This document shows positions 1-64,000 of a DNA stretch of 64,000 nt, one piece after another. A model generated the notes under the pieces. That model ran no database searches, was not told the origin of the DNA, and saw nothing but the letters and a program-made list of their open reading frames with translations. Source of the stretch: Candidatus Manganitrophaceae bacterium (GTDB lineage: Bacteria > Nitrospirota > Nitrospiria > SBBL01 > Manganitrophaceae). The DNA is taken from assembly GCA_016200325.1 (NCBI GenBank), contig JACQEZ010000007.1:248001-312000 (forward strand), in the 5' to 3' direction. A program made the translations under genes and the position numbers. How positions within the stretch are numbered: position 1 is the stretch's first letter; the number at the start of each line of letters is the position of its first letter.

Positions 1-258
1 ATCGAGGTCCGATTCGAGCTGCTCGATCCGCTTTGCCAGCTTCCGCCGTTCCAATTTCAATTTCAGCCATCCCGGAAAGACCATCAGCACCGCAAAGACG
101 GTCCCGATTAAAAAGGTCCCGGCCACGATCAAATAGACCGCCACCGGCGGGGTCGGCGTTCCCCAGATAAAGTGGAGCGAGATCCGCTCTTCTTGGTTCA
201 TATAGGAGAAGGTGAAGAGGAGAAAGACGATGAGGATGAGAAAAATCAATCGGAACAT
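1..258 (-). CDS. LapA-like (DUF1049) two-helix membrane protein, 3' end outside window
   Basis: The first 86 codons of a protein that runs past the window edge. A hydrophobic helix at about residues 2-19 is followed by a polar loop, a second helix at about 42-64, and then a basic charged stretch that looks like the start of a coiled coil. This layout matches the LapA/DUF1049 family of small inner-membrane proteins; E. coli LapA acts with LapB in control of lipopolysaccharide assembly. The ATG follows GAGG by five bases and lies 7 bases after the stop of the HIT gene, so it belongs to the same operon. The family call rests on topology, because no catalytic motif exists to check. Confidence 0.7.
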   Translation of the reverse strand, partial: MFRLIFLILIVFLLFTFSYMNQEERISLHFIWGTPTPPVAVYLIVAGTFLIGTVFAVLMVFPGWLKLKLERRKLAKRIEQLESDLD

Positions 259-265
259 GACGACC

Positions 266-742
266 TCACTTGAAGTGGCGTTTTAACTGTCGGTAGCTCT
301 CCATCAGATCTTCGGGAATCACCCGGATCTCCGCGACGGAGGTCATGAAGTTGGTGTCCCCGGTCCAGCGAGGGACGATATGAAAATGGAGGTGCTCCTC
401 GATCCCCGCCCCCGCCGCTTTGCCGAGGTTGAGCCCGACATTGATGCCGTCCGGTTTGTAGCTCTTCCGGAGCACGCCGAGCGCTTGCTTCATCATCTGC
501 ATCAACTCGGCGGTGACCTTTTCGGGGAGCTCTTCCAGCGTGCTGACATGCGCATAGGGCGAGACCATCAAATGCCCGTTGTTATAAGGATAGAGGTTCA
601 TCATGATGAACGCATGTTTTCCCCGCGCAAGAATCAGCTTCTGACGGTCCTTTTTTGCCCGCGGGTTCTCGCAGAGGATACAACCGATCGGCTTTTCTCC
701 TTTGATATAAGCCATTCGCCAAGGGGCCCAGAGGTGGTTCAT
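266..742 (-). CDS. HIT family nucleotide hydrolase/phosphorylase
   Basis: A 158-residue histidine-triad protein. The signature HLHFHIVPRW gives H117, H119 and H121; the middle histidine is the nucleophile that forms a nucleotidyl intermediate in this family. C21-x2-C24 near the N-terminus resembles the zinc pair of the Ap4A phosphorylase-like branch, so diadenosine polyphosphates or adenylylated small molecules are the likely substrates. The length is usual for the family. No strong Shine-Dalgarno precedes the ATG, and an intergenic heptad repeat lies just upstream. It is the penultimate visible gene of the pdxJ-to-lapA operon. The family call is secure and the substrate is not. Confidence 0.9.
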   Translation of the reverse strand: MNHLWAPWRMAYIKGEKPIGCILCENPRAKKDRQKLILARGKHAFIMMNLYPYNNGHLMVSPYAHVSTLEELPEKVTAELMQMMKQALGVLRKSYKPDGINVGLNLGKAAGAGIEEHLHFHIVPRWTGDTNFMTSVAEIRVIPEDLMESYRQLKRHFK

Positions 743-754
743 CGAGAATCCGAT

Positions 755-789
755 TGCGGAATACGGAATGCGGAGTGCGGAGTGAAGCG
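755..789. repeat. Degenerate 7-bp tandem repeat (TGCGGAA type)
   Basis: Five consecutive heptamers fill the gap between the HIT and uracil-DNA glycosylase genes: TGCGGAA, TACGGAA, TGCGGAG, TGCGGAG, TGAAGCG. The same word family (TGCGGAT, CCGCAAT) recurs in other intergenic gaps of this window at 5673-5730 and 10446-10486. Confidence 0.7.
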
Positions 790-815
790 TTGGAGTGTAG
801 ACGCCGGCCGCGCGC

Positions 816-1598
816 TCATTTTTCCATTTCCATCTTTTTTAATTCCTCCATGATCTTTTTTAAATCTTCCCAGACACTTTTCTTCTCGCTCGGATTGCGG
901 AGGAGGTAGGCGGGGTGGAAGGTCGGGAGGACTTTCACCCCGCGATAGTCGTGGAATTTTCCGCGCAGGGCGGAGATCTTCTGCTGTGTCCCGAGCAGCG
1001 TCTGGGCCGAAAAGGTGCCGAGGGCGCAGACGACCTTCGGCCGGATCGCCGCAATCTGCATCTCAAGAAACGGTCTGCAGGCGGCGATCTCGTCCGGCTG
1101 GGGGTTGCGGTTCTCCGGCGGACGGCATTTAATGATATTCGCGATGTAGACCGTCTCGCGCGAGAGTCCCATCGCCTCAATCATCTTCGTCAGGAGCTGT
1201 CCGGCCCGGCCGACGAACGGCTTTCCCTGGAGGTCTTCATCTTGTCCGGGGGCTTCGCCGACGAACATCAAAGAGGCGTTCGGATCTCCGGTGCCGAAGA
1301 CGATGTTCTTCCGGGTGCTGCAGAGCTTGCAGCGCTGGCAATCGCCGATCTCCCCGCGGATCTCCTCCAATGTCTTCGACGGCGGGACAAGAGGGAGGAG
1401 GTCTCCGCCGCTCGGGACGTCGCTGAGAAGAGAGGAGACTGCGATATCGGCGGGGGTGGGGATCTCCGGCGGCGGCGGGGTCGGTTTCGAAGCGGCCAAC
1501 CGCGGCCAGCTATCGACCCCTTCTTCCCGATACCAATCGAGCCGAGCACGGATCTGCCGCGCCAGGGCGGCTATTTCTTCTTTTCGGCTATTTCCCAT
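816..1598 (-). CDS. Uracil-DNA glycosylase, family 4 (4Fe-4S)
   Basis: Removes uracil from DNA at the first step of base excision repair. The N-terminal 75 residues are a proline-rich linker of unknown role. The catalytic domain carries the family 4 motif GEAPGQDED (114-122) and a late HPAYLLRNP motif. The iron-sulfur ligands can be read as C87-x2-C90 and C158-x15-C174, the spacing found in thermophile UDGa enzymes. C93 is an extra cysteine. Its start overlaps the end of tsaE by 28 bases, and GGAAG lies upstream of the ATG. Thermophilic enzymes are near 200 residues, so the 260 here reflects the N-terminal extension common in mesophiles. Confidence 0.93.
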
Positions 1599-2137
1599 CG
1601 GCGCTCTTCCTTAATTTTTTGAAGCCATTGTATGTAGCCTTCTCCGACGGCCGAGAGGTCGATCTCCCGCCGCCCTTCTCCCGCGTAGCGAAAGGTCGCC
1701 GTCAGCCGGGCGGGGGGGAGCAGCGCGAGCCCTTTGTCGGCCCACTCCACCGCGCAGACCCCGTCTCCCTCCAGAAATTCTTCCAGGCCGAGCGCTTCGA
1801 ACTCGGCCGCTCTCTCCAGCCGATAGAGATCGATGTGGTAGAGGGGGAGCCGCCCTTCATGGCATTGGAGGAGGATAAACGTCGGGCTGTTGACATACCG
1901 GATCGGGACATCCAGACCTCTGGCCAGCCCCTGGACGAAGCGGGTTTTCCCCGCACCGAGCGGCCCGATCAGTGCGATCACCTCGCCGCCGGTCGCCTCC
2001 CGTCCGAGCCGTTCCCCCAGCGCCGCCGTCGATGCCTCTCCCTCGCTCAGCAGGGTCAGCGCTTCTTCGGGTCTTTCTGCCGGCGTCTCCGCGCCGCCCG
2101 TCCGATCGATCAATCGCATCTCAGGCATCTCTGGCAT
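1571..2137 (-). CDS. tsaE: tRNA threonylcarbamoyladenosine biosynthesis ATPase TsaE
   Basis: TsaE is the small ATPase that works with TsaB and TsaD to make the t6A modification at A37 of ANN-decoding tRNAs. The Walker A loop GPLGAGKT is at residues 58-65, followed by the family motifs SPTF and HIDLYRL and a late VEWADKG. An N-terminal extension of about 45 residues precedes the P-loop domain; a start at Met7 is also possible. AGGAG lies upstream, a little far from the ATG. The 3' end overlaps the glycosylase gene, which suggests translational coupling. TsaB and TsaD are not in the window. Confidence 0.93.
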
Positions 2138-2152
2138 TCTATCGCGCCGCTC

Positions 2153-2770
2153 CTAAGCGGGGGTGAAGCATCGCTCCATCGCCTCGGCCAGTTCTTGAAG
2201 GGTCCGGACATTTCGGACGATATGGGCCGGATCGATGTCGATCGGTCCATCATAGGGTTTTCCGACCACCAGGGCGTCGGGTCCGAGCTGCAGGCTGGAA
2301 AATTCATCCAGCGGGGCGAGAAACGCCTCAACACCGGCCCGTTCGAAGATCTCCCGCGCTTCCTCCGGATTGAGCGATCGGAGCTGATAAGGGGCGTCGA
2401 CGCCGGAGACAACCTCTCCAGAGGAGACGGCGAGCGATTCCTCATCTTTGACCGGCTTGAAAAAGGCCGACTTGACCAGCAGCAGGTCGCACGGCACCTC
2501 CGCCTTCATGCTGTAGATGTAATAGAGAATATGTTGCCGGCCGGCCTTGACCACTTTGAAGAAAAGATCGAATCGCCGCCCATCGACATCGGAGGTGAAG
2601 TGGGGGTAGACCAGCCCGTTCTCCTGAGCGACATAACCTTGAAGCTCGGCGGCGAGCCGGAGGAAGCTCTTTTTGATCCGCCGTTTATCGATCCAGGAGT
2701 GAACCAGCATCGAGATGCCGATGACCGAAATGATAAGGAGGAAAAAAAAGGTAATTTGTGTCAGTGTCAT
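2153..2770 (-). CDS. Single-pass membrane-anchored protein of unknown function
   Basis: A 205-residue protein with an N-terminal hydrophobic helix (about residues 4-24) and a soluble region. I place the start at the ATG at 2768-2770, seven bases after the nnrD stop, because a longer reading would run into nnrD. The soluble part has a run resembling domains that follow a membrane anchor in proteins of unknown function (FFKVVKAGRQHILYYIYSMK). I do not recognise a family. It is co-directional and tightly spaced with nnrD and tsaE, so it is probably co-transcribed with them. Confidence 0.75.
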   Translation of the reverse strand: MTLTQITFFFLLIISVIGISMLVHSWIDKRRIKKSFLRLAAELQGYVAQENGLVYPHFTSDVDGRRFDLFFKVVKAGRQHILYYIYSMKAEVPCDLLLVKSAFFKPVKDEESLAVSSGEVVSGVDAPYQLRSLNPEEAREIFERAGVEAFLAPLDEFSSLQLGPDALVVGKPYDGPIDIDPAHIVRNVRTLQELAEAMERCFTPA

Positions 2771-2777
2771 AATGGCC

Positions 2778-4397
2778 TCAATCGCGTGCGGCCTTGCCGT
2801 CACGCCCTTCTGTTGATCGGTTTCGTTTCTCCGGGAGGGCGCGGAGCGTTTGAATCGCCTCCGGAATTTTTTCAATCAGATCGGAGGTGATCAACCCGAT
2901 CTCACCGCGCGCTGCGGCCGCCAGATCTCCGGCATGTCCATGGAGCGCCACCCCCCAGGTGGCCGCATCGAGCGGCGCGACCCCCTGCGCCAGCCAGGCG
3001 CCGATCATTCCGGTCAGCGCATCTCCCATTCCGGCGGTCGCCATTCCGGGATTTCCGGTGTTGTTGACCCGGACGCTCCCGTCGGGGGCCGCGATCAGCG
3101 TATGAGCCCCCTTTAAGACGACGATGGCATTCCATTGCTCTGCAAATGCGGCGGCGACGGTGAACCGCTCCTTCTGAATCTCGGCCGCGCTCTTCCCGGT
3201 GAGGCGGCCCATCTCCCCCGGATGCGGGGTTAAGATCGCCGGGGTTTTCCGCCGCTTCAACACCGAGAGATCCCCCGCCAGCGCATTGAGACCGTCGGCA
3301 TCGACGACGATCGGCTGCGCGGTTTCCGCGACGACCGTTCGAATCAGCCGCTGCGTCTCCTCATTCTGAGAAAGACCGGGACCGATCGCCACCCCCTCTT
3401 TTCCTTCGATCGCGTCCGCGAGACGTTTTTCCGAGGCCAATGAGATCGTCCCCTCTTCCGTCTCCGGAAGGGGGAAGGTCATCGCCTCCAGTAATCCCGC
3501 GGTCGCCGGATCGATCGATTTGGGGAGGGCGACGGTCACCAATCCCGCGCCGCAGCGGAGCGCCGCCCGCGACGACAACAGCGCCGCCCCTTTTTTGCCG
3601 AGCGATCCGGCGATGATCAGGAGGTGCCCCGCCGTTCCCTTGTGCGCCCCCCGCGGGCGGGGAGGGGGGAAGCCGATCAGCTGCGCCGGGGTGATCAGGT
3701 CGATCGGGATCTTGGCCGCCTCGATCAGCGCCGGCGGGAAGCCGATGTCGACGATGCCGAGCTTTCCCCGGTATTCCAGCCCCTCCTGGAGGTAGTGTCC
3801 CCGCTTCGGAAGGGCCATCGTAAAGGTGAAGTCGGCCTTCACGGCGGTCCCCAGGATCTCTCCGGTGTCGGCCGAAATCCCCGACGGGATATCGATCGCG
3901 ACGATCGGCCGGACCGCCGGGTGGAGACCCTCCGATTGGTTCATCAGGGTGATCGCCTTCGCAAAGTCCCCTTCGACCGGATGGGAGAGGCCGGTCCCGA
4001 GAAGCGCGTCGATGATCAAATCGCTCTCGGCCAGCTCCCGCACCAGGTGATTCCAGCGGAACGAGCCGATCACCTGAAGCGCCCCGCCGCTCTGCATCCA
4101 GATGTCGAGGGAGATGCGGGCATCGCCGGTCACCTTTTCGATCGGGGAGAGGAGGTAAACGGTGGCGGCGCCTCCCCGCATCCGGAAGTGCCGCGCCGCC
4201 GCGATTCCATCGCCGCCGTTGTTTCCCCGGCCCGCCAGGATGAGGACCCGCTTGCCGCGAACCGGCGCGATCGTCCGCTCGATCTCGTCGACCAAGCCCC
4301 GCGCGGCGTTCTCCATCAACAGGAGCGAGGGGATGGCGTAATCGGTCGTCGCCTTCCGATCGAGCTGCTTCATCTCCTCCGCGGTGACGATCTTCAT
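2778..4397 (-). CDS. nnrD: Bifunctional NAD(P)H-hydrate repair enzyme (epimerase + ADP/ATP-dependent dehydratase)
   Basis: Repairs hydrated NADH and NADPH. The N-terminal YjeF-N domain (about 1-220) epimerises R- to S-NAD(P)HX; it contains GRGNNGGDG and DALLGTGL. The C-terminal ribokinase-like domain (about 235-520) dehydrates the S form; visible motifs are HKGTAGHLLIIAGS, AIGPGL, VVDADGLN, TPHPGEMGRL and the nucleotide-binding NTGNPGMATAGMGD. At 539 residues it is full length for the fused form. It starts 7 bases after acpS, a partnership seen in many bacteria. Confidence 0.96.
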   Translation of the reverse strand: MKIVTAEEMKQLDRKATTDYAIPSLLLMENAARGLVDEIERTIAPVRGKRVLILAGRGNNGGDGIAAARHFRMRGGAATVYLLSPIEKVTGDARISLDIWMQSGGALQVIGSFRWNHLVRELAESDLIIDALLGTGLSHPVEGDFAKAITLMNQSEGLHPAVRPIVAIDIPSGISADTGEILGTAVKADFTFTMALPKRGHYLQEGLEYRGKLGIVDIGFPPALIEAAKIPIDLITPAQLIGFPPPRPRGAHKGTAGHLLIIAGSLGKKGAALLSSRAALRCGAGLVTVALPKSIDPATAGLLEAMTFPLPETEEGTISLASEKRLADAIEGKEGVAIGPGLSQNEETQRLIRTVVAETAQPIVVDADGLNALAGDLSVLKRRKTPAILTPHPGEMGRLTGKSAAEIQKERFTVAAAFAEQWNAIVVLKGAHTLIAAPDGSVRVNNTGNPGMATAGMGDALTGMIGAWLAQGVAPLDAATWGVALHGHAGDLAAAARGEIGLITSDLIEKIPEAIQTLRALPEKRNRSTEGRDGKAARD

Positions 4398-4404
4398 TTC
4401 ATTC

Positions 4405-4788
4405 CTACTTCCTCGCTAAGATCACCTGCGCGATCGAGTAGTCGTGATCGTGGGTGATGCTGGCGAAGACCTCTTCGACCTGCTGCGCATCGGCCAGCTC
4501 CCGGGTGCGGCCCGACATCCTCACCTCCGGTTTTCCCGCCGGGTTGTTGATCGTTTCAATCTCCTTCCAGCGGGTTCCCATTCGGAGTCCGGTTCCGAGC
4601 GCTTTGAGGATCGCCTCTTTCACCGCGAACCGGGCGGAGAGGTGGACCGGCGGGAATTTGCGGCGGAGACAATAGGCCTGCTCGGCCGGGGTGAAGACCC
4701 GATCGAGAAAACGGTCGCCCCACCGCGCCGATATTTCTTGGATCCGGGAGATCTTAACCAGATCGACCCCGATGCCGATGATCGTCAT
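4405..4788 (-). CDS. acpS: Holo-[acyl-carrier-protein] synthase
   Basis: Transfers 4'-phosphopantetheine from CoA to a serine of apo-ACP, switching on fatty acid synthesis. The 127-residue length and both signatures fit: GIGVDLVKISRI near the N-terminus, with the magnesium-binding Asp, and RFAVKEAILKALGTG in the middle, with the Glu of the KEA motif. It lies between pdxJ and nnrD in the same minus-strand operon. Confidence 0.96.
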   Translation of the reverse strand: MTIIGIGVDLVKISRIQEISARWGDRFLDRVFTPAEQAYCLRRKFPPVHLSARFAVKEAILKALGTGLRMGTRWKEIETINNPAGKPEVRMSGRTRELADAQQVEEVFASITHDHDYSIAQVILARK

Positions 4789-4819
4789 CGCTGCCTGTCC
4801 AAAGGGTCCCCCGGGGTCC

Positions 4820-5554
4820 TCACAAGCCTAAAGAGGTTTGGGGACCGGTGATCAGCCCCTTCATCTCCCGAACCGCCTGCGCCATGCCGACGAGCACCGC
4901 ACGTGCGATGATGCTGTGGCCGATATTGAGCTCTTCTATCTCGGTGATCTGCGCCACCGGGGCGACATTCGTATAATCGAGGCCGTGTCCCGCGTTTACC
5001 CCCATGCCGAGTTTGGAGGCGAGCCGCGCCGCCTCCAGGATATGGTTGAACTCGGTCCGGCGCTCCCGTCCCCGGGCGTTGGCATAGGGGCCGGTGTGGA
5101 TCTCGATAAAATCGGCCGACGCTTTGTGCGACCCTTTAATCTGCGTCGGGTCGGGATCGATGAAAAGCGAGACTTCGATTCCTCCCTCATGAAGGAGCTC
5201 GATCGCCCGTCTCAGCTCGTCCTGGTTGGCGATGACATTCAGCCCCCCCTCGGTCGTCAGCTCCTGCCGCCGCTCCGGAACGAGTGTGACCATTTCGGGT
5301 TTGACCTCCAGCGCGATCTTGATCATTTCGTCGGTGGCGGCCATCTCTAAATCGAGCTTGGTTTGTAGGGTCTCACGGAGGAGCTTGAGGTCTCGGTCGC
5401 GGATATGCCGGCGGTCTTCCCGAAGGTGGATGACGATGCCGTCGGCGCCGGCCAGCTCCGCTAAAACCGCCGCGGCGACCGGATCGGGCTGGCGGGCCTT
5501 TCGCGCCTCGCGCACCGTCGCCACATGGTCGATGTTTACCCCCAGCCTTGCCAA
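4820..5554 (-). CDS. pdxJ: Pyridoxine 5'-phosphate synthase
   Basis: Condenses 1-deoxyxylulose 5-phosphate with aminoacetone 3-phosphate in the DXP-dependent vitamin B6 pathway. It is a TIM barrel of the usual length (244 residues). Family landmarks include [15 protein letters not shown] at the N-terminus, the REDRRHI loop, [16 protein letters not shown] and VNAGHGLDY. It is the first gene of the long minus-strand operon that continues to the left edge. The next 198 bases upstream carry a strong inverted repeat and separate it from the amylase gene. Confidence 0.97.
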
Positions 5555-5672
5555 CGTCTTCTCCTCCCGCGAGCGAACAGTCCCGGTATATGAACGCCTC
5601 TAAAGTCGGACCATTATTGCAAAATTGAGCGGGAGGGTCAAGGGGAGCGGGGCGAATTTTAGGTGGCCGAAA

Positions 5673-5730
5673 CGGATTGCGGATTGAAAGGGGAGCGCTG
5701 TCTGCCCTCTTATTTTCAATCCGCAATCCG
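5673..5730. repeat. Perfect 17-bp inverted repeat of the CCGCAATCCG family
   Basis: Left arm 5673-5689 (CGGATTGCGGATTGAAA) and right arm 5714-5730 are exact reverse complements with a 24-base spacer. It lies between the convergently placed end of the amylase gene and the start of pdxJ. There is no T-tract directly after either arm, so it is not a standard intrinsic terminator. The same words appear in other gaps (755-789, 10446-10486), which suggests a dispersed repeat. Confidence 0.8.
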
Positions 5731-5752
5731 AAAACGGTCCTATCCGCCCCCG

Positions 5753-7603
5753 CTAGGCGAGGATTGCCATCCCGGCCGGCGGGAGGTCGATGCGGACGGT
5801 GGCACGCCCCTGATCGTAGAGGACCGGAACCCGTTTGTTCTGAGGGGGGGTCCGCAGCTGGGTGTCGCTCCAATCGCTTCGGTAAAGGAAGGTCAGCATC
5901 GACCCGGGGGGATGGAGCGAGGCATCGACGGTGACGTCGGCGCCGCGCGGGGCGGTGCCGTGGGTGTTCAGGGCGATCAGGACCTCTTGGCCGACGAGAA
6001 GACGGGACCAGGCGGCGAGCTCGCCGGGGCCGGGGATGAGATAAGGTTGGCCGAGGAACGAGGTCTCCCGGAGATATTGCCGGCCCCGGCGGAGTGCCAG
6101 GCCGACCGAACTGTTTTGATTCCGAATCCGGGCAATTGCGGAGATCCGAAGATAACTCGGATGATCGGGATTGAAGAAGTGGCAGCCGGCGGTCTGAAAC
6201 GCGCCGAAGGTCCCACCGAACATCGTCTCACGAATGTAGCGGTCTTCAAAACCGGAGTCGATCGATGGATTGTGCCGATCTTGCGTTCCGTCGAACGCCT
6301 GCTCGGTGCCATAGTAAATGCAGGGGATGCCGAGGGTCGTCAGCTGCACCCCGACGGCGTGCGCCACCTGGACGGCGTTGTCCGGGATCTCGTTTCGCGC
6401 GGCGAAGCGGTATTTGCCGTCCCGCCCGACCATGTCGTGGTCGTCCAGGATCGAGACATGGTAGCGTCCTGTCTCGCGGTGGCTTCCCAAAAGGTCGTGG
6501 CCGCCGAATTGGCTGAAGAAAATATTCGGGTCGGAGAGCCCTTTGACCGTGCCGGCGAGGTTTCGGGTCGGTTCGCCGATGTCGAGGGCGGCGTCGAGGT
6601 TACGGCCGAAGACATCGAGATAATCCCGGGTTAACGCGGCGCCGCCGGTCACCTCGCCGACCAGAAGGAAATTTTCCTTTCCGATCGACTCGGCATACTC
6701 GTGCATCGCCCCGCAGAAATTCCGAGAGGCTTCGAACGTCACATGTTTGACCGTATCGACCCGAAAGCCGTCGCAGTCGCTGAGGGCGATCCAATATTGA
6801 TAGGCGTGGATCAGTCCCGAGAGGACATCGCTCCGGCTCTGGTTCAAATCTTTGAGGTCGAAGAAGTCGCCGCGGCGAAACTCGTCGTCGGGATTTAGCG
6901 GATCTTCCCACGGCTCCGGGTCCCACCGTCCGATTCGTCCGGCGCGGGTGTACCAATCTAAATTCTGAAACTCTTTCGGCCAGACCCCTTGATCGAGCGA
7001 GGCGATCTCCGAAACGCTATCGCCGGTGCCGGAGCGCCATCCATGAACGGGATAGGGGGGCTGAAAGCGATAGGGGAGGTCGGTCACCGGATTTCCGCCG
7101 TCGTCATAGAACCAGTTGTTGCCGGAGTGGTTGTAGATCACGTCGAGGAGAACATACATCCCGCGGTCATGCGCCGCATCGACGAGGTCTCTCAGATCTT
7201 GAAGCGTGCCGAACCGCGGATCGACATCCAAAAAGTTTTGTATGCCGTAACCATGATAGGTCTCGAGGTCGGGGCGTTGTCGCCAGACCGGCCCGACCCA
7301 GAGGGTCGTCACGCCGAGTCCTTGCAGATAGTCGAGCTTGCTTGCGATTCCTTTGAGACGACCCCCTTGGAATCGCCTTCCCGACGTCTGCCAGAGGACC
7401 GGGTCGGTCGCCGCATGTGCTTGCGGCGCGGTCCAATCGAAGGTCGGTCTTCCCGCTTCTTCCCCGTCGCTGAAGCGATCGGGGAGGAGAAAATAGAGGG
7501 TCTGGTCCCGCCAGGTGGCGGGGCTCGGATAGACGCGGCCGCGCGGTTTTAAATCGGTCGCGGAGAGGGTCATCGGGGCGGATGGTTCGACGGGGGTCGG
7601 CAT
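5753..7603 (-). CDS. Alpha-amylase family (GH13) glycoside hydrolase
   Basis: A 616-residue alpha-glucan-active enzyme with no signal peptide, so probably cytoplasmic. The four conserved GH13 regions are readable: DVIYNH at 154-159, GFRVD at 279-283 with nucleophile D283, VGEV with acid/base E317, and DDHD at 387-390 with the transition-state Asp. The C-terminal 100 residues form the beta-sandwich C domain. AGGAGG sits five bases before the ATG. The gene stands alone between pdxJ and a divergent hemerythrin gene; no trehalose or glycogen partner lies nearby, so the exact substrate is open. Cyclomaltodextrinase-like or trehalose synthase-like activities are alternatives. Confidence 0.92.
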   Translation of the reverse strand: MPTPVEPSAPMTLSATDLKPRGRVYPSPATWRDQTLYFLLPDRFSDGEEAGRPTFDWTAPQAHAATDPVLWQTSGRRFQGGRLKGIASKLDYLQGLGVTTLWVGPVWRQRPDLETYHGYGIQNFLDVDPRFGTLQDLRDLVDAAHDRGMYVLLDVIYNHSGNNWFYDDGGNPVTDLPYRFQPPYPVHGWRSGTGDSVSEIASLDQGVWPKEFQNLDWYTRAGRIGRWDPEPWEDPLNPDDEFRRGDFFDLKDLNQSRSDVLSGLIHAYQYWIALSDCDGFRVDTVKHVTFEASRNFCGAMHEYAESIGKENFLLVGEVTGGAALTRDYLDVFGRNLDAALDIGEPTRNLAGTVKGLSDPNIFFSQFGGHDLLGSHRETGRYHVSILDDHDMVGRDGKYRFAARNEIPDNAVQVAHAVGVQLTTLGIPCIYYGTEQAFDGTQDRHNPSIDSGFEDRYIRETMFGGTFGAFQTAGCHFFNPDHPSYLRISAIARIRNQNSSVGLALRRGRQYLRETSFLGQPYLIPGPGELAAWSRLLVGQEVLIALNTHGTAPRGADVTVDASLHPPGSMLTFLYRSDWSDTQLRTPPQNKRVPVLYDQGRATVRIDLPPAGMAILA

Positions 7604-7765
7604 GTTGTCCTCCTGGGATTGAGGTGAAGGATATCACTCAGGGTAGCCAAAGTGCGTCAAAGAATGCAAGGGTCGGATTCGCAACGCTCGGATTCAATGG
7701 AGGGTTATGTTAAAATGAGGTGACGGACCCTGATAAAAATGATAGAGATAATGCAGGAGGAAACC

Positions 7766-8359
7766 ATGCCGATCAAGATCGGGCCGAGTCCCGAAATCAC
7801 ATTTACAAACCCATTGGGTTGGCTGCGCGGCTGTCACGATCGGATCGAGCACTTTCTCAACGTGTTGATGACGGTGGCAGCCGATCGGCAAGGGGGCGAG
7901 CTGCACCGGGCCGATCGAGAAGCGCTGGAGGCGGCGCTCCGTTATTTCCGGGAAGCGGCGCCGAAGCATTCGGAGGATGAGGAACAGTCGCTCTTTCCTC
8001 GGCTGAGGGCCGCCACCCCCCCCTCCGCTGTGGCGGCGCGGCCGATCCTCGACGCGCTGGAGACCGAGCACCAGACCCTCCAGTCGATGTACGAAGAGGT
8101 CGACGTCTTGATTCAGCGGTGGCTGATGGAAGGGGCCCTCTCCACGAGGGAAGGGAAGCGGCTTCTCACGCTGGTCCAGCAGTTGCGGGCGGCTTATGAA
8201 AAGCATATCGCGATTGAAGATCGAGAGGTTTTTTCAACCGCTTCCGTGGTGTTGACCGCCTCGCAGATGATTGAAATCGGGCGTGAGATGGCACTCCGGC
8301 GGGGGATTAATCCCGATTTGGCGATCGCCTATCCGATCGACGGACCGCCCCCCGACTGA
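7766..8359 (+). CDS. Hemerythrin (HHE) domain protein
   Basis: A 197-residue four-helix protein expected to bind a non-haem di-iron centre. Candidate ligands, in order, are H24 and H29 (CHDRIEH), H68 with E72 (HSEDEE), H102 (ETEHQT) and H147 with E151 (HIAIED). Such proteins sense or scavenge oxygen, nitric oxide or iron. I chose the ATG at 7766 because AGGAGG precedes it by four bases; an upstream in-frame start has no such site. A DHH phosphoesterase gene follows after 20 bases. There are no membrane segments. Confidence 0.88.
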   Translation: MPIKIGPSPEITFTNPLGWLRGCHDRIEHFLNVLMTVAADRQGGELHRADREALEAALRYFREAAPKHSEDEEQSLFPRLRAATPPSAVAARPILDALETEHQTLQSMYEEVDVLIQRWLMEGALSTREGKRLLTLVQQLRAAYEKHIAIEDREVFSTASVVLTASQMIEIGREMALRRGINPDLAIAYPIDGPPPD

Positions 8360-8379
8360 ACGAGAAAGAGGAGAAACCG

Positions 8380-9207
8380 ATGGTCCAGGAAATGGGACGG
8401 TCCCCTGTGTCCCGAAAGCCGCTCGTACTGTACCATGCCGGATGCGCGGATGGTTTCTCGGCGGCCTGGGTGGTGCATCATCTCGGGATCGACGCCGACT
8501 TTCGGCCGGTCGATTATGAGCATGGGCCGCCCGACGCCACCGGGCGCGACGTCATGATCTTCGATTTTGCTTATCGGCGCGAGGCCCTTCTGACGATGAA
8601 GGAGCAGGCCGCCTCTCTGGTCGTCCTCGACCATCATAAGACCCATGCGGAGGCCCTCTCCGATCTCCCGTTTTGCCATTTCGACATGAATAAATCAGGC
8701 GGGCTGTTGGCATGGGAATACTTCAAGAAGGAAGAGCCGCCCCCCTGGCTGGTTGCCTATACGGAAGACCGCGATCTGTGGCGCTGGGTCCTTCCTCACT
8801 CCCGCGAGGTCAATTCGGCGCTTCGCTCTTACCCGAGAAAAATGGATGTCTGGGACGGTCTGGCGAAACGGGATGTCTTGGAATTGATGAATGAAGGGAA
8901 AGCGATCGTCCGTTATGAAGATCAGCTGATTAAAGCGATCGTCCGGCTGGCGCGGGAGATCGAACTCGACGGCCACAAAGTGTTGGCGGTCAACACGCCG
9001 GTGTTGCTCTCGGAGGTGGCCGGCAAGCTGGCGGAGGGACGCCCCTTCGGGGTCGCCTGGTTTGCCCGGGCCGACGGCAAACGGTCGGTGGCGCTCCGCT
9101 CCCGGGAGGGGGGAATCGACGTGTCCGAAATCGCCCAACGTCACGGCGGCGGCGGGCACCGGAACGCGTCGGGCTTTATTGCCGATGCATCGACGTTTGA
9201 TCCTTAA
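8380..9207 (+). CDS. DHH/DHHA1 family phosphoesterase
   Basis: A 275-residue manganese-dependent phosphohydrolase. The DHH domain shows D24 (ADGF), D62 (FDF) and the signature DHH at 84-86; the C-terminal DHHA1 domain ends with GGGGHRNASG, which binds the substrate phosphate. It resembles oligoribonuclease-like (NrnA-type) and uncharacterised short DHH proteins, so short RNA oligomers or a cyclic-dinucleotide product are possible substrates. It is likely co-transcribed with the hemerythrin gene. Its last 32 bases overlap the convergent metallophosphoesterase gene. Confidence 0.9.
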   Translation: MVQEMGRSPVSRKPLVLYHAGCADGFSAAWVVHHLGIDADFRPVDYEHGPPDATGRDVMIFDFAYRREALLTMKEQAASLVVLDHHKTHAEALSDLPFCHFDMNKSGGLLAWEYFKKEEPPPWLVAYTEDRDLWRWVLPHSREVNSALRSYPRKMDVWDGLAKRDVLELMNEGKAIVRYEDQLIKAIVRLAREIELDGHKVLAVNTPVLLSEVAGKLAEGRPFGVAWFARADGKRSVALRSREGGIDVSEIAQRHGGGGHRNASGFIADASTFDP

Positions 9208-9754
9208 ACAGCGCCGCGCCGGGTTGCACCGGAAGGGGAAAGCGCCGCCGGAGCGGCCGTCCCTCTTCCAAGAAGATCAGGCTGAATCGCACCGTCTCTT
9301 CCTGCCGTTCCATCATTCCGACCGACCGTCTCAACGAAAAACGCTTCGGCCCCGCACCGCCCGGATTAAAATAGATGACCTCTTCCCGCTGTTCGACCAT
9401 CCCTTTGTGGCTGTGGCCGGAGATCACCACCCGGGGCGCAACCCCGCGCAGCCGTTGCTTCATCGCCTCGGTCGGCTTTAAATAATCCTTCAAGTTGTGG
9501 ATTAAAACGATCTCCCTCCCTTCCCACGCGATCCGCTCCAGGTCGGGAAGCTGGTTCAGCGGGGGGCCGACGTCATTGTTCCCCCGGACGGCGATCACCG
9601 GCGCGATCTGCGCGAGCCCCTTCAAGACCGCCTCGCCCCCAATATCCCCTGCATGGATAATGTGATCGACGCCTGCGAAGATCTGTAACACCTTGGGGTC
9701 GAGCCGTCCGTGGGTGTCTGAGATCACTCCGATTCGGGTCGCGCGGAGTGCCAT
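9176..9754 (-). CDS. YfcE/MJ0936-type metallophosphoesterase
   Basis: A 192-residue calcineurin-like phosphoesterase. Metal ligands are visible as D13 and H15 (SDTHG), D37 (HAGDIGG), N60 (GNND), H86 and the late GHSH motif. Members hydrolyse phosphodiesters in vitro, and the natural substrate is unknown. The last 35 residues after the core are basic and proline-rich and are not typical of the family. Its ATG directly abuts the stop of the DUF4864 gene upstream, so the two form an operon. The 3' end overlaps the convergent DHH gene. Confidence 0.92.
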   Translation of the reverse strand: MALRATRIGVISDTHGRLDPKVLQIFAGVDHIIHAGDIGGEAVLKGLAQIAPVIAVRGNNDVGPPLNQLPDLERIAWEGREIVLIHNLKDYLKPTEAMKQRLRGVAPRVVISGHSHKGMVEQREEVIYFNPGGAGPKRFSLRRSVGMMERQEETVRFSLIFLEEGRPLRRRFPLPVQPGAALFKDQTSMHRQ

Positions 9755-10192
9755 TTAAGAGCTCCTTCCCCTGATGGAGGCGCGCAGCGGGACGATCGCC
9801 ATCTGGTCGATCTTCCATCCCTCGTCTTCATGGATCAGTTGATACTCGGCGGTGATTTTTTTGTGGTTGAAGCCGGTCACTTCGATCCGGGCGACGGCGT
9901 GGGTTCGGCCGGTGTCGAGGTCGATTTGGTCGAAGGTCAGCCGGAGGCTCTTGGTCAGTTGCGGATAGTCGGTCCGAATCCGCTCTTGGAATTGATCTGG
10001 CGAGAATTGGTTTCGGACCTGGGTGGAGGCGAGGTGATAGGCGGTCTCGTAGTCGTTCAAGTTGAAAGCGTCGAGCTGTTGTTGGATGATCGATTGGATC
10101 TCTTCGATCGCGGTGGGGGATTGCGCGGTGGGGGTTTGCGCGGTGCGGGTTGGGATGAAGAGCGCAGACCAGAGGAGAAAGAAGGGGAGCAT
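9755..10192 (-). CDS. Secreted DUF4864-type protein
   Basis: A 145-residue protein with a short signal peptide (about residues 1-18) and a threonine/proline/alanine-rich linker made of small DNA repeats. The folded domain of about 110 residues begins IQSIIQQQLDAFNLNDYETAY and is NTF2-like, as in DUF4864 proteins found in many Gram-negative bacteria. Function is unknown. It is translationally adjacent to the metallophosphoesterase gene, with zero bases between them. Confidence 0.75.
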   Translation of the reverse strand: MLPFFLLWSALFIPTRTAQTPTAQSPTAIEEIQSIIQQQLDAFNLNDYETAYHLASTQVRNQFSPDQFQERIRTDYPQLTKSLRLTFDQIDLDTGRTHAVARIEVTGFNHKKITAEYQLIHEDEGWKIDQMAIVPLRASIRGRSS

Positions 10193-10305
10193 CGGTGTTA
10201 TCCTCAGGATGAGGGGCTATCAATCGAATTATAACCGGATTATAACATGGGGAATGGGGGGCTTTGTAGGGGGCCTGATCGATTTTCGTCGCAGGGCAGA
10301 AACCA

Positions 10306-10320
10306 TGGGGTTCTACCCCA
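10306..10320. repeat. TGGGGT-TCT-ACCCCA hairpin
   Basis: A perfect 6-bp stem with a three-base loop lies in the 293-base gap between the DUF4864 and aldo/keto reductase genes. A closely similar core occurs at 24570-24598. Nothing else coding is visible in 10193-10485. Confidence 0.5.
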
Positions 10321-10445
10321 CACCCGCTGCGGGGCGCCTCGTCGCGCCTCCTTGGGCTTCCCGGACGCCGCAGCTTAGAGATTTAATTCTTTCGCCGACG
10401 GCTGAGAGCTGATGGCGGATCGCTCTCTTCTCCTCCATTCTGAAA

Positions 10446-10486
10446 TCTGAATCCGCAATCCGAAATCGGCATTTCGCAATCGCGCT
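10446..10486. repeat. CCGCAATCCG-family intergenic repeat
   Basis: The segment contains AATCCGCAATCCGAAATC followed by a related half (CATTTCGCAATCGC). It is the third copy of the word family seen at 755-789 and 5673-5730, and it abuts the stop codon of the aldo/keto reductase gene. Confidence 0.6.
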
Positions 10487-11454
10487 CACCATGCGTACGC
10501 CTCCGGGGCTTCTCCGCCGGGGCCGGGCCAGAGGGTATCGAGGGTCTTTTTTGTTTCATCGTCGAGGGTCAGTTTAAGGGCCTGTAGGGAGCCGGTGAGT
10601 TGGTCCATCGTCCGCGGGCCGATGATCGGGGCGGTCACGACGGGGTTGGAGAGCACCCAGGCGAGCGCAACCGCCGAAGGGGATTCGCCGAGTTTTTTGC
10701 AAAGGGCTTCGTATTGGGTCAATCGGGCGCGGTATTTTCCCACTTCCGCTTGAAATTCCTCGCCGCTTCGCCGTCCTTCTTTTGCTTTGGCGAGGGCGCC
10801 GGCCAGCAGGCCGCCGGCGAGCGGGCTGTAGGGGAGCACACCGAGGCCGTAGGCGCGGCAGGCGGGGATCACCTCCAGCTCGATCATCCGGTTCTCCAGG
10901 CTGTAGATGCTCTGCTCGCTGACCAATCCGAGAAAATGGCGTTGCGCGGCAAGCTGGTTGGCGGTGGCGATTTGCCAGGCGGGGAAGTTGCTGCTTCCGA
11001 CATAAAGGACTTTTCCCTGCTGCACTAAAATTTCCATTGCCTGCCAGATCTCCTCCCACGGCGTCTCCGGGTCGATGTGGTGCATCTGATACAGGTCGAG
11101 ATGGTCGGTCTGCAAGCGCCGGAGGCTCTCTTCGCAGGCGCGTCGGATATGATAGGCCGTAAGGCGCCGGTCGTTCTCTCCCTCGCCCATCCGCCCATAC
11201 ACTTTGCTCGCCAAGACGATCTTTTCCCGCCGGCCTCCTTGGGCGAGCCAACGTCCGATGATCTGCTCGGTCCAGCCTTCGCCCCGCTTCCAGCCGTATA
11301 CGTTGGCGGTATCGAAAAAGTTGATTCCGAGCTCCAACGCTTGATCCATGATGGTATGACTTTCCTTTTCGTCCGTCTCCGGCCCGAAGTTCATCGTCCC
11401 GAGACAGAGACGGCTGACCTTGAGTCCCGTTCGTCCCAGTTTTACGTAGTCCAT
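10486..11454 (-). CDS. Aldo/keto reductase
   Basis: A 322-residue NADPH-dependent oxidoreductase of the TIM-barrel AKR superfamily. The catalytic tetrad is readable: D48 and Y53 (FFDTANVYG), K84 (LASK) and H125 (QMHHID). The C-terminal cofactor loop (PIIGPRTMDQL) fits NADP binding. The sequence resembles the YajO/Tas-like branch that acts on small aldehydes and sugars. It stands alone, with repeats on one side and a long gap on the other. A second, different AKR is at 32502-33488. Confidence 0.93.
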   Translation of the reverse strand: MDYVKLGRTGLKVSRLCLGTMNFGPETDEKESHTIMDQALELGINFFDTANVYGWKRGEGWTEQIIGRWLAQGGRREKIVLASKVYGRMGEGENDRRLTAYHIRRACEESLRRLQTDHLDLYQMHHIDPETPWEEIWQAMEILVQQGKVLYVGSSNFPAWQIATANQLAAQRHFLGLVSEQSIYSLENRMIELEVIPACRAYGLGVLPYSPLAGGLLAGALAKAKEGRRSGEEFQAEVGKYRARLTQYEALCKKLGESPSAVALAWVLSNPVVTAPIIGPRTMDQLTGSLQALKLTLDDETKKTLDTLWPGPGGEAPEAYAW

Positions 11455-11594
11455 CGTTCTCTCCAGTTCAAAATAGCGAGGGTCCTAATTGCACCTTAGC
11501 GTATTTTCCCGGACCTATTCAAGCCGCGCTTGCTTTATCGAGGAGGCGGCGCCTGCTGTTCGGTTATTTTTTGGACAGAAAACATCTCTTGGTA

Positions 11595-11624
11595 TTGAAA
11601 ATTACAAAACGCCTACGCTATAAT
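11595..11624 (+). promoter_or_regulatory. Sigma-70 promoter of the kai operon
   Basis: TTGAAA (11595-11600), an 18-base spacer and a consensus TATAAT (11619-11624). It points at kaiC, and no other plus-strand gene lies in between. Transcription would begin near 11631. Confidence 0.7.
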
Positions 11625-11629
11625 TTTTA

Positions 11630-11649
11630 CAGTAGCCAACAAGCTACTG
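11630..11649 (+). promoter_or_regulatory. Dyad CAGTAGC-6-GCTACTG at the kai transcription start
   Basis: A perfect 7-bp inverted repeat with a CAACAA spacer begins six bases after the -10 box, right at the predicted start site. It may be a repressor operator or a 5'-end stem-loop in the mRNA; the sequence alone cannot decide. Confidence 0.5.
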
Positions 11650-11937
11650 TGCAGGGATCCGGATCGGCTCATCTCGATCTGCTATCCACTTGGACATGTG
11701 GGGGAGAAGGCTCCGATCGGATAATCGGCAGCCGGCCTTTGTTCTTCCTGCCGGTTTTTGCGACATACACCATTACCTATTCAACGGGATGCTCTTCCAC
11801 GAGATCGTAGTGCTGCGATTTCAATAGTGGCACGCAATGGTTATGTGTCAGGCACGGCCATTTTTGTCGTATAAAATCGATTTCCTTGAACCGGGTCCCA
11901 CACCTTTCCGCAGCATATAAACAAACGGGGAGATCGA

Positions 11938-13659
11938 ATGCGCTCTAAGAGGAAGATCGTTCGCCGAGGGGATGGGGTAGCAAAATCTCCGACGGCAATC
12001 ACAGGATTGGATGAGATCACCGGAGGGGGGCTGCCGAAGGGACGCCTGACCCTCCTTTGCGGGGGGGCCGGCTGTGGAAAATCGCTGCTGGCGATGGAGT
12101 TCCTCATCAACGGGGCGGTTCACTATAATGAGCCGGGGGCCTTTTTCTCGTTTGAGGAGCGGCCGGACGAGATCGTCGAGAACATCGCCGCCGTCGGTTT
12201 CAACCTCCCGAATCTAATCTCGAAAAAGAAAATCGTGGTCGATTATATCCATGTCGACCGGAATGAAATGGAAGAGATCGGAGAGTATGACCTCGGAGGG
12301 CTCTTCATTCGGATTGAAGAGGCGGTCCGGTCGGTGGGCGCCCGGCGGGTGGTGCTCGATACGATCGAATCGCTCTTCTCGGGGTTGACGAACGAAGCGA
12401 TCCTTCGGTCGGAGGTGAGGCGGCTCTTTCAGTGGCTGAAAGACCAAGGGCTGACCGCCGTGGTGACCGGTGAGCAGGGGATCGGCACCCTCACGCGGCA
12501 GGGCCTGGAGGAGTATGTCTCCGACTGTGTGATCTTCCTCGACCATCGGGTGAAAGACGAGCTCTCGACGCGGCGGCTGCGGGTGGTGAAGTACCGCGGC
12601 TCGGCACACGGAACCAATGAATACCCTTTTCTGATTGAAGAGGGCGGGATCTCGGTCCTCCCGATCACCTCTTATAAATTAGAACATGCCGCCCCGACGG
12701 AGCGGATCTCCTCCGGCATCGCCGGGCTCGATGAGATGTTGGGGGCGAAAGGTTTTTATCGAGGGAGCACGATTTTGATCACCGGCACCGCCGGAACCGG
12801 AAAGACGAGCATCGCCTCCCATTTCGCCCACGCCGCCAGCCGTCAGGGAGAGCGATGCGTCTATTTTACATTCGAAGAGTCGGTTCCCCAGATCCTGCGC
12901 AATATGCGATCGATCGGCCTTCACCTGGAGCCGTGGGTGAAAAAAGGGCTGCTGAAATTTCATGCGGCGCGCCCGACCCTTTCCGGGCTGGAGATGCATC
13001 TCGTCATGATGCACAAGCTGATCAGCGAATTTAAGCCGAGCGTCATTATCATCGATCCGGTCACCAACCTGACGTCGGTCGGACAGACCTCCGAAGTCCA
13101 ACTCATGCTGACCCGCCTGATCAGTTTTTTAAAGATGCACGACGTCACGGCCCTTTTCACCAGCCTCGTCATCAGTGGACATTCGGTCGCTCAGACCGAG
13201 GTCGGCATCTCCTCCCTCATCGACACCTGGATCATGCTGCAGGATCTGGAGAGCGGCGGGGAGCGCAACCGGATCGTGGAGGTGCTTAAATCCCGAGGGA
13301 TGGCCCATTCGAACCAAATCCGGGAGTTCATCTTTACGAGCCGGGGGATTCGCCTGCTCGATGTTTACCTCAGTCCCAGCGGGGTGTTGACCGGCTCGGC
13401 GCGGGTTTCGCAGGAAGCGCAGGACCGTGCGTTCCACCTGGCGCAGCAGCGGGAGAGCGAGCGCAGGGAGCGCGATTCGTTCCGCAAACGCAAAGTGTTG
13501 GAGGCGCAGATCGCGGCCCTGCGGGCGGAGCTGGAGACGGAGGAGAAAGAGTTTTATCGGATTTCTGAAGAGGAAAAACGCCGGATGGAACGCGAGGGGC
13601 GAGACCGGGCCGATCTGGCCCAAAGCCGCAGGGCTCCGGCCCGCTCCAACGGCCACTAA
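11938..13659 (+). CDS. kaiC: KaiC-type double-domain RecA-like ATPase/autokinase
   Basis: A 573-residue clock-type protein with two RecA-like domains. CI has Walker A GGAGCGKS (42-49) and catalytic E73/E74; CII has GTAGTGKT (283-290) and E313/E314. The two autophosphorylation sites, Ser431 and Thr432 in Synechococcus, align with S425 and S426 (GISSLIDT), so the pair here is Ser-Ser. After CII comes LSPSGVLTGSAR and a charged coiled coil of about 80 residues (about 490-573) in place of the short cyanobacterial tail. In Rhodobacter KaiC such a tail pairs hexamers and supports a KaiA-free timer. Two kaiB genes and a kinase follow in the operon; no kaiA is present. Confidence 0.95.
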   Translation: MRSKRKIVRRGDGVAKSPTAITGLDEITGGGLPKGRLTLLCGGAGCGKSLLAMEFLINGAVHYNEPGAFFSFEERPDEIVENIAAVGFNLPNLISKKKIVVDYIHVDRNEMEEIGEYDLGGLFIRIEEAVRSVGARRVVLDTIESLFSGLTNEAILRSEVRRLFQWLKDQGLTAVVTGEQGIGTLTRQGLEEYVSDCVIFLDHRVKDELSTRRLRVVKYRGSAHGTNEYPFLIEEGGISVLPITSYKLEHAAPTERISSGIAGLDEMLGAKGFYRGSTILITGTAGTGKTSIASHFAHAASRQGERCVYFTFEESVPQILRNMRSIGLHLEPWVKKGLLKFHAARPTLSGLEMHLVMMHKLISEFKPSVIIIDPVTNLTSVGQTSEVQLMLTRLISFLKMHDVTALFTSLVISGHSVAQTEVGISSLIDTWIMLQDLESGGERNRIVEVLKSRGMAHSNQIREFIFTSRGIRLLDVYLSPSGVLTGSARVSQEAQDRAFHLAQQRESERRERDSFRKRKVLEAQIAALRAELETEEKEFYRISEEEKRRMEREGRDRADLAQSRRAPARSNGH

Positions 13660-13674
13660 TCGAGGAAAGCTAAA

Positions 13675-14010
13675 ATGAAGCCGAAGAAAACAGGAGAGGC
13701 CTTGAAAGCGGCCCCGAGCCAGAAGGTTTGGACCTTGCGCCTGTATGTGGCGGGACAAACCCCGAAATCGGTCACCGCCTTGTCCAATCTGGAGCGAATT
13801 TGTGAGGCGCATCTTGAGGGGAAGTACCGGATTGAGGTCGTCGATCTTTTAAAGAGCCCGCAGCTCGCCCGCGGGGATCAGATCATCGCGACGCCGACGC
13901 TGGTTCGAAGGCTTCCCCCGCCGGTGAAGAAAATCATCGGCGACCTCTCGAATGCAGACCGGGTGCTGGTCGGACTCGACCTCCGTCCGATCGGAAAGCA
14001 GAGACCCTGA
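13675..14010 (+). CDS. kaiB: KaiB, canonical type
   Basis: A 111-residue thioredoxin-like clock protein that binds KaiC CI after switching fold. It keeps the cyanobacterial landmarks: [10 protein letters not shown] (23-32), [19 protein letters not shown] (80-92) and GLD (100-102), where Gly and Asp correspond to Synechococcus G89 and D91, the residues whose mutation drives the fold switch. It lies 15 bases after kaiC. The N-terminal 18 residues are an unconserved lysine-rich extension. Confidence 0.95.
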
Positions 14011-14012
14011 GC

Positions 14013-14354
14013 GTGAGCGGAGAGAGCACAAAAAGAGCCGCGGCCTCCGACCTGCCGTCGGAGCGCATCCCGCGCGAGGCGTATCACCTTCGCCTCTTTG
14101 TGACGGGGGCGACGCCGCAGTCGACGCGCGCCATTATTAACCTGAAGGAGCTATGCGAAACATACCTAAAGGGGAGATACAATCTGGAGATATTCGATCT
14201 CTATCAGCAGCCGTCCCTCGCAAAGAAAGAGGGGATCGTCGCGGTGCCGACGCTCATCATGAGAACCCCGGTGCAAAGAAGGCTGGTCGGGGACCTCTCG
14301 GACCGAAACCGCCTTCTTCTCGGATTGGGGCTGCCGGCCGAAAATCAGCCATGA
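14013..14354 (+). CDS. Second, divergent KaiB paralogue
   Basis: A 113-residue KaiB homologue starting at a GTG two bases after the first kaiB stop. It keeps LFVTGATPQS and VGDLSDRNRLL, but the loop equivalent to LPPPVKK is changed (MRTPVQR) and the GLD motif reads GLG (104-106), so the fold-switch Asp is Gly. It probably arose by duplication and specialised, perhaps with a biased fold or a different partner such as the downstream kinase. Its stop overlaps the kinase ATG (ATGA), which implies translational coupling. Confidence 0.92.
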   Translation: MSGESTKRAAASDLPSERIPREAYHLRLFVTGATPQSTRAIINLKELCETYLKGRYNLEIFDLYQQPSLAKKEGIVAVPTLIMRTPVQRRLVGDLSDRNRLLLGLGLPAENQP

Positions 14355-16006
14355 ATACGAAGGGGGTCACAAAGAAAGCGCTGGCCGAAGAGGTGGAGAC
14401 GCTGCGGACCCGCCTTGCGGAGGCGGAGGAGACCCTCCGCGCGATCCGGCAGGGCGAGGTCGACGCCCTCATTGTCAACGGAAAAGAGGGGCCTCGGATC
14501 TTCACGCTCCAGGGGGCGGACCACACCTATCGGATCCTCATCGAGGCGATGGACGAGGCCGCGGCGGTGTTGTCCGACGACGGCACCATCCTCTATGCCA
14601 ACCGCTTTTTCTCCAAAATGCTCCGGGTGCCGCTGGAGAAGGTGATCGGCCATCCGATCGCTCCCTTCATCGCGCCGAAAGATCAAGCGACCTTCGAAGC
14701 GCTTCTCAGGGAAGCGGGGAAGGGGACCCGCAAGGGGGAAATGGCGCTGAAAACGGGAGAGGGAAATCTCCTTTCCGCCTATCTCTCGGTCAACCGGATC
14801 GAGCTCGATCAGGTCCGCCGGATCGGCTTGGTCATCACCGATTTGACCGAGCAGAAGCGGAACGAAGAGATCGTCGCCGCGGAGAAGCTCGCCCGCTCGA
14901 TTTTGGATCAGGCGGCGGAGGCGATCGTCGTCTGCGACGAGGGAGGACGGATCATCCGCGCCAGCCGGATGGCGCATGGGCTCTGCGACCGAAACCCGAT
15001 GCTTCAGCGCTTTGATACGATTTTCCCGCTTCGGCTGATTTCCGATGAAAATGGAACGCTCTCGGAGGAAAGCGATGCGAAGGGCCAACCCTTCTCGATC
15101 TCCTCTGTCCTGGAGGGGGAGGAGATCCAGGGGGTGGAGGCGCGGTTTACACGCGAGGACGGGGAGACCTTCAACCTTTTGGTCAGCGCCGGAAGACTCT
15201 TCGGGGCCGGCAGCCGGAAGATCGGCTGTGTGGTGAGCCTCACCAACATCAGCGAGCGGAAGCGGGCGGAAGAGCTGTTGAAGAGAAAGACCCAGGAGGC
15301 GCAGGAGGCGAGCCGGCTGAAGTCCCATTTCGTCTCGAATGTCTCCCACGAATTACGAACGCCGCTCAACAGCATCATCGGATATACCTATCTGCTGCTC
15401 GATGAAGCGTACGGGGAGCTCCAACGGGCGCAGCGCGCTTCGCTGGAGGCGGTCTCCCGAAACGCAAAGGACCTGCTTCATCTGGTGGATGATCTGCTGA
15501 ACCTCTCCCGGATTGAAGCGGGGAAGCTCTCCCTTCAACTCGAGACGGTGCGTCTCGGTCCTTTGATGGAAGAGATCTTCACCGCGGCGAAACCCCTTTT
15601 GGATGAGAAAGCGTTATCGGCTGAACTTCACCTCCCCGCCGAGGTGCCGAAGATTCAGAGCGATGGGGGAAAGGTCAAGCAGATTCTCGTCAATCTGATC
15701 TCCAACTCCATCAAATTCACCAATAACGGCAAGATCGTTGTCACCGTGGAGGAGCGCGCCAGAAAAGAGGGGGTTGAAATTAGGATTCAAGACAGCGGGA
15801 TCGGGATCCACCCGGAGCAACTTCCGAAGATCTTCGATGCCTTTCATCAAGCCGACGGCGACCTCACCCGAGAGTATGGCGGGGTCGGTCTCGGTTTAAC
15901 CATCGTCAAGGAGTTGGTCTCCTACCTGCACGGCGAGATTCATGTCCAAAGCAAATACGGCGATGGATCGACCTTTATCCTCTTTCTCCCGTATCAATTC
16001 TCGTAA
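14351..16006 (+). CDS. Cytoplasmic PAS-PAS sensor histidine kinase of the kai operon
   Basis: A 551-residue kinase without membrane segments. A short coiled coil (about 8-35) and a linker (RAIRQGEVDAL) lead into PAS domains at about 60-170 and 180-305. The dimerisation domain carries H333 (VSHELRTPLN), and the ATPase domain has the N box (NLISNSIKFT), G1 box (DSGIGI) and G2 box (GVGLGLTI). I start it at ATG 14351, which overlaps the upstream kaiB stop; a longer reading would overlap that whole gene. No response regulator is adjacent. By analogy with SasA or CikA it may read out the KaiBC state, but it lacks a KaiB-like N-terminal domain. Confidence 0.93.
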   Translation: MNTKGVTKKALAEEVETLRTRLAEAEETLRAIRQGEVDALIVNGKEGPRIFTLQGADHTYRILIEAMDEAAAVLSDDGTILYANRFFSKMLRVPLEKVIGHPIAPFIAPKDQATFEALLREAGKGTRKGEMALKTGEGNLLSAYLSVNRIELDQVRRIGLVITDLTEQKRNEEIVAAEKLARSILDQAAEAIVVCDEGGRIIRASRMAHGLCDRNPMLQRFDTIFPLRLISDENGTLSEESDAKGQPFSISSVLEGEEIQGVEARFTREDGETFNLLVSAGRLFGAGSRKIGCVVSLTNISERKRAEELLKRKTQEAQEASRLKSHFVSNVSHELRTPLNSIIGYTYLLLDEAYGELQRAQRASLEAVSRNAKDLLHLVDDLLNLSRIEAGKLSLQLETVRLGPLMEEIFTAAKPLLDEKALSAELHLPAEVPKIQSDGGKVKQILVNLISNSIKFTNNGKIVVTVEERARKEGVEIRIQDSGIGIHPEQLPKIFDAFHQADGDLTREYGGVGLGLTIVKELVSYLHGEIHVQSKYGDGSTFILFLPYQFS

Positions 16007-16089
16007 TAGTAAAAAATTCTCAGGGTCTTTCTTCGAGGTTCGCTGCATTCAGTGCAGGGGATGCGGATCGGGATTCGGGCAAGCGCTCG

Positions 16090-16127
16090 GGCCGGAGCCG
16101 GCAGGGTCTCACCGGCCCCGGCCTTTT
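16090..16127 (+). terminator. Intrinsic terminator of the kai operon
   Basis: A 12-bp GC-rich stem with one mismatch (GGCCGGAGCCGG at 16090-16101 against 16112-16123), followed by TTTT. It lies 83 bases after the kinase stop. Confidence 0.7.
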
Positions 16128-16154
16128 CGGTGGAGCGTTTGGTGTAAATAAAAA

Positions 16155-16577
16155 CTATTTTGTTTTGCCAGCGGGGTTGGCCTCGCTCTGGGCTCCCCCT
16201 TTTGAGGCCGGTTTGTCCTTTCCGGCCGATGATCCGCTCCCTTTATCGGAGTCGGCTGGCGGGCAAGGGGTATGTCCCAGATCGGGTGTTTCTTTGTTGG
16301 AATTTTTGGTGAGCGGGCTGTCGTTGCCGACCGCCTGATCGCGTCTGCCGGTTGTTTGATTGTCAATCCCGGCCGCCTGCTCACTGCTCGACGGCAGCTG
16401 CCCGTTCAATCCCGGAGGGCAATTGGCCGCCGCATTTTGATCGGCGCTCTTTGAAGACCCTTTCGAGGCCGCCGGCGCTTTATCGGGGTGACCTGAATCG
16501 GCCCATCCTAAATTGGTCTGTGCCGCAAACAGGCCGACGGCAAGCGCAAAGACCCCAAGTGCATATCTCGTTTTCAT
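16155..16577 (-). CDS. Small secreted low-complexity protein
   Basis: A 140-residue protein with a clear signal peptide (about residues 1-26, cleavage near GWA). The mature part is hydrophilic and rich in Ser, Gly, Asn, Lys and Pro, with no recognisable domain. Two cysteines (CPPG and CPPA contexts) could form one disulfide. AAAGGAG precedes the ATG by about eight bases. I do not recognise a family. It is convergent with the kai operon. Confidence 0.65.
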   Translation of the reverse strand: MKTRYALGVFALAVGLFAAQTNLGWADSGHPDKAPAASKGSSKSADQNAAANCPPGLNGQLPSSSEQAAGIDNQTTGRRDQAVGNDSPLTKNSNKETPDLGHTPCPPADSDKGSGSSAGKDKPASKGGAQSEANPAGKTK

Positions 16578-16821
16578 ATGAACGTCGCTCCTTTACGTTG
16601 GACCTCCCCGTCCTGTCGCAAAACCGTTCACTCTTATCGTACGGTTTTTCGCGAACGCGGGTCAAGAGACCGCCTCCGCGCCCGCCCAAAGACCGGTACC
16701 CTTAAGACAAAAAGAGATTCCTCGGATAGAATAACGAGGGCCCGATCCTTATTCATCGATCTTATTCATCTTCGGAGTATTTACTGATGCCAGCGAGACT
16801 GCCGCCGGCCGGCCCGATTTT

Positions 16822-17349
16822 TTGATTGCCTTCTTTTTCTTTTCAGCTTGTAACAGCCCTTCTCCTCCCCCCGCTCCGAAAGAAACGCCAAAACAAACAC
16901 CGGCTCCTGTAAAGGCGGCTCACACAGATGCAAGTGAGATTTCTGCAGAGAGACTGGCATTAGTCGGAAAAGTTCTGGTTTTCGGAACCGAAGATCCTGA
17001 TTTTGGAAGTGGAGGGGTTCCGATCGGAAAAGCACAGTGTCCGCTCTGCCATATGTTTTTGCCCGAACAACGTGCTGACCGCGCACCGGTTTTGGTCGGA
17101 CTGGAGGTGCGCTCTCACGACCGGGTCAAGGAGGAGCGGTATAAGATGTTTGCAGCGCGGCTTGCAACGGGAGACCCCAATTCAGGGATCACGCCGCAAG
17201 CGCATACGGGCGGCGAATATATCCTCAAGGATGAGGCCGCTGCCGTGCGAGACGGTTTGGACCGCACCCCGGATGAGAAGGAGGGGGTCTTCTGCAAAGT
17301 TCAGGTCAGACCGTACCGAGCCGTTAGAGGGCCGGTTACTTCTCGCTGA
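16822..17349 (+). CDS. Monoheme c-type cytochrome lipoprotein with apparently frameshifted start
   Basis: The frame encodes a proline-rich linker after a lipobox-like FFFFSAC, then one haem c site (CPLCH) and about 100 residues of unknown fold, including a Met two residues after the haem His. The only in-frame start is a TTG at 16822, which leaves just nine residues before the lipobox Cys, too few for a signal peptide. A better start is the ATG at 16787, preceded by GGAG, but it runs out of frame at a run of six T (16818-16823). One more T would join them into a normal lipoprotein signal (MPARLPPAGPIF then LIAFFFFSAC). The 3' end overlaps the convergent PilZ gene. Confidence 0.75.
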   Translation: MIAFFFFSACNSPSPPPAPKETPKQTPAPVKAAHTDASEISAERLALVGKVLVFGTEDPDFGSGGVPIGKAQCPLCHMFLPEQRADRAPVLVGLEVRSHDRVKEERYKMFAARLATGDPNSGITPQAHTGGEYILKDEAAAVRDGLDRTPDEKEGVFCKVQVRPYRAVRGPVTSR

Positions 17350-17647
17350 TCCATTTTTCGATTCGCGATCTGTCTGGGGGGGAGAGGTTGAGGAAGCGGA
17401 GGCCGGCGCCCATTCCCGGATGAATGTAGAGAACCCGGGCGCGGACCCGGATTTCTTCTTTGTCGGCGCTGTTCAGCTTAAAGCGAAGGTCCAACTCGTT
17501 TCCTTCCACGAAGTTTGCCACCATTTCAATATACATTCCGCCGGTGCTCAGATCCATCGCCCGGCGCATTCCCACACCGACCACCTCCACATCTTGAATG
17601 AAGGGAACCCGCTTTGACGCCCGTTGATCGTCCGGTGCGACGGCCAC
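17336..17647 (-). CDS. PilZ domain protein (c-di-GMP receptor)
   Basis: A single-domain PilZ protein of 103 residues. Both c-di-GMP-binding motifs are intact: R9-xxx-R13 (QRASKR) and DLSTGG at 32-37. I choose the GTG at 17645-17647 because AGGAGG precedes it by five bases; a longer reading to an upstream ATG adds 27 residues without PilZ similarity. Its target is unknown. It is a possible receptor for c-di-GMP made or degraded by the GGDEF-EAL protein at 52139-54271, though they are not linked. Confidence 0.9.
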   Translation of the reverse strand: MAVAPDDQRASKRVPFIQDVEVVGVGMRRAMDLSTGGMYIEMVANFVEGNELDLRFKLNSADKEEIRVRARVLYIHPGMGAGLRFLNLSPPDRSRIEKWISEK

Positions 17648-17835
17648 AATCGCCTCCTTAGAAAGGAATACTGAATGATGTAATCGGGTCAGAGGGTAAC
17701 AGATACCCCTAAGGACGTCAAGCTTCAAATTGACTTTGTTTTCGGCCCTGCCGTATCATATCGCATCCAAGATTCCAATTGAATATTGCAAAAGCAGAGG
17801 GCACTTTATTCAACCTATTTGGAGTAAGAGGCAAG

Positions 17836-18219
17836 ATGATACACAATCCGGGATTTTTACAGCTGGCGGAAGAGGCGAGGAGACGAATCGAAGAGTGCAC
17901 GATTGCGGAGGTAAAAGCGAAGCGGGATGCCGGCGCTCCCTTTCGTTTGATCGACGTGCGGGAAGATCATGAGTGGATTGAAGACCATGCGGCCGGGGCG
18001 GAACATCTGGGACGGGGCATTCTGGAGCGTGATATTGAGAAGCTGATTCCGGACAAGGGAGCGGAGATCGTGGTCTACTGCGGGGGCGGATATCGCTCGG
18101 CGCTGGCGGCCGACAACCTTCAAAAGATGGGATATACGAATGTGAAGTCGATGGCGGGAGGAATCAAAGCCTGGCGTGCGGCGGGGTATCCGATGGTGAA
18201 GCGGGGAGATTCCAAATAG
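17836..18219 (+). CDS. Rhodanese domain protein
   Basis: A 127-residue single-domain sulfurtransferase. The active-site loop is CGGGYR with C82 as the persulfide-carrying residue, and LIDVRE marks the usual first motif. It has no signal peptide, so it is cytoplasmic. I start it at ATG 17836 (AAGAGG upstream) and not at an earlier TTG. It is followed by a convergent outer-membrane cytochrome gene 45 bases away. Confidence 0.92.
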   Translation: MIHNPGFLQLAEEARRRIEECTIAEVKAKRDAGAPFRLIDVREDHEWIEDHAAGAEHLGRGILERDIEKLIPDKGAEIVVYCGGGYRSALAADNLQKMGYTNVKSMAGGIKAWRAAGYPMVKRGDSK

Positions 18220-18264
18220 GGAAGGCCGTCGGGCGCTGCCGCTTCGTGCGTGGAAGGGGAGGGC

Positions 18265-19467
18265 TCAGAAGGCGAAGACAAGACCGAGCAGCGCGGTATC
18301 GGTCTTTTCCGGGTGAGCATCGGACACTTTTTTAAAGTCGTGGGTGTACTCCAAAAAAGCTTTCATGTTTCTCCGGAAATAATGGGTCAGGTTGACCGTT
18401 CCCAGACGCTTTCCGACAGCGGCGCGATCTTTTGAGGAGACGTCGTTGTAGAGGAGAATCCCGGTCCAGTCGGAATTGAAATGATAATCAAGTTCGACAA
18501 ATCCTCCCGACAACCGGGCCCGCTCAGCCGGAACGAGGAAGTCGGGATTGGCCTCTCTACCGAAGAGCCATTGAGAGCGAAGATCGAGCCCTTTAATCCA
18601 ATTTCGGATTCTGAGGTCCGGACCATAGCGGGTAATCGTATTGTCGAGGCGGGTCGTCTCTTCTCTTTCCCTTCCCAAATAACCGAAGAGGCCGGCCGTG
18701 ACCGGCCCGGCGGAAAATCCCAGCCTCCCGAAGATGTCCTTGGGGCTGTTGTTATCGAAATTTCCGTTTTGATCTTGGCGACCGATCCCATTCCCATTCA
18801 CCGCCCCCAGCACAAAATCAACGGGGCCATACCCGTATGAGAGGGTCGCTCCCCGTTGGTAGGTCAATTCGAAATTGCTTTTACTGACGTGGGTCACGTA
18901 AATCTCAATGTCTTGGAAGGTCAACCGCTGCTCGCGTGAGTAGACCGGATCCATCACCTGGAATTGCCCGATCTGAAGATAGGAGTCGGTTCCACCGAGA
19001 TGACTGAGGTAAAGAAAGGCATCCTCCATCCCGACCACCTCTCCCCCTTCTCCCGCCAAGAAATAAGAGTAGAAGGTGATATCCTTTGCCAAGTAGCCGA
19101 TGATGAAGAGCTTGACCAAAAACGGCGACTCGATATCACTGTGAACGGAGGTGTCGGCACGATAACGAAGATAGCTGTCGACACGAACCGCCAGATTGAG
19201 ATTTTTTTCGAGACTGAGATTGGAGTCGCCGAACGACTGCGATTGGGTGGTGACATCGCCCCCCGGCATTTGATAGCCGTTTTTCGCGAAGGCTTCTCCG
19301 AACGGATTGAGCTTCGGGAAACCGGCATGACACATCACGCATGAGAAGCCGAACTTGCGGGCGAATCCAGGATTGGCCGACGCCGAAGGAGGGTTCGGCA
19401 ATAATAATAGAAGGGAGATCAGAAGGAGAGAAAAAAAACTGACGAGAACGGCAGCGGATCGCGACAT
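18265..19467 (-). CDS. Cyc2-like fused outer-membrane cytochrome-porin
   Basis: A 400-residue outer-membrane protein. A signal peptide (about 1-31) leads into a single haem c site, CVMCH at 43-47, set in PGFARKFGFSC and then FPKLNPFGEAFAKNGY, the arrangement that marks Cyc2-type iron-oxidising cytochromes. The remaining 330 residues alternate polar and aromatic residues as transmembrane beta-strands do, and the chain ends in Phe, typical of barrels inserted by BAM. Known Cyc2 proteins pass electrons from extracellular Fe(II) through a porin. Here the donor is unknown; Fe(II) or Mn(II) is possible. A haem-containing porin of unrelated role is the alternative. Confidence 0.8.
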   Translation of the reverse strand: MSRSAAVLVSFFSLLLISLLLLLPNPPSASANPGFARKFGFSCVMCHAGFPKLNPFGEAFAKNGYQMPGGDVTTQSQSFGDSNLSLEKNLNLAVRVDSYLRYRADTSVHSDIESPFLVKLFIIGYLAKDITFYSYFLAGEGGEVVGMEDAFLYLSHLGGTDSYLQIGQFQVMDPVYSREQRLTFQDIEIYVTHVSKSNFELTYQRGATLSYGYGPVDFVLGAVNGNGIGRQDQNGNFDNNSPKDIFGRLGFSAGPVTAGLFGYLGREREETTRLDNTITRYGPDLRIRNWIKGLDLRSQWLFGREANPDFLVPAERARLSGGFVELDYHFNSDWTGILLYNDVSSKDRAAVGKRLGTVNLTHYFRRNMKAFLEYTHDFKKVSDAHPEKTDTALLGLVFAF

Positions 19468-19734
19468 GGCGTAAAAATAGCGTCGTTTGCTCCTCCTGTC
19501 AATTGAAAAGTGTTCCCTGGAGGGATTTCCCGAATAGGAATCGTGAAAAGCAGCTATAATAAAGACCGAAATGGGACGTGGGGATATTCGATGTGCCTGC
19601 TCGGATTTTCATTACGCATAAAATTGCATTTGCCGGTTTGTTTCGCTATGATGGGTCTGTTTTTCTTCAGTCTATTCGGGAGGACAGACCATCATGACGC
19701 CGTCGGCGTCATCGGAGAGGAGGGGCGGAATCGA

Positions 19735-20394
19735 ATGATTCGGTTGCGAGGATATTGGCTGCGGGAGTCGGTTCGGCAATGTTGGCAGGTCGCTGCCGGC
19801 GTGTTGTTCCTTATGGTGTTTATCTCCGCATCGGCAGCGGCGGAGGAGGAGGCGAAGCGGTTCGATCTTTCGGCGGCCTATCTGTACAGCATTCCGATCG
19901 GTGAGGAAGAGTCGGGGACCAACTGGTCGGACCTGTATGAGAATGGGCAGGGGGCCTTGCTCGAGTTCGCCTATCGGGTCACCCCGCACTTCGCCCTTTA
20001 TGCCGGGACGGCTTACCATCAATACCATGGAAAGGAGCTCACCTTTGGATCTGAGACCGGCCGATTTAATGATCAGACCCTCCTCTCCCTCTACGCCGGG
20101 ATCAAAGCCTATCTCCTCGCGCCGGAGCTACCCCAGAAGGCGGGGGGGATCAATCCTTACCTGCGGGTCGATATCGGCGCCACACAATATAACGGCGCCG
20201 CCTTCAACGGCGCCTCGGTCGCCGATCGGAGCGTTCAATTCGCCTACTCGGTCGGCGTCGGCGCCGACCTTCTCACCTATACGAGCTTCATCTTCTTCCT
20301 CGAAGCGAAATACGAAGATCACGGCACCCCGGACAAGGCCGGGAGCAGCTTCCGCGCCGTGCCGATTGCAATCGGTGTTCGGTATTTGATGTAG
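19735..20394 (+). CDS. Outer-membrane beta-barrel protein
   Basis: A 219-residue protein with a signal peptide (about 1-37, ending SASAAA) and a mature part that reads as an eight-strand OmpA/OmpW-like barrel: alternating aromatic strands, GAT and GVG turns, and a C-terminal GVRYLM. I start it at ATG 19735, which has AGGAGGGG nine bases upstream; a longer reading adds an unrelated N-terminus. It is divergent from the Cyc2-like gene. No enzymatic residues are evident. Confidence 0.8.
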   Translation: MIRLRGYWLRESVRQCWQVAAGVLFLMVFISASAAAEEEAKRFDLSAAYLYSIPIGEEESGTNWSDLYENGQGALLEFAYRVTPHFALYAGTAYHQYHGKELTFGSETGRFNDQTLLSLYAGIKAYLLAPELPQKAGGINPYLRVDIGATQYNGAAFNGASVADRSVQFAYSVGVGADLLTYTSFIFFLEAKYEDHGTPDKAGSSFRAVPIAIGVRYLM

Positions 20395-20645
20395 AAACGG
20401 CGAGCGCTGTTATTCGCTGAGGTGATCTCAGCTTCCGGTGAATTGCTTGTCTTCTCAATCTCCGACCTTTTTTCGGGCGTCATCGACTTGAGGGTTTCTG
20501 GATGATCGGTCCGGGCCTATTCAAAAAGTTTATTCTTCAGCGCTTTGTCGGTGCGCGCTGCCCTGATTTGATTGCAACAGCCGAGATCGTCCCTCGGATC
20601 GGTTCCATCTTCTCCTCTCCCTTCTTCCTTAAACAAGGAGCCGCC

Positions 20646-21050
20646 ATGAAACATTCGATGGCGCTCATTGCGATCGCACTGATCTTTCCCCTTCCTCTTT
20701 CCTTGGTGGAGCCTTCCGACCCGATGATCTCCGATCTGACGGTCTCGCCGACGTCGGGCCCGGCCGGGTCTGTCTATACGCTGTCGGTTCGGATCGCAAG
20801 CCAGAAAGGAGCAATTCCCCTGCTCCATCAGATTAGGGAAGGAAGGGAGACAATCGCGGTGCCGCTTCGGGATGATGGGTTGGCGGGGGATCTCGTAAAG
20901 GGGGATGGAATCTATACCGGGCGAGGCGAGGTTCCTCCGACCGCGGCCCGGCAGACGCATCGCTTTGAGGTTTATGTGCGCAATCAGACGGGACGGAAGA
21001 GCAATCGGTTGGAGTACCGGTTTACAGTATTGGAAGGGGCCGGAATTTAA
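20646..21050 (+). CDS. Secreted protein with an Ig-like (choice-of-anchor X type) domain
   Basis: A 134-residue protein with a signal peptide (about 1-20). The mature chain is one beta-sandwich whose core LRDDGLAGDLVKGDGIYTG resembles the DDG-x-GD-x3-GDG-IYT motif of choice-of-anchor X domains, a probable calcium-binding turn. AGGAG precedes the ATG by five bases. Its function is unknown; it may be a periplasmic or surface binding domain. Confidence 0.7.
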   Translation: MKHSMALIAIALIFPLPLSLVEPSDPMISDLTVSPTSGPAGSVYTLSVRIASQKGAIPLLHQIREGRETIAVPLRDDGLAGDLVKGDGIYTGRGEVPPTAARQTHRFEVYVRNQTGRKSNRLEYRFTVLEGAGI

Positions 21051-21200
21051 AGGAGCCGGAGGGGCTTCGTCCGGCGCGGTCTCATTTATACTTAGTAAAC
21101 GGGGGTCAGAGTGCCCTCATCGGAGATTCTTTTAAGAGACTCCAACCCCATTTTTTGGCCATCGGATAAAGCGAGAAAGCGACCGCGTGGATCGATTGCC

Positions 21201-21380
21201 TTAGCGCGTTTTGGCGTCGGAAGCGGAGGTCGACGTTGCCGGTTCTTTGGCGACGCTGTTCTTCAATCCCAACAGCGCCCTTGCGACATCTCCTTTGCTC
21301 GACTCAAAATCATGTTCCATCACGTGGATCGCCTGATTAATCGCCTTTGTCATCATTGCTATCTTTTCGTCGGCCGTCAT
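21201..21380 (-). CDS. Small acidic/helical protein, 59 residues
   Basis: A short open frame starting MTADEKIAMM and ending DAKTR, with AAAGGA five bases before the ATG. The first 40 residues form a predicted amphipathic helix (QAIHVMEHDFESSKGDVA). There are no cysteines or membrane segments. Codon usage resembles the neighbours and it fills a gap that otherwise has no gene. I do not recognise a family. Confidence 0.55.
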   Translation of the reverse strand: MTADEKIAMMTKAINQAIHVMEHDFESSKGDVARALLGLKNSVAKEPATSTSASDAKTR

Positions 21381-21534
21381 GGGGGTCCTTTCGGTTCATT
21401 TTTTTGTCTCCGACGGCAAGCCTTTCCGTTCCGCTCGCGATCGGGACAGAGACATCGTATCACGAGTATCCGGAGAAGTATCGTTAATAATGTATTTTAA
21501 GGGACCCTTCCAGACCACCCTCCCACAGAAGGCG

Positions 21535-21945
21535 TTAATCCGAAAAGGTAATCCCCGCTTTCTGTACCTCCTGGTAGGGGAGCAGCCAGACCATCGACTC
21601 GTCATGTAAATCGATCACCTGTATCCGATTGCCGAACGGATCGCGGAAGTCGCACCGGAACCTCGGCTCCAATTTCAATCCATATTTCTTGGAGACCTTT
21701 TCACGAACTTCGGCGACCTGCTTGTCGTCACGGACGATGAGGGCGAAGTGGCGCGTTCGATCGGGGGTGACCTCGTCGACCTCAAACATCGCCAGAAATT
21801 GATGGGCGCCGAGCTTGAAGAAGGCGTCCCCCTCCCCATCGTCGAGCTTCTCGAGATTGAAGACATCTTGGTAAAAGGCAATTCCCTTCTGTAGATCGTC
21901 GACTTCAATCGCAAGGTGACCACAGCCATAAACATGCACGCTCAT
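21535..21945 (-). CDS. VOC superfamily (glyoxalase/dioxygenase fold) protein
   Basis: A 136-residue protein with paired beta-alpha-beta-beta-beta modules. The first module starts GCGHLAIEVDDLQKGIAFY; the second has RHFALIV and ends DPFGNRIQVIDLH. Candidate metal ligands are the early His, the His of RHFAL and a late acidic residue. Substrate is unknown; glyoxalase I-like and ring-cleavage roles are both possible. AAGGAGG precedes the ATG I chose; an upstream ATG adds seven residues. Confidence 0.85.
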   Translation of the reverse strand: MSVHVYGCGHLAIEVDDLQKGIAFYQDVFNLEKLDDGEGDAFFKLGAHQFLAMFEVDEVTPDRTRHFALIVRDDKQVAEVREKVSKKYGLKLEPRFRCDFRDPFGNRIQVIDLHDESMVWLLPYQEVQKAGITFSD

Positions 21946-22170
21946 CGGAACCTCCTTATCAGGCAAGGATGAAGGGAGTTACTATCGGAAGACCCTCTGT
22001 ATTCTATCCTTTCGACCTCGGGACGATCAACCGGGCTCCCCCCATGTAGGGGGATTGTTCCCGGTGCCGCTCTGTTATAGATTCGACTTTGTAATCCGCA
22101 GGTGAAGCCGTTATCCAAAATGATCATTCATCCGGCCTTTCGAAAGGAGGGCCTTCATAAGGAGGAGACG

Positions 22171-22569
22171 ATGAGCGAGAAAGAGAATATAGAGGTGGTT
22201 CAGAAGATGTATGCCGCATTTGGAAAAGGAGACATTCCGACGATTATCAATTCTCTCACCGAAGAGGTCGATTGGCAGATGATTGGGCCGAAAGAGATTC
22301 CCCATGCCGGGCCGCACCGGGGCCGTGATCAGGTGGCTGCCTTTTTTGAGAAGGTGGCGACCGGATCGGACATTCAACAATTTGAGCCGAGGGAGTATGT
22401 GGCGCAAGGAGACAAGGTCGTCGCACTCGGTTATTACAAGGGGAAGGCGAAGGCGACAGGGAAGATGTATGAGACCGAATGGGCGATGGTCTTCACCGTT
22501 CGAAACGGCAAGGTGGCCCGGTTCCGCGAATACAGCGACTCGGCTAATCTGGTCGCAGCCTATAAATAA
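22171..22569 (+). CDS. SnoaL-like (NTF2 fold) protein
   Basis: A 132-residue alpha+beta barrel of the ketosteroid-isomerase-related SnoaL group (VQKMYAAFGKGD, VDWQMIGP, GRDQVAAFF, FREYSDSANL). Many such proteins are uncharacterised; some bind polyketides or act as isomerases. AAGGAGG lies just before the ATG. A 12-bp hairpin follows the stop. It stands alone, divergent from the VOC gene. Confidence 0.85.
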   Translation: MSEKENIEVVQKMYAAFGKGDIPTIINSLTEEVDWQMIGPKEIPHAGPHRGRDQVAAFFEKVATGSDIQQFEPREYVAQGDKVVALGYYKGKAKATGKMYETEWAMVFTVRNGKVARFREYSDSANLVAAYK

Positions 22570-22580
22570 TGAGATCGAAC

Positions 22581-22612
22581 GGCATGGCCTTCTCCCGAGG
22601 GAAGGCCATGCC
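22581..22612 (+). terminator. Perfect 12-bp hairpin after the SnoaL-like gene
   Basis: GGCATGGCCTTC at 22581-22592 pairs exactly with 22601-22612 across an 8-base loop, 11 bases after the stop codon. No T-tract follows, so it may be a weak terminator or an mRNA 3'-end stabiliser. Confidence 0.55.
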
Positions 22613-22725
22613 GCCGGTTAAAATGGTGTTTAGATCGGCGTCCATTCGTTCAGGCGACGGTTGGATCGGTTCCTCTGCAGTACCGGCGCGCTTGTCTGAT
22701 GAGGCAAGCGGATGGACGGTCGCAA

Positions 22726-23739
22726 TCAGCGGGAGGAGGATTCTCGTTTTCGCGCTGCTCCGAGCGTCGCTTCCAGGATTCCGATTTTCCCGTCGACCTG
22801 TGTCCGGTGAAAGCGGGAGAATCCGGTCTCTTTCAGCCAGGCGGTAACCTCTTCCCAGGTGTAGCAGCGTCCCCGGTCGGTGAAGAGGAGCATCATCAGA
22901 TTAAATGAGGAGACGTCGGGCGGGTGGGCGTGGTTTTTGTCGAGGAAATATTCGACGATGATTAACTTGCCGCCCGGTTTCAGGGCCGCTTTGATCTTTT
23001 TTAGAATGCGGCGGTTTTCTTGAGGGGAGTAGATATGAACGACATTCGAGTAGAAGATGACATCATAGGGCCCGCCATAATCATCGGTGAAGAGGTCGCC
23101 GCCGATCACATCGACCTGCTCCGACAGGTCGGCCCGCTTCGCTTCGGCGCGGGCCACCTTCACGGCGGCCGGTCGATCGAAGATCGTCGCGTGGAGCTCG
23201 GGATATTTCACCAGCAGCGCAAAGGCATAGGAGCCGGCGCCGCCGCCGAGATCGAGCAGGGTTCGCGCGCCGCGTAAATCGATCGGCCGGAGGATCTTGG
23301 GGGCAAGATAGAAGCTCCGCTCATGGAGCGCTTTCGAGAAGCGCTTGCGGAACCCTGGGTCGTCGGGCGAGGGTCGCTTCCGCGGCCGGCGGCCTTTCCG
23401 GATGGTGTCGGTGAGACCGAGCCAGTCGTCCCAATGTTGTCCCGCCAGCCAGACGAAGTTGGTGATCGATTGGGTACTTGCGGTGTCGAGGTAGAGACGG
23501 CTGAGCGGGCTGTTGCGAAAACGTTCGCCCGATTTGGTGAGAAGCCCCATCCCGGCGAGGGCGTTGAGGAGAAATTCGGTTCCTTCGGGAGAGGCGGCCG
23601 CCTTGCGGGCGATCTCTTTTGCCGTTTGGGCTTTTTTACCAAGATGGGTGAAGATGTCGAGTTCAACGCCGGTGATCAGCGTGCGGGAGTCGGTGAAAGC
23701 ATCGGCGGTCTGGAGGAGATCGTCGTAAGTTCGGATCAT
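22726..23739 (-). CDS. O-methyltransferase (Methyltransf_2 type)
   Basis: A 337-residue SAM-dependent methyltransferase. The N-terminal 90 residues are a winged-helix dimerisation domain (DIFTHLGKKAQTAKEIARK). The SAM-binding core begins LLDLGGGAGSYA, followed by IFDRP, GGDLF and the post-motif VVHIYSPQENRRILKK. Small-molecule hydroxyl groups are the usual acceptors, and no pathway genes are nearby to suggest which. AAGGGG precedes the ATG. Confidence 0.9.
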   Translation of the reverse strand: MIRTYDDLLQTADAFTDSRTLITGVELDIFTHLGKKAQTAKEIARKAAASPEGTEFLLNALAGMGLLTKSGERFRNSPLSRLYLDTASTQSITNFVWLAGQHWDDWLGLTDTIRKGRRPRKRPSPDDPGFRKRFSKALHERSFYLAPKILRPIDLRGARTLLDLGGGAGSYAFALLVKYPELHATIFDRPAAVKVARAEAKRADLSEQVDVIGGDLFTDDYGGPYDVIFYSNVVHIYSPQENRRILKKIKAALKPGGKLIIVEYFLDKNHAHPPDVSSFNLMMLLFTDRGRCYTWEEVTAWLKETGFSRFHRTQVDGKIGILEATLGAARKRESSSR

Positions 23740-23826
23740 TTTCCCCTTGGTTTGAAGTGGTGAGGTGATGTTCCTGTTCCGCGAAAGAGATCGAATGATC
23801 TTCGTTGTTACATCGCACGCTCCCTT

Positions 23827-24174
23827 TTATAGCCCCATCCGTCGTTTCAAATAGAGATAGCCGAGCGAGACGAGGCTCATCACGATGACGGCCGAGAGGG
23901 TGAAGATCAGGATGCGGAGCTTGGTCCGGATCTCTTTTTCGATCAGCGCGTCGAAGCGCTGCTCGATCTCTTCAATCTTGGCGTCCACCCTGGCTTCAAC
24001 CAAGAGCATCTGCTCCGCCACAAACTGCTCCGCCTCGGTTCGGGCGTGCGAGACGAATTCGTTTCGTTTCCGATCGAGATAAAGATCGGTCTTCTCTCGA
24101 ACCCGTTCCACAACGCCGGCGGAGACCAACGGACTGAGTACCTTCCCGAGATTAATCCAGACTTGCCATGCCAT
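23827..24174 (-). CDS. Coiled-coil protein with C-terminal membrane anchor
   Basis: A 115-residue protein: an amphipathic N-terminus, a charged helix with heptad pattern (about 25-85, EQFVAEQMLLVEARVDAK) and one hydrophobic segment at about 88-108, ending in basic residues. It starts 6 bases after the upstream 80-residue membrane protein, so the two are an operon. I do not recognise a family. Confidence 0.7.
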   Translation of the reverse strand: MAWQVWINLGKVLSPLVSAGVVERVREKTDLYLDRKRNEFVSHARTEAEQFVAEQMLLVEARVDAKIEEIEQRFDALIEKEIRTKLRILIFTLSAVIVMSLVSLGYLYLKRRMGL

Positions 24175-24180
24175 TCACGA

Positions 24181-24423
24181 TTACCCTTTCAACAAAAGGA
24201 TCGTGAGCCATCCCTGAATTGTAAAAAGGATCACGATCAATGACAATTCCACCTTCAGTGCGCGGGAGCGGAGTTGAAGAAATTTTAAAAGGATGATCCG
24301 TCGAACCCATCGCGGGAGCTGGCAATACCAGACCCCCAGCTCGATCAGGTCATAGAAAAGGGTCCCAGCCAAGAGAATCGCCAAGACCCATCGGAATGTC
24401 AGATAGGGATCAGCCATTTGCAT
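24181..24423 (-). CDS. Small two-helix membrane protein
   Basis: An 80-residue protein with hydrophobic segments at about 10-30 and 58-78 and a basic cytoplasmic loop (LPRWVRRIILLKFLQLRSR). GGAG lies nine bases before the first ATG; Met3 is another possible start. It is the first gene of a pair with the coiled-coil anchor protein. No family is recognised. Confidence 0.65.
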   Translation of the reverse strand: MQMADPYLTFRWVLAILLAGTLFYDLIELGVWYCQLPRWVRRIILLKFLQLRSRALKVELSLIVILFTIQGWLTILLLKG

Positions 24424-24569
24424 TCAATCCATCTCCGGAACACCGCTCTATCTTAGCTTTAATCCGAATAAAGATCAAGTGATCTAGGCGTGGGGCAATG
24501 GGTCTGTTAAAATTCGTCATACTCGCCTGCGCGGAGATCGTCTGCTCATAATGGAGGGATTAACTTCCT

Positions 24570-24598
24570 AGAGTCATGGGGTTTCACCCCACGACTCT
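24570..24598. repeat. 13-bp hairpin with TGGGGT-TTC-ACCCCA-like core
   Basis: AGAGTCATGGGGT (24570-24582) pairs with 24586-24598 with one mismatch and a three-base loop. It lies in a 268-base gap with no gene and shares its core with 10306-10320. No T-tract follows. Confidence 0.6.
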
Positions 24599-24691
24599 AA
24601 GGCAAGGAGATTTGGGGCAACGTCCCGTTCCAACGCCCTTGAATTGCACGATAGGAAATGAGGCCGGCATTCCGCTTCGGTTAGAAGCGTC

Positions 24692-25480
24692 CTACCCGTT
24701 TCCTCCAGGCCGGAAATAAAGATCGAACTTGCAGATCTCTCGAAAGCCGAGCCGAGAATAGACCGGGAAGCCGCTCTCCGAGCTCTGTAGCGTCCCAGTC
24801 CGGTACCCCGACACTCTTGCGTTCAATAAAGGGTGGAGGGTCATCGCCGTGCCGATTCCGCGCCGGCGGAATTCCGGCCGCGTCGCAACCGCGAAGAGAC
24901 CGGCCACCCCCGCTTCCAACACCAACGCGGCGGTCGCCACCGGGGCGCCGTCGAAGAGACCGAGATAGCGCCGCGTCGGGACCTTTTCTCCGAGTCCGAC
25001 CCGGGTTTCCAATGCGGCGAGCGGTTCTAGCGCCGGTTCCGGAAAACCGGTACCGATGCCGGCGGTCTCCGCCCAGATCTTCAACATTGCAGGATGGTTC
25101 ACCGGCCGGATCGTCAATCCCTCCAGCCGGATCGGCCCCTGTGACAGGGAGTCCAGATCGATCGCCATCCCCGGAATCGCTTCGGCATAAACGAAACCAT
25201 GGCGCTCTAAAATGTCATTCAAATCGGTCCGGCGTCCGCGGGAGCCGATCCACCATAAGAAGGGAATTTGGCGCGATCCCAACGCCTGCGCGATTTCCGA
25301 GGCGGCCCGGTCGACCTCCTTCGGCGGCTCGGTCGATACGGCGCCGTTGAACAAGGGATGAGGAACGCCGGTGATCCATCCGACCCAGCCGCTCCCTTGG
25401 GGGCGCTTACAGCCGGGGGCTTCTCCATAGGTCGTCCAGAACCGGATCATATTGGTCTCAAGCGAATCGCAGAGGGTCAT
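24692..25480 (-). CDS. GNAT family N-acetyltransferase
   Basis: A 262-residue protein. The N-terminal half (about 1-120) is a degenerate GNAT-like domain; the C-terminal half has the acetyl-CoA loop VATRPEFRRRGIGTAM and YSRLGFREI. This two-part arrangement is seen in tandem-GNAT proteins of unknown substrate. AGGAGA precedes the ATG. It is transcribed alone. Confidence 0.88.
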   Translation of the reverse strand: MTLCDSLETNMIRFWTTYGEAPGCKRPQGSGWVGWITGVPHPLFNGAVSTEPPKEVDRAASEIAQALGSRQIPFLWWIGSRGRRTDLNDILERHGFVYAEAIPGMAIDLDSLSQGPIRLEGLTIRPVNHPAMLKIWAETAGIGTGFPEPALEPLAALETRVGLGEKVPTRRYLGLFDGAPVATAALVLEAGVAGLFAVATRPEFRRRGIGTAMTLHPLLNARVSGYRTGTLQSSESGFPVYSRLGFREICKFDLYFRPGGNG

Positions 25481-25858
25481 TTGTTCTCCTTTTCTTAATT
25501 CAGATTTTTTCTATCTATAACGAGAGGCGCCCCGTTTCATCTTCAGCGAGAAGATGCGGGAGTCCGCCCAAAAGTTCGATACGCTCGCTCAGGCGATGGG
25601 CGGACGTTGAGAGAGAAGGTATTCGCCGAGGAGGCGATTACGATCTTGCCTAACAATCGAATGAGGGTCTTTTGACTATGGTGGAAACATCGGATGGGCT
25701 GCGATTGTGACGGAGACGTCGGGGCGACTCTTCGCCCCGACGAGAATTGATCTGTTTTAAGAGCGCGCGAGCGGCGGTTGGGCAGTCCTTGCGGTTAAAA
25801 GGTCGGCGCGAATCGGTTCTCGCCTCGGCTGAGCGATACTGGTCGTACCTCGGGAGGG
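25481..25858. other. 378-bp gap with one strong hairpin
   Basis: No convincing gene. The only structure is the 11-bp stem at 25717-25742, listed separately. Confidence 0.5.
25717..25742 (-). terminator. Perfect 11-bp GC-rich hairpin downstream of the racemase gene
   Basis: CGTCGGGGCGA at 25717-25727 pairs exactly with 25732-25742 around a CTCT loop. It is 117 bases past the racemase stop in its direction of transcription. A weak T content follows, so the terminator call is tentative. Confidence 0.5.
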
Positions 25859-26590
25859 CTAGGGCTGCGTCTGAACGGTTTCTTTGCTGAATGTAATTCC
25901 CGAATCCACCGCTTTCCGAAGCGCCGCTCTGGCCAGAATCCGGGTCGAGTCCAGAAGAGGAAGCGGCGCATATTTTTGAGAGATCAGAAGGGGCAATTCG
26001 GTGCAGCCTAAAATCACGGCGTCGCATCCTTGCTCTTTTAATCGTCCGATGACGTCCATCACATCGCATCGCGCTTCAGAAGGGAAGCGTCCATGGATGA
26101 GATCTCCGAAGATAATTTGATGAATCCGATCCCGCTCCGGCTGCTGCGGGATTTGAACTTCGATTTTCCTCTCCTTCAGTTTGGCGGGGTAAACCGGCCC
26201 TTCCATTAAATAACGCGTTCCCAACAGGCCGACGCGTCGATACTCCCGTTGGACCGCTTCCGCCGCCACCTCTTCGGCGATGTGAAGCCAGGGAAGAGAG
26301 GACGCCCGCGTGGCTCTGTAGAAAGCCTGATGGATCGTATTGTCGGGACAGATGATGAAATCGGCCCCGGCCCGGGCCGCTTTTTCGGCGGAGGCGGCCA
26401 TTAAATTCGCCACCCCTTCCCAGTGGTCTTTCTCGATGAGGCGGATATATTCATTGAGGGGATAGGTGTGCAGGGTGATTTCGGGATGTCCGTAGGGTCC
26501 GAGGAACGCCTCTCCCTCATTGCAAATCGTCCGATAGCAAAGGGCGGTCCCTTCTGCGGTGCAACCGACGATGCCGATATGCTGCGTCAT
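25859..26590 (-). CDS. Aspartate/glutamate racemase family protein with altered catalytic pair
   Basis: A 243-residue PLP-independent racemase-fold protein. Canonical enzymes use two cysteines, in PCNTAH and in LGCTE. Here the second is present (LGCTELPLL, C196), but the first motif reads CPDNTIH (81-87), placing Asp83 at the catalytic position and a Cys two residues earlier. E. coli YgeA has a comparable substitution (Thr). It may therefore act on one stereoisomer only or on another substrate. AAGGAGG precedes the ATG at 26590; a GTG codon lies just before it. Confidence 0.87.
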   Translation of the reverse strand: MTQHIGIVGCTAEGTALCYRTICNEGEAFLGPYGHPEITLHTYPLNEYIRLIEKDHWEGVANLMAASAEKAARAGADFIICPDNTIHQAFYRATRASSLPWLHIAEEVAAEAVQREYRRVGLLGTRYLMEGPVYPAKLKERKIEVQIPQQPERDRIHQIIFGDLIHGRFPSEARCDVMDVIGRLKEQGCDAVILGCTELPLLISQKYAPLPLLDSTRILARAALRKAVDSGITFSKETVQTQP

Positions 26591-26644
26591 CACTGTTCCT
26601 CCTTCTCTCGATGGCGGGTTTTATGCTTTATGCGTTATGATTGA

Positions 26645-26926
26645 TCAGCCGATTCCGTCCAAATCTTCCAGCTTCCGTCGAACTTCTTCCAGCGAGCGGC
26701 GGCAGAAAATGACCGGCAGTCCCAGCCGGCCCGCCTCCGCCTTCACCCTTCGGCGAATGATTTACGAAATAGCAGAGGATTAAAATGAGGCACACCCTTT
26801 GCGGGATTGCTCTTCGGAGCTCGTTCGTTTTGTCGCCGACCCAATGTTCTACCGAATCAATTCCTCTGTCTCTGAAGATTTCTTTAATCGGGCCACATCA
26901 TAGCAGCCGACAATGAGGGCCGACAT
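26645..26926 (-). pseudogene. Frameshifted DUF2325 gene
   Basis: Reading from the ATG at 26926 (AAGGAGGAG upstream) gives MSALIVGCYDVAR, then the frame breaks. The next frame continues IKEIFRDRGIDSVEHW, GDKTNELRRAIPQR and LCYFVNHS, and a third frame supplies KAEAGRLGLPVIFCRRS and the end at 26645. Together these match the whole DUF2325 family, including HW-x-G and FVNH followed by the FCRRS ending. Two single-base-type shifts split one normal-length gene. Decay or sequencing error are the options; decay fits the accessory setting. Confidence 0.7.
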
Positions 26927-26980
26927 ATGAACTCCTCCTTGAGGTTAAAATATTCTGACCGGCTCCGCTATCCGGTCAAC

Positions 26981-27262
26981 TCACCGACTGACTTCGGTCG
27001 CCTCGGGTTGTACGGGAACGATTCTTTGAGGAAGTGCCGAGGGATCGAGGCATGCCACCTCAAAGATAAATCCTTGCTCCGTCAGAAGGCTTCGTTGGAT
27101 GTCGGCCTTTACCCGGATTTCTTCTCCCAGGACCGTCTGGAAAATAATTTCTCCTTCTCGGAATTCAATCTTCGTCACCCCTTCGGCCAGAATTTTCTCT
27201 TCGTCTCGTTGATCCCGTAACCAGATTTCCGTGCCGACCAATTGATGCAGCTGACTCAGCAC
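26981..27262 (-). CDS. Hypothetical protein, 93 residues
   Basis: A soluble beta-rich protein (KIEFREGEIIFQTVLGEEIRV pattern split by acidic turns) starting at a GTG without a clear Shine-Dalgarno. The repeated strand-turn-strand pattern suggests an SH3- or Sm-like barrel, but I do not recognise a family. It lies just upstream of the decayed DUF2325 gene, at the edge of an AT-rich island. Confidence 0.5.
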   Translation of the reverse strand: MLSQLHQLVGTEIWLRDQRDEEKILAEGVTKIEFREGEIIFQTVLGEEIRVKADIQRSLLTEQGFIFEVACLDPSALPQRIVPVQPEATEVSR

Positions 27263-27773
27263 AGTGTTAGAGACCGTGTTGATCGGGAAGTTTAATTAAT
27301 CCGATTCAGAATAGATCTTTCAAAAAAAGCATCGCACGTCATTTTGACCTCCCTGGCTAAACCGCTTCCAGCCCCTGACCTCCCCATACGTTAACTACTT
27401 ACTCTATCTAGCTTATAGTTTAATAGTCAAATGATGTCAATAACTATTTTTAGTGCTCCAGTAAATACATAATTGGTTGATTAAATTGAAATACTTTATG
27501 AGCAATTCTAAAGGGAAGGGAATTTCTATTTAGAGAACGAATATAATTTAGGCCGTAAATCGCTTGATTTGGCAGGAGACTCATGAGTGGGTGGATCCAG
27601 CCTGCCCTGCCGTTCTGAATTGGGTAATCATGCGGAAAGCGTCGTGGATCGCTTCGCGGAACGCAATCCAATGTTCTAAATCTACGCTAAAAATAAAGAA
27701 AGGCGATAAATAAAATAGACTGAGGCGGTTTTATCTTCGCCTCAGTCTATTAATGTTAAGACCCTGGAGCGAT
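27263..27773. other. AT-rich island without an intact gene
   Basis: About 510 bases, markedly richer in A and T than the surroundings between about 27390 and 27560. A minus-strand reading around 27590-27690 gives a protein-like fragment (DLEHWIAFREAIHDAFRM) without a start codon, possibly a remnant. The terminator at 27715-27750 closes it. The base composition suggests acquired or decaying DNA. Confidence 0.5.
27715..27750 (-). terminator. Intrinsic terminator of the secreted TPR gene
   Basis: A perfect 13-bp stem (27715-27727 with 27738-27750) around a 10-base loop. Read on the minus strand, it is followed by TTTTATTTAT. It lies 24 bases beyond the stop of the 27774-29402 gene. Confidence 0.85.
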
Positions 27774-29402
27774 TCAGAAGCGGGAGGCGGTGAGCTTCAC
27801 ATCAGCGCGCGTCCATGCCTTTTGGAAACGCTTCTCCTCCGCGGCCGCCTGTTTCGTATTTCCCTGCTCCTTCAGACTTTCTGCGAGACCGTGAAGCGAC
27901 CATCCATTTTCGGGATTCCGTTTTAAATCTTCCCGATAAACTTTCTCAGCGTCGGCGGGACGGCCTGCCGCGAGCAGCACCGCCCCGAGGTTCTGGCGGA
28001 CCGGCTGATACCAGGCGGGCGGCTCGTCATAGACCAGCTGATCCTCCATCTCGATCGCCTGATTCAACGCTTGCACCGCATCATCGGTTTTTCCTTCCCG
28101 CGCGGCGATCTCGCCGGAGAGAACGTTCGACGCCAGCTGAAGGAGCGATTTGGCGGGGTTGAGGTTGATCATCACGTCGGCCGGAGTCTCTTCGGCGAGC
28201 CTTGCGACGGCATCACGCTCAGCTTTGGCGTCGTCCAGCTTGCCGGTCGCGGCGAAGGCCCGCCCGCGGGCATAGCGCCAGATACCCGTCATATATTTCA
28301 ATTCGGCGGGGGGCGCCGGCTCTTTTAAAATCTCCTCCCATTTTCCGAACCGGGCCAGGGCGAAATAGGCGGTCGGGGTGAACATTTCCAGGGGCGGAAT
28401 CTCCTTGACCATTTCAAAAGGAACTTTTCCGACGAGGTCTCGCGCCGTCCGAATCGCCACCTCGCTTCGTCCCGCCATCGCGGCGGCCGCATAGAGGAAA
28501 TGAAGATTGTGCGAATAGTAGGCGAGGGGGTAGATCCCTTGCGGCTTCCGGTCCTCGATGTAGCGCTCGTCGGTATGGACCGCATGAACGTTCGCCTCCT
28601 CGGCCTCTTTATACATACCGACACGGATGTAGGTGTGGGCCGGCATATGGACGATATGGCCTGCGCCCGGCATGAGACTCGGCAGCCGCTTGGCGCACGG
28701 CAGCGCCCGCTGCGGCTCGAACGAAGCCTCCACCGCATGGATGTAGTAGTGGCAGGCGCCCGGATGGTCCGGATTTTTTTTCAAGACCGATTCGAGCGTG
28801 GCGACGATCTCTTTCGTGTTTCCTTTCGGTTCTCCGTCATGCATCCAGTAGTCCCATGGCTGCAGGTCCATCATCGCCTCGGCGAAGAGGGTCGCCGCAT
28901 CGGCGTCGTTCGGGTTGCGTTTGGCAACCTCCTGCATGGCATCGGCATAGGTTTGGTCGCGCGCCGTCCGGCTCTCGCCCGGCTCCGCGGCGTAGCGTTT
29001 TGACAGCGCCTCAATGTAGGCCCGCTCGGCCTTCGAGACCTTCGAGGCGAGGGCAAGCGCCTTTTGCGCCAGCTCATGAGCGGCCGGCTCCGTTTTGAGA
29101 TCCATCGGAAGATTAATGTTCGGCCCCATCGCGAGCGCCGCCCCCCAGTAGCACATCGCGCAGTCGGGATCGAGCCGAGCCCCCTCTTTAAAGGCGGCGA
29201 TCGCTTCATCATGATTGAAGCCATAGGTGAGCCGCAGTCCCTGATCGAAGTAGCGCTGGGTCAGGGGGGATTGGGTCGTAATCTGATGATGGTGTTTGCC
29301 GAGGTTATTATAGAGCGGCACCTGGGCCGGGGGGCTCTTCTCCGCAAAGGCGGGAGCAGTCCAGAGCAGGGAGAGCAACAAAAATGGAATTTTATAACGC
29401 AT
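27774..29402 (-). CDS. Secreted tetratricopeptide-repeat protein
   Basis: A 542-residue protein with a signal peptide (about 1-20, ending AFA) and helical repeats throughout: early units contain YGFNHDEAIAAFKEGARLDP and CYWGAALAMGPN, and late units GNTKQAAAEEKRFQKA. The region around HVHMPAHTYIRVG-like text (HIVHMPAHTYIRVGMY) is strongly conserved in this family. Its role is unknown, probably periplasmic protein-protein contacts. It follows the sigma factor gene by 78 bases in the same direction and ends at a strong terminator, so the sigma factor may be co-transcribed. Confidence 0.85.
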   Translation of the reverse strand: MRYKIPFLLLSLLWTAPAFAEKSPPAQVPLYNNLGKHHHQITTQSPLTQRYFDQGLRLTYGFNHDEAIAAFKEGARLDPDCAMCYWGAALAMGPNINLPMDLKTEPAAHELAQKALALASKVSKAERAYIEALSKRYAAEPGESRTARDQTYADAMQEVAKRNPNDADAATLFAEAMMDLQPWDYWMHDGEPKGNTKEIVATLESVLKKNPDHPGACHYYIHAVEASFEPQRALPCAKRLPSLMPGAGHIVHMPAHTYIRVGMYKEAEEANVHAVHTDERYIEDRKPQGIYPLAYYSHNLHFLYAAAAMAGRSEVAIRTARDLVGKVPFEMVKEIPPLEMFTPTAYFALARFGKWEEILKEPAPPAELKYMTGIWRYARGRAFAATGKLDDAKAERDAVARLAEETPADVMINLNPAKSLLQLASNVLSGEIAAREGKTDDAVQALNQAIEMEDQLVYDEPPAWYQPVRQNLGAVLLAAGRPADAEKVYREDLKRNPENGWSLHGLAESLKEQGNTKQAAAEEKRFQKAWTRADVKLTASRF

Positions 29403-29480
29403 GGTCGGTTCCTCCTGATCGAGTTTAATCTGTCACGATAGAAAGATGCGGGAGGGAATTAAATAGTTCGATTCGAACCG

Positions 29481-30428
29481 CTACTCCTCCGGGACCGGCG
29501 GGCGCGGGGCGAAGTAGAACTTCAGCCGATCGGTCCGCCTGCCGCGGTGAGAGAGGACCAGGGTCATCCCCGGCGGACAGCGATACGGATTGTCACGCGG
29601 GTTGATAAAGGCGGCTTCAATAATGGTGAGATCGCGGCTCGGCAAAATCCGCTGGACGAGAACGTCGGTTCCTGCTTCGAGATCGCTGTCGACCTCTTTG
29701 TCCAAGTGGACCCGTCCCTGTAAGGTCTCGCCGTCGGGAAAGGTCACCCGGAGGTCATCCGTGTAATGGGAGAGAAAGGCGTCCCGGTCTTTTCGAGTGT
29801 ACTCATTCCAGACATCCCGGTGATATCGCAGCAGGGACTCGCGCTCCGCGCGCTCCCGGCTGTGATCCAACCCGGCGGCCTGAAGCAGGGCGTCTGCCAG
29901 TTTGAGCTTCACCTGCGAGAGGCGGCTTCGGACTGTTCCGACCGGAATGCCGAGAAGGGTGGCGATCTCGTCATAGGTCGTATGGCTGCCGAAATAACGG
30001 AGGATCGCCGTCACCCTCAACGTTTCAGGGAGGGAAGAGATCGCCGCCCAGATCCAATCGCGCAACGCCAGCTGGTCGAGCTTTTCTTCCAACGCCGAGA
30101 GGTCGGTGGTCGGCTCAGCGTCGGGGGGGAGTTCTTCGATCGGAACCTCTTCCCGCCGGCCCCGCAGGCTCATGAGGCAAACATTCCGTAAGACGGCATG
30201 CAGCCAGCCGCCGACCGCGCCCGGCTCCCGCAGTTGATGCAGTTTGTTCAGCGCGATCAAAAAGGTTTCGTGAACCGCATCCTCCGCTTGGGGACCATAT
30301 CCGAGCATTCCAAGCGCGACGGCGTGAAGCCGGGTGCGATAGCGCTCCAGCAGCATTCCCAAACTGCTGCTGTCCCCTTGCTGGGCGGCAGTCAGTAGTT
30401 CCGCATCGGTCGGTACAAGGATCGACAT
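29481..30428 (-). CDS. ECF-type sigma factor with SnoaL-like C-terminal domain
   Basis: A 315-residue sigma factor. Region 2 spans about 10-80 (AEDAVHETFLIAL), region 4 about 125-180 with the helix-turn-helix DEIATLLGIPVGTVRSRL, and a C-terminal domain of about 120 residues is NTF2/SnoaL-like (NEYTRKDRDAFLSHYTDD). Such fused domains replace an anti-sigma factor in ECF groups like ECF41. I start at ATG 30428, which has AGGAGG five bases upstream. The adjacent secreted TPR gene is a plausible target or operon partner. Confidence 0.9.
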   Translation of the reverse strand: MSILVPTDAELLTAAQQGDSSSLGMLLERYRTRLHAVALGMLGYGPQAEDAVHETFLIALNKLHQLREPGAVGGWLHAVLRNVCLMSLRGRREEVPIEELPPDAEPTTDLSALEEKLDQLALRDWIWAAISSLPETLRVTAILRYFGSHTTYDEIATLLGIPVGTVRSRLSQVKLKLADALLQAAGLDHSRERAERESLLRYHRDVWNEYTRKDRDAFLSHYTDDLRVTFPDGETLQGRVHLDKEVDSDLEAGTDVLVQRILPSRDLTIIEAAFINPRDNPYRCPPGMTLVLSHRGRRTDRLKFYFAPRPPVPEE

Positions 30429-30681
30429 GTTGGCCTCCTTACTCTTAGAAAACGCGATACGGCGCGATATGAATACGCGATATGAATAGAAGATGCATGC
30501 GAAGCAAAAAAAGTTCGATCGCCTGAGTATAAGCGGGAGAAAAAAGAGAATCAAGAAAGGATGTAAGAAGAGGTCAACATCAGCTTTGGATCTCCCCGGA
30601 GCCGGTCCTCTCTATTGATCTACTTTCTTTCCACCGCCTATAATCGAAGGAGGTTCCCGGTTTTTGACGTGAGGAGACCCC

Positions 30682-31758
30682 ATGAATACGAAGGCCCATT
30701 TTGTCGATCGATTCCTCGGTGATTCAAAGAGAGAAGGAACGTGGAGCCAGGTTTGGCAGCGTCTGAACCGTGCCCGGTCAAGGTGGTTTTTGACCGGCTG
30801 GCGGGGACTCTCAGTCGCCGGCCTGCTGCCGATCGTCGCAGGGCTGCTTTATCAAGCGGCGGCGACGGCGAATGAGATAAGAAACTTCCCGGCGCCCGGC
30901 CGGCTGGTCGATATCGGCGGGCGTCGGCTTCATTCCTACCCGCTCGGCGAAGGAGGTCCTACCGTTGTATTGGAGGCGGCCGGCCTCGGCTGCGCGCTTG
31001 ATTACGAGGTGATCCAGCAGGCGCTCGCGAAAGAGACCCGGGTTTGCGCTTATGACCGAGCCGGGATGGGTTGGAGCGATCCGTATGCCGGCCGCCTCAG
31101 CGTCGAGGCGCTCATGGAGGACCTTCGGGCGTTGCTTCATCAAGAGAGGATCGGGCCGCCGTATATTCTGGTCGGCGGCTCGGCCGGGGGGTTGATCATC
31201 GAGCTCTTCGCGCGCCGCCATCCGGACGAGGTGGCCGGGCTGGTGATGATTGACGCCCTGGACGAAGCGGTGCTCGATCGGTTGCCGCACGCGGGTGCTT
31301 ACCTGATGAGGCGGATCTCGATCGCCGGGATCGGCGCGCGATTGGGGTTGCTTCGCTATCTCGATCCCTTCGGATTGAGGAAGTTTCCCGGTATCGCGGG
31401 GAACATCCGATCGGCACTCACGTATCGCCCCGCCCCCTGGGCCGCGGCCCGTTCCTTTTTACAATCGCTCAAGACCAGCGCCGCACAGCTCCATGCCGCC
31501 CCGCCGCTGAGAGAAGACCTTCCCCTGATCGTTCTCACGCACGGGGTGGTCGGCGATCTGCTCGGTCCGCATGCCGACCCAAAATTGCTTCGGGTGATCG
31601 AAACGATCTGGCAGGAACAACAGGCCGCCCTCGCCCGCCGCACCTCCCGTGGACGGCAGATCTTCGCAGAGAAGAGCGGCCATCGGATCATCGCACAACA
31701 GCCCGAGCTGGTGATCGAAGCGGTTCGGGAGGTCCTCTCGATGGCCCGGGGAAAATAA
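30682..31758 (+). CDS. Alpha/beta hydrolase, membrane-anchored
   Basis: A 358-residue hydrolase. A hydrophobic segment near residues 43-60 probably anchors it. The core shows the oxyanion stretch VLEAAGLG, the nucleophile elbow GGSAGG, an acid in the DGPH/DPKLL region and the catalytic His in EKSGHRI. Substrate is unknown; esterase, haloalkane dehalogenase and lipase-like roles share this layout. It is divergent from the sigma factor gene. Confidence 0.88.
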   Translation: MNTKAHFVDRFLGDSKREGTWSQVWQRLNRARSRWFLTGWRGLSVAGLLPIVAGLLYQAAATANEIRNFPAPGRLVDIGGRRLHSYPLGEGGPTVVLEAAGLGCALDYEVIQQALAKETRVCAYDRAGMGWSDPYAGRLSVEALMEDLRALLHQERIGPPYILVGGSAGGLIIELFARRHPDEVAGLVMIDALDEAVLDRLPHAGAYLMRRISIAGIGARLGLLRYLDPFGLRKFPGIAGNIRSALTYRPAPWAAARSFLQSLKTSAAQLHAAPPLREDLPLIVLTHGVVGDLLGPHADPKLLRVIETIWQEQQAALARRTSRGRQIFAEKSGHRIIAQQPELVIEAVREVLSMARGK

Positions 31759-31912
31759 CATCCGATTCTCTCGGGGCGCTTCGCCTCTGCGCTTCCTCCG
31801 ACCCGCTATGGTATACTTCCCGAATGCGTCTTGTCCCTGGCATCTATCCTCGTTTGCCTACTTTGCCCATTTTGCCCGCTCTGCGTGTTCTCCCTTTTCT
31901 GGAGGATGACCG

Positions 31913-32356
31913 ATGAAACCCGAATTGCAAGAGCGTATCCAGCTGCTTCGCTCCGTTTCCTTCTTTGCCGCCCTCCCCGAGAAGGAGCTCTCCGAGATTG
32001 CCGTTTGGTCGAGCCGCAATTCATACAAAAAGGGAGAGATCATCGTCCGCGCGGGGGCGCCGGGCAAGGGACTTTATCTTCTGATCGCCGGCCGTGCCGA
32101 TGTTTCCGTCAAGGCGGGCGGGGAGGAGAAGAATGTCGGAGTGCTTCACCCGGGAGAGCTCTTCGGCGAGATGTCGTTGATTGAGGAGCGCCCCAGGAGC
32201 AGCAATGTCATCGCCGCTGAAGCAACCGACTGCCTTTATCTCGACGCCCGGATTTTCCTTGAAAAAATGGCATTGCATCCCGAGGTGATGATCGATCTTC
32301 TCAAGACGATCTGTCGGCGGCTGAGGCAGACGGTCGAAGAGCTGCGCGGCTTCTGA
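31913..32356 (+). CDS. Cyclic nucleotide-binding domain protein
   Basis: A 147-residue stand-alone cNMP-binding beta-barrel. The phosphate-binding cassette is readable as GELFGEMSLIEERPRSS with the conserved Arg and Ser. There is no DNA-binding helix-turn-helix, so it is not a full CRP-type regulator; it may modulate a partner protein. TGGAGGATGACC overlaps the ATG as a Shine-Dalgarno. Confidence 0.9.
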   Translation: MKPELQERIQLLRSVSFFAALPEKELSEIAVWSSRNSYKKGEIIVRAGAPGKGLYLLIAGRADVSVKAGGEEKNVGVLHPGELFGEMSLIEERPRSSNVIAAEATDCLYLDARIFLEKMALHPEVMIDLLKTICRRLRQTVEELRGF

Positions 32357-32501
32357 ATCGGAACCGTTAGGCCATTCCCTCCCTCCATCTCCTCTTGATC
32401 CTTGAACCCTCAACTGCGTACAATCGTTTTGTAAGGATCTACTCCTAAACGAATCGACCCGAGTCGAAAAAATGATTTTTCTGATGAGAAGGAGTTCTTC
32501 G

Positions 32502-33488
<987 letters not shown>

Positions 33489-33512
33489 GACTTTTGTCGG
33501 CAGAAATGAAAA

Positions 33513-33543
33513 GGGGCCGGTCCTCGCTGTGAAGATCGGCCCC
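33513..33543 (-). terminator. Intrinsic terminator of the BON-domain gene
   Basis: A 10-bp GC stem with one mismatch (33513-33522 with 33534-33543), followed on the minus strand by TTTTCATT. It lies 12 bases past the stop codon. Confidence 0.75.
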
Positions 33544-33554
33544 GTTGGAAAAGA

Positions 33555-34103
33555 TTATTTGGGAAGGATGACCAGGTCGTCCTTCAGTGATGCGACCTGT
33601 TTTCTGTCCTGGACGATCTTGTCGACCCGTTTTTTTTGTTCGTCGGACGATACAAATCCCTGCAGCTGCACCGATCCCCCCTTTACCGCAACCTTTAGCT
33701 TGGAAACGTGCACTGCCGGATTTTGAAGGAGGTCCGAGCGGATTTCTTTGGCAAGGACCAGATCTTGATCCGCGGGAAAAATGACCGTGATATTGTTGAC
33801 GATCTCCTTGCCCTTTTTCAGGTGATCTCGAACATCGCTGGCGAGCTGGGTGGCATAAGCTTTTTCATAGTCGGTGAGGACCGTTCCGCTAAGGGTTACG
33901 ATCCCATTCTTAGTCTGGACATCGACCTTGCTCAGGTCGATGTGGTTGTCTCGATCAAAGGCTGCTTTAATCTCGGTATTGATCTTTAAATCTGATGGGG
34001 GTTGTTGAGCCTCGGTTGTGTTTGAGGCAGCCCAGACCGGTGATCCGCCCACGAGGAACCAGATACCTAAAAGAGCCGTGAAGAGCGAGCGCATCTGTCT
34101 CAT
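33555..34103 (-). CDS. Periplasmic protein with two BON domains
   Basis: A 182-residue OsmY-like protein: signal peptide (about 1-25) and two BON domains at about 42-110 and 115-180. Each has the characteristic VKGGSVQLQG or KNGIVTLSG strand-turn. BON proteins bind phospholipids and protect the envelope under osmotic or other stress. It has its own terminator, and an upstream promoter-region motif (34266-34283) is shared with the TPR gene further along. Confidence 0.9.
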   Translation of the reverse strand: MRQMRSLFTALLGIWFLVGGSPVWAASNTTEAQQPPSDLKINTEIKAAFDRDNHIDLSKVDVQTKNGIVTLSGTVLTDYEKAYATQLASDVRDHLKKGKEIVNNITVIFPADQDLVLAKEIRSDLLQNPAVHVSKLKVAVKGGSVQLQGFVSSDEQKKRVDKIVQDRKQVASLKDDLVILPK

Positions 34104-34265
34104 GAAGCACCTCCTTTATTTATTTAGAAGTTTAAGGAAGGACTGACCGCGCATACACTTATTTCCGGGCCTGAAAGAGAAGGCCAGAATCTAAGGATCC
34201 GAGTGGTAGCCTTGGCGCGGGGATATCCTATCTTCTTTTGTTATCAAAAAAGGAAGAGAATTGTA

Positions 34266-34283
34266 TTAACCGAATGGGTAGTA
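34266..34283 (-). promoter_or_regulatory. Promoter-region motif TACTACCCATTCGGTTAA
   Basis: Read on the minus strand it is followed directly by TACAAT, a good -10 box for the BON gene. It matches 14 of 18 bases of the motif at 34968-34985 upstream of the TPR gene. Confidence 0.45.
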
Positions 34284-34411
34284 CTCTAATTAGGTTAGGT
34301 CAATCTTCTGAGCGCGACTGATTGGCTTGTTGTCTAGTTTAGATGGGTTCTAGGCAGGCTGTGCTATTGCCTGCCATTGCGCGGGATTATTCAACGATCG
34401 GGATCCAAAAA

Positions 34412-34434
34412 CGAGGGGACCAACGGTCCCCTCG
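34412..34434 (-). terminator. Intrinsic terminator of the small TPR gene
   Basis: A perfect 10-bp stem (CGAGGGGACC with GGTCCCCTCG) with an AAC loop, followed on the minus strand by TTTTTGG. It lies 32 bases past the stop. Confidence 0.85.
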
Positions 34435-34465
34435 CATGGAGTGCTTACAAAATAGGTCAGGAAGA

Positions 34466-34867
34466 TCAGCTCATCGGTGCCGGAGTGGTTGTATTATTGC
34501 TCGGCTGATTTCTTTGAGCGGGTGCGCCCCCCTGTCCCGTCGAAGCGCCTCCTCCGGCGAGGAGACTGGCCGCTTGATCGAAATGTTTCTTCGCCTCATC
34601 GGCTTTTCCCTCTTTCGCCAAGGCCAATGCGAGGTTGATGTGGATCTCCGGCGCATTCGGCTCCGCCTGCTCCGCCGCTGTGAAGTGGGTCGCGGCTTCG
34701 CTGTATCTCTCTTTATTGAACGCTTTCACACCGGCTTTAAATTCCTTTTTAGCATCTTTATTCTTAATCTGCCTTGCCTCCATCGGCTCCACGGGCGCCT
34801 TTGCGAAGGCCGTTACCGTGCTGAACCCCAGCGCGAGGGCGACGATCGGTACAATCCATTTTTTCAT
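34466..34867 (-). CDS. Small periplasmic TPR protein
   Basis: A 133-residue protein with a signal peptide (about 1-22) and about two TPR units (KEFKAGVKAFNKERYSEAA and INLALALAKEGKADEAKKHF), then a Gly/Asn/Thr-rich tail. It probably scaffolds another envelope protein. It has its own terminator and shares a promoter-region motif with the BON gene. Confidence 0.82.
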   Translation of the reverse strand: MKKWIVPIVALALGFSTVTAFAKAPVEPMEARQIKNKDAKKEFKAGVKAFNKERYSEAATHFTAAEQAEPNAPEIHINLALALAKEGKADEAKKHFDQAASLLAGGGASTGQGGAPAQRNQPSNNTTTPAPMS

Positions 34868-35217
34868 TGTCTCACTCCTTTTTTGATTAAGAGCTCATCC
34901 TTGAGCCAGAGAATCCATTTATATTGTAGTATGTCCTTCGCGCTCCCTACAATTCATCTTTATAGAGTAACCCGTTTGGGTAGTAGGACACGCTTGCTTG
35001 CGATAGATCTCAGGTTCGGCTGTTTCCACATCTTCACTGTCATTCCCCGCAACACTAGATCATCCATGTTGGCGATACGAAAAACCTTATTAGAAGGCCC
35101 GAAAAAGGAGTTCCTTCCTTTAGCCGATCCGCACACGGGCCGGTTGACTATCCGCTTGCCCTCTTTGTCGGCCGAGGAGTATGCTTAAACTAGATAAGCG
35201 CTCTATGGAGGAGAGAA
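34868..35217. other. 350-bp gap upstream of the TPR gene and the secreted 138-residue protein
   Basis: It holds the motif at 34968-34985 and the start region of the divergent 35218 gene (GGAGGAG just before its ATG). A plus-strand reading of 34990-35188 is open but has no start or Shine-Dalgarno, so I do not call a gene. Confidence 0.45.
34968..34985 (-). promoter_or_regulatory. Promoter-region motif TACTACCCAAACGGGTTA
   Basis: On the minus strand it is followed by CTC then TATAAA, a likely -10 box, about 95 bases from the TPR ATG. The core ACCC-AAAC-GGGT is a short palindrome. It is paired with the copy at 34266-34283. Confidence 0.45.
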
Positions 35218-35634
35218 ATGAAACGGCGAATCATGGCAGTTCTCATTGGGATTTTTGTAACGGGGATGTTTTACTCTACCCTTCCGGCCACCGCTGAAGA
35301 GAAAGGGGTATCGACCGACGCCACACAGCCGGCTCAAACCGAAAAGGATCCGGCGATCGATTCCTCAAACGGGGTGATGGGAATGGACGATCGAGGCGGC
35401 CGGCGCCTGGACAATTCCCTCCGCTTTGAAGCCGGCCAGAAAACCCCCTCGGCCGAGCGGGAGGCGGAGGCGCTCCGCCTTCACCAAACGACCGTACTCG
35501 ATCGATTCCAAGGATCTGATAATCATGGGCAGATTTTGTTGAGCTTCTCGGAGGATCGGGTCGATCTCAAGCTACGGAGCATTACAGGGGCGGAGGCGCC
35601 GGTGGCCGGCAGGAAACTCTTACCTAAAAAATAA
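35218..35634 (+). CDS. Secreted hypothetical protein, 138 residues
   Basis: A signal peptide (about 1-26) precedes an acidic linker and a region of unknown fold. GGAGGAGAG lies right before the ATG. There are no cysteines, so no disulfides. I do not recognise a family. Its stop is 23 bases before the stop of the convergent Anbu gene. Confidence 0.65.
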   Translation: MKRRIMAVLIGIFVTGMFYSTLPATAEEKGVSTDATQPAQTEKDPAIDSSNGVMGMDDRGGRRLDNSLRFEAGQKTPSAEREAEALRLHQTTVLDRFQGSDNHGQILLSFSEDRVDLKLRSITGAEAPVAGRKLLPKK

Positions 35635-35657
35635 GGGCTCCGAACCGCCGACTTGGA

Positions 35658-36407
35658 TTAGATGGGACCGAGCTTTTCTTCCCAGCAGGGATCGGGAAGA
35701 CGGGAGAAGGTCTCTCGGAGCCCTTCTGCCCACTGCCGCTTGATCTCGTTAAAGTAGGGATCGCGCTGATCAATCGTTCGGCGGAGGCCGACACGCAACC
35801 GGTCGCGCTCGTAGCAGAGCAGATCGATCGGAAGCCCGACGGAGATGTTGCTCCGAATCGTAGAGTCAAAGGAGAGGAGGGTGCACTTGGCCCCTTCCTC
35901 CAGGGTGATGTTTCGGGCGATCAGGCGGTCGAGGATCGGTTTTCCATATTTGATCTCGCCGATCTGAAAGTAGGATGTCTCAGCGGTTGCCTCGATAAAG
36001 TTGCCGGCGGCATAAATATTAAAGAGGCGAGGCTGCTCGCCGCGGATCTGCCCCCCCAGGATAATCGACGCGTTAAAATCTTCCCCATGCTGTTTCAGAT
36101 AACCGCCATCGATTTCATGAATCTTCCGCAGCGCCCCTCCAACGAGCCGAGCCGCGGAAAAAAGGGACGACACGTTCCAGATCGTCTCACGGCCGTTTTC
36201 AATGGAGCGATCTTCGCCCAATAAATTGGCCACCCCTTGTGTAATCGACAGGTTCCCGGAGACCAACATCACCAGGACCCGATCTCCCGGGTTTTCATAC
36301 ACGGTCATCTTCCGAAAAGTTGCAATATGATCGACACCGGCATTGGTCCTTGAGTCGGACGCGAATACCAGTCCGCTGTCGAGCAGCATCCCCACACAAT
36401 ATGTCAT
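35658..36407 (-). CDS. Anbu, ancestral beta-subunit proteasome-like peptidase
   Basis: A 249-residue N-terminal nucleophile hydrolase of the proteasome/HslV superfamily. After removal of Met1 the chain starts TYCVGMLLDSG; counted from that Thr the catalytic set is T1, D17 (ASDSRTNAGVDH) and K32. Anbu forms helical or open-ring assemblies and is usually encoded with CP-ATP-grasp, alpha-E and transglutaminase-like genes, as here. It follows them after a 256-base gap that may carry its own promoter. The start at 36407 fixes the N-terminal Thr; a longer reading would bury it. Confidence 0.93.
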   Translation of the reverse strand: MTYCVGMLLDSGLVFASDSRTNAGVDHIATFRKMTVYENPGDRVLVMLVSGNLSITQGVANLLGEDRSIENGRETIWNVSSLFSAARLVGGALRKIHEIDGGYLKQHGEDFNASIILGGQIRGEQPRLFNIYAAGNFIEATAETSYFQIGEIKYGKPILDRLIARNITLEEGAKCTLLSFDSTIRSNISVGLPIDLLCYERDRLRVGLRRTIDQRDPYFNEIKRQWAEGLRETFSRLPDPCWEEKLGPI

Positions 36408-36663
36408 CCGGTCTCCTATCCTATGTGGGGGCCTGTGCGGCAACTGAAGGAGAAAGGTCCTCCACTGCCCCCACGCCCCGCGGCTTGCACCGGCAAAGCC
36501 GGCTGCGCGCCTTTGTTTATCCTTGTCTCCCTGTATTCCCGTTTACTCCAATATCGGGGATATTAAAGGAGCGGTTCAACCTATTATGCGTCTCAACAAT
36601 TCGATTGCTTGGATTTAAAAGAATAGGGACAGTATAATGGCCTCTCTGGGATGTGTAAAGCGC

Positions 36664-37378
36664 TTATTGTTGTGCGTTCATGACCTGGACCCGGACCTCC
36701 ATCCTCTCGGCCCCGCCGCCGAATCGGACCCCGCGTACCGGGCAAGCGTCCAAATAGTCACGCTTCCGCCCAGGCGTGCATGGCGATCTCCGGATCGGTC
36801 TCGGTGCCGGAATAAAGATAGCCGCTGACATAGCGTGCCGGAATTCCAAGGCTGCGACAGCAGGCGATAAAAAGATGGCTATGGTCTTGGCAGACGCCGC
36901 TTCCCTGAGATAAGACCTCCATTGCCGTCGTTTGAACGGTCGTCGTTCCCTTTACATAGCGGACGGCGCTCCGAATCCGATCCATCAGCGCTTGGAGGAG
37001 GGCCGGGGATGACGCGTATTGCGCTCGATCTTCTTGGGAGAAGGCTTCGAGCAGCGGGTGGGTCGCCGTCAGCCGGGTCTCCCTCAAATAAATGAGCGGG
37101 GAGAGATCCTGATTTAATTCGGGAGATTGCTCCTCGGACATCTCGACCTGTCCTTGAACCCCGATCCGAATCTCTTCGTGAGGGTCTTCCATCGTCAATA
37201 GCTGGGTGGTGTTGCCGAAGGCATCGGTGAACTCCGTTACGGTGCCGGGGAGGTGGAGCTGCCACTCCAGAACCTTTTGTCGCCGATCCGATCGCGGGGT
37301 GAGCCGAAGAGGCTGAACGCAGCGTGTGACCGGGGCGCTGTAGCGATAGACGGTCTTATGCTCGATTTTCAGGCGCAT
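36664..37378 (-). pseudogene. Transglutaminase-like protein with internal deletion and frameshift
   Basis: The frame from 37378 encodes an N-terminal beta domain and the core with the catalytic Cys (GSGVCQDHSH) and His (MHAWAEA), but stops right after the His motif at 36758. The expected next segment, which holds the catalytic Asp in a FDPTN-like motif, is absent. The normal C-terminal end (DYLDACPVRGVRFGGG through NAQQ) resumes at once in another frame and stops at 36664. So roughly 25-30 residues are missing with a frame change. A 206-residue product could still be made, but it would lack the triad Asp. Its start overlaps alpha-E by 10 bases. Confidence 0.8.
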
Positions 37379-38307
37379 ATCGGGGTCCGAAGCGCTCTGT
37401 CTATTTCGGTGCTGAGGGCTTGGAGTCCCTGGGTGAAGTCGATCAAATATTCATGCAGTGTATGCCTTAGGATGACGCCGATCTGATCGTCGTGAAGGAG
37501 AAGATGGAGATCGGCGGCGAGGCGGACCGCTTCCGGCCCGATCCCGCGCGACAGCGGTTTCAACAGGTCATTCACACGATCAAGGCAGGCATGCAAAGAA
37601 GCGGGGATCTCATTGCGGAGGACGAGAAGCTCCACCACCTGTCCCGGGGTGATCCCATCTCGATAAAGCTTCCGATAGGCGGCGGCGGCGCCGACCGATC
37701 GGAGAACTTTCAACGATGCATCGTAATGGGCTTCTCTCTCGGTATCCTTGAGCAGGGAGGGAAAGCGGGCGATGAGAATGCGGGCGGTGTGATCGGCCCG
37801 CTCGATGACGGTGCCGAGTCCGATCAAGCGAACGGTGTCGTCCTGAGGGAGGGTTCTCTCGAGGGTGCCGCGAAACAGATGCGCCCCTTCTTTTACCCGG
37901 TCGAGAAGCGGTCCGACCCCTTCGATCATCAGATGCGCCGGGTCGATCTCCCGCAGGTCCAACCAGAGGGTGTTTAACATCTCCCACATCTCGGGAGAGA
38001 GGGTTCCGCAGACGGCGCGGCCGTTCTCCCGGGCGGTCCGCAGCGACGTGAGGAGACTCGAGGGGTTCTCAAGATCGAGGAGAATGAAGCGGAGCAGCTT
38101 CGTGGAAGAGATCGCACCGTGTCTCGCCAGAAAGTCATCCCGTCGACCGGTCATTGCAAGGAGGTTTTCCCATTCGAGGTCGGACGAAGAAGACCCTTTC
38201 GCAATAGAGGAGGTGAGATAAAGCGCCTCCACCGTCCGTGCGGTATTCTCCATCCGTTCGATGTAGCGGCCCATCCAGTAAAGATGGCTGGCAATCCGCA
38301 GCAGCAT
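37369..38307 (-). CDS. Alpha-E domain protein of the Anbu operon
   Basis: A 312-residue all-helical alpha-E (DUF403) protein. The start LLRIASHLYWMGRYIERMENTART is the family signature with conserved Arg and Glu residues (quoted here in part: ASHLYWMGRYIERMEN). The rest shows ERADHTARI and a helical C-terminus. It always occurs beside circularly permuted ATP-grasp proteins and is thought to take part with them in peptide tagging or modification. It lies 3 bases after the ATP-grasp gene and overlaps the transglutaminase. Confidence 0.95.
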   Translation of the reverse strand: MLLRIASHLYWMGRYIERMENTARTVEALYLTSSIAKGSSSSDLEWENLLAMTGRRDDFLARHGAISSTKLLRFILLDLENPSSLLTSLRTARENGRAVCGTLSPEMWEMLNTLWLDLREIDPAHLMIEGVGPLLDRVKEGAHLFRGTLERTLPQDDTVRLIGLGTVIERADHTARILIARFPSLLKDTEREAHYDASLKVLRSVGAAAAYRKLYRDGITPGQVVELLVLRNEIPASLHACLDRVNDLLKPLSRGIGPEAVRLAADLHLLLHDDQIGVILRHTLHEYLIDFTQGLQALSTEIDRALRTPICA

Positions 38308-38310
38308 CGG

Positions 38311-39801
38311 TTACTCCTCCAAGACCCAGGTGTCTTTCGTCCCCCCGCCTTGAGAAGAGTTGACGACCAAGGAGCCGTCGCGCAGCGCAACCCGGGTCAA
38401 ACCGCCGGGGACGAGGTGGATCGTCCGCCCGCTTAAGACAAAGGGGCGAAGATCGATGTGGCGGGGGGCGATTCCTTGTTCCACGAACGTGGGGCAGGTC
38501 GAGAGGGCCAAGGTCGGCTGCGCAATGTAATTCTCAGGATTCCGAAGAATCCGCTGACGGAAGAGCGCTCGCTCCTTCGGCGTGCTGGTCGGTCCGATCA
38601 GCATGCCGTAGCCCCCGGAGCCATGAACCTCTTTGACGACCAACTCATGGAGATGGGCCAACACATAGGCGCGGTCTTCGCGGTTGCGCAGGAGGAAGGT
38701 CGGGACGTTCTTGAGGATCGGCTCCTTGCCGAGATAAAAGCGGATCATCTCAGGGACAAAAGCATAGATCGCTTTATCGTCGGCCACGCCGGTCCCGACC
38801 GCATTGGCAAGGGTGACCCCGCCGGAGCGGTAGACCGAGAGGAGCCCCGGTACGCCGAGCGCCGAATCGGAGCGGAATGCGAGGGGGTCGAGAAAATCTT
38901 CATCGATCCGACGATAAATGACATCGACCTGAGCCGGTCCCTCCATCGTCTGCATGAAAACCTTGTTGTCTCGAACGAATAGATCTTGCGCTTCGACCAC
39001 TTCGATCCCCATCTGTTGCGCCAGAAAGGTATGCTCGAAGTAGGCGCTGTTGTAGGGGCCGGGGGTGAGGAGAACCACCGTCGGCTCCCGGGTCCCCTCG
39101 GGCGCGGCGGCGCGCAGGGTCTCGAGGAGCAGTTCGGGATAATGTTCGACCGGCGCGATCGAGTGGGAGGCGAAGAGCTCCGGGAAAAGGCGCATCATCA
39201 TCCGGCGATTCACCAGCATGTAGGAGACCCCCGAGGGGGTCCGGAGGTTGTCCTCCAGGATGTGAAATTCCCCCTCTCCCGTATGAACCACATCGACCCC
39301 GGCGATATGAACATAGACCCCGCCGGCGGGATGGATCCCCTGCATTTCAACCCGGTACTGGGGGTTGCTGAAGACCATTTCTGCCGGGATCCGGCCTGCT
39401 TTGAGGATCTCTTGACCATGGTAGAGATCATGAAGAAAGGCATTGAGCGCCACGACCCGCTGCCGCAGGCCGGCCGCCAGGATCTGCCACTCTTTCGCCG
39501 GAATGATCCGGGGGATGAGGTCAAAGGGGATCAAGCGCTCCGTGCCGGCCGACTCTCCATAAACGGCGAAGGTGATGCCGAGTCGGCGAAAGAGCCGGTC
39601 GGCCTCTTTCTGTTTCTCCTTGGCCTGAGAAGCCGGCGTCGTCTGCAGCCAATGGTGAAAAGAGGAATAGTGGGCCCGAACCGCGCCCCGGATGTCGCAC
39701 ATCTCGTCGGTGGCGGATCGACGGAGCGCGGTCTGCTTCGTCATCGCTGCGGTTAATTTGGCTCCCATCGTCTGAGGAAGGGAAAGGCGCTCCGGTGTCA
39801 T
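38311..39801 (-). CDS. Circularly permuted ATP-grasp protein of the Anbu operon
   Basis: A 496-residue protein of the CP-ATP-grasp (DUF404/DUF407) family, predicted amide or peptide ligase. Landmarks: FAVYGES, FDLIPRIIPAKEW, a central EDNLRTPSGVSYMLVNR, VIYRRIDEDFLDP, NAVGTGVADDKAIY and the C-terminal VKEVHGSGGYGML. The Asp/Glu/Asn residues of EDNLR and YRRIDEDF match the ATP/metal site. It is the first gene of the four-gene operon. A terminator-like leader hairpin lies 38 bases upstream of its ATG. Confidence 0.95.
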   Translation of the reverse strand: MTPERLSLPQTMGAKLTAAMTKQTALRRSATDEMCDIRGAVRAHYSSFHHWLQTTPASQAKEKQKEADRLFRRLGITFAVYGESAGTERLIPFDLIPRIIPAKEWQILAAGLRQRVVALNAFLHDLYHGQEILKAGRIPAEMVFSNPQYRVEMQGIHPAGGVYVHIAGVDVVHTGEGEFHILEDNLRTPSGVSYMLVNRRMMMRLFPELFASHSIAPVEHYPELLLETLRAAAPEGTREPTVVLLTPGPYNSAYFEHTFLAQQMGIEVVEAQDLFVRDNKVFMQTMEGPAQVDVIYRRIDEDFLDPLAFRSDSALGVPGLLSVYRSGGVTLANAVGTGVADDKAIYAFVPEMIRFYLGKEPILKNVPTFLLRNREDRAYVLAHLHELVVKEVHGSGGYGMLIGPTSTPKERALFRQRILRNPENYIAQPTLALSTCPTFVEQGIAPRHIDLRPFVLSGRTIHLVPGGLTRVALRDGSLVVNSSQGGGTKDTWVLEE

Positions 39802-40191
39802 CGCATCCTCCTTTGTTTTCCGTTGCTAAAAATAAAAAGGCGCCTCTCCGAAACCCACGCCATTATGGGAGAGGACGCCTTTGCCAGTCCGAGAATACAA
39901 CACTGTATTTGCTGTTTAAAAAAGCAAAAACCGTACCCCCCTTATCGCTGGAGGTCATTTGACAGACCGGCTTGTTTTGGCAATGGAAAGGGAGACGCGC
40001 TGAACGGCTGGCGTCGGCATGAAGCGGTTTAGAAGACAGGATTGTCTATTGTGCGACAAATTTGAAGGGGTCAGTGAATTTGTTTTCTCACTTGATTCTT
40101 CCTGAGAAGGGGAGTAAATGAATATGGCCGGTCTCAGAGGGGTCTTCGCCGGGAGAATCGGGAGAATAATGATGAGGTCTGAGGATCTAAG
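39802..40191. other. 390-bp divergent region between the Anbu operon and the sigma-54 activator
   Basis: It contains the leader hairpin at 39839-39879 on the minus strand and, further right, a short dyad TTGTC-8-GACAA at 40042-40059. No gene is visible. GAGG precedes the activator ATG at 40192. Confidence 0.5.
39839..39879 (-). terminator. Terminator-like leader hairpin before the CP-ATP-grasp gene
   Basis: On the minus strand GGCGTCCTCTCC (39868-39879) pairs with GGAGAGGCGCC with one bulge, then comes TTTTTATTTTT. It sits between any upstream minus-strand promoter and the ATG at 39801, so it may be an attenuator of the Anbu operon. A promoter-like TTGCTT and an extended -10 (TGTTGTATT) lie about 20-50 bases before it. 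Confidence 0.6.
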
Positions 40192-41526
40192 ATGAAGCTC
40201 GACGCGACGACGATTTTGAATGCAATGAGCGAAGGGGTCTTTGCCGTCAATACCGATAAGAAAGTCATCTTTGCCAACCGGGCGCTGGGACGGATGTTGT
40301 TCCACAACGATGCGGTATCGGAAGACCTGGAGTCGGTTCAGGAGATCCTTGGCGAGAGCATCCTTGTCTCGAAACACGCGGCGCTGCTCGACCGGTTGAT
40401 GTTCAAGCAGGAGCGGGTCTCCCACTATGAAACGGTCCTCCGAGATGTAAACGGGACGCCGATTCCGGTCCACATCCACATCGATCTTCTCTTAAATGAC
40501 GAGGGGGAGGTGATCGGCGCGGTGGAGATGATCCAAAACCTCGGGCCGGCCGCGCCGGAGCAAGGGGAGAAACAGTCCAGGCCGTCGGGCCTCCGCTCAC
40601 TGGTGGGGAAGAGCAAGAAACTGCTCGAGGTGCTCGATCTGGTCGCCTCCGCCTCCGGATCGACCGCCACCGTCTTGTTGGAAGGAGAGAGCGGCACCGG
40701 CAAGGAGCTGATCGCCCGGGCGATCCATCAGATGGGACCGCGGCGCGAGAAGCCCTTTATCGCCGTGAACTGTGCGTCGTTACCCGAGGAGCTTTTGGAA
40801 AGCGAGCTTTTCGGCCATATGAAAGGGGCCTTTACGACAGCAATCTATGACCGCCCCGGCCGATTTGAATTGGCAAATCAGGGGACGCTTTTTCTCGATG
40901 AGATCGGTGATATGAGTCCGGCGGCGCAGGCAAAGGTTCTCCGCGTGTTGCAGGAGCAGGAATTCGAGCGGGTCGGCGGGACCAAGATGATCCATGTCGA
41001 TGTTCGGATCATCGCCGCGACGAACAAAGATCTGACCGAAGCGGTCGGCGCCGGCGGTTTTCGGGAAGATCTCTATTATCGGATTCGTGTCTTCCCGATC
41101 CGTGTGCCCTCGCTCAGAGAGCGCAAGGATGATATCTTCCCGCTGATCAAGCACTTTATGGCGAAATTCAGCCGGGAGACCGGAAAGCAGATCACCAACA
41201 TTTCCCCCGAGGCGCTCGACTATCTCCTCTCCTATGATTATCCGGGCAATGTGAGGGAATTGGAAAATATGATCGAGCACGCTTTTGTGACCTCCCCCGG
41301 CCCGACCCTCTCGATTGAGCATCTTCCGAAGCCGGTCACACCTCTTTCCAAAGGGGCACCGCCGGCGGTTAAAAAGGAGACGCTGGCCAATCAAGAGAGA
41401 AGCTTAATGCTCAAGACCCTTGAAAAGACCCATTGGAATCAGGTCAAAGCGGCGGAAGAGCTTGGAATCAGCCGATCGACCCTGTGGCGTCGTCTCAAAC
41501 AATTTGGTATCAAACCTCCCCAGTAA
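40192..41526 (+). CDS. PAS-containing sigma-54-dependent transcriptional activator with GAFTTA motif
   Basis: A 444-residue enhancer-binding protein. A PAS-like sensor domain (about 1-115) precedes the AAA+ core with Walker A GESGTGKE (165-172), Walker B GTLFLDEIGD (231-240) and sensor residues, and a C-terminal Fis-type helix-turn-helix (about 418-440, KAAEELGISRSTLWRRL). The sigma-54 contact loop reads GAFTTA (212-217) and not the usual GAFTGA. It lacks a phosphoacceptor receiver. Palindromic sites and a sigma-54 promoter follow immediately downstream, so it probably controls the next gene. Confidence 0.95.
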   Translation: MKLDATTILNAMSEGVFAVNTDKKVIFANRALGRMLFHNDAVSEDLESVQEILGESILVSKHAALLDRLMFKQERVSHYETVLRDVNGTPIPVHIHIDLLLNDEGEVIGAVEMIQNLGPAAPEQGEKQSRPSGLRSLVGKSKKLLEVLDLVASASGSTATVLLEGESGTGKELIARAIHQMGPRREKPFIAVNCASLPEELLESELFGHMKGAFTTAIYDRPGRFELANQGTLFLDEIGDMSPAAQAKVLRVLQEQEFERVGGTKMIHVDVRIIAATNKDLTEAVGAGGFREDLYYRIRVFPIRVPSLRERKDDIFPLIKHFMAKFSRETGKQITNISPEALDYLLSYDYPGNVRELENMIEHAFVTSPGPTLSIEHLPKPVTPLSKGAPPAVKKETLANQERSLMLKTLEKTHWNQVKAAEELGISRSTLWRRLKQFGIKPPQ

Positions 41527-41534
41527 ATTCATTC

Positions 41535-41552
41535 TGAAACATATATGTTTCA
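41535..41552. promoter_or_regulatory. 18-bp perfect palindrome TGAAACATATATGTTTCA, candidate enhancer
   Basis: It begins 9 bases after the activator stop and about 85-100 bases upstream of the sigma-54 promoter, the normal place for an activator site. A half-site TTGAAAC recurs at 41565-41571. Confidence 0.65.
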
Positions 41553-41585
41553 ATTTGCCACTTATTGAAACTTCCTCCCAAAAGG

Positions 41586-41621
41586 CTTATATATATAAGT
41601 ATCTATAAATTCAGCTGAATT
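41586..41621. promoter_or_regulatory. Two further palindromes between enhancer and promoter
   Basis: CTTATATATATAAG (41586-41599) and AATTCAGCTGAATT (41608-41621) are perfect 14-bp palindromes in AT-rich DNA. They may be DNA-bending (IHF-type) or further regulator sites. Confidence 0.45.
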
Positions 41622-41636
41622 CTCATTTCAGCCATG

Positions 41637-41651
41637 TGGCATCTCTTTTGC
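41637..41651 (+). promoter_or_regulatory. Sigma-54 promoter (-24/-12)
   Basis: TGGCATCTCTTTTGC: GG at 41638-41639 and GC at 41650-41651 are separated by exactly 10 bases, as sigma-54 requires. The start site would be near 41663, 35 bases before the ATG of the 65-residue protein. Confidence 0.75.
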
Positions 41652-41697
41652 TTTATTAAGGGGCATAAGAAACACCACCCTTTGTGAAGGAGTAAAG

Positions 41698-41895
41698 ATG
41701 TTGAATGGATTCTTTGAGATTGGTCTGTTTTCGCTGGTTGCTTTTGGATTTGTAAATGTGATTTGGGGGATAACGATGGTCATGGATACCCCGCCGCTTC
41801 AGACGAGCAATTGGAAGGAGCTGGAGAGAGGTATCGCAACCGAAGGGGCGGCGCTCATCACCCCAGTCCCTGCTGAAAAGGTCCACGTCAGTTAA
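41698..41895 (+). CDS. Small single-pass membrane protein under sigma-54 control
   Basis: A 65-residue protein with one hydrophobic helix (about residues 4-28) and a polar C-terminal tail with Pro and Glu. GAAGGAG lies seven bases before the ATG. It is the only gene positioned to be driven by the sigma-54 promoter. I do not recognise a family; a small regulatory membrane peptide is a reasonable guess from size and context. Confidence 0.7.
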   Translation: MLNGFFEIGLFSLVAFGFVNVIWGITMVMDTPPLQTSNWKELERGIATEGAALITPVPAEKVHVS

Positions 41896-41991
41896 TGTTC
41901 TCTCACGGGCCAGATCCAGGAGAGATCCTCGGTCTGGTCTCCATGTGGGAGTGAATCGGTTTCGGTCTCTTTTAATGAAAGGATAGGGAAG

Positions 41992-42855
41992 GTGCTGACA
42001 GCATCGACTTCGGTGATTCGATCAAAATCGGGTGCGCTTACTGTGCAATCGAGACGAAGCAATTTGGCAAGGCAAACCCAGATCAAGCGGGAGGAAGCCT
42101 CCCACGCCCTTGGGCTCAAAGAGCTGGTCACAAATAAGGTCGAGCTCTGGAAGGTCTCCGATCGATTGAATGTGAATCCTTCTACGATTCAAAAAATAAT
42201 AGAGGGGAGTCCGGTTTCGCGGAGCGTGACCAAGAAAATCGAGGCGGCGCTCCAGGAGGGAAGGGGATTCGATGGGGGAGGCAAGACGCGCGTCGATTAC
42301 CCCTCGAATCATTCCTCCGTTGAAAGGTTGATGGAGGTTTATGACCTCTACGAAGCGGAAAAGAGCCTCCGGACGGTTGGAGAGCAGCTCGGTCTGAGTC
42401 GGGAGCGGGTTCGCCAGCTTTTAGAGAAAGGGTCCGAGATCGGGCTGTTTAAATACCGGCCGGCCAAAGCGCCGTTGCTCTCGCGTGAGAAGATCCTGAA
42501 AGATTATGGAAGGTTTCTTAAGCGAAGCGAAGTGGCGAAGGCAAACCGAATTTCGACCAATTACCTCTCCAAATTGATTGAGTTGCATGAGATTACAAAA
42601 TCGGACCTGAATGGAATTCGGATGGAAGGCTGGAAGCGCCGATGCCTGAAGCAATATCAGGCGTTCGCCGGCAAGTTGGGATACCATCCAACCACCACCG
42701 AATTGCAGCAGTCTAAAGTGAACCGTTCTTTGGCGTTCAAAATTCGGCGGCTATGGGGATCTCTTGAAACCTTCCGCAGTGAATTGAATCTTGTCCCTGG
42801 GATGCCCGTGGAGGGGAGAAGTCGAGAGCGGAAAGCCGTTCTCGCGGGTGTGTAA
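41992..42855 (+). CDS. DNA-binding protein with several helix-turn-helix segments
   Basis: A 287-residue protein starting at a GTG (GGATAGGGAAG upstream). It has at least three helical DNA-binding units: LWKVSDRLNVNPSTIQKII, a sigma-70 region 4-like unit LRTVGEQLGLSRERVRQLLE, and VAKANRISTNYLSKLI. The last 70 residues resemble the conserved C-terminal repeat of such proteins (LGYHPTTTEL, RRLWGSLETFR). It may be a sigma-like or homing-type regulator. A strong terminator follows. Confidence 0.65.
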   Translation: MLTASTSVIRSKSGALTVQSRRSNLARQTQIKREEASHALGLKELVTNKVELWKVSDRLNVNPSTIQKIIEGSPVSRSVTKKIEAALQEGRGFDGGGKTRVDYPSNHSSVERLMEVYDLYEAEKSLRTVGEQLGLSRERVRQLLEKGSEIGLFKYRPAKAPLLSREKILKDYGRFLKRSEVAKANRISTNYLSKLIELHEITKSDLNGIRMEGWKRRCLKQYQAFAGKLGYHPTTTELQQSKVNRSLAFKIRRLWGSLETFRSELNLVPGMPVEGRSRERKAVLAGV

Positions 42856-42909
42856 GCGGCAGGATGCCATTTAAGATCAGATGATTGGCCAGAATGGATC
42901 TGAAGTGAG

Positions 42910-42950
42910 ACCCGCCTGGGGGAGAAACCATCCCCCAGGCGGGTTTTTTT
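42910..42950 (+). terminator. Strong intrinsic terminator
   Basis: A perfect 14-bp stem (42910-42923 with 42931-42944) and a seven-base loop, followed by TTTTTTT. It ends the plus-strand HTH gene and separates it from convergent fusA. Confidence 0.9.
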
Positions 42951-45045
42951 ATTTTCTCTCTTCGGCCCGTTTGGTTTGGTAGGCTTTGATCAGCTCCTCG
43001 GAAATCTGCCTCGGCACCTGAGCATATTTGAGGAATTCCATTGTGAATTCCCCTTTGCCCTGTGTGCCGCTTCGCAGATCGGTCGAAAAACCGAACATCG
43101 CGGAGAGGGGAACTTCGGCTTCAATCTGAACGAAGCTGTCGTTGCTCTGCGTTCCGGTAATGATTCCCCTTCGTTGATTGATCAGCCCCATCACGCCGCC
43201 TTGAAACTCCACCGGCGCTTCGCAACCGAGCTTCATGATCGGCTCGAGAATGATCGGGCGTCCCTGAGGATACGCCTCGCGGAAGGCCGCCATGGCGCAG
43301 ATTTTAAACGCCATTTCGGAAGAGTCGACCGGATGAGAGGCGCCGTCGTTGATGACGACCCGGACGCCGACCACCGGGAATCCGATCAGCGTGCCGGTCT
43401 TTACCTGTTCGCGGAAACCCTTTTCACAGGCTGGGATGAATTCCCGGGGAATGGAACCCCCCTTGATATCATCAACGAACTCGAACGTCTCGACCGCGTC
43501 GGCCGGAAGCGGCTCAATGTAACCGCCGATCTTCGCGAATTGGCCGGAGCCGCCGGTCTGTTTCTTGTGGGTATAAACAAAGTCGGCCCGTTGAGAGACG
43601 GTCTCACGATAAGCCACCTGCGGCTGCCCGTTCTGGACCTCGCAGCCATATTCCCGCTTGATCCGCTCCATGTAGATATCGAGATGGAGCTCGCCCATCC
43701 CGGAGATGATCGTCTGGGCGCTCTCCTCATCGCGGTGGACGCGGAAGGTCGGATCTTCTCTCGTAAAGCGATTCAACGCTTTGGAAAAGTTACCGGCGCC
43801 CCCTTTGTCTTTCGGCCAGACCGCCAGCGAGATCACCGGATCGGGGACATGCATCGAGGTCATCGTATAATGAACGGTGCCGTCGGTGAAGGTGTCTCCC
43901 GAGGCGCAGTCGACGCCGAACATGGCGCAGATACCCCCCGCCTCGGCGCTGTCGATGTCGTGCATCTCATCGGCATGCATCCGAACCAATCGGGAGACGC
44001 GGATCTTCTTCCCGTTCGTCGAGTTGTGGATGACGTCTCCCTTGCTCAGCTTCCCCTGATAGATCCGGGTGTAGGTCAATTGGCCGTATCGCCCGTCTTC
44101 CAGCTTGAAGGCGAGCATCACCAGCGGCTTGTCGGGACGGCTCTCCAGGATGACCTTCGCTTCGCTGTTCTCTTGGTCGTGCGCCTGGTTGGTGACCTCG
44201 GTCGGGTCGGGGAGATAGTGGCCGATGCCGTCGAGGAGGAGCTGTACCCCTTTATTTTTAACGGCGGAGCCCATCATCACCGGGATGAGCTGAAGGGCGA
44301 TCGTTGCTTTTCGAACCGCCTTCCGGAGCTCTTCAGTGCCGACCGGTTTCTCTTCCAAGAATTTTTCGGCGATGGCATCGTCAAAATCGGAGACCGCTTC
44401 GATCAGGTCATGGCGAAGCGCTTCCGCCTGGTCTTTTAGATCGGCCGGGATCTCTTCCTCACGGATATTCTCTCCATTATCACCCTCGAAATAGTAAGCC
44501 CGCATGTTGGTGAGATCGATGATGCCTCTGAAATCATTCTCCGCGCCGATCGGCATCGTGAGCGCATGGGCGTTGTGCCCGAGCTTCTCCCGCAGCTGTT
44601 TAATTACGCGGAACGGATCGGCTCCCGATCGGTCCAACTTGTTGATGAAGGCGATCCGTGGAATCTTGTATCGCCGCATCTGACGGTCGACGGTGATCGA
44701 CTGGCTCTGAACGCCGGAGACGCCGCAGAGGACCAGGATGGCGGCATCCAACACCCGAAGGGCCCGCTCCACCTCGATGGTGAAATCGACGTGGCCCGGC
44801 GTATCGATGATGTTAATGACGTTGTCCTTCCAGGTGCAGTAGGTTGCGGCCGATTGGATGGTAATCCCTTTCTCCCGCTCCAACTCCATCGAATCCATCT
44901 TCGCGCCGACGCCCGATTTTCCGCGGACCTCTTCGATTTTATGGATCTTTCCGGTGTAATAAAGAATTCTTTCTGTCAGAGTCGTCTTACCGGAATCAAT
45001 ATGCGCCGAAATGCCGATATTTCGAACTTGACTGATGCTTGCCAT
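42949..45045 (-). CDS. fusA: Elongation factor G (spdEFG1/mitochondrial-like type)
   Basis: A 698-residue translocation GTPase, full length with all five domains. The G1 loop reads AHIDSGKTT (14-22) and not the usual AHIDAGKTT, and [20 protein letters not shown] with CTWK follows; both are typical of the mitochondrial EF-G1/spdEFG1 lineage rather than the str-operon type. Other GTPase motifs: DTPGHVDF and NKLDR. It is not in a ribosomal protein operon here; a cold-shock gene lies just upstream. A second, canonical EF-G may exist elsewhere. Confidence 0.96.
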
Positions 45046-45063
45046 GACTGCTCCTCACATGAA

Positions 45064-45096
45064 ACACCCCGCCGGAACAGAATCCAGGCGGGGTGT
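45064..45096 (-). terminator. Intrinsic terminator of the cold-shock gene
   Basis: ACACCCCGCC (45064-45073) pairs exactly with 45087-45096. On the minus strand TTTCATG follows. It lies 25 bases past the cold-shock stop and just upstream of fusA. Confidence 0.8.
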
Positions 45097-45120
45097 CATT
45101 TAGGTCAAATGTTTCTAAAA

Positions 45121-45327
45121 TTAGGAAACTAATTTGACGTTAGTGGCTTGCGGCCCCTTCTGGCCCTGGGTCACGTCGAACTCAACCGCATTTCCCTCTT
45201 CGAGGGATTTGTAGCCGTCGCCCACGATCGCGCTGAAGTGGACGAAGACATCGCCTTGTCCATCCTCACGTGTGATAAACCCATACCCTTTGCTGCCGTT
45301 AAACCACTTTACGGTTCCTTTCATCAT
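45121..45327 (-). CDS. Cold-shock domain protein (CspA family)
   Basis: A 68-residue single-stranded nucleic-acid-binding OB-fold protein. Both RNA-binding motifs are present: KGYGFIT (RNP1) and DVFVHFSAI (RNP2). It likely acts as an RNA chaperone. GGAG lies before the first ATG; a second ATG follows at once. The untranslated stretch upstream is long, as often seen for csp genes. It has its own terminator. Confidence 0.95.
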
Positions 45328-45411
45328 TTCGGTGCTTCTCCAACTTGGTGTGATTATGTCAGCCCTTCGCTAACGGAATGCCCATTGCTCTTTCTCGTTT
45401 TAATCAGCTTC

Positions 45412-45447
45412 AAAAAAAAAGCCGCAGCGTTGTAAAAGACTGCAGCT
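45412..45447 (-). terminator. Intrinsic terminator of the esterase-metallopeptidase pair
   Basis: On the minus strand AGCTGCAG (45440-45447) pairs with CTGCGGCT with one G-T pair, then comes a run of nine T. It lies about 100 bases past the metallopeptidase stop. Confidence 0.7.
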
Positions 45448-45549
45448 TCCGATGGATTCTGTTCAACTTTTACAATGGACTGGTTTCTTTATATCATAGC
45501 GGGCTCCGCGCGTCAATAGGTAAAATTCAAAGGGAGAAGGCGATACAGC

Positions 45550-45918
45550 TTAATCATACCCGTAGCGGGCGAGGATCTCTTCATCGAATCCGAAGTAGTG
45601 TGCAATCTCATGGACCAAGGTGATCTCAATTTCACGGATCAACGACGCGCGGTCGGGAAAATCGGCTTCAAGCGGCCTTTGATAGAGATAAATGACATCG
45701 GGCAACATCCCCGAGTCATCGGCGGTCCGCTCCGGAAGCGGCACCCCCTGATAGAATCCGTAGAGGACCTCGTCCGGATCGTCCTCCATCAACTCCTCGG
45801 CTTCGGGGCCGGGCCAATCTTCAATCAGGATGGCGACGTTCTTCATCGCCGCCTGGAACTCGGCCGGAATCCGATCGATCGCGTCCCGGACGCGCGCTTC
45901 AAATTCCTTCCTCGTCAC
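45550..45918 (-). CDS. Small zincin-like metallopeptidase (TTHA0227/DUF1025 type)
   Basis: A 122-residue protein with a minimal zincin motif HEIAHYFGFDEE near the C-terminus: two His, a catalytic Glu and a downstream Glu. Family members are short, and their substrates are unknown. The acidic region PEAEELMEDDPDEVLYGFY is also typical. It starts one base after the esterase stop, so the two are co-transcribed. Confidence 0.9.
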   Translation of the reverse strand: MTRKEFEARVRDAIDRIPAEFQAAMKNVAILIEDWPGPEAEELMEDDPDEVLYGFYQGVPLPERTADDSGMLPDVIYLYQRPLEADFPDRASLIREIEITLVHEIAHYFGFDEEILARYGYD

Positions 45919-45919
45919 G

Positions 45920-46561
45920 TCAAAGACTCCAGAGGCCTTTAATGAAATCTCGGATCAACGCCATCTCCTCCGGAATCACCTGATGGCCCATCGGGTATTC
46001 CTGCAGGCGGGCCTGAAATCTTTCCTTGAGAAGCAAGGTCGACGCTCTCCGCGACCCCTCCACTGGGACGACCTCATCCATCGTTCCATGGACGAGGAGA
46101 ACCGGCATCCCTTCGGCGGCGGGCGACTTTTCAGCGGAAAGGTTTTCGGGCAGGGCGAGATAACCGCTCAATGCAATGACGGCGGCCAGCCGTTTAGGAA
46201 ACCGAAGGCCGACATCGAGGCTCATGACCGCCCCTTGTGAGAACCCCGCCAAGGCAATCCGGTGGGAGGGAATCCCCTCCTCGGAGATCAGACGATTGAG
46301 GAGATCAAAGAGCCTCTTCCGGCTCTCCAGAATTCCCGACTGGGTTTGGGGCGGGGAGGCATACCACATCCGCCCGCCATATCCATCCGGAAAAGGAAAA
46401 GGCGCGTCGGGAAAGAGCCAGCGGAGTCCCGGGAGTCCGATCTCATCGGCGATCGGCATCAGATCGGCTCCATGGGTCCCACGCCCATGGAGGGTGACGA
46501 TACATCCTTGCAGCGGACCGGCCGCCGGCCGCTCTTGCACATCCAGCCGGTTTGATGTCAT
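45920..46561 (-). CDS. Phospholipase/carboxylesterase-type alpha/beta hydrolase
   Basis: A 213-residue esterase. The nucleophile elbow is GFSQGAV, the oxyanion region LHGRGTHGADL, the acid lies in VHGTMDEVVP and the catalytic His in MGHQVIPEE. It resembles the YpfH/carboxylesterase group acting on short acyl esters. It forms a pair with the metallopeptidase downstream. Confidence 0.92.
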   Translation of the reverse strand: MTSNRLDVQERPAAGPLQGCIVTLHGRGTHGADLMPIADEIGLPGLRWLFPDAPFPFPDGYGGRMWYASPPQTQSGILESRKRLFDLLNRLISEEGIPSHRIALAGFSQGAVMSLDVGLRFPKRLAAVIALSGYLALPENLSAEKSPAAEGMPVLLVHGTMDEVVPVEGSRRASTLLLKERFQARLQEYPMGHQVIPEEMALIRDFIKGLWSL

Positions 46562-46630
46562 AAATCACTCCAATATTGAAGGGAAACAGCAGGTCGGTGC
46601 AATTCAACAGATTCAAAAGTAAGGAGCTTT

Positions 46631-47272
46631 ATGGGATTCTATTCTCGCGTCCTCTTTCCACGGCTCGTCAATTTTGTGATGAGCGGCGCCGAGCTCGCCG
46701 GGTTGCGCAAAACGCTTCTTGCCGACGCCGCCGGAGAAGTCTTGGAAATCGGGTTCGGCTCGGGATTAAATCTGCCCTACTACCCCGACCGTGTTATAAA
46801 TCTCACCACGATCGATGCTAATCCGGGGATGAACACCCTCGCGCAGAAACGGATCGCCGCCTCTCCGATTCAGGTTAATCAGCATCTGCTTCATGCGGAG
46901 AGCCTTCCCTTCCCGAATGCCTCCTTCGATACGGTTGTTAGTACCTGGACCCTCTGCAGCATTGCCGATCTCGATCAAGCGCTTCGGGAGATTTATCGCG
47001 TACTAAAGCCGGCGGGGCGGTTCCTTTTCCTCGAACATGGATTGAGCGAGGAGCTCGCGGTTCAGAAATGGCAGCATCGTTTAACCCCGCTGAACAAAAA
47101 GGTCGCCGATGGCTGCCACCTCGACCGCGACATTGCCGCGCGTATTCTCCGCAACCGATTCAAAATCGTCGATCTCCATCGGTTCTCTCTGAAGAAGGCG
47201 CCGAGAATCGTCGGATCGATGTATCGAGGGGTGGCGGTGAAGGCGGAAATCGTCCAAGCAAGATTATTTTAA
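46631..47272 (+). CDS. Class I SAM-dependent methyltransferase
   Basis: A 213-residue methyltransferase. Motif I is VLEIGFGSGLNLPYY, followed by TIDANPGM, a late STWTLCSI and the LKPAGRFLFLEHG stretch. It resembles the METTL7/UbiE-related group. Acceptor is unknown. AAGGAG precedes the ATG. Its last four bases overlap convergent metF. Confidence 0.92.
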   Translation: MGFYSRVLFPRLVNFVMSGAELAGLRKTLLADAAGEVLEIGFGSGLNLPYYPDRVINLTTIDANPGMNTLAQKRIAASPIQVNQHLLHAESLPFPNASFDTVVSTWTLCSIADLDQALREIYRVLKPAGRFLFLEHGLSEELAVQKWQHRLTPLNKKVADGCHLDRDIAARILRNRFKIVDLHRFSLKKAPRIVGSMYRGVAVKAEIVQARLF

Positions 47273-48138
47273 CGCAGGTCGGAGAGCGACCCCAATATGG
47301 CGCGGGTCGCCGGCGATTTGTTGAGAGTATAAAAGTGAACGCCGGGCGCACCCTGGAAGAGGAGCTCGCGACACTGCTCCGTCGCATGGCGGATGCCAAG
47401 CGCCATCACCGCTTCAGGGTCGTCTTGAACCGGCTCCAATGCCGACAGGAGCGAGAGGGGAATCGAGGCCCCACACATCTCGGTGAAGCGCTTCACCTGG
47501 CCGACATTGGTGATCGGCATGATCCCAGGGACGATCGGGACCTGAATTCCGAGCGCCCTTGCCCGCCGCTCGAACGCGAAATAATGCCGGTTGTCGAAAA
47601 AAAGCTGGGTAATAATAAAATCGAGCCCGTTGTCGACCTTTTTCTTCAAGTGCGCGAGATCTTTCTCCAGGTTCCGGCACTCGACATGCCCTTCCGGATA
47701 ACAGGCCCCCCCTAAAGAGAAGTCGTATCGCTTTCGAATATAGGCGACCAACTCATACGCGTATGAGAACCCATCGGCCGGTCGGGTAAAGGTCGTCTCT
47801 CCCTTCGGCGGATCGCCCCGGAGCGCCAAGATGTTTTCGATTCCGGCGGTCTTCAATTGCTCCAGGGTCCGCTCGATTTCGAGCCGGTCCGATCCGACGC
47901 AGGTGAGGTGGGCCATCGCTTCAATTCCGTGCTCGTTCTTGATCCGCTGAACGATCTCCACCGTCCGTTGCCGGCTGCTCCCCCCGGCGCCGTAGGTCAC
48001 CGAGACGAACGCCGGCGCGAGCGCCTTTAATTCGCCGATCGTCTGGAAGAGATGTGCTACCCCTTCGTCCGTCTTCGGCGGAAAAAATTCAAAGGAGAAG
48101 GCCGGTCGGCCCGATTTAAAATAGAATGGGATTTTCAT
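47269..48138 (-). CDS. metF: 5,10-methylenetetrahydrofolate reductase
   Basis: A 289-residue FAD-dependent TIM barrel that makes 5-methyl-THF for methionine synthesis. Family landmarks: FSFEFFPPKTDEG, VSVTYGAGGS, MAHLTCVG, NILALRGDPP, and DFIITQLFFD with the FAD and folate contacts, then PIVPGIMPI. At 289 residues it is the usual bacterial size. No SAM riboswitch was seen upstream. It is convergent with the methyltransferase. Confidence 0.97.
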   Translation of the reverse strand: MKIPFYFKSGRPAFSFEFFPPKTDEGVAHLFQTIGELKALAPAFVSVTYGAGGSSRQRTVEIVQRIKNEHGIEAMAHLTCVGSDRLEIERTLEQLKTAGIENILALRGDPPKGETTFTRPADGFSYAYELVAYIRKRYDFSLGGACYPEGHVECRNLEKDLAHLKKKVDNGLDFIITQLFFDNRHYFAFERRARALGIQVPIVPGIMPITNVGQVKRFTEMCGASIPLSLLSALEPVQDDPEAVMALGIRHATEQCRELLFQGAPGVHFYTLNKSPATRAILGSLSDLR

Positions 48139-48253
48139 AATGGACGAATCAATCTGTGCTCATAAGCAGACAGGTCTTTATGGATCGCGGCTCCATTGAT
48201 CCCTATTATCCTAAACGAAATTTTTGGAAACTGGAAGAAAAAAATGGGATAGC

Positions 48254-48562
48254 TTAATTAAGTGGGATCAGCCGAATACCGGAATCCTCCGGACCGGGAT
48301 GATGGAATTTAAAGCCGTCCGGCTCGATGTGGTCGAGTGTCACCCCATCCATTCGGCGCGCGCTTTTGGCTTCGATCGCAACGCGAAGGCCGTTGTAATC
48401 TTGCACCTCGTCCTCCTCTTCCGGCGCCGCGACGAGGACGATTTTAAAGAGAAGGCGTCCATCGTCGCGATTCTTCACCGTCAAGCGGATGAACGGCTCG
48501 GCGGGGTGTTCCGCAATTAAACGGCTAAGCTTCTGGTGGGCGGCGGGGGTGATCTGAATCAT
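48254..48562 (-). CDS. HesB/IscA-fold protein without cysteines
   Basis: A 102-residue protein whose layout follows the A-type iron-sulfur carrier fold (MIQITPAAHQKLSRLIAEH at the start; a DHIEPDGFKFHHPG ending), but it contains no cysteine at all, so the usual three ligands are missing. It cannot hold an Fe-S cluster in the normal way; it may be a structural or regulatory relative. It lies just upstream of the SelO gene, 24 bases away. Confidence 0.7.
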   Translation of the reverse strand: MIQITPAAHQKLSRLIAEHPAEPFIRLTVKNRDDGRLLFKIVLVAAPEEEDEVQDYNGLRVAIEAKSARRMDGVTLDHIEPDGFKFHHPGPEDSGIRLIPLN

Positions 48563-48586
48563 GATGACTCATCCATTGTTATGACG

Positions 48587-50068
48587 TTAGGACGAGCAGC
48601 TGACCTGGATCCCCTTCGCCCATTCGGGTGGAGGGGCGGCATACGCTTCTCGGTCGGGCTGCTCGTCGAAGGGGTGCTTCAGCAGGTCCAACAATCGATG
48701 GACCTCCGTGTAGTCGCGTTCCTCGGTCGCTTTCCGGATTGCGGTCTGCGCCAGATAATTCCGGAGAATATATTTCGGGTTGACCCCATTCATTTTCTTT
48801 TTCCGCTCTTCATCCCGACGCCCCTCCTCGAGAAGACGGGCGCGGTAGCGCTCCGCCCAGGCGTCGAAGCTGGCGACGTTGATAAACCGGTCCCGTAAAT
48901 CGACGTTTTTCTCCCCCGGGGCCTGTTTAAAGTGCGCGAGCGCCCGGAAGAAGATCGTATAGTCGATCCGGTTGGCCTGCAGGAGTTGAAGGAGATCGAC
49001 CAGGAGGGGAGCGTCTTCTTTCCCGAATTCCTTCAGGCCCAACTTCCCGGCCATCAACGCCGTATATCGGGCATTGAAGGTCGGCTCGTATTGATCGAGC
49101 GCCTCCATCGCCGCCTCCTTCGAAACCAGCGGGGTCAAGGCTTGGGCAAGGGCGCTGAGATTCCAGAGGCCGATCTGCGGCTGCCGATGGAACGCATACC
49201 GGCCGCCAGGGTCCGAATGGTTACAGATGTAACCGGGATCGTACCCCTCCAGGAAGCCGAAGGGGCCGTAGTCGAAGGTGAGGCCGATGATCGACATGTT
49301 GTCGGTGTTCATCACGCCGTGCGCGAAGCCGACCGCTTGCCACTCGGCCATCAGCCGGGCCGTCCTTAATACGACCTCCAGCAAAAAACGGCCATATCGG
49401 TCTTCGCGTTTATCTTGGCGTCCGGCCAGATCGGGAAAATAATTTTCGATCGTGAAATCGGCGAGTCTTTGGAGAAGGTCATGCTGGCGGCGATAATAGA
49501 AAACCTGAAAAGAGCCGAAGCGGATGTGGGTCGGCGCCATCCGGAGCAGCACCGCTGCGGTTTCGACCGTCTCCCGGAAGATCTTTTGATCGCTTCCGAC
49601 GATGGAAAGGGCGCGGGTCGTCGGAATTCCGAGCCCGGACATCGCCTCGCTGCAGAGGTACTCTCGAATCGTAGAGCGGAGAACGGCGCGGCCGTCTCCT
49701 TCGCGGGAGTAGGGGGTCCGTCCGGCCCCCTTGAGCTGCAGCTCCCAATGTTCCCCGGCGCTGTTTTTCACCTCTCCCAATAAAATCGCCCGGCCGTCTC
49801 CCAACTGCGGAACATAAACGCCGAACTGATGTCCGGCGTAGAGCGCCGCGAGCGGATCGCTCCCCGGAAGGAGTTTGTTGCCGGAGAAATATTCGGCGAA
49901 CGCAGGACTGTTTAGTTCAATGGGGTCGAGGTCGATCAAAGCCGCCGCATCGCCGTTTACATCGACCCAATAAGGATCGGGCAGCGGGGTCGGGGAGAGA
50001 CGGGTATAAAAGGCCGACGGCAAACGGGCGAAGCGGTTTTCGAATTGAAGGGTCTCAAGGGTTTTCAT
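48587..50068 (-). CDS. selO: SelO/YdiU protein adenylyltransferase (AMPylator)
   Basis: A 493-residue pseudokinase-fold enzyme that transfers AMP to protein Ser, Thr or Tyr side chains and responds to oxidative stress. The glycine-rich GDGRAILLGEV, a lysine in LQLKGAGRTPYSR, REYLCSEAM, HGVMNTDNMSIIGLTFDYGP with catalytic Asp residues, and the C-terminal Cys-Ser-Ser (selenocysteine in eukaryotes) are all visible. I start at the ATG at 50068 (MKTLETLQFENRF), which matches the family start; seven residues upstream are also open. Confidence 0.95.
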   Translation of the reverse strand: MKTLETLQFENRFARLPSAFYTRLSPTPLPDPYWVDVNGDAAALIDLDPIELNSPAFAEYFSGNKLLPGSDPLAALYAGHQFGVYVPQLGDGRAILLGEVKNSAGEHWELQLKGAGRTPYSREGDGRAVLRSTIREYLCSEAMSGLGIPTTRALSIVGSDQKIFRETVETAAVLLRMAPTHIRFGSFQVFYYRRQHDLLQRLADFTIENYFPDLAGRQDKREDRYGRFLLEVVLRTARLMAEWQAVGFAHGVMNTDNMSIIGLTFDYGPFGFLEGYDPGYICNHSDPGGRYAFHRQPQIGLWNLSALAQALTPLVSKEAAMEALDQYEPTFNARYTALMAGKLGLKEFGKEDAPLLVDLLQLLQANRIDYTIFFRALAHFKQAPGEKNVDLRDRFINVASFDAWAERYRARLLEEGRRDEERKKKMNGVNPKYILRNYLAQTAIRKATEERDYTEVHRLLDLLKHPFDEQPDREAYAAPPPEWAKGIQVSCSS

Positions 50069-50147
50069 CTGATCTGATGAATTATACACCGACGGGAGGT
50101 CGGTTTGTAAAGGGTGGAAGTGAGGTTTTCTCCGAGGGGGACCACTG

Positions 50148-50591
50148 CTACCAATGGAAGAGGAAAAAGGGGAGTTCGAATCGAAAGGGCGCCGGTGCGG
50201 CCGATTGGGCTTCCCGTTTTAGATCGGGAAGGGTCGGGACGGGGGGCGAGACCTCGACCTTTCCGCTCAGGTTACGCATTGCGGCAGGGAGATCGGGCGC
50301 CGCGACGTTGTTCGTCCCAGGCGCCGGGTCGTTGCGGTCGACCCGTTGGCTATATCCGACATTAAAAGAGGCGATCCCTCCTCCGACCACCACGGCGGTC
50401 CCGACGGAGAGGCCGACATAGATCCGTGCGCTCGCCTGCGCGGCTGAGGATGAAAAGAGAACGAGCGCTGCAATACTGAAAGTGATCCCCGTTCTTTTGA
50501 TCTGCGCGCCGGTCCGCTTCTTATCTTCACGGTCGATGCGGACGCTGTCGCAATCATTCCACTTGATCTTGATAGATTTCGAAATAGGCAT
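50148..50591 (-). CDS. Secreted or membrane-anchored hypothetical protein
   Basis: A 147-residue reading with a basic N-terminus, a hydrophobic helix (about 36-53, ending AAQA) and a Gly/Val-rich stretch (GLSVGTAVVVGGG) before a Pro-rich tail. Start is uncertain: ATG 50591 overlaps the upstream gene by 38 bases and has a weak Shine-Dalgarno. No family is recognised. Confidence 0.5.
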   Translation of the reverse strand: MPISKSIKIKWNDCDSVRIDREDKKRTGAQIKRTGITFSIAALVLFSSSAAQASARIYVGLSVGTAVVVGGGIASFNVGYSQRVDRNDPAPGTNNVAAPDLPAAMRNLSGKVEVSPPVPTLPDLKREAQSAAPAPFRFELPFFLFHW

Positions 50592-50802
50592 CGATGCTTT
50601 CATGAAGCTGTTTCCGTATCTTCTCCAGGTCGCCGTTAATGACATGGAGCGGCATCTCCCCATCGCCTCCGTCAGGGAGCCGAACCGGGACATGGGGATG
50701 GAGCTCCTCCGGTGCCGTTCCGGGGTCGAGCCGAATGCCGTAGGTCAGGGTGAATTGCGGTTTTACCGATTTGAGATGTCTTTTTCCGTTGGGTGTCGCC
50801 AT
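50554..50802 (-). CDS. Hypothetical protein, 82 residues
   Basis: Starts MATPNGKRHLKSV at 50802, preceded by AGAGGAGG three bases away. The sequence has a beta-rich centre (FTLTYGIRLDPG) and a helical C-terminus (NGDLEKIRKQLHESIDAYF). There are no cysteines and no membrane segments. It overlaps the next minus-strand gene. No family is recognised. Confidence 0.65.
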   Translation of the reverse strand: MATPNGKRHLKSVKPQFTLTYGIRLDPGTAPEELHPHVPVRLPDGGDGEMPLHVINGDLEKIRKQLHESIDAYFEIYQDQVE

Positions 50803-50940
50803 GGGCCTCCTCTGGATGGTTCGTGTCATCTATTTGGGTGGATCGGGTATATCAGGATTCGAAGTTCGGGCAGATCAACCGGCTCTCCTCGCGTTTCAAG
50901 CGGGGAGACTTCGATCATATAGAATTCGGGAGGCCCCTGT

Positions 50941-52011
50941 CTACTCCGGTAGCTTCGGCGGGGTGATCTTGAGCGGCTCACCGGTGAGGGCCTTGAGAAA
51001 TTCGACCAGATCTTTTTTGTCTTGGTCGCTCAGAAGGCTCAAGGGGGTGATCAACGGGTGACGGGGGGCGGTCGTCGGCTCCGCCTTCACATAGAATTCG
51101 ACCACCTCTTCCAGGGTTGCGAACTTTCCGTCGTGCATGTAAGGGGCGCTCTGTGCGACGCTGCGGAGGGTCGGTGTCTTGAACTGTTCCCGGTGGTCAT
51201 CATTTTGCGTGACGGCATACCGTCCCGGATCGATGGCGACCCCGGGCCTCCTCTGAAATCCCAACGCATGGAATTGATTGTCTGTAAAATTGGGGCCGTT
51301 GTGGCAGGTGACGCATTTGGCCTTTTCGTTGAAGATCCGGAGGCCGTGCAGCGCGGTCGGGGTGAGTGCGTTGTCGTCGCCCGCCATGTAGCGGTCAAAG
51401 GGGGAGTTGTTCGAAAGGATCGTCCGCTCAAACGACGCGATCGCCTGCGCGATCCCGTCGGCGGTCACGCCGGTTCCGAAAACGCTCCGAAAAGCGGCGA
51501 CATATCCCGGAACCGCGTTGAGTTTCTGTGTGAGGTGGTCTAACTCCTCTCCCATCTCGATCGGGTTTTGAATCGGTCCGAGCGCCTGCTCTTCGAGCGA
51601 TCCGGCGCGGCCATCCCAAAACTGAAATTTATTATAGGCGGCGTTGAAAATCGTCGGAGCGTTCCGGGCGCCGCGTTGCCCGCGAATGCCGGTTGCGACC
51701 GGCTGGCCGTTCGAGAATCCCAGCTCGGGGTTGTGGCAAGAAGCGCAGGAGAGGGTGTTGTCGCGAGAGAGCCGCGGATCGAAGAAGAGCACTTTTCCAA
51801 GCGCCACCTTGGCCGGCGTTTGCAAGTTGTAGGGAGGGATCGGAGGCGCCAGAAGGGGATGGAGGTTGAAGGGGGGATTGGGAAGGGTATCGAAGAGGGT
51901 CTCCGGCGGATATTTGTCGCTCTTCTTGGGGCGGGCATGGAGCGGTCCTTCCGATCCCAAAAAGAGAAATAAAAAAGCAATTAATCCGAAGAGCATCCAG
52001 CGGCGTTTCAT
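50941..52011 (-). CDS. Diheme cytochrome c peroxidase/MauG family protein
   Basis: A 356-residue periplasmic protein with a signal peptide (about 1-26) and two haem c sites, CASCH (89-93) and CVTCH (233-237). RNAPTIFNAAYNKFQFWDGR between them and SAPYMHDGKFATLEEVVEFY near the end are family hallmarks. Such enzymes reduce H2O2 or oxidise protein side chains. It stands alone between convergently and divergently placed genes. Peroxidase and MauG-like roles cannot be told apart here. Confidence 0.93.
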   Translation of the reverse strand: MKRRWMLFGLIAFLFLFLGSEGPLHARPKKSDKYPPETLFDTLPNPPFNLHPLLAPPIPPYNLQTPAKVALGKVLFFDPRLSRDNTLSCASCHNPELGFSNGQPVATGIRGQRGARNAPTIFNAAYNKFQFWDGRAGSLEEQALGPIQNPIEMGEELDHLTQKLNAVPGYVAAFRSVFGTGVTADGIAQAIASFERTILSNNSPFDRYMAGDDNALTPTALHGLRIFNEKAKCVTCHNGPNFTDNQFHALGFQRRPGVAIDPGRYAVTQNDDHREQFKTPTLRSVAQSAPYMHDGKFATLEEVVEFYVKAEPTTAPRHPLITPLSLLSDQDKKDLVEFLKALTGEPLKITPPKLPE

Positions 52012-52138
52012 TCTTTCAAAATATCCCTACGAAAAGAGTGGGGCCGATTATAAAAGCCGCTTGCCGTCTTGTCAAGGCAGAATCGTTGTCTGGGGAGAAC
52101 CGTAGAAGTAAGACGATCAGATGGACCTGGAGGGGTGT

Positions 52139-54271
52139 TTAAGAGGACGACATGCCTTTTTTCCCGGCGAGCAACTCCGTTATCTCTTTTGCCGGAAGCG
52201 GCCGGCTAAAGAAGTAGCCTTGCATGCCGTCGCATTTTAACGATTTGAGAAAGGCGAGCTGGTCGGCTGTCTCGACCCCTTCGGCGACGACCTTCAGCTT
52301 CAGACTGTGCGCCATGTTAATGATGGCGGTGGTGATGGCGGCATCATCGGGATCGGTGGTGATGTCGCTGACGAAGGAGCGGTCGACCTTTAGTTTGGAA
52401 ATCGGGAAGCGTTTTAGGTAGCTCAGAGAAGAGTAGCCGGTCCCAAAGTCGTCCACCGAAATTTGGATTCCCATCGTATTGAGCTCCAACAGGACCGAGG
52501 TGATGATTTCGAGCTTCTGCATCAAAATGCTCTCGGTCAATTCGAGCTCCAGATATTCCGCCCCGAGCCCGGTCTCGATTAAGATCCGGCGGACCGTCTC
52601 AATTAAGTTTCTCTGCTGGAACTGCTGTCCCGAGAGATTCACCGCCACCCGCATCGGAGGGAGGCCGGCCTGCTGCCATGCTTTGTTCTGGGCACAGGCG
52701 GTGCGGAGGACCCACTCTCCAATCGGGAGGATCAGTCCGGTCTCTTCGGCGAGCGGGATGAACTTCGCCGGGGAGATGAGACCTGATTCGGCCTGCTGCC
52801 AACGGACCAGCGCCTCGACGCCGACGATCGCGCCGCTGTTCAAATCGACCTGCGGCTGATAGTGGAGGAGGAGCTCGTCCCGCTCGAGCGCCTTCCGGAG
52901 GTTGTTTTCCATCGCGAGGCGCTCGGAGACCTTTGCATTCATCTCGGGGAGATAAAATTGATAATTGTTTCTCCCCTGTTCTTTGGCGCGGTAGAGGGCG
53001 GTGTCGGCATTCCTCAACAGCTTTTCGGCGCTGTCCCCGTCATTCGGATAAAGGCTGATGCCGATGCTGGGGGTGACGAAAAGCTCATGCCCCTCAATAA
53101 AGAAGGGGGTCATGAAAAGGTTGAGGATCCGTTGGACGACATAGGGGACATCCTGTGCCTGGGCGATGTCGGAGAGGAGCAGGGTGAATTCATCTCCGCC
53201 GAGGCGGGCGACCGTATCGTTTGGATTGCTTAAGCGGGCGACCGTATCGCTGCGGCGCAAACAGGTGGAGAGCCGCTCGGCGACCGCTTTGAGAAGAAGA
53301 TCGCCGATGCCGTGCCCCAAGGTATCATTGATTAACTTAAAGCGATCGAGATCGAGAAAAAGGACCGCGGACAAGCGTTGACGCCGCTTGGACGTCATCA
53401 GTGCAAGACGCAGATGGTCCATAAAGAGGGTCCGATTCGGCAGGCCGGTCAGGGAATCATGGCTGGCGAGATATTGGAGCCGCTCCTCGGAGAGTTTTCT
53501 ATCGGTAATATCGATGATGAATCCTTCCAGGGCCAACAGCGCTCCGCTCTGTGCATAAATTCCGATCCCTTGTTCCCAGACCCACTTTTCCTTTTTCGTC
53601 GCATCGACCATCCGATAGACCAATTTGAAAGAATGCTTCTCTTTGACGGCGGTTTTTTTATCCCCCTCCACCCTTTCCAGATCGTCGGGGTGAATCAGTT
53701 GGGCGAAGGAGGTTTTCATGTTTCCCGTCAGGTCGGCAGGCGCGTGGCCGGTGAGATCGAGGGCCCCCTCGCTGACGAACTCCATCGTCCAGTCGGGGTC
53801 ATACCGGCAGCGATAGGCCATTCCCGGCAGATTGCTCATCAGCGTCGCCAGCGCCCGCTGGCTCTCCCGCAGCGCTTCCTCCGCCCGTTTCCGCTCGGTG
53901 ATATTTTGTGCGAGAGAGATGATCCCCTGAATTTGTCCGGCCGAATCGCGCATGACCGAGCCGGAGATCGAGACCGGTATCTTTTTTTTCTCCTTGGAGA
54001 GGTAGGTGCTCTCGAAGACCCCCGGCCCGATTCCCTTGAACGGGGAGTCGTCGGCGAAGACCACCTCGATCGGCCGGCCGAGTAGTTCAGCCTCGGTATA
54101 GCCGAGCAGCTCGCAGGTGGCCCGGTTGACCGTCTTCATCGATCCATCCGGATCGATCACGATGAGGGCATTCATCATATGATCGATGATGGAATCGACA
54201 TAGTCTTTCCCGAGAGAGGGTCCTTTTGTTTCTGTCGGTACCGCTTCTTCTTTTCGGCTCTTTTTCTTCAC
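52139..54271 (-). CDS. PAS-PAS-GGDEF-EAL cyclic di-GMP protein
   Basis: A 710-residue cytoplasmic protein. PAS domains at about 25-130 and 145-260, then GGDEF domain (270-430) with an intact GGDEF at 358-362, and EAL domain (about 445-700) with EALVRW, an acid in VDDFGTGYSSL and the ELTESIL segment. Both halves look potentially active. Immediately before GGDEF the segment DTVARL is duplicated (342-347 and 352-357), a 10-residue insertion. No signal peptide or transmembrane helix. It may control the PilZ protein elsewhere in the window. Confidence 0.94.
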   Translation of the reverse strand: MKKKSRKEEAVPTETKGPSLGKDYVDSIIDHMMNALIVIDPDGSMKTVNRATCELLGYTEAELLGRPIEVVFADDSPFKGIGPGVFESTYLSKEKKKIPVSISGSVMRDSAGQIQGIISLAQNITERKRAEEALRESQRALATLMSNLPGMAYRCRYDPDWTMEFVSEGALDLTGHAPADLTGNMKTSFAQLIHPDDLERVEGDKKTAVKEKHSFKLVYRMVDATKKEKWVWEQGIGIYAQSGALLALEGFIIDITDRKLSEERLQYLASHDSLTGLPNRTLFMDHLRLALMTSKRRQRLSAVLFLDLDRFKLINDTLGHGIGDLLLKAVAERLSTCLRRSDTVARLSNPNDTVARLGGDEFTLLLSDIAQAQDVPYVVQRILNLFMTPFFIEGHELFVTPSIGISLYPNDGDSAEKLLRNADTALYRAKEQGRNNYQFYLPEMNAKVSERLAMENNLRKALERDELLLHYQPQVDLNSGAIVGVEALVRWQQAESGLISPAKFIPLAEETGLILPIGEWVLRTACAQNKAWQQAGLPPMRVAVNLSGQQFQQRNLIETVRRILIETGLGAEYLELELTESILMQKLEIITSVLLELNTMGIQISVDDFGTGYSSLSYLKRFPISKLKVDRSFVSDITTDPDDAAITTAIINMAHSLKLKVVAEGVETADQLAFLKSLKCDGMQGYFFSRPLPAKEITELLAGKKGMSSS
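53204..53249. repeat. 30-bp-offset tandem duplication inside the GGDEF domain
   Basis: GCGGGCGACCGTATCG at 53204-53219 recurs exactly at 53234-53249, an offset of 30 bases that keeps the frame and adds ten residues (SNPNDTVARL) right before the active-site motif. Confidence 0.85.
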
Positions 54272-54672
54272 GCGGGCCCCGGATAGAGAAGATAAAAACT
54301 CATATCAGCTCGGAATTCATGACCATAACCATATATGAATAGAGACTTCAATGGGACGGCAAGGGAGTGTCAAGCCGTTTTAATTTTACTACCAATTGCC
54401 TTTCTGTCAATTCTTCCCGCTTTCATATAGATAAGATAGATAAGAACGATGAGGAAGGATTCATCTCCGTCAGGAGCATCGGATTTTCGTCCGCCTTGCC
54501 GGAATGTATCGAGCCGTTCGGAACGGTCACCTTGAATCGGGGTCAATGCCGCAAGGAAAAAAGGGATGCGCGGACCGCTATATCATTTGACAATCTGGGG
54601 CTTTTCAAATAAAATGTTTGAATTTCAATCGGTTTGAATTTTCAGACTAAAAAATTTTTCAGAGGGACGCAG
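54272..54672. other. 401-bp divergent region upstream of the aspartate-family operon
   Basis: It holds the promoter at 54587-54615. A possible upstream TTG start in frame with the aminotransferase exists at 54634 but lacks a Shine-Dalgarno. No gene is visible. Confidence 0.5.
54587..54615 (+). promoter_or_regulatory. Strong sigma-70 promoter of the aspartate-family operon
   Basis: Perfect TTGACA (54587-54592), a 17-base spacer and TAAAAT (54610-54615), 57 bases before the GTG start of the aminotransferase. Confidence 0.8.
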
Positions 54673-55845
54673 GTGGAATTCCAACGGATTAAACGGCTGC
54701 CGCCGTATGTTTTTAATGTCGTTACGACGATGAAAATGGACGCCCGCCGGCGGGGGGAAGATATCATCGATTTCGGGATGGGAAATCCGGACCAGCCGAC
54801 CCCGGAACACATCGTCGAAAAGGCGATTGAAGCGCTCGAAAACTCAAAAAATCACCGCTACTCGGCCTCCAAGGGGATCACCAAGCTTCGGCTTGCGATC
54901 ACCGACTGGTATAAGCGGAATTACGGGGTGGCGCTCGATCCCGATTCGGAAGCGATCGTGACGATTGGCTCCAAAGAGGGGATCTCGCACCTCGCCCTCG
55001 CCACCATCGGTCCCGGGGATGTCGTGTTGGCCCCCAGCCCGACCTATCCGATTCATCCTTATAGTGTCATCATTGCCGGAGGAGAGGTCCGGTCGATCCC
55101 GCTTGCGCCGGGCCGCGATTTCTTCGAGGACATGACCTCCGCCTTTAAGCAGGCGTGGCCCCGCCCGAAGATGCTGATCATCAACTTTCCGCACAATCCG
55201 ACCACCCAGGTCGTGGACCTCGAGTTTTTTAAGAAGATCGTCGACTTCGCCCGCGACAATGAGCTCTTGGTCGTGCACGATCTGGCCTATGCCGATCTGG
55301 TCTTCGACGGCTACAAGGCGCCGAGTTTTCTCCAGGTGCCGGGGGCGAAGGAGGTCGGTGTCGAATTCTTCACCCTGTCGAAAAGCTATAACATGCCGGG
55401 ATGGCGTGTCGGCTTCTGCGTCGGCAACCGAGAGATGATTGGGGCGCTGACCAAGCTAAAGAGCTATCTCGACTATGGCATCTTTCAGCCGGTTCAAATC
55501 GCCGCGATCATCGCCCTCAACGGCCCGCAGGAGTGCGTCGGGGAGGTCGTCGAACTCTACCGCCGTCGCCGAAACGTCCTGGTCGACGGTCTCAATCGAA
55601 TCGGCTGGAAAATCGAGAAGCCGAAAGCGACCATGTTCGTCTGGGCGCAAATCCCGGAGGAGTTCCGAAAGATGGGATCTCTGGAGTTCTCCAAGCATCT
55701 TCTCACCGAGGCCAAGGTGGCGGTCTCGCCGGGAATCGGCTTCGGAGAGTACGGCGATGACCATGTCCGTTTTGCCCTCGTCGAGAACGAACATCGAACC
55801 CGTCAAGCGATTCAGGGGATCAAGAAAGTGTTGAAAGGGAAATAG
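54673..55845 (+). CDS. Class I aminotransferase (AlaC/LL-DAP aminotransferase-like)
   Basis: A 390-residue PLP enzyme. The Schiff-base lysine lies in [23 protein letters not shown] and [12 protein letters not shown] contact PLP, and FALVENEHR near the end has the carboxylate-binding Arg. I start at the GTG at 54673 with GAGGG upstream, giving [15 protein letters not shown], the usual N-terminus of this group. E. coli AlaC makes alanine from pyruvate; in aspartate-family operons such enzymes may transaminate aspartate or homoserine precursors. It is the first gene of an operon with hom and thrC. Confidence 0.92.
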
Positions 55846-55865
55846 TTGGATGAAGGCAGGAGACA

Positions 55866-55908
55866 GAAGTCAGAATCCAGAAGAACTGATTCTGACTTCC
55901 TGATTTTT
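55866..55908 (+). terminator. Hairpin with T-run between the aminotransferase and hom genes
   Basis: GAAGTCAGAAT (55866-55876) pairs exactly with 55889-55899 across a 12-base loop, then GATTTTTCT leads straight into the hom ATG. It looks like an attenuator-type terminator inside the operon, and no Shine-Dalgarno is visible for hom. The CAGAAGTCAGAAT wording is that of a simple-sequence intergenic repeat. Confidence 0.55.
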
Positions 55909-55910
55909 CT

Positions 55911-57227
55911 ATGAAGAAGTCCTCAATCAAAGTCGGAATCATCGGTTTCGGAACCGTCGCCAGCGGGGCGGTCCGGATTCTCATTGAGCAAAAAGAGCTG
56001 ATCCGCCGTCGGCTCGGCTGCCCGATCGAGATTGTTCAGATCGCCGACCTCGACATCCGACGAAGCCGGGGGATCCCCCTCCCCAAGGGAACCTTGACGA
56101 CCGATGCCATGAAGGTCGTGCGGCATCCAGAGATCGATATCGTCGTCGAGCTGATCGGAGGATATGATCCGGCGCGGCAGTTCATTCTCGAAGCGATCCG
56201 TCAGGGGAAACATGTCGTCACGGCGAACAAGGCGCTCCTGGCCGTCCATGGAGAGGAGATCTTTTCCGCGGCGGTGGAACGGGGGGTCGACATCGGCTTC
56301 GAGGGGAGCGTCGGCGGCGGCATTCCGATCATCCGCGCGTTGAAAGAGGGATTGGCCGCCGAGAAGATCGCGGCGATCTATGGAATCGTCAACGGCACCT
56401 GCAACTATATTTTGACGAAGATGACCGACGAGGGGAGGAAGTTCGCCGAGGTGTTGACCGAGGCGCAGCGGCTCGGCTATGCGGAGGCCGATCCGACCCT
56501 CGATATCGGCGGGGCCGACTCGGCGCACAAGCTGGCCGTTCTGACGGCCCTTGCTTTTGGGACCCCGGTCTCATTGAAGGAAATTTACACCGAGGGGGTC
56601 GACAAGGTCACGCCGCTCGACATCGCCTTCGCCGAAGAGTTCGGCTACAAGCTGAAGCTCCTGGCGATCGCAAAGCTGACCGGCGGCGAGATCGAGGCGC
56701 GCGTCCATCCGACGATGATTCCGAAGGAGTATCTCCTTTCCCGGGTCGGCGGTGTTTACAACGCCATCTATCTCATCGGCGAAGCGGTCGGCGAAGCGCT
56801 CTTCTATGGGCGGGGGGCCGGGAGCCTTCCGACCGGAAGCGCGGTGGTGAGCGACCTGATCGACATTTCCCGGAATATTTTGACGGGAGCCCATGGCCGG
56901 GTTCCGCCGGCGTCGTTTCGAGCCGACGCCCGCCCGGCGCTCCGGATCAAGCCGATGGAGGAGATCGAAAGCCTCTACTACCTTCGCTTTATGGCGGAAG
57001 ACCGACCGGGGGTTCTCTCCAAAATCTCCGGGGTGCTCGGAAAATACCGGATCAGCATCTCCTCCGTCATTCAGCAAGGAAGGAAAGCGGGAGGCAATGT
57101 TCCGCTGGTCATGATGACCCACCGGGCGCGCGAGAGAGATATTCAGGAAGCGCTCTCGAAAATCAACCGGATGGATTATGTTTCGGAGCCGACCGTGCTC
57201 ATTCGCGTGGAGGGAGAGGATGAGTGA
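55911..57227 (+). CDS. hom: Homoserine dehydrogenase
   Basis: A 438-residue oxidoreductase that reduces aspartate semialdehyde to homoserine. The NAD(P)-binding loop is GIIGFGTVASG near residue 10; EGSVGGGIPIIRALKEGL and GTCNYILTKM, plus an Asp-rich catalytic loop (EADPTLDIGGADSAHKLAVL), follow. An ACT domain of about 80 residues ends the chain, for threonine feedback. It overlaps thrC by 8 bases. Its ATG lacks a clear Shine-Dalgarno and follows a hairpin. Confidence 0.96.
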   Translation: MKKSSIKVGIIGFGTVASGAVRILIEQKELIRRRLGCPIEIVQIADLDIRRSRGIPLPKGTLTTDAMKVVRHPEIDIVVELIGGYDPARQFILEAIRQGKHVVTANKALLAVHGEEIFSAAVERGVDIGFEGSVGGGIPIIRALKEGLAAEKIAAIYGIVNGTCNYILTKMTDEGRKFAEVLTEAQRLGYAEADPTLDIGGADSAHKLAVLTALAFGTPVSLKEIYTEGVDKVTPLDIAFAEEFGYKLKLLAIAKLTGGEIEARVHPTMIPKEYLLSRVGGVYNAIYLIGEAVGEALFYGRGAGSLPTGSAVVSDLIDISRNILTGAHGRVPPASFRADARPALRIKPMEEIESLYYLRFMAEDRPGVLSKISGVLGKYRISISSVIQQGRKAGGNVPLVMMTHRARERDIQEALSKINRMDYVSEPTVLIRVEGEDE

Positions 57228-58308
57228 CATCCCGCTGAACAGACGTTTAGGAAGGGCTTGGCCCGGGATTGTCAAGGCCTATCGCGCCTTCTTGCCGGTC
57301 AGCGATGAAACGCCGATCATTACGCTCAATGAAGGAAACACGCCGCTCATCCCGGCCCCGCGACTGGCGGCCGCCATCCATGCCGAGATTGATCTTTATC
57401 TTAAATTTGAGGGGGCGAACCCCACCGGCTCCTTTAAAGACCGCGGGATGACGCTCGCCATTACAAAGGCGAAAGAAGCGGGGGCCAAAGCGGTCATCTG
57501 CGCCTCGACCGGAAACACGTCGGCCTCGGCCTCGGCCTACAGCGCGCGCGGTGGGATGAAGGCTTATGTCTTGATTCCGGAGGGGAAGATCGCGCTCGGG
57601 AAACTGGCCCAGGCGATGATTCACCGCGCCACGGTTATCCAGATCGACGGCAATTTCGACGAAGCGCTGGAGCTGGTAAAACAGGTGGCGGAGAAATATC
57701 CGATCACCCTCGTCAACTCGATCAATCCTTATCGGATCGATGGGCAGAAGACGGCGGCGTTTGAAGTCTGCGATCAACTCGGCGCGGCGCCGACCTACCA
57801 TTTTCTTCCGGTCGGAAATGCCGGCAACATCACCGCCTATTGGAAGGGCTATAAAGAGTATTATCAAGCCGGGAGCGTCTCATCGTTGCCGAGGATGATC
57901 GGTTTTCAGGCCGCCGGCGCCGCCCCGATTGTTCTGGGTCACATCGTCGAGAAGCCGCGCACCATCGCCACCGCCATCCGTATCGGCAACCCGGCGAGCT
58001 GGAAACTCGCGGTGGAAGCGGCCTCAGAATCGAGGGGAGAGATCAATCTGGTGACCGACGATGAAATCGTCGAGGCCTATCGAATGATCGCCGGTCTGGA
58101 GGGGGTCTTCTGCGAGCCGGCCTCCGCCGCCGGAGTGGCCGGTGTGATCAAGCTGAACAAGAGCGGTTTCTTCGGGAAGGGAGAGACGGTCGTCTGCACC
58201 CTGACCGGCCATGGGTTGAAGGACGCCGATTTTTCAATGAGTATTGCACAGAAGCCGACCACCATCAAGGCCCGCTTGGACGATGTCTTGAAGGTGTTGG
58301 GATTTTAA
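57220..58308 (+). CDS. thrC: Threonine synthase
   Basis: A 362-residue PLP enzyme converting O-phosphohomoserine to threonine. The PLP lysine is in NPTGSFKDRGM; the phosphate-binding loop is PVGNAGNITAYW, and CASTGNTSASASAY binds the cofactor. I start at ATG 57220, which overlaps the hom stop; a longer reading would extend inside hom. It needs a homoserine kinase, but no thrB is in the operon; the next gene is the candidate replacement. Confidence 0.97.
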   Translation: MSDIPLNRRLGRAWPGIVKAYRAFLPVSDETPIITLNEGNTPLIPAPRLAAAIHAEIDLYLKFEGANPTGSFKDRGMTLAITKAKEAGAKAVICASTGNTSASASAYSARGGMKAYVLIPEGKIALGKLAQAMIHRATVIQIDGNFDEALELVKQVAEKYPITLVNSINPYRIDGQKTAAFEVCDQLGAAPTYHFLPVGNAGNITAYWKGYKEYYQAGSVSSLPRMIGFQAAGAAPIVLGHIVEKPRTIATAIRIGNPASWKLAVEAASESRGEINLVTDDEIVEAYRMIAGLEGVFCEPASAAGVAGVIKLNKSGFFGKGETVVCTLTGHGLKDADFSMSIAQKPTTIKARLDDVLKVLGF

Positions 58309-58374
58309 CGCTTCTCAACTCCCGTTAGTTGAAGATGAGCGACAGTCTGCCCCCACAAACAGACTGAACCGTAG

Positions 58375-59598
58375 ATGAAGTATATCGTTTTGGTCGCGAA
58401 TGGAATGGCCGACCGCTCCCTCCCGGCGTTGGATGGGCGAACCCCCCTGGAGGCGGCGCGGACGCCCCATATTGATCTGTTGGCGGCCAGTGCGGAGATC
58501 GGACAGGTTCAAACGATCCCCGAGGGATTTATGCCGGGGAGCGATGTTGCAAATCTATCGATCCTCGGATATGATCCGCGTCAATTCTACCCGGGACGGG
58601 GCGCGCTCGAATCGGCCGGGATGGAGGTTCACCTGAACGAAGGGGATGTCGCTTTTTGCTGCAACCTGGTGACGCTTCGCGACCGTCAAAAGGAGTATGC
58701 CTTCTCGGAGCTGTCGCCTCGGGTCTTCTTGGAGGACCCTTCGGGCGGAGGCATCGAAGATGACGAGGCCCGGGAGCTGATCGACCTTCTGAATAATCTC
58801 CTCGGGAGCGACCAGATCCAGTTTTATGTCGGGAGGGGATATCGGCATCTGATGGTCTGGGCCCATGGGGCCGCGAAGGTGGAGTGCCTGCCGCCGCAGC
58901 GGCTCGTCGGCCGTGAGATCATCCCCTCTTTTCCCCGAGGGGCCGACAAGGGGATCCTAAAGAAGCTGGTCCAAAGTGTTTTCAGCATCTTGTCCGAGCA
59001 CCCGATCAATGAAGCGCGGATTGCCCGCGGGGAGCGGCCGGCCAATGCCGTCTGGTTTTGGGGGCCGGGAAAAGCGCGCACACTCCCCTCCTTCTCGGAG
59101 CGCTTTGCAAAACGGGGGGCGATGGTCTCCGCGGTCGATCTGCTCCGCGGTTTGGGGCGCAGGGCGGGGATGAAAGTGATTGATCTTCCCGGCGCGGCCG
59201 GAGGAGCCGACACCCCTCATGCGGGAGAAGTCGCTGCTGCCGACGGGGCGCTCAAGGCCCATGATCTGGTTTATCTCCACTTCCAGTCTTCTGATGAGGC
59301 CCGGCCTTCCGGAGACCCCCGGATGAAGGTCGAGGCGATTGAGCGCTTCGACGCGGAAATTGTCGGCCCGCTGCTTTCCCGACTGAAGGAGCGCGGCCCC
59401 TGGCGGCTCCTCTTGCTTCCCGACCATGCGACGCTCGTTTCGACGCGCGATCCGGTTGCCGATCCGGTTCCTTTCCTCCTTTGCCGCGGACTGGAAGGGG
59501 GACGGGAGGGGCGCTCTTTTTCTGAAAAGGAGGCGGCGCGCAGTTCGATCTTCTGGTCCGAAGGGCATCGTCTGATCGATTATTTCTTGAAAGGTTAA
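58375..59598 (+). CDS. Candidate homoserine kinase (cofactor-independent phosphoglycerate mutase-like, COG3635/TIGR02535)
   Basis: A 407-residue protein of the alkaline phosphatase superfamily, similar to archaeal-type phosphoglycerate mutase. In aspartate-family operons lacking thrB, this family (TIGR02535) is proposed to phosphorylate homoserine. The nucleophile Ser (MPGSD, S56) is kept, but metal sites differ from the usual pattern: NGMAD in place of DGMAD (N9), DEARPSGD (307-314) where DEAxHxGD is expected, and TRDPVADP (357-364) where a THxxDP motif is expected. It follows thrC and precedes lysC, so the pathway context is strong and the biochemistry unproven. Confidence 0.85.
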
Positions 59599-59603
59599 TT
59601 AAG

Positions 59604-60875
59604 ATGAGTTTGATCGTTCAAAAATTCGGCGGAACCTCCGTCGGAAACACCGATCGGATAAAAAATGTGGCGAAACGGGTGGCGCAGGCCCGGGCGGAGG
59701 GACACGATATCGTGGTCGTCGTCTCTGCGATGAGCGGGGAGACCGACCGATTGATCGGCCTTGCGCACCAGATTGCTTCCCTTCCCGATCAGCGGGAAAT
59801 GGATATGCTGATCTCCACCGGAGAGCGGGTGACGATTGCGCTGCTGGCAATGGCCCTCCAAGAGGTCGGGGTGGCGGCCCGATCGTTCACCGGACGGCAG
59901 GTCGGCATCTTAACCGACGGGGCCCACACCAATGCCCGGATCGAGCAGATCACGGCAGAGCGGTTGAGGGAAGCGTTGGCCGAGGGGAAGGTCCCGGTCG
60001 TCGCCGGTTTTCAGGGAATCAATCAACGATCGGATGTAACAACGCTGGGCCGAGGCGGCTCCGACACAACGGCGGTCGCATTGGCCGCGGCATTAAAGGC
60101 CGATCTCTGCGATATCTACACCGACGTCGACGGCGTCTACACCACCGATCCGAATATCGTTCCGAACGCACGGAAGCTGGCGCGAGTCTCCTATGAAGAG
60201 ATGCTGGAGATGGCAAGCCTGGGGGCGAAGGTGCTCCAGACCCGTTCGGTCGAGTTTGCAATGAAATATCAGGTTCCGGTTCGCGTTCGCTCGAGCTTCA
60301 ACGACAACGAGGGAACCCTGGTGACAAAGGAGGATCAGGAAATGGAGCAAGAGGTCGTCTCAGGGGTGACCTACGATAAAAACCAAGCCAAGGTCACCCT
60401 CCTCGGGGTGCCCGATCGGCCGGGAATCGCGTCCAAAATCTTCGGCACGCTGGCGCGGGAGAACACGGTGGTTGATATGATCATCCAAAATATCGGCCAG
60501 GGAGGAATGACCGACATCTCGTTCACCGTCCCGAAGGCCGATGCGCGGCGGGCCAAAGAAAATCTCACCAAGCTCGCCGAAGAGATGGGGGTGCAGGAGA
60601 TTCAGCTGACCGAAAACATCGCCAAGGTCTCGATCGTCGGGGTCGGGATGCGCTCCCACTCGGGGGTGGCGGCGAAGATGTTCTCCAGCCTGGCCGCGGA
60701 GGGGATCAACATCATGATGATCTCCACCTCTGAAATCAAGATTTCGTGCGTCATCGACTCCAAATACACCGAGCTGGCGGTCCGGACGCTGCACGATGTG
60801 TTCGAACTAAGCAAAGCACCGCCGCAAAAAACAGAAAAGGCCAAATCAAAGCCGGCCCGGCGGACCTCAAAATAA
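59604..60875 (+). CDS. lysC: Aspartate kinase
   Basis: A 423-residue kinase for the first step of the aspartate family (aspartyl phosphate). The substrate/ATP motif VQKFGGTSV begins the chain; STGERVT and [16 protein letters not shown] are catalytic-domain landmarks. Two ACT domains at the C-terminus (about 265-405) give lysine and threonine feedback. It lies 5 bases after the phosphoglycerate-mutase-like gene, with GAAAGG as Shine-Dalgarno. The C-terminal 15 residues are a basic tail. Confidence 0.97.
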
Positions 60876-60970
60876 ACAGTCGTTGCAGCCGATCAAGCGA
60901 CGAGATCATAACCCAGATCGAAAATCGAATAATAAAACATTTTCGAGGGCTGCAAGGACAGGAGTTTTAA

Positions 60971-62533
60971 ATGCGAATCGTTGAAATTTATGACACGACC
61001 TTACGCGACGGAGCGCAGTCGGAGGATGTCTCCTTCTCCGTCGAGGACAAGCTCCGGATCGCCCAGAAGCTCGATGAGCTCGGCCTGCACTATATAGAAG
61101 GGGGCTGGCCGGGGGCCAACCCGAAGGACATCCTCTTCTTCGAAGAGATGAAGCGGGTCCCGCTGAAGTCGGCCAAGCTGGTCGCATTCGGCGCCACGCG
61201 GAAGTCGAAAAACAAGGTCTCCAAAGATCCGAACATCAAAGCGTTGGCCGAGGCCGGGACCGAGGTGGTCACCCTCTTCGGCAAGAGCTGGGACCTGCAT
61301 GTCACCGATGCGCTGGGGATCACCCTGAAGAAGAACCTCGAGATCATCTCCGACTCCATCGCCTATCTCCGGTCTCAAGGGAAGCGGGTTTTTTACGACG
61401 CGGAGCATTTTTTCAACGGCTATGCGGCGCAGCCCGAGTATGCGTTGAAGACGCTCGATGCGGCCAAACGCGCCGGGGCGGAGTGTATTATCCTCTGCGA
61501 CACCAACGGCGGGACGATGCCATGGCAGTTGCGCGAAGCGCTGGAGGTTGTTCAGCGGGAGATCGGCGGGCCGCTCGGGATTCATACCCACAACGACTCC
61601 GAGATGGCGGTGGCGAACGCCTTGACGGCGATTGAATCGGGGGTGACTCAGGTACAGGGGACGATGAACGGCTTCGGAGAGCGTTGCGGAAATGCGAATC
61701 TCTGCTCGCTGCTCCCGAATTTAAAATTGAAGATGAAGATCAACTGCATCGCCGATGAGCAGCTCAAACGGTTAAGGGAGGTCTCCCACTTCGTCAGCGA
61801 GATCGCGAACCTCCCCCACAACAAACACCAACCGTATGTCGGCGACGCCGCGTTCGCCCACAAAGGGGGGATTCATGTCCACGCCGTCCGGAAAAAGGCG
61901 GAGACCTACGAACATATCGCCCCGAGCAAGGTGGGGAATCGACAGCGGGTGTTGATCTCCGACTATGCGGGGAAGAGCAATCTGCTTGAGAAGGCGAAGG
62001 AGTTTCGGATCCATCTCGCCAGCGACAGCCCGCACCTCAAAGAAATTCTTGAAACGCTCAAAGAGCGGGAGCACCAAGGATATCAGTTCGAGGGGGCGGA
62101 AGGTTCGTTCGAGCTGATGATGAAAAAGGCGCTCGGAAAGCACAAGCGATTTTTCGATCTCGTCGGATTCCGGGTGATCGTTGAGAAGCGCAAGGAGAGC
62201 GAGGAGACCCTCTGCGAGGCGACCATTATGGTGGCGGTCGCGGGCCAGGTGGAGCATACGGCGGCGACCGGAAATGGGCCGGTCAACGCCCTCGACCATG
62301 CCCTTCGAAAAGCGCTTGAAAAATTCTATCCGGCGCTCTCCGAGGTAAAGCTGCTAGACTACAAGGTCCGTGTCTTGACTGCCAGCGACGGCACTGGATC
62401 GAAGGTCCGGGTGTTGATCGAATCGGGGGACGGCGAGCGGACCTGGGGAACGGTCGGGGTCTCCGAAAATATTATCGAAGCCAGCTGGCAGGCGCTGGTC
62501 GATAGCATCGAATATAAACTGCTCACCCCCTAA
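60971..62533 (+). CDS. cimA: (R)-citramalate synthase
   Basis: A 520-residue enzyme that condenses pyruvate with acetyl-CoA to give citramalate, the start of a threonine-independent isoleucine route. The N-terminal TIM barrel has [17 protein letters not shown] with metal-binding Asp, and [12 protein letters not shown] plus [15 protein letters not shown]. The C-terminal regulatory domain (about 410-520) matches the LeuA dimer fold. AGGACAGGAG precedes the ATG. It is last in the operon, so the cell appears able to make isoleucine from threonine and from citramalate. Confidence 0.95.
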
Positions 62534-62674
62534 ACTTCGAATTCCCCGGGGGGAAGCGTCGGGGCGGAAAAGTCAACCGGCACGGCAGGGTCACGTGAGG
62601 AAAGAACGGTACATCATCGGTTGCAGGTTGATCGTGGCTCGGCCTATAATTTAGTCAATGAGGGGAATCGCTCC

Positions 62675-63559
62675 ATGCAGAGCTGGAATGTCAGGCTGAC
62701 CACGGTTTTTTCCGTCTTTATCGGGGCGATGGTTTTTTGCGCCTCCTGCAAGAAGGCGCCGACCCACGCCCCGGTCGCCACCTCCGCCCCCGATGTCGGT
62801 TTTCAGGAGATGGAGCCGGTCGGAGAGGTCCCTGCGCGCGAGCTCCTGATCACAGAGAAAGCATTCATCCGTGTGGCGAAGCGGGTGACGCCGGCGGTCG
62901 TGAACATCAGCACCGTCCACTTCGTTCGACACCCCGACGCCTCCCAGGAGAAGGGGCTGTTTAAAGATTTTTTCGGAGAGCTCTTCAAGAACCAACCCCG
63001 GCGTGAATTTCGCCAGAGGAGCCTCGGCTCCGGATTTATCATCAGCGACCAGGGCTATATCATGACCAACCACCACGTCATCGCAGAGGCCGACAAGATT
63101 ACGATTAAGCTCTCGGATCGACGGGAGTTCGTCGGGACTGTCGTCGGGAAAGATCCGAAGACCGACCTGGCGATCATCAAAATTCCGCCTCAGACCGATT
63201 TGCCGGTCGCCTCGCTCGGCGATTCGGGACACATCGAGGTCGGAGAATGGGCGATCGCCATCGGAAATCCTTTCGGACTCGACCGGACCGTCACCGTCGG
63301 GGTGATCAGCGCCACCGGGAGAACCGATCTCGGCCTGACCGATCAAGACAATTTCATCCAGACCGACGCCTCGATCAACTTCGGAAACAGCGGCGGTCCC
63401 CTCCTCAACGCAAAAGGAGAGGTCATCGGGATTAATACCGCCATCGTCGCGACCGGACAGGGAATCGGTTTTGCCATTCCGATCAACATGGCGAAGACGG
63501 TGGTGGAGGAGTGGATTGAGAAGGGAAACGTCAGCCAAGGCAGGCTTCTCGTGCATTAA
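62675..63559 (+). CDS. HtrA/DegP-type serine protease lacking PDZ domains
   Basis: A 294-residue periplasmic protease, probably lipid-anchored: the signal has a lipobox-like FCASC with Cys near residue 25. The catalytic triad is intact: H in TNHHVI, D in KTDLAIIK, S in FGNSGGPLL. The chain stops right after the protease domain (IEKGNVSQGRLLVH), where DegP, DegQ and DegS continue into PDZ. No PDZ-coding sequence follows in any frame. GAGGGG precedes the ATG. It may be a truncated or naturally PDZ-free enzyme. Confidence 0.87.
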   Translation: MQSWNVRLTTVFSVFIGAMVFCASCKKAPTHAPVATSAPDVGFQEMEPVGEVPARELLITEKAFIRVAKRVTPAVVNISTVHFVRHPDASQEKGLFKDFFGELFKNQPRREFRQRSLGSGFIISDQGYIMTNHHVIAEADKITIKLSDRREFVGTVVGKDPKTDLAIIKIPPQTDLPVASLGDSGHIEVGEWAIAIGNPFGLDRTVTVGVISATGRTDLGLTDQDNFIQTDASINFGNSGGPLLNAKGEVIGINTAIVATGQGIGFAIPINMAKTVVEEWIEKGNVSQGRLLVH

Positions 63560-63583
63560 TTCTTCCTCTCTGGAACAAAACAC

Positions 63584-63612
63584 TTGACATTATTGACAAC
63601 CTATTGTATTTT
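63584..63612 (+). promoter_or_regulatory. Sigma-70 promoter of the IHF/HU gene
   Basis: Perfect TTGACA (63584-63589), a 17-base spacer and TATTTT (63607-63612). It lies 80 bases before the ATG. Confidence 0.75.
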
Positions 63613-63692
63613 ATGGCCAATTTACGACCCCCTGGGGGGGGTTGAACTCTTCGAGAATCAATTCCGCGAGATCATCAAAGAGAGGGGCCGCG

Positions 63693-63974
63693 ATGAGAAA
63701 AGCCGATATAGCGAATGAGGTTTTTGAGAAGCTAGGAATCTCTAAGAAGGAATCGGCCGATATTCTTGAAGTGATTCTCAATTCAATTAAAGAGGTGTTA
63801 AAAAAAGGAGAGATGGTCAAGGTTGCCGGTTTCGGCAATTTCGTTGTCCGCAACAAAAGAGCCCGCAAGGGACGAAATCCAAAGACGGGTGAGGAGATCG
63901 GGATCACCCCTCGCCGGGTGGTCACCTTTAGGCCAAGCCAGGTCTTTAAAAAATTCGTCAACCAAAACCAATAG
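63693..63974 (+). CDS. IHF/HU family DNA-bending protein (IHF alpha-like)
   Basis: A 93-residue dimeric DNA-binding protein. The helical start KADIANEVFEKLGISKKESA, VKVAGFGNFVVR and the DNA-inserting arm GRNPKTGEEIGITPRRVVTFRPSQ (quoted in pieces: RNPKTGEEIGITPRR) match IHF alpha more than HU. Its ATG at 63693 has GAGGGG upstream; a longer reading exists but is unlikely. It may bend the sigma-54 promoter region elsewhere in the window. Confidence 0.92.
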   Translation: MRKADIANEVFEKLGISKKESADILEVILNSIKEVLKKGEMVKVAGFGNFVVRNKRARKGRNPKTGEEIGITPRRVVTFRPSQVFKKFVNQNQ

Positions 63975-63984
63975 GTGTGGGTCG

Positions 63985-64000
63985 ATGGACAAACTCTTTT
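63985..64000 (+). CDS. Start of a further gene (5' fragment), MDKLF...
   Basis: Five codons (MDKLF) after AGGTG, cut by the window end. The start and the position directly after an IHF alpha-like gene fit the MerR-family regulator commonly found there, but five residues cannot establish this. Confidence 0.3.

Follow-up and report, generated by a model that had tools for sequence, protein, structure and literature searches.

Could the protein encoded at a single locus bring electrons across the outer membrane of a bacterium whose genus is presumed to oxidise manganese? The question is raised by an ORF in a 64,000-nucleotide stretch of contig JACQEZ010000007.1 (the window), for which an original prediction proposed a Cyc2-like cytochrome-porin and candidate extracellular metal oxidase. 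For Ca. Manganitrophaceae, Cyc2 has been hypothesised to belong to the core gene set behind Mn(II) lithotrophy (PMC9040806).

Gene and motifs

The ORF occupies exactly the interval that had been proposed and lies on the minus strand, which had been left unstated (Table 1); the plus strand of the same interval holds 7 stops. Judging by its relatives, there is no doubt that it is a genuine gene. As described in the original prediction, a CVMCH site directly follows the signal peptide in a Cyc2 context, and the barrel region ends in Phe. The signal peptide was called by inspection, from a basic n-region, a long Leu run and an AxA motif, and the haem context that follows it reads ANPGFARKFGFSCVMCHAGFPKLNPFGEAFAKNGY. 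A bare CxxCH is by itself little evidence in this genome, with 4 in the window compared with 1.5 in random windows, and 204 in the whole genome compared with 84 for the reversed pattern. For the joint motif A.P.FAR.{5}C..CH.{3}P.L, the window has a single occurrence and 40 random windows have none.

Table 1. Features of the Cyc2-like gene and its predicted protein, in window coordinates.
Feature	Position	Strand	Details	Basis
Cyc2-like cytochrome-porin CDS	18265..19467	minus	400 aa plus stop, ATG start	
Predicted signal peptide	19375..19467	minus	residues 1-31, A-S-A cleavage site (A29-S30-A31)	sequence inspection
Cyc2 signature region	19351..19377	minus	A31-N-P-G-F-A-R-K-F39	sequence compared with published consensus AXPXFAR[Q/K][T/Y]
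Haem c site CVMCH	19327..19341	minus	residues 43-47	sequence
PXL motif	19309..19317	minus	P51-K-L53, 4 residues past CXXCH	sequence
Predicted mature haem domain	19201..19374	minus	residues 32-89, short helices modelled with moderate to low confidence	AlphaFold2
Predicted 16-strand porin barrel	18268..19200	minus	residues 90-400, C-terminal AF	AlphaFold2 and Foldseek
Predicted long loop after strand 5	18862..18957	minus	residues 171-202, where classical porins have L3	model and clade alignment

Predicted fold

An AlphaFold2 model of the mature protein from A31, computed with 21 relatives, has a pLDDT of 82.5 and a pTM of 0.83. Sixteen long strands follow a helical N-terminal domain, with one long loop past strand 5 as in classical porins, while the first 58 residues form short helices modelled with moderate confidence, part of them below 50. 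A Foldseek search with the model gave 291 PDB matches at E<=0.001, with OmpU, OmpF and OmpC at the top and OprP at E 2.1e-11; TM scores to the 16-strand porins matched (OmpU, OmpF, OmpC, OmpK36 and OprP) were 0.54-0.64. OprP/OprO is also the structural match published for Mariprofundus Cyc2. A control AlphaFold2 fold of a cluster-1-like Cyc2 protein, L017, was too poor for comparison (pLDDT 53, pTM 0.57).

The model depicts a porin barrel of 16 strands and classical topology with a haem domain fused to it; a haem domain outside an ordinary porin, the arrangement that had been named beforehand as speaking against a Cyc2-like identity, was looked for and not seen. By this topology, the N-terminal haem domain would face the periplasm and lie at the pore mouth or within it. 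Within the long loop, residues R178, E179, R181, L182, T183 and D186 are invariant in the aligned clade of relatives described below, and the same alignment holds no invariant His or Met beyond CxMCH and the start Met, and so offers no conserved candidate for the distal haem ligand.

Relationship to Cyc2 proteins

The published description of Cyc2 (Keffer et al., 2021) comprises a signal peptide, a single CXXCH, an AXPXFAR[Q/K][T/Y] signature, a PXL motif, a length of at least 365 aa and a 16-strand porin. In the window protein the single CXXCH follows the AxA site of a signal peptide identified by inspection, PXL stands 4 residues downstream (CVMCH-AGF-PKL), the length of 400 aa exceeds the published floor of 365, and the model and its PDB matches point to a 16-strand outer-membrane porin. 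The exception is the signature, where ANPGFARKF fits every specified position but the last, which is F instead of T/Y; ANPGFARRF, ANPGFARRY and ANPVFAKRF are found as variants within its clade. The original remark that the barrel is shorter than in most Cyc2 proteins is borne out for length, which is at the short end, but not for strand number, as 16 modelled strands would give the barrel its full Cyc2 count.

Profile comparisons aligned the protein over nearly its full length both with the Cyc2-like proteins of congeners, which carry AIPAFAR motifs (324 columns, E 8e-24), and with Nitrospira-type Cyc2-like proteins from elsewhere in the Nitrospiria (358 columns, E 6.6e-28). Alignment with two cluster-1-like Cyc2 proteins, a class assigned by reading the motif only, was limited to the haem end and the first strands. 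Identity to other Cyc2-like proteins is about 20-28%, and no experimentally tested member is close. Pfam and NCBIfam profiles gave no match to the protein, and neither did a PDB sequence search with the single protein or a search of plasmids; the plasmid search with L017 returned short cytochrome C matches only. A maximum-likelihood tree built from 42 proteins puts the window protein in a clade of 8 that is supported at 100/100 and whose stem measures 1.15 changes per column. The deeper position of this clade is unsure because the program warns of long branches meeting.

Taken together, the shared features (all but one of those published), the near full-length alignment with Cyc2-like proteins of Nitrospirota and the tree place the protein among the Cyc2-like cytochrome-porins in the broad sense. 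The original identification is upheld in this form by fold and relatives alike, the search having returned Cyc2-type proteins and not an unrelated outer-membrane protein family without Cyc2 members. The protein appears to be a divergent member of an already known Cyc2-like kind, with a function that is predicted only. A strict filter on the published Cyc2 motif would miss the ANPGFAR-type clade.

Several known systems bear comparison. With Cyc2 of neutrophilic Fe(II) oxidisers (cluster 1, Mariprofundus PV-1; PMC8406198) the protein shares the signal peptide, single CXXCH, FAR motif, PXL and predicted 16-strand porin, whereas with the cluster-1-like proteins of Nitrospirota only the haem end aligns, the window protein having F for T/Y and one residue fewer from CXXCH to P.L than their CHFQHYPAL. 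The AIPAFAR-type proteins of congeners (L024/L026, L041 and L012), from the same phylum, are homologous over nearly the whole length, but they are only about 24% identical, form a separate clade with a long stem and lie at another locus. The AIPAFARKY proteins of Nitrospira and relatives have the same haem context and near full-length profile homology, yet they are longer (about 450-480 aa), form a separate clade and occur more widely in the class. A cluster 3 protein of the same phylum, Leptospirillum Cyt572, is by description a haem c fused to a barrel for which Fe(II) oxidation has been shown, and differs in its reported unusual haem and long branch. The MtrAB/MtoAB and PCC porin-cytochromes likewise transfer electrons across the outer membrane, but they pair a separate multihaem cytochrome with a larger barrel, unlike the fused single-haem arrangement predicted here.

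Distribution of the clade

The closest relative, with 82% identity, comes from a congener and lies on a contig titled Candidatus Manganitrophaceae, in keeping with the connection to Manganitrophus that had been drawn originally. This congener was the sole match in a scan of genome contigs with the protein. Relatives in five genomes of other families have about 50-57% identity (E 5e-117 or better), and a sixth was found by profile at E 5.7e-138. Full-length clade members are present in 8 of the 270 genomes of the class (G000, G003, G021, G022, G023, G026, G036 and G265), a count that leaves out G014, whose protein (E 2e-43) is a distant relative outside the clade. Members from one family group together in the tree, which would fit vertical descent with losses, with horizontal gain as the alternative. 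CHFQHYP Cyc2-like proteins that are cluster-1-like by motif (L017 and L035:10861-12327) also occur in the class, and G026 carries one of these and a member of the window clade about 3 kb apart.

Two of the six genomes of the genus have the clade gene. G002, G004 and G005 keep the flanking genes but lack the clade gene. Between the rhodanese and outer-membrane protein genes of G001 (72% complete), WD40-like repeats fill the slot; equal neighbour spacing had raised suspicion of a frameshifted copy there, which was rejected on finding these repeats. The interval at 17.7-19.5 kb of the window (L086, L087-L089) is a variable slot between conserved genes, occupied by the Cyc2-like gene, by WD40-like repeats or by neither.

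Genomic neighbourhood

The Cyc2-like gene stands alone, with a convergent rhodanese gene on one side and, on the other, a divergently oriented gene whose product is a small outer-membrane barrel protein. Outside the genus, the window neighbours do not recur beside clade members, save for a remote histidine-kinase-like match, and no conserved electron-transfer neighbours of the clade gene were found.

A possible link with the haem lipoprotein encoded at 16822 had also been suggested. This ORF (16822-17349, plus strand) has a lipobox-like start and aligns with two parts of a 408-aa di-haem cytochrome, residues 39-149 followed by residues 345-378. It has thus lost the central part that bears the second haem site, and its first haem domain runs directly into the C-terminal tail. 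A longer paralogue is encoded at C14:28516, and 234 of the 270 class genomes hold matches. The two genes lie on opposite strands with two unrelated genes between them and no conserved neighbourhood; an operon was rejected, the suggested link is not supported, and the internally deleted paralogue seems a poor candidate partner for the Cyc2-like protein. Elsewhere in the window, a 356-aa ORF with two CxxCH motifs (50941-52011, minus strand) resembles a di-haem cytochrome c peroxidase of the MauG type.

Other candidate extracellular electron-transfer genes in the genome

A profile of 17 Cyc2-like proteins found no further credible member in the genome, which is 99.4% complete. At the locus of the Cyc2-like gene of G002 (L026), which is likely the published 'Cyc2' of Manganitrophus, both flanks are kept in the window's genome around a gap of about 160 bases, compared with about 1,480 in G002. 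Because both flanks surround this short gap, the congeners' type is cleanly absent and not lost in assembly. In G004 the Cyc2-like gene (L041:7348-8795) is present as two separate ORFs, a break that reflects either decay or a sequencing error in the assembly.

Among the matches listed, the genome also contains a dense cluster of multihaem ORFs at C1:274-286 kb (L092), in which a 1015-aa protein with 11 CxxCH motifs lies near a 664-aa protein that has no Pfam match. The 1015-aa protein is present at 84-85% identity across all six genomes of the family. A porin-dodecahaem complex, PCC_1, has been published as common to Ca. Manganitrophaceae and proposed for Mn(II) oxidation, and we infer that the 1015-aa protein may correspond to it.

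Discussion

We consider it probable that the window gene encodes an outer-membrane Cyc2-type cytochrome-porin that takes up electrons from a soluble donor, for which Fe(II) is the leading candidate. In this process, a small soluble reduced donor would enter the pore from the exterior and reduce the haem at its periplasmic mouth by one electron, which would then move on to a periplasmic carrier. Fe(II) is the likeliest donor because, in the literature that we found, no other substrate has been shown for a Cyc2 protein, and the functionally tested proteins, one per cluster, all oxidise Fe(II). Counting against this reading are the protein's distance from tested members, its F for T/Y, its patchy presence in the genus (2 of 6 genomes), the absence of conserved electron-transfer neighbours, the lack of an invariant candidate for the distal haem ligand and the alignment with cluster-1-like proteins over the haem end and first strands only. 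A role as a metal oxidase is something that we only infer.

A further reservation is that the function of cluster 3 Cyc2 homologues has been called 'most uncertain' by the authors who described them, and FeGenie treats the cluster as indicating probable iron oxidation and possible iron reduction. Such homologues are present in Geobacter and other iron reducers, Cyc2 homologues are found in nitrifying Nitrospira, and AIPAFARKY relatives are abundant in Nitrospiria; these occurrences, and the conserved loop residues on the predicted outward-facing side, would suit a cytochrome-porin that exports electrons, or a haem-gated pore, with no role in metal oxidation. We regard such a role as unlikely, given that Fe(II) oxidation is what every tested Cyc2 protein performs.

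It also seems quite improbable that a protein of the same architecture accepts electrons from Mn(II) or Mn(III) and stands in for the Cyc2 that has been put forward as part of Mn(II) lithotrophy in Ca. Manganitrophaceae. The genome shares its genus with the contig bearing that family's name, Cyc2 is a published candidate for Mn(II) oxidation in the family, and the divergent protein is present where the congeners' type is missing and the conserved multihaem cytochrome is retained. However, the clade is also found in six genomes of other families and so is not tied to this lineage, and the well-sampled G002, G004 and G005 have the multihaem protein without the clade gene. The one measured Cyc2 potential that we met in print, about 208 mV, seems low for Mn(II) oxidation, as judged from Mn couples. 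Mn(II) oxidation by this protein is thus possible but unsupported, the association being genomic only, and we give little credence to the more specific proposal that the clade is an alternative Cyc2 replacing the usual type in a manganese-oxidising lineage, with electrons drawn from soluble manganese species. An ordinary porin with a vestigial haem motif, as the matches to classical porins and the patchy, accessory nature of the gene might suggest, is very hard to reconcile with the retention of the haem motif and its context in 8 of 8 clade members, which are about 50% identical overall and have the haem domain among their most conserved regions.

In this species the Cyc2-like gene is the sole one of its type and occurs together with a separate multihaem-cytochrome cluster, which resembles the type proposed to oxidise Mn(II). 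A near-complete genome that lacks the congeners' Cyc2-like type and holds the divergent one only, with three congeners that lack the divergent one, makes the claim that Cyc2 is core to the family's Mn(II) lithotrophy directly testable in culture.

Follow-up and report, generated by a model that had tools for sequence, protein, structure and literature searches.

A phosphoglycerate-mutase-like protein with a decayed active site in the threonine operon of a Manganitrophaceae bacterium

Gene order and active site at the locus

The window, by which we mean the whole 64,000-nucleotide stretch of DNA analyzed, encodes at positions 58375-59598 an archaeal-type phosphoglycerate-mutase-like (aPGAM/ThrB2-like) protein of 407 aa, with an open frame and a decayed active site. 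The gene and all its neighbours lie on the plus strand. Profile matches together with context identified a PRK08175-type aminotransferase (54634-55845), which opens the conserved gene order, and the citramalate synthase gene cimA (60971-62533), which closes it. Between them, profile matches placed hom for homoserine dehydrogenase (55911-57227), thrC for threonine synthase (57220-58308, its start at 57220 being read from the sequence) and lysC for aspartate kinase (59604-60875), the last separated by 5 bases from the stop of the mutase-like gene. The location between thrC and lysC given in a preliminary description of this DNA was thus confirmed, and the gene sits among threonine genes, as TIGR02535 members do. 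An Rfam scan of window positions 52000-64000 returned no match at gathering scores. Further downstream, at 62621-63559, we noted a 312-aa HtrA/DegP-like serine protease ORF that ends shortly past the protease part; a PDZ part was not evident by eye, and the ORF is possibly shortened.

The window protein scored 437.2 bits against PRK04200 (cut-off 426) and 422.7 bits against TIGR00306 apgM (cut-off 320). Its score of 428.2 bits against TIGR02535, the proposed homoserine kinase, lay under the curated cut-off of 446.3. An AlphaFold2 model built with 29 sequences gave a confident fold (pLDDT 92.7, pTM 0.91), and the nearest solved structure was that of the aPGAM 2zkt_B (TMq 0.77).

Active-site residues were called from an alignment of the window protein with the solved aPGAMs 2zkt, 3kd8 and 3idd and with 27 family members outside the phylum. 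Four of the seven residues were retained: the nucleophile S56 (58540-58542), the site 1 ligand D307 (59293-59295) and the site 2 ligands D350 and H351 (59422-59427). The other three were replaced, with Asn for the site 2 ligand Asp at codon 9 (58399-58401) and Pro for the site 1 ligand His at both codon 311 (59305-59307) and codon 360 (59452-59454); the expected Asp or His was found at these positions in 51/51 comparison members. This alignment with characterised mutases and family members, which the preliminary description had proposed, bears out its observation of three altered ligand positions with S56 kept. The metal sites of C. elegans iPGM (site 1, D426/H430/H485; site 2, D37/S86/D467/H468), as given in PMC5382265, were transferred to the window protein by our own mapping, on which site 1 lacks two of its three ligands and site 2 one of its four. 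With both site 1 histidines (H311, H360) and one site 2 aspartate (D9) gone, two-metal phosphoryl transfer would be expected to fail, in line with the earlier proposal that a two-metal mutase should be disabled. Outside the metal sites, 37 of 44 other invariant positions were retained, and the retained core residues include R157, N212, R215, W227, W229, G232 and H302; H175, D176, R95, K285 and E304 were also lost. An assembly error is an unlikely cause of the replacements, since H360 is gone in five of the six genomes of the genus and H311 in one besides that of the window.

A search of the whole genome found one GHMP-type thrB over cut-off, at 215061-215972 of contig C8, which is not the contig of the window. 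It has a 307-aa frame and exceeded the cut-off in two models (202 vs 168.25 and 282 vs 194 bits). A GpmA mutase is encoded on contig C1 (389 bits vs a cut-off of 81.7), and the sole other PF01676 protein of the genome is DeoB. Both activities suggested by the possible names of the window gene are therefore covered, and judging from these genes, homoserine phosphorylation would be carried out by the GHMP ThrB and the mutase step by GpmA in this organism. The earlier statement that thrB is missing holds within the window but not for the genome, and the idea that a mutase-like protein has replaced ThrB was not upheld. A thrB elsewhere together with mutase activity had been named as grounds for rejecting that idea, and the thrB half of this was found on contig C8.

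Intact relatives and decay across the class

All seven active-site residues were intact in 51/51 members from outside the window's class (24/24 from chosen families of the phylum and 27/27 from other phyla). The former comprise one genome per family, taken from over the TIGR02535 cut-off, so that this set leans to intact copies; the latter were retrieved by patterns that did not contain the seven residues. Only one of the 24 non-class genomes of the phylum with an intact TIGR02535 member had a thrB over cut-off and 23 had none, which agrees with the complementary pattern in gut bacteria, where, according to PMC9026213, 278 of 300 ThrB2-bearing genomes are without thrB. As described in the GapMind paper (PMC7311316), the family member BT2402 is required for growth without threonine and does not complement E. 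coli thrB; on that account the kinase activity of even intact members stays a proposal.

We then surveyed 116 genomes, namely the window's own and its relatives, of which 85 carried the gene and 84 carried it in readable form; the counts exclude L065, which is truncated and contains unread letters, and G093, which has stops, as well as the duplicates L006 and L008. One or more of the seven residues were missing in 78 of the 84 readable copies, and which ones were missing varied by lineage, the nucleophile included. The six copies that retained all seven were those of G001, three genomes of family f11, one of f8 and one of f12. Within the genus, six copies showed four patterns: G001 was intact, G002, G004 and G005 lacked H360, G003 lacked H360 and had H311 deleted, and the window copy lacked three residues, while S56, D350, H351, R75 and N97 were present in all six. 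H360 and R75 were found in none of the 65 copies of f6, and S56 was missing in 21 of them; the three copies of f9 had none of the seven residues left. On a hom+thrC+lysC tree with 53 scored genomes, the minimum numbers of changes were 7 at D9, 7 at S56, 6 at H311, 9 at H351 and 4 at H360. Because f6 and f13 are sisters on this tree, they may have some of their decay in common. A match was present in 15 further class genomes, of which G302 (family f14) alone was read, and it was also broken (S56G, D350N). The G302 copy (L234) scored 468.8 bits, over the TIGR02535 cut-off, despite its Gly nucleophile and the Asn in place of D350; this cut-off is therefore no guard of the active site.

Since all 51 comparison members outside the class retain the seven residues, ligand loss is a trait of the window's class and not the working mode of TIGR02535. 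The earlier reading of the loss as a shift to homoserine phosphotransfer is contradicted by the same count, and by the window protein falling under the TIGR02535 cut-off. The observation made in the preliminary description is confirmed; its interpretation is partly supported but mostly not right.

The order thrC-gene-lysC was found in 40/40 loci read, and the frame was open in 84 of 85 gene copies. In the copy of G093 (L118) we noted four stops inside the gene, with the surrounding hom, thrC and lysC open. In eight close pairs in which both copies lacked S56, dN/dS was 0.046-0.131, above that of thrC in 8/8 and far below 1. Purifying selection after loss of the nucleophile was thus seen in 8/8 pairs of relatives, from which selection on the window copy is judged because its own dS is high (1.64-2.23). 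At a thrC identity of 0.65-0.70, the median identity was 0.38 for decayed copies (121 pairs) and 0.53 for intact ones (92 pairs). Constraint on the decayed copies is relaxed and still present, and positions such as N212, R215, W227, G232, H302 and D326 are nearly fixed in them. Over the 44 non-metal invariant positions, retention averaged 0.67 across 75 decayed copies (f1, f6 and f13) vs 0.58 over the seven active-site positions, and decay therefore reaches beyond the metal site.

Distribution of thrB and the missing kinase

The 32 class genomes with thrB comprised 20 in which the mutase-like gene was absent, eight in which it was broken and four in which it was intact. Among the 84 without thrB, the gene was absent in 11, intact in two, broken in 70 and interrupted in one (G093). 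Only eight of the 78 broken copies (f1, f9) fit displacement by ThrB; the other 70 belong to f6 and f13, to which this explanation cannot extend because they have no thrB over cut-off. ThrB together with an intact copy was found in three f11 genomes and in G001, so ThrB alone does not bring decay, and we dropped ThrB presence as a simple cause, given f6 and f13 without ThrB and f11 with ThrB and an intact copy. The twenty ThrB-bearing genomes without a copy indicate that the role of the protein, whatever its nature, is dispensable there.

The Neisseria-type thrB (TIGR00938) was over cut-off in 0/116 genomes, and in the 82 genomes of f6 and f13, which have decayed copies or none, neither known kind of homoserine kinase was over cut-off. 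These two families must therefore either rely on an unrecognised kinase or put the protein to a different use. The mutase-like gene is itself absent from ten f13 genomes, which favours an unrecognised kinase in f13. When GHMP domains were counted in 15 genomes, G112, G069 and G045 each showed a single GHMP protein, possibly IspE, and thus no sign of a hidden GHMP kinase in these three. To look for a substitute gene, we inspected the thrC-lysC interval in 12 genomes without the mutase-like gene: thrC stood directly before lysC in nine, and in the remaining three the contig ended at thrC, thrC and lysC were apart, or no lysC was nearby. In f6, the gene was retained in 65 of 66 genomes, and in the exception, G114, a close thrC was likewise not found. 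Another ThrC-like protein, sharing 37-40% identity with the ThrC of the window, was seen in 14/14 genomes searched and was the best match in G114. It is quite unlikely, in our estimate, that the metal-stripped protein of f6 still helps to make O-phosphohomoserine, either by chemistry other than the two-metal kind or by supplying the substrate-binding half in a two-partner kinase.

Interpretation and comparison with known systems

What we observed directly, namely the altered residues, the other genes of the genome, the conserved order, the selection in relatives and the repeated decay, is probably best explained if the protein is a pseudoenzyme maintained for a non-catalytic role within the threonine branch, ThrB and GpmA covering both steps. 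Pseudoenzymes are catalytically dead homologues retained for regulation, and the keeping of this gene in place among threonine genes despite its lost residues suggests a job other than catalysis. The protein would trace back to a phosphoglycerate-mutase homologue of archaeal type, for which homoserine kinase activity is proposed elsewhere in the phylum (TIGR02535, 'ThrB2'). With GHMP ThrB presumably phosphorylating homoserine and GpmA doing the mutase step, it would have been retained as a pseudoenzyme in a hom-thrC-X-lysC operon. Because the fold is retained along with much of the core outside the metal sites, we would guess that the protein can bind one of the pathway's ligands (homoserine, O-phosphohomoserine or threonine) and that it assists a neighbouring enzyme without catalysis, in a regulatory or structural capacity.

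Against the pseudoenzyme reading, four of the seven residues, the nucleophile included, remain in the window copy, and since asparagine is able to bind metal, residual one-metal activity is possible. The protein would then be an active phosphotransferase using site 2 (N9, S56, D350, H351), with a single metal bound there, Ser56 taking the phosphate and site 1 given up for a new substrate. The five residues shared by all six genus members fit such an enzyme, as does the window copy's conservation of 37 of the 44 other invariant positions. However, the genus has no common altered site (one of its six copies being fully intact), S56 itself was lost in other lineages, and the window copy also lacks H175, D176, R95, K285 and E304, so that we regard it as unlikely. 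That the gene is instead heading for loss, as a functionless relic of ThrB2 after a ThrB takeover, would be consistent with its evolving faster than the neighbour genes, with the stops in G093 and with thrC standing directly before lysC in nine of the 12 examined genomes without it. The open frames (84/85), the constant order (40/40 loci), the dN/dS of 0.05-0.13 in close pairs without the nucleophile and the retention of the gene in 65/66 f6 genomes, the exception also lacking a close thrC, make a relic improbable.

The names that the gene might be given were weighed against the same data. It is very unlikely that this organism uses the protein as its homoserine kinase and that ligand loss marks its change from a mutase, as the preliminary description had it: the operon position and the relatives in other phyla, which are proposed homoserine kinases (BT2402 being needed for growth when threonine is lacking, PMC7311316), speak for a kinase, but thrB is in the genome, the ligands are retained in 51/51 comparison members and the score is under the TIGR02535 cut-off. 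A glycolytic phosphoglycerate mutase, the name that automatic annotation would give on the PRK04200 score (437.2 bits vs 426), is extremely improbable with GpmA in the genome, the metal ligands lost and the gene in a threonine operon. Automatic names (phosphoglycerate mutase, homoserine kinase) are likely wrong for genes of this class.

A phosphoglycerate mutase gene beside that of aspartate kinase has been noted across bacteria, with no evident rationale, in the CoMetGeNe paper (PMC6327494). In the literature searched, active-site decay was not described for the mutase-like family, nor was a pseudoenzyme partner or regulatory effect. No paper searched linked Leptospirillum with homoserine kinase, and those that mention both Nitrospira and homoserine kinase appeared to be on other subjects. 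A biosynthetic active site that decayed along several lines of one class, in a gene still in its operon, offers a natural series on the origin of pseudoenzymes. The survey also exposes a gap, in that many genomes of the class have the other threonine-pathway genes and are without a known homoserine kinase.

The window protein resembles TIGR02535/ThrB2 proteins such as BT2402 in its full-length homology and threonine-operon position, but differs in scoring under the curated cut-off, in having lost three of seven active-site residues and in the presence of thrB in the genome; outside the class, the intact form accompanies the absence of thrB (thrB in 1/24 genomes), whereas the genome of the window has one. 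With archaeal cofactor-independent phosphoglycerate mutases (TIGR00306; 2zkt, 3kd8, 3idd) it shares the fold and a score over cut-off, but it lacks metal ligands, GpmA is present and its gene order is tied to threonine synthesis. Although its partner and regulatory effect are proposals, it is like pseudoenzymes in general in that catalytic residues are lost, fold, frame and gene order are kept, and purifying selection acts in its relatives.
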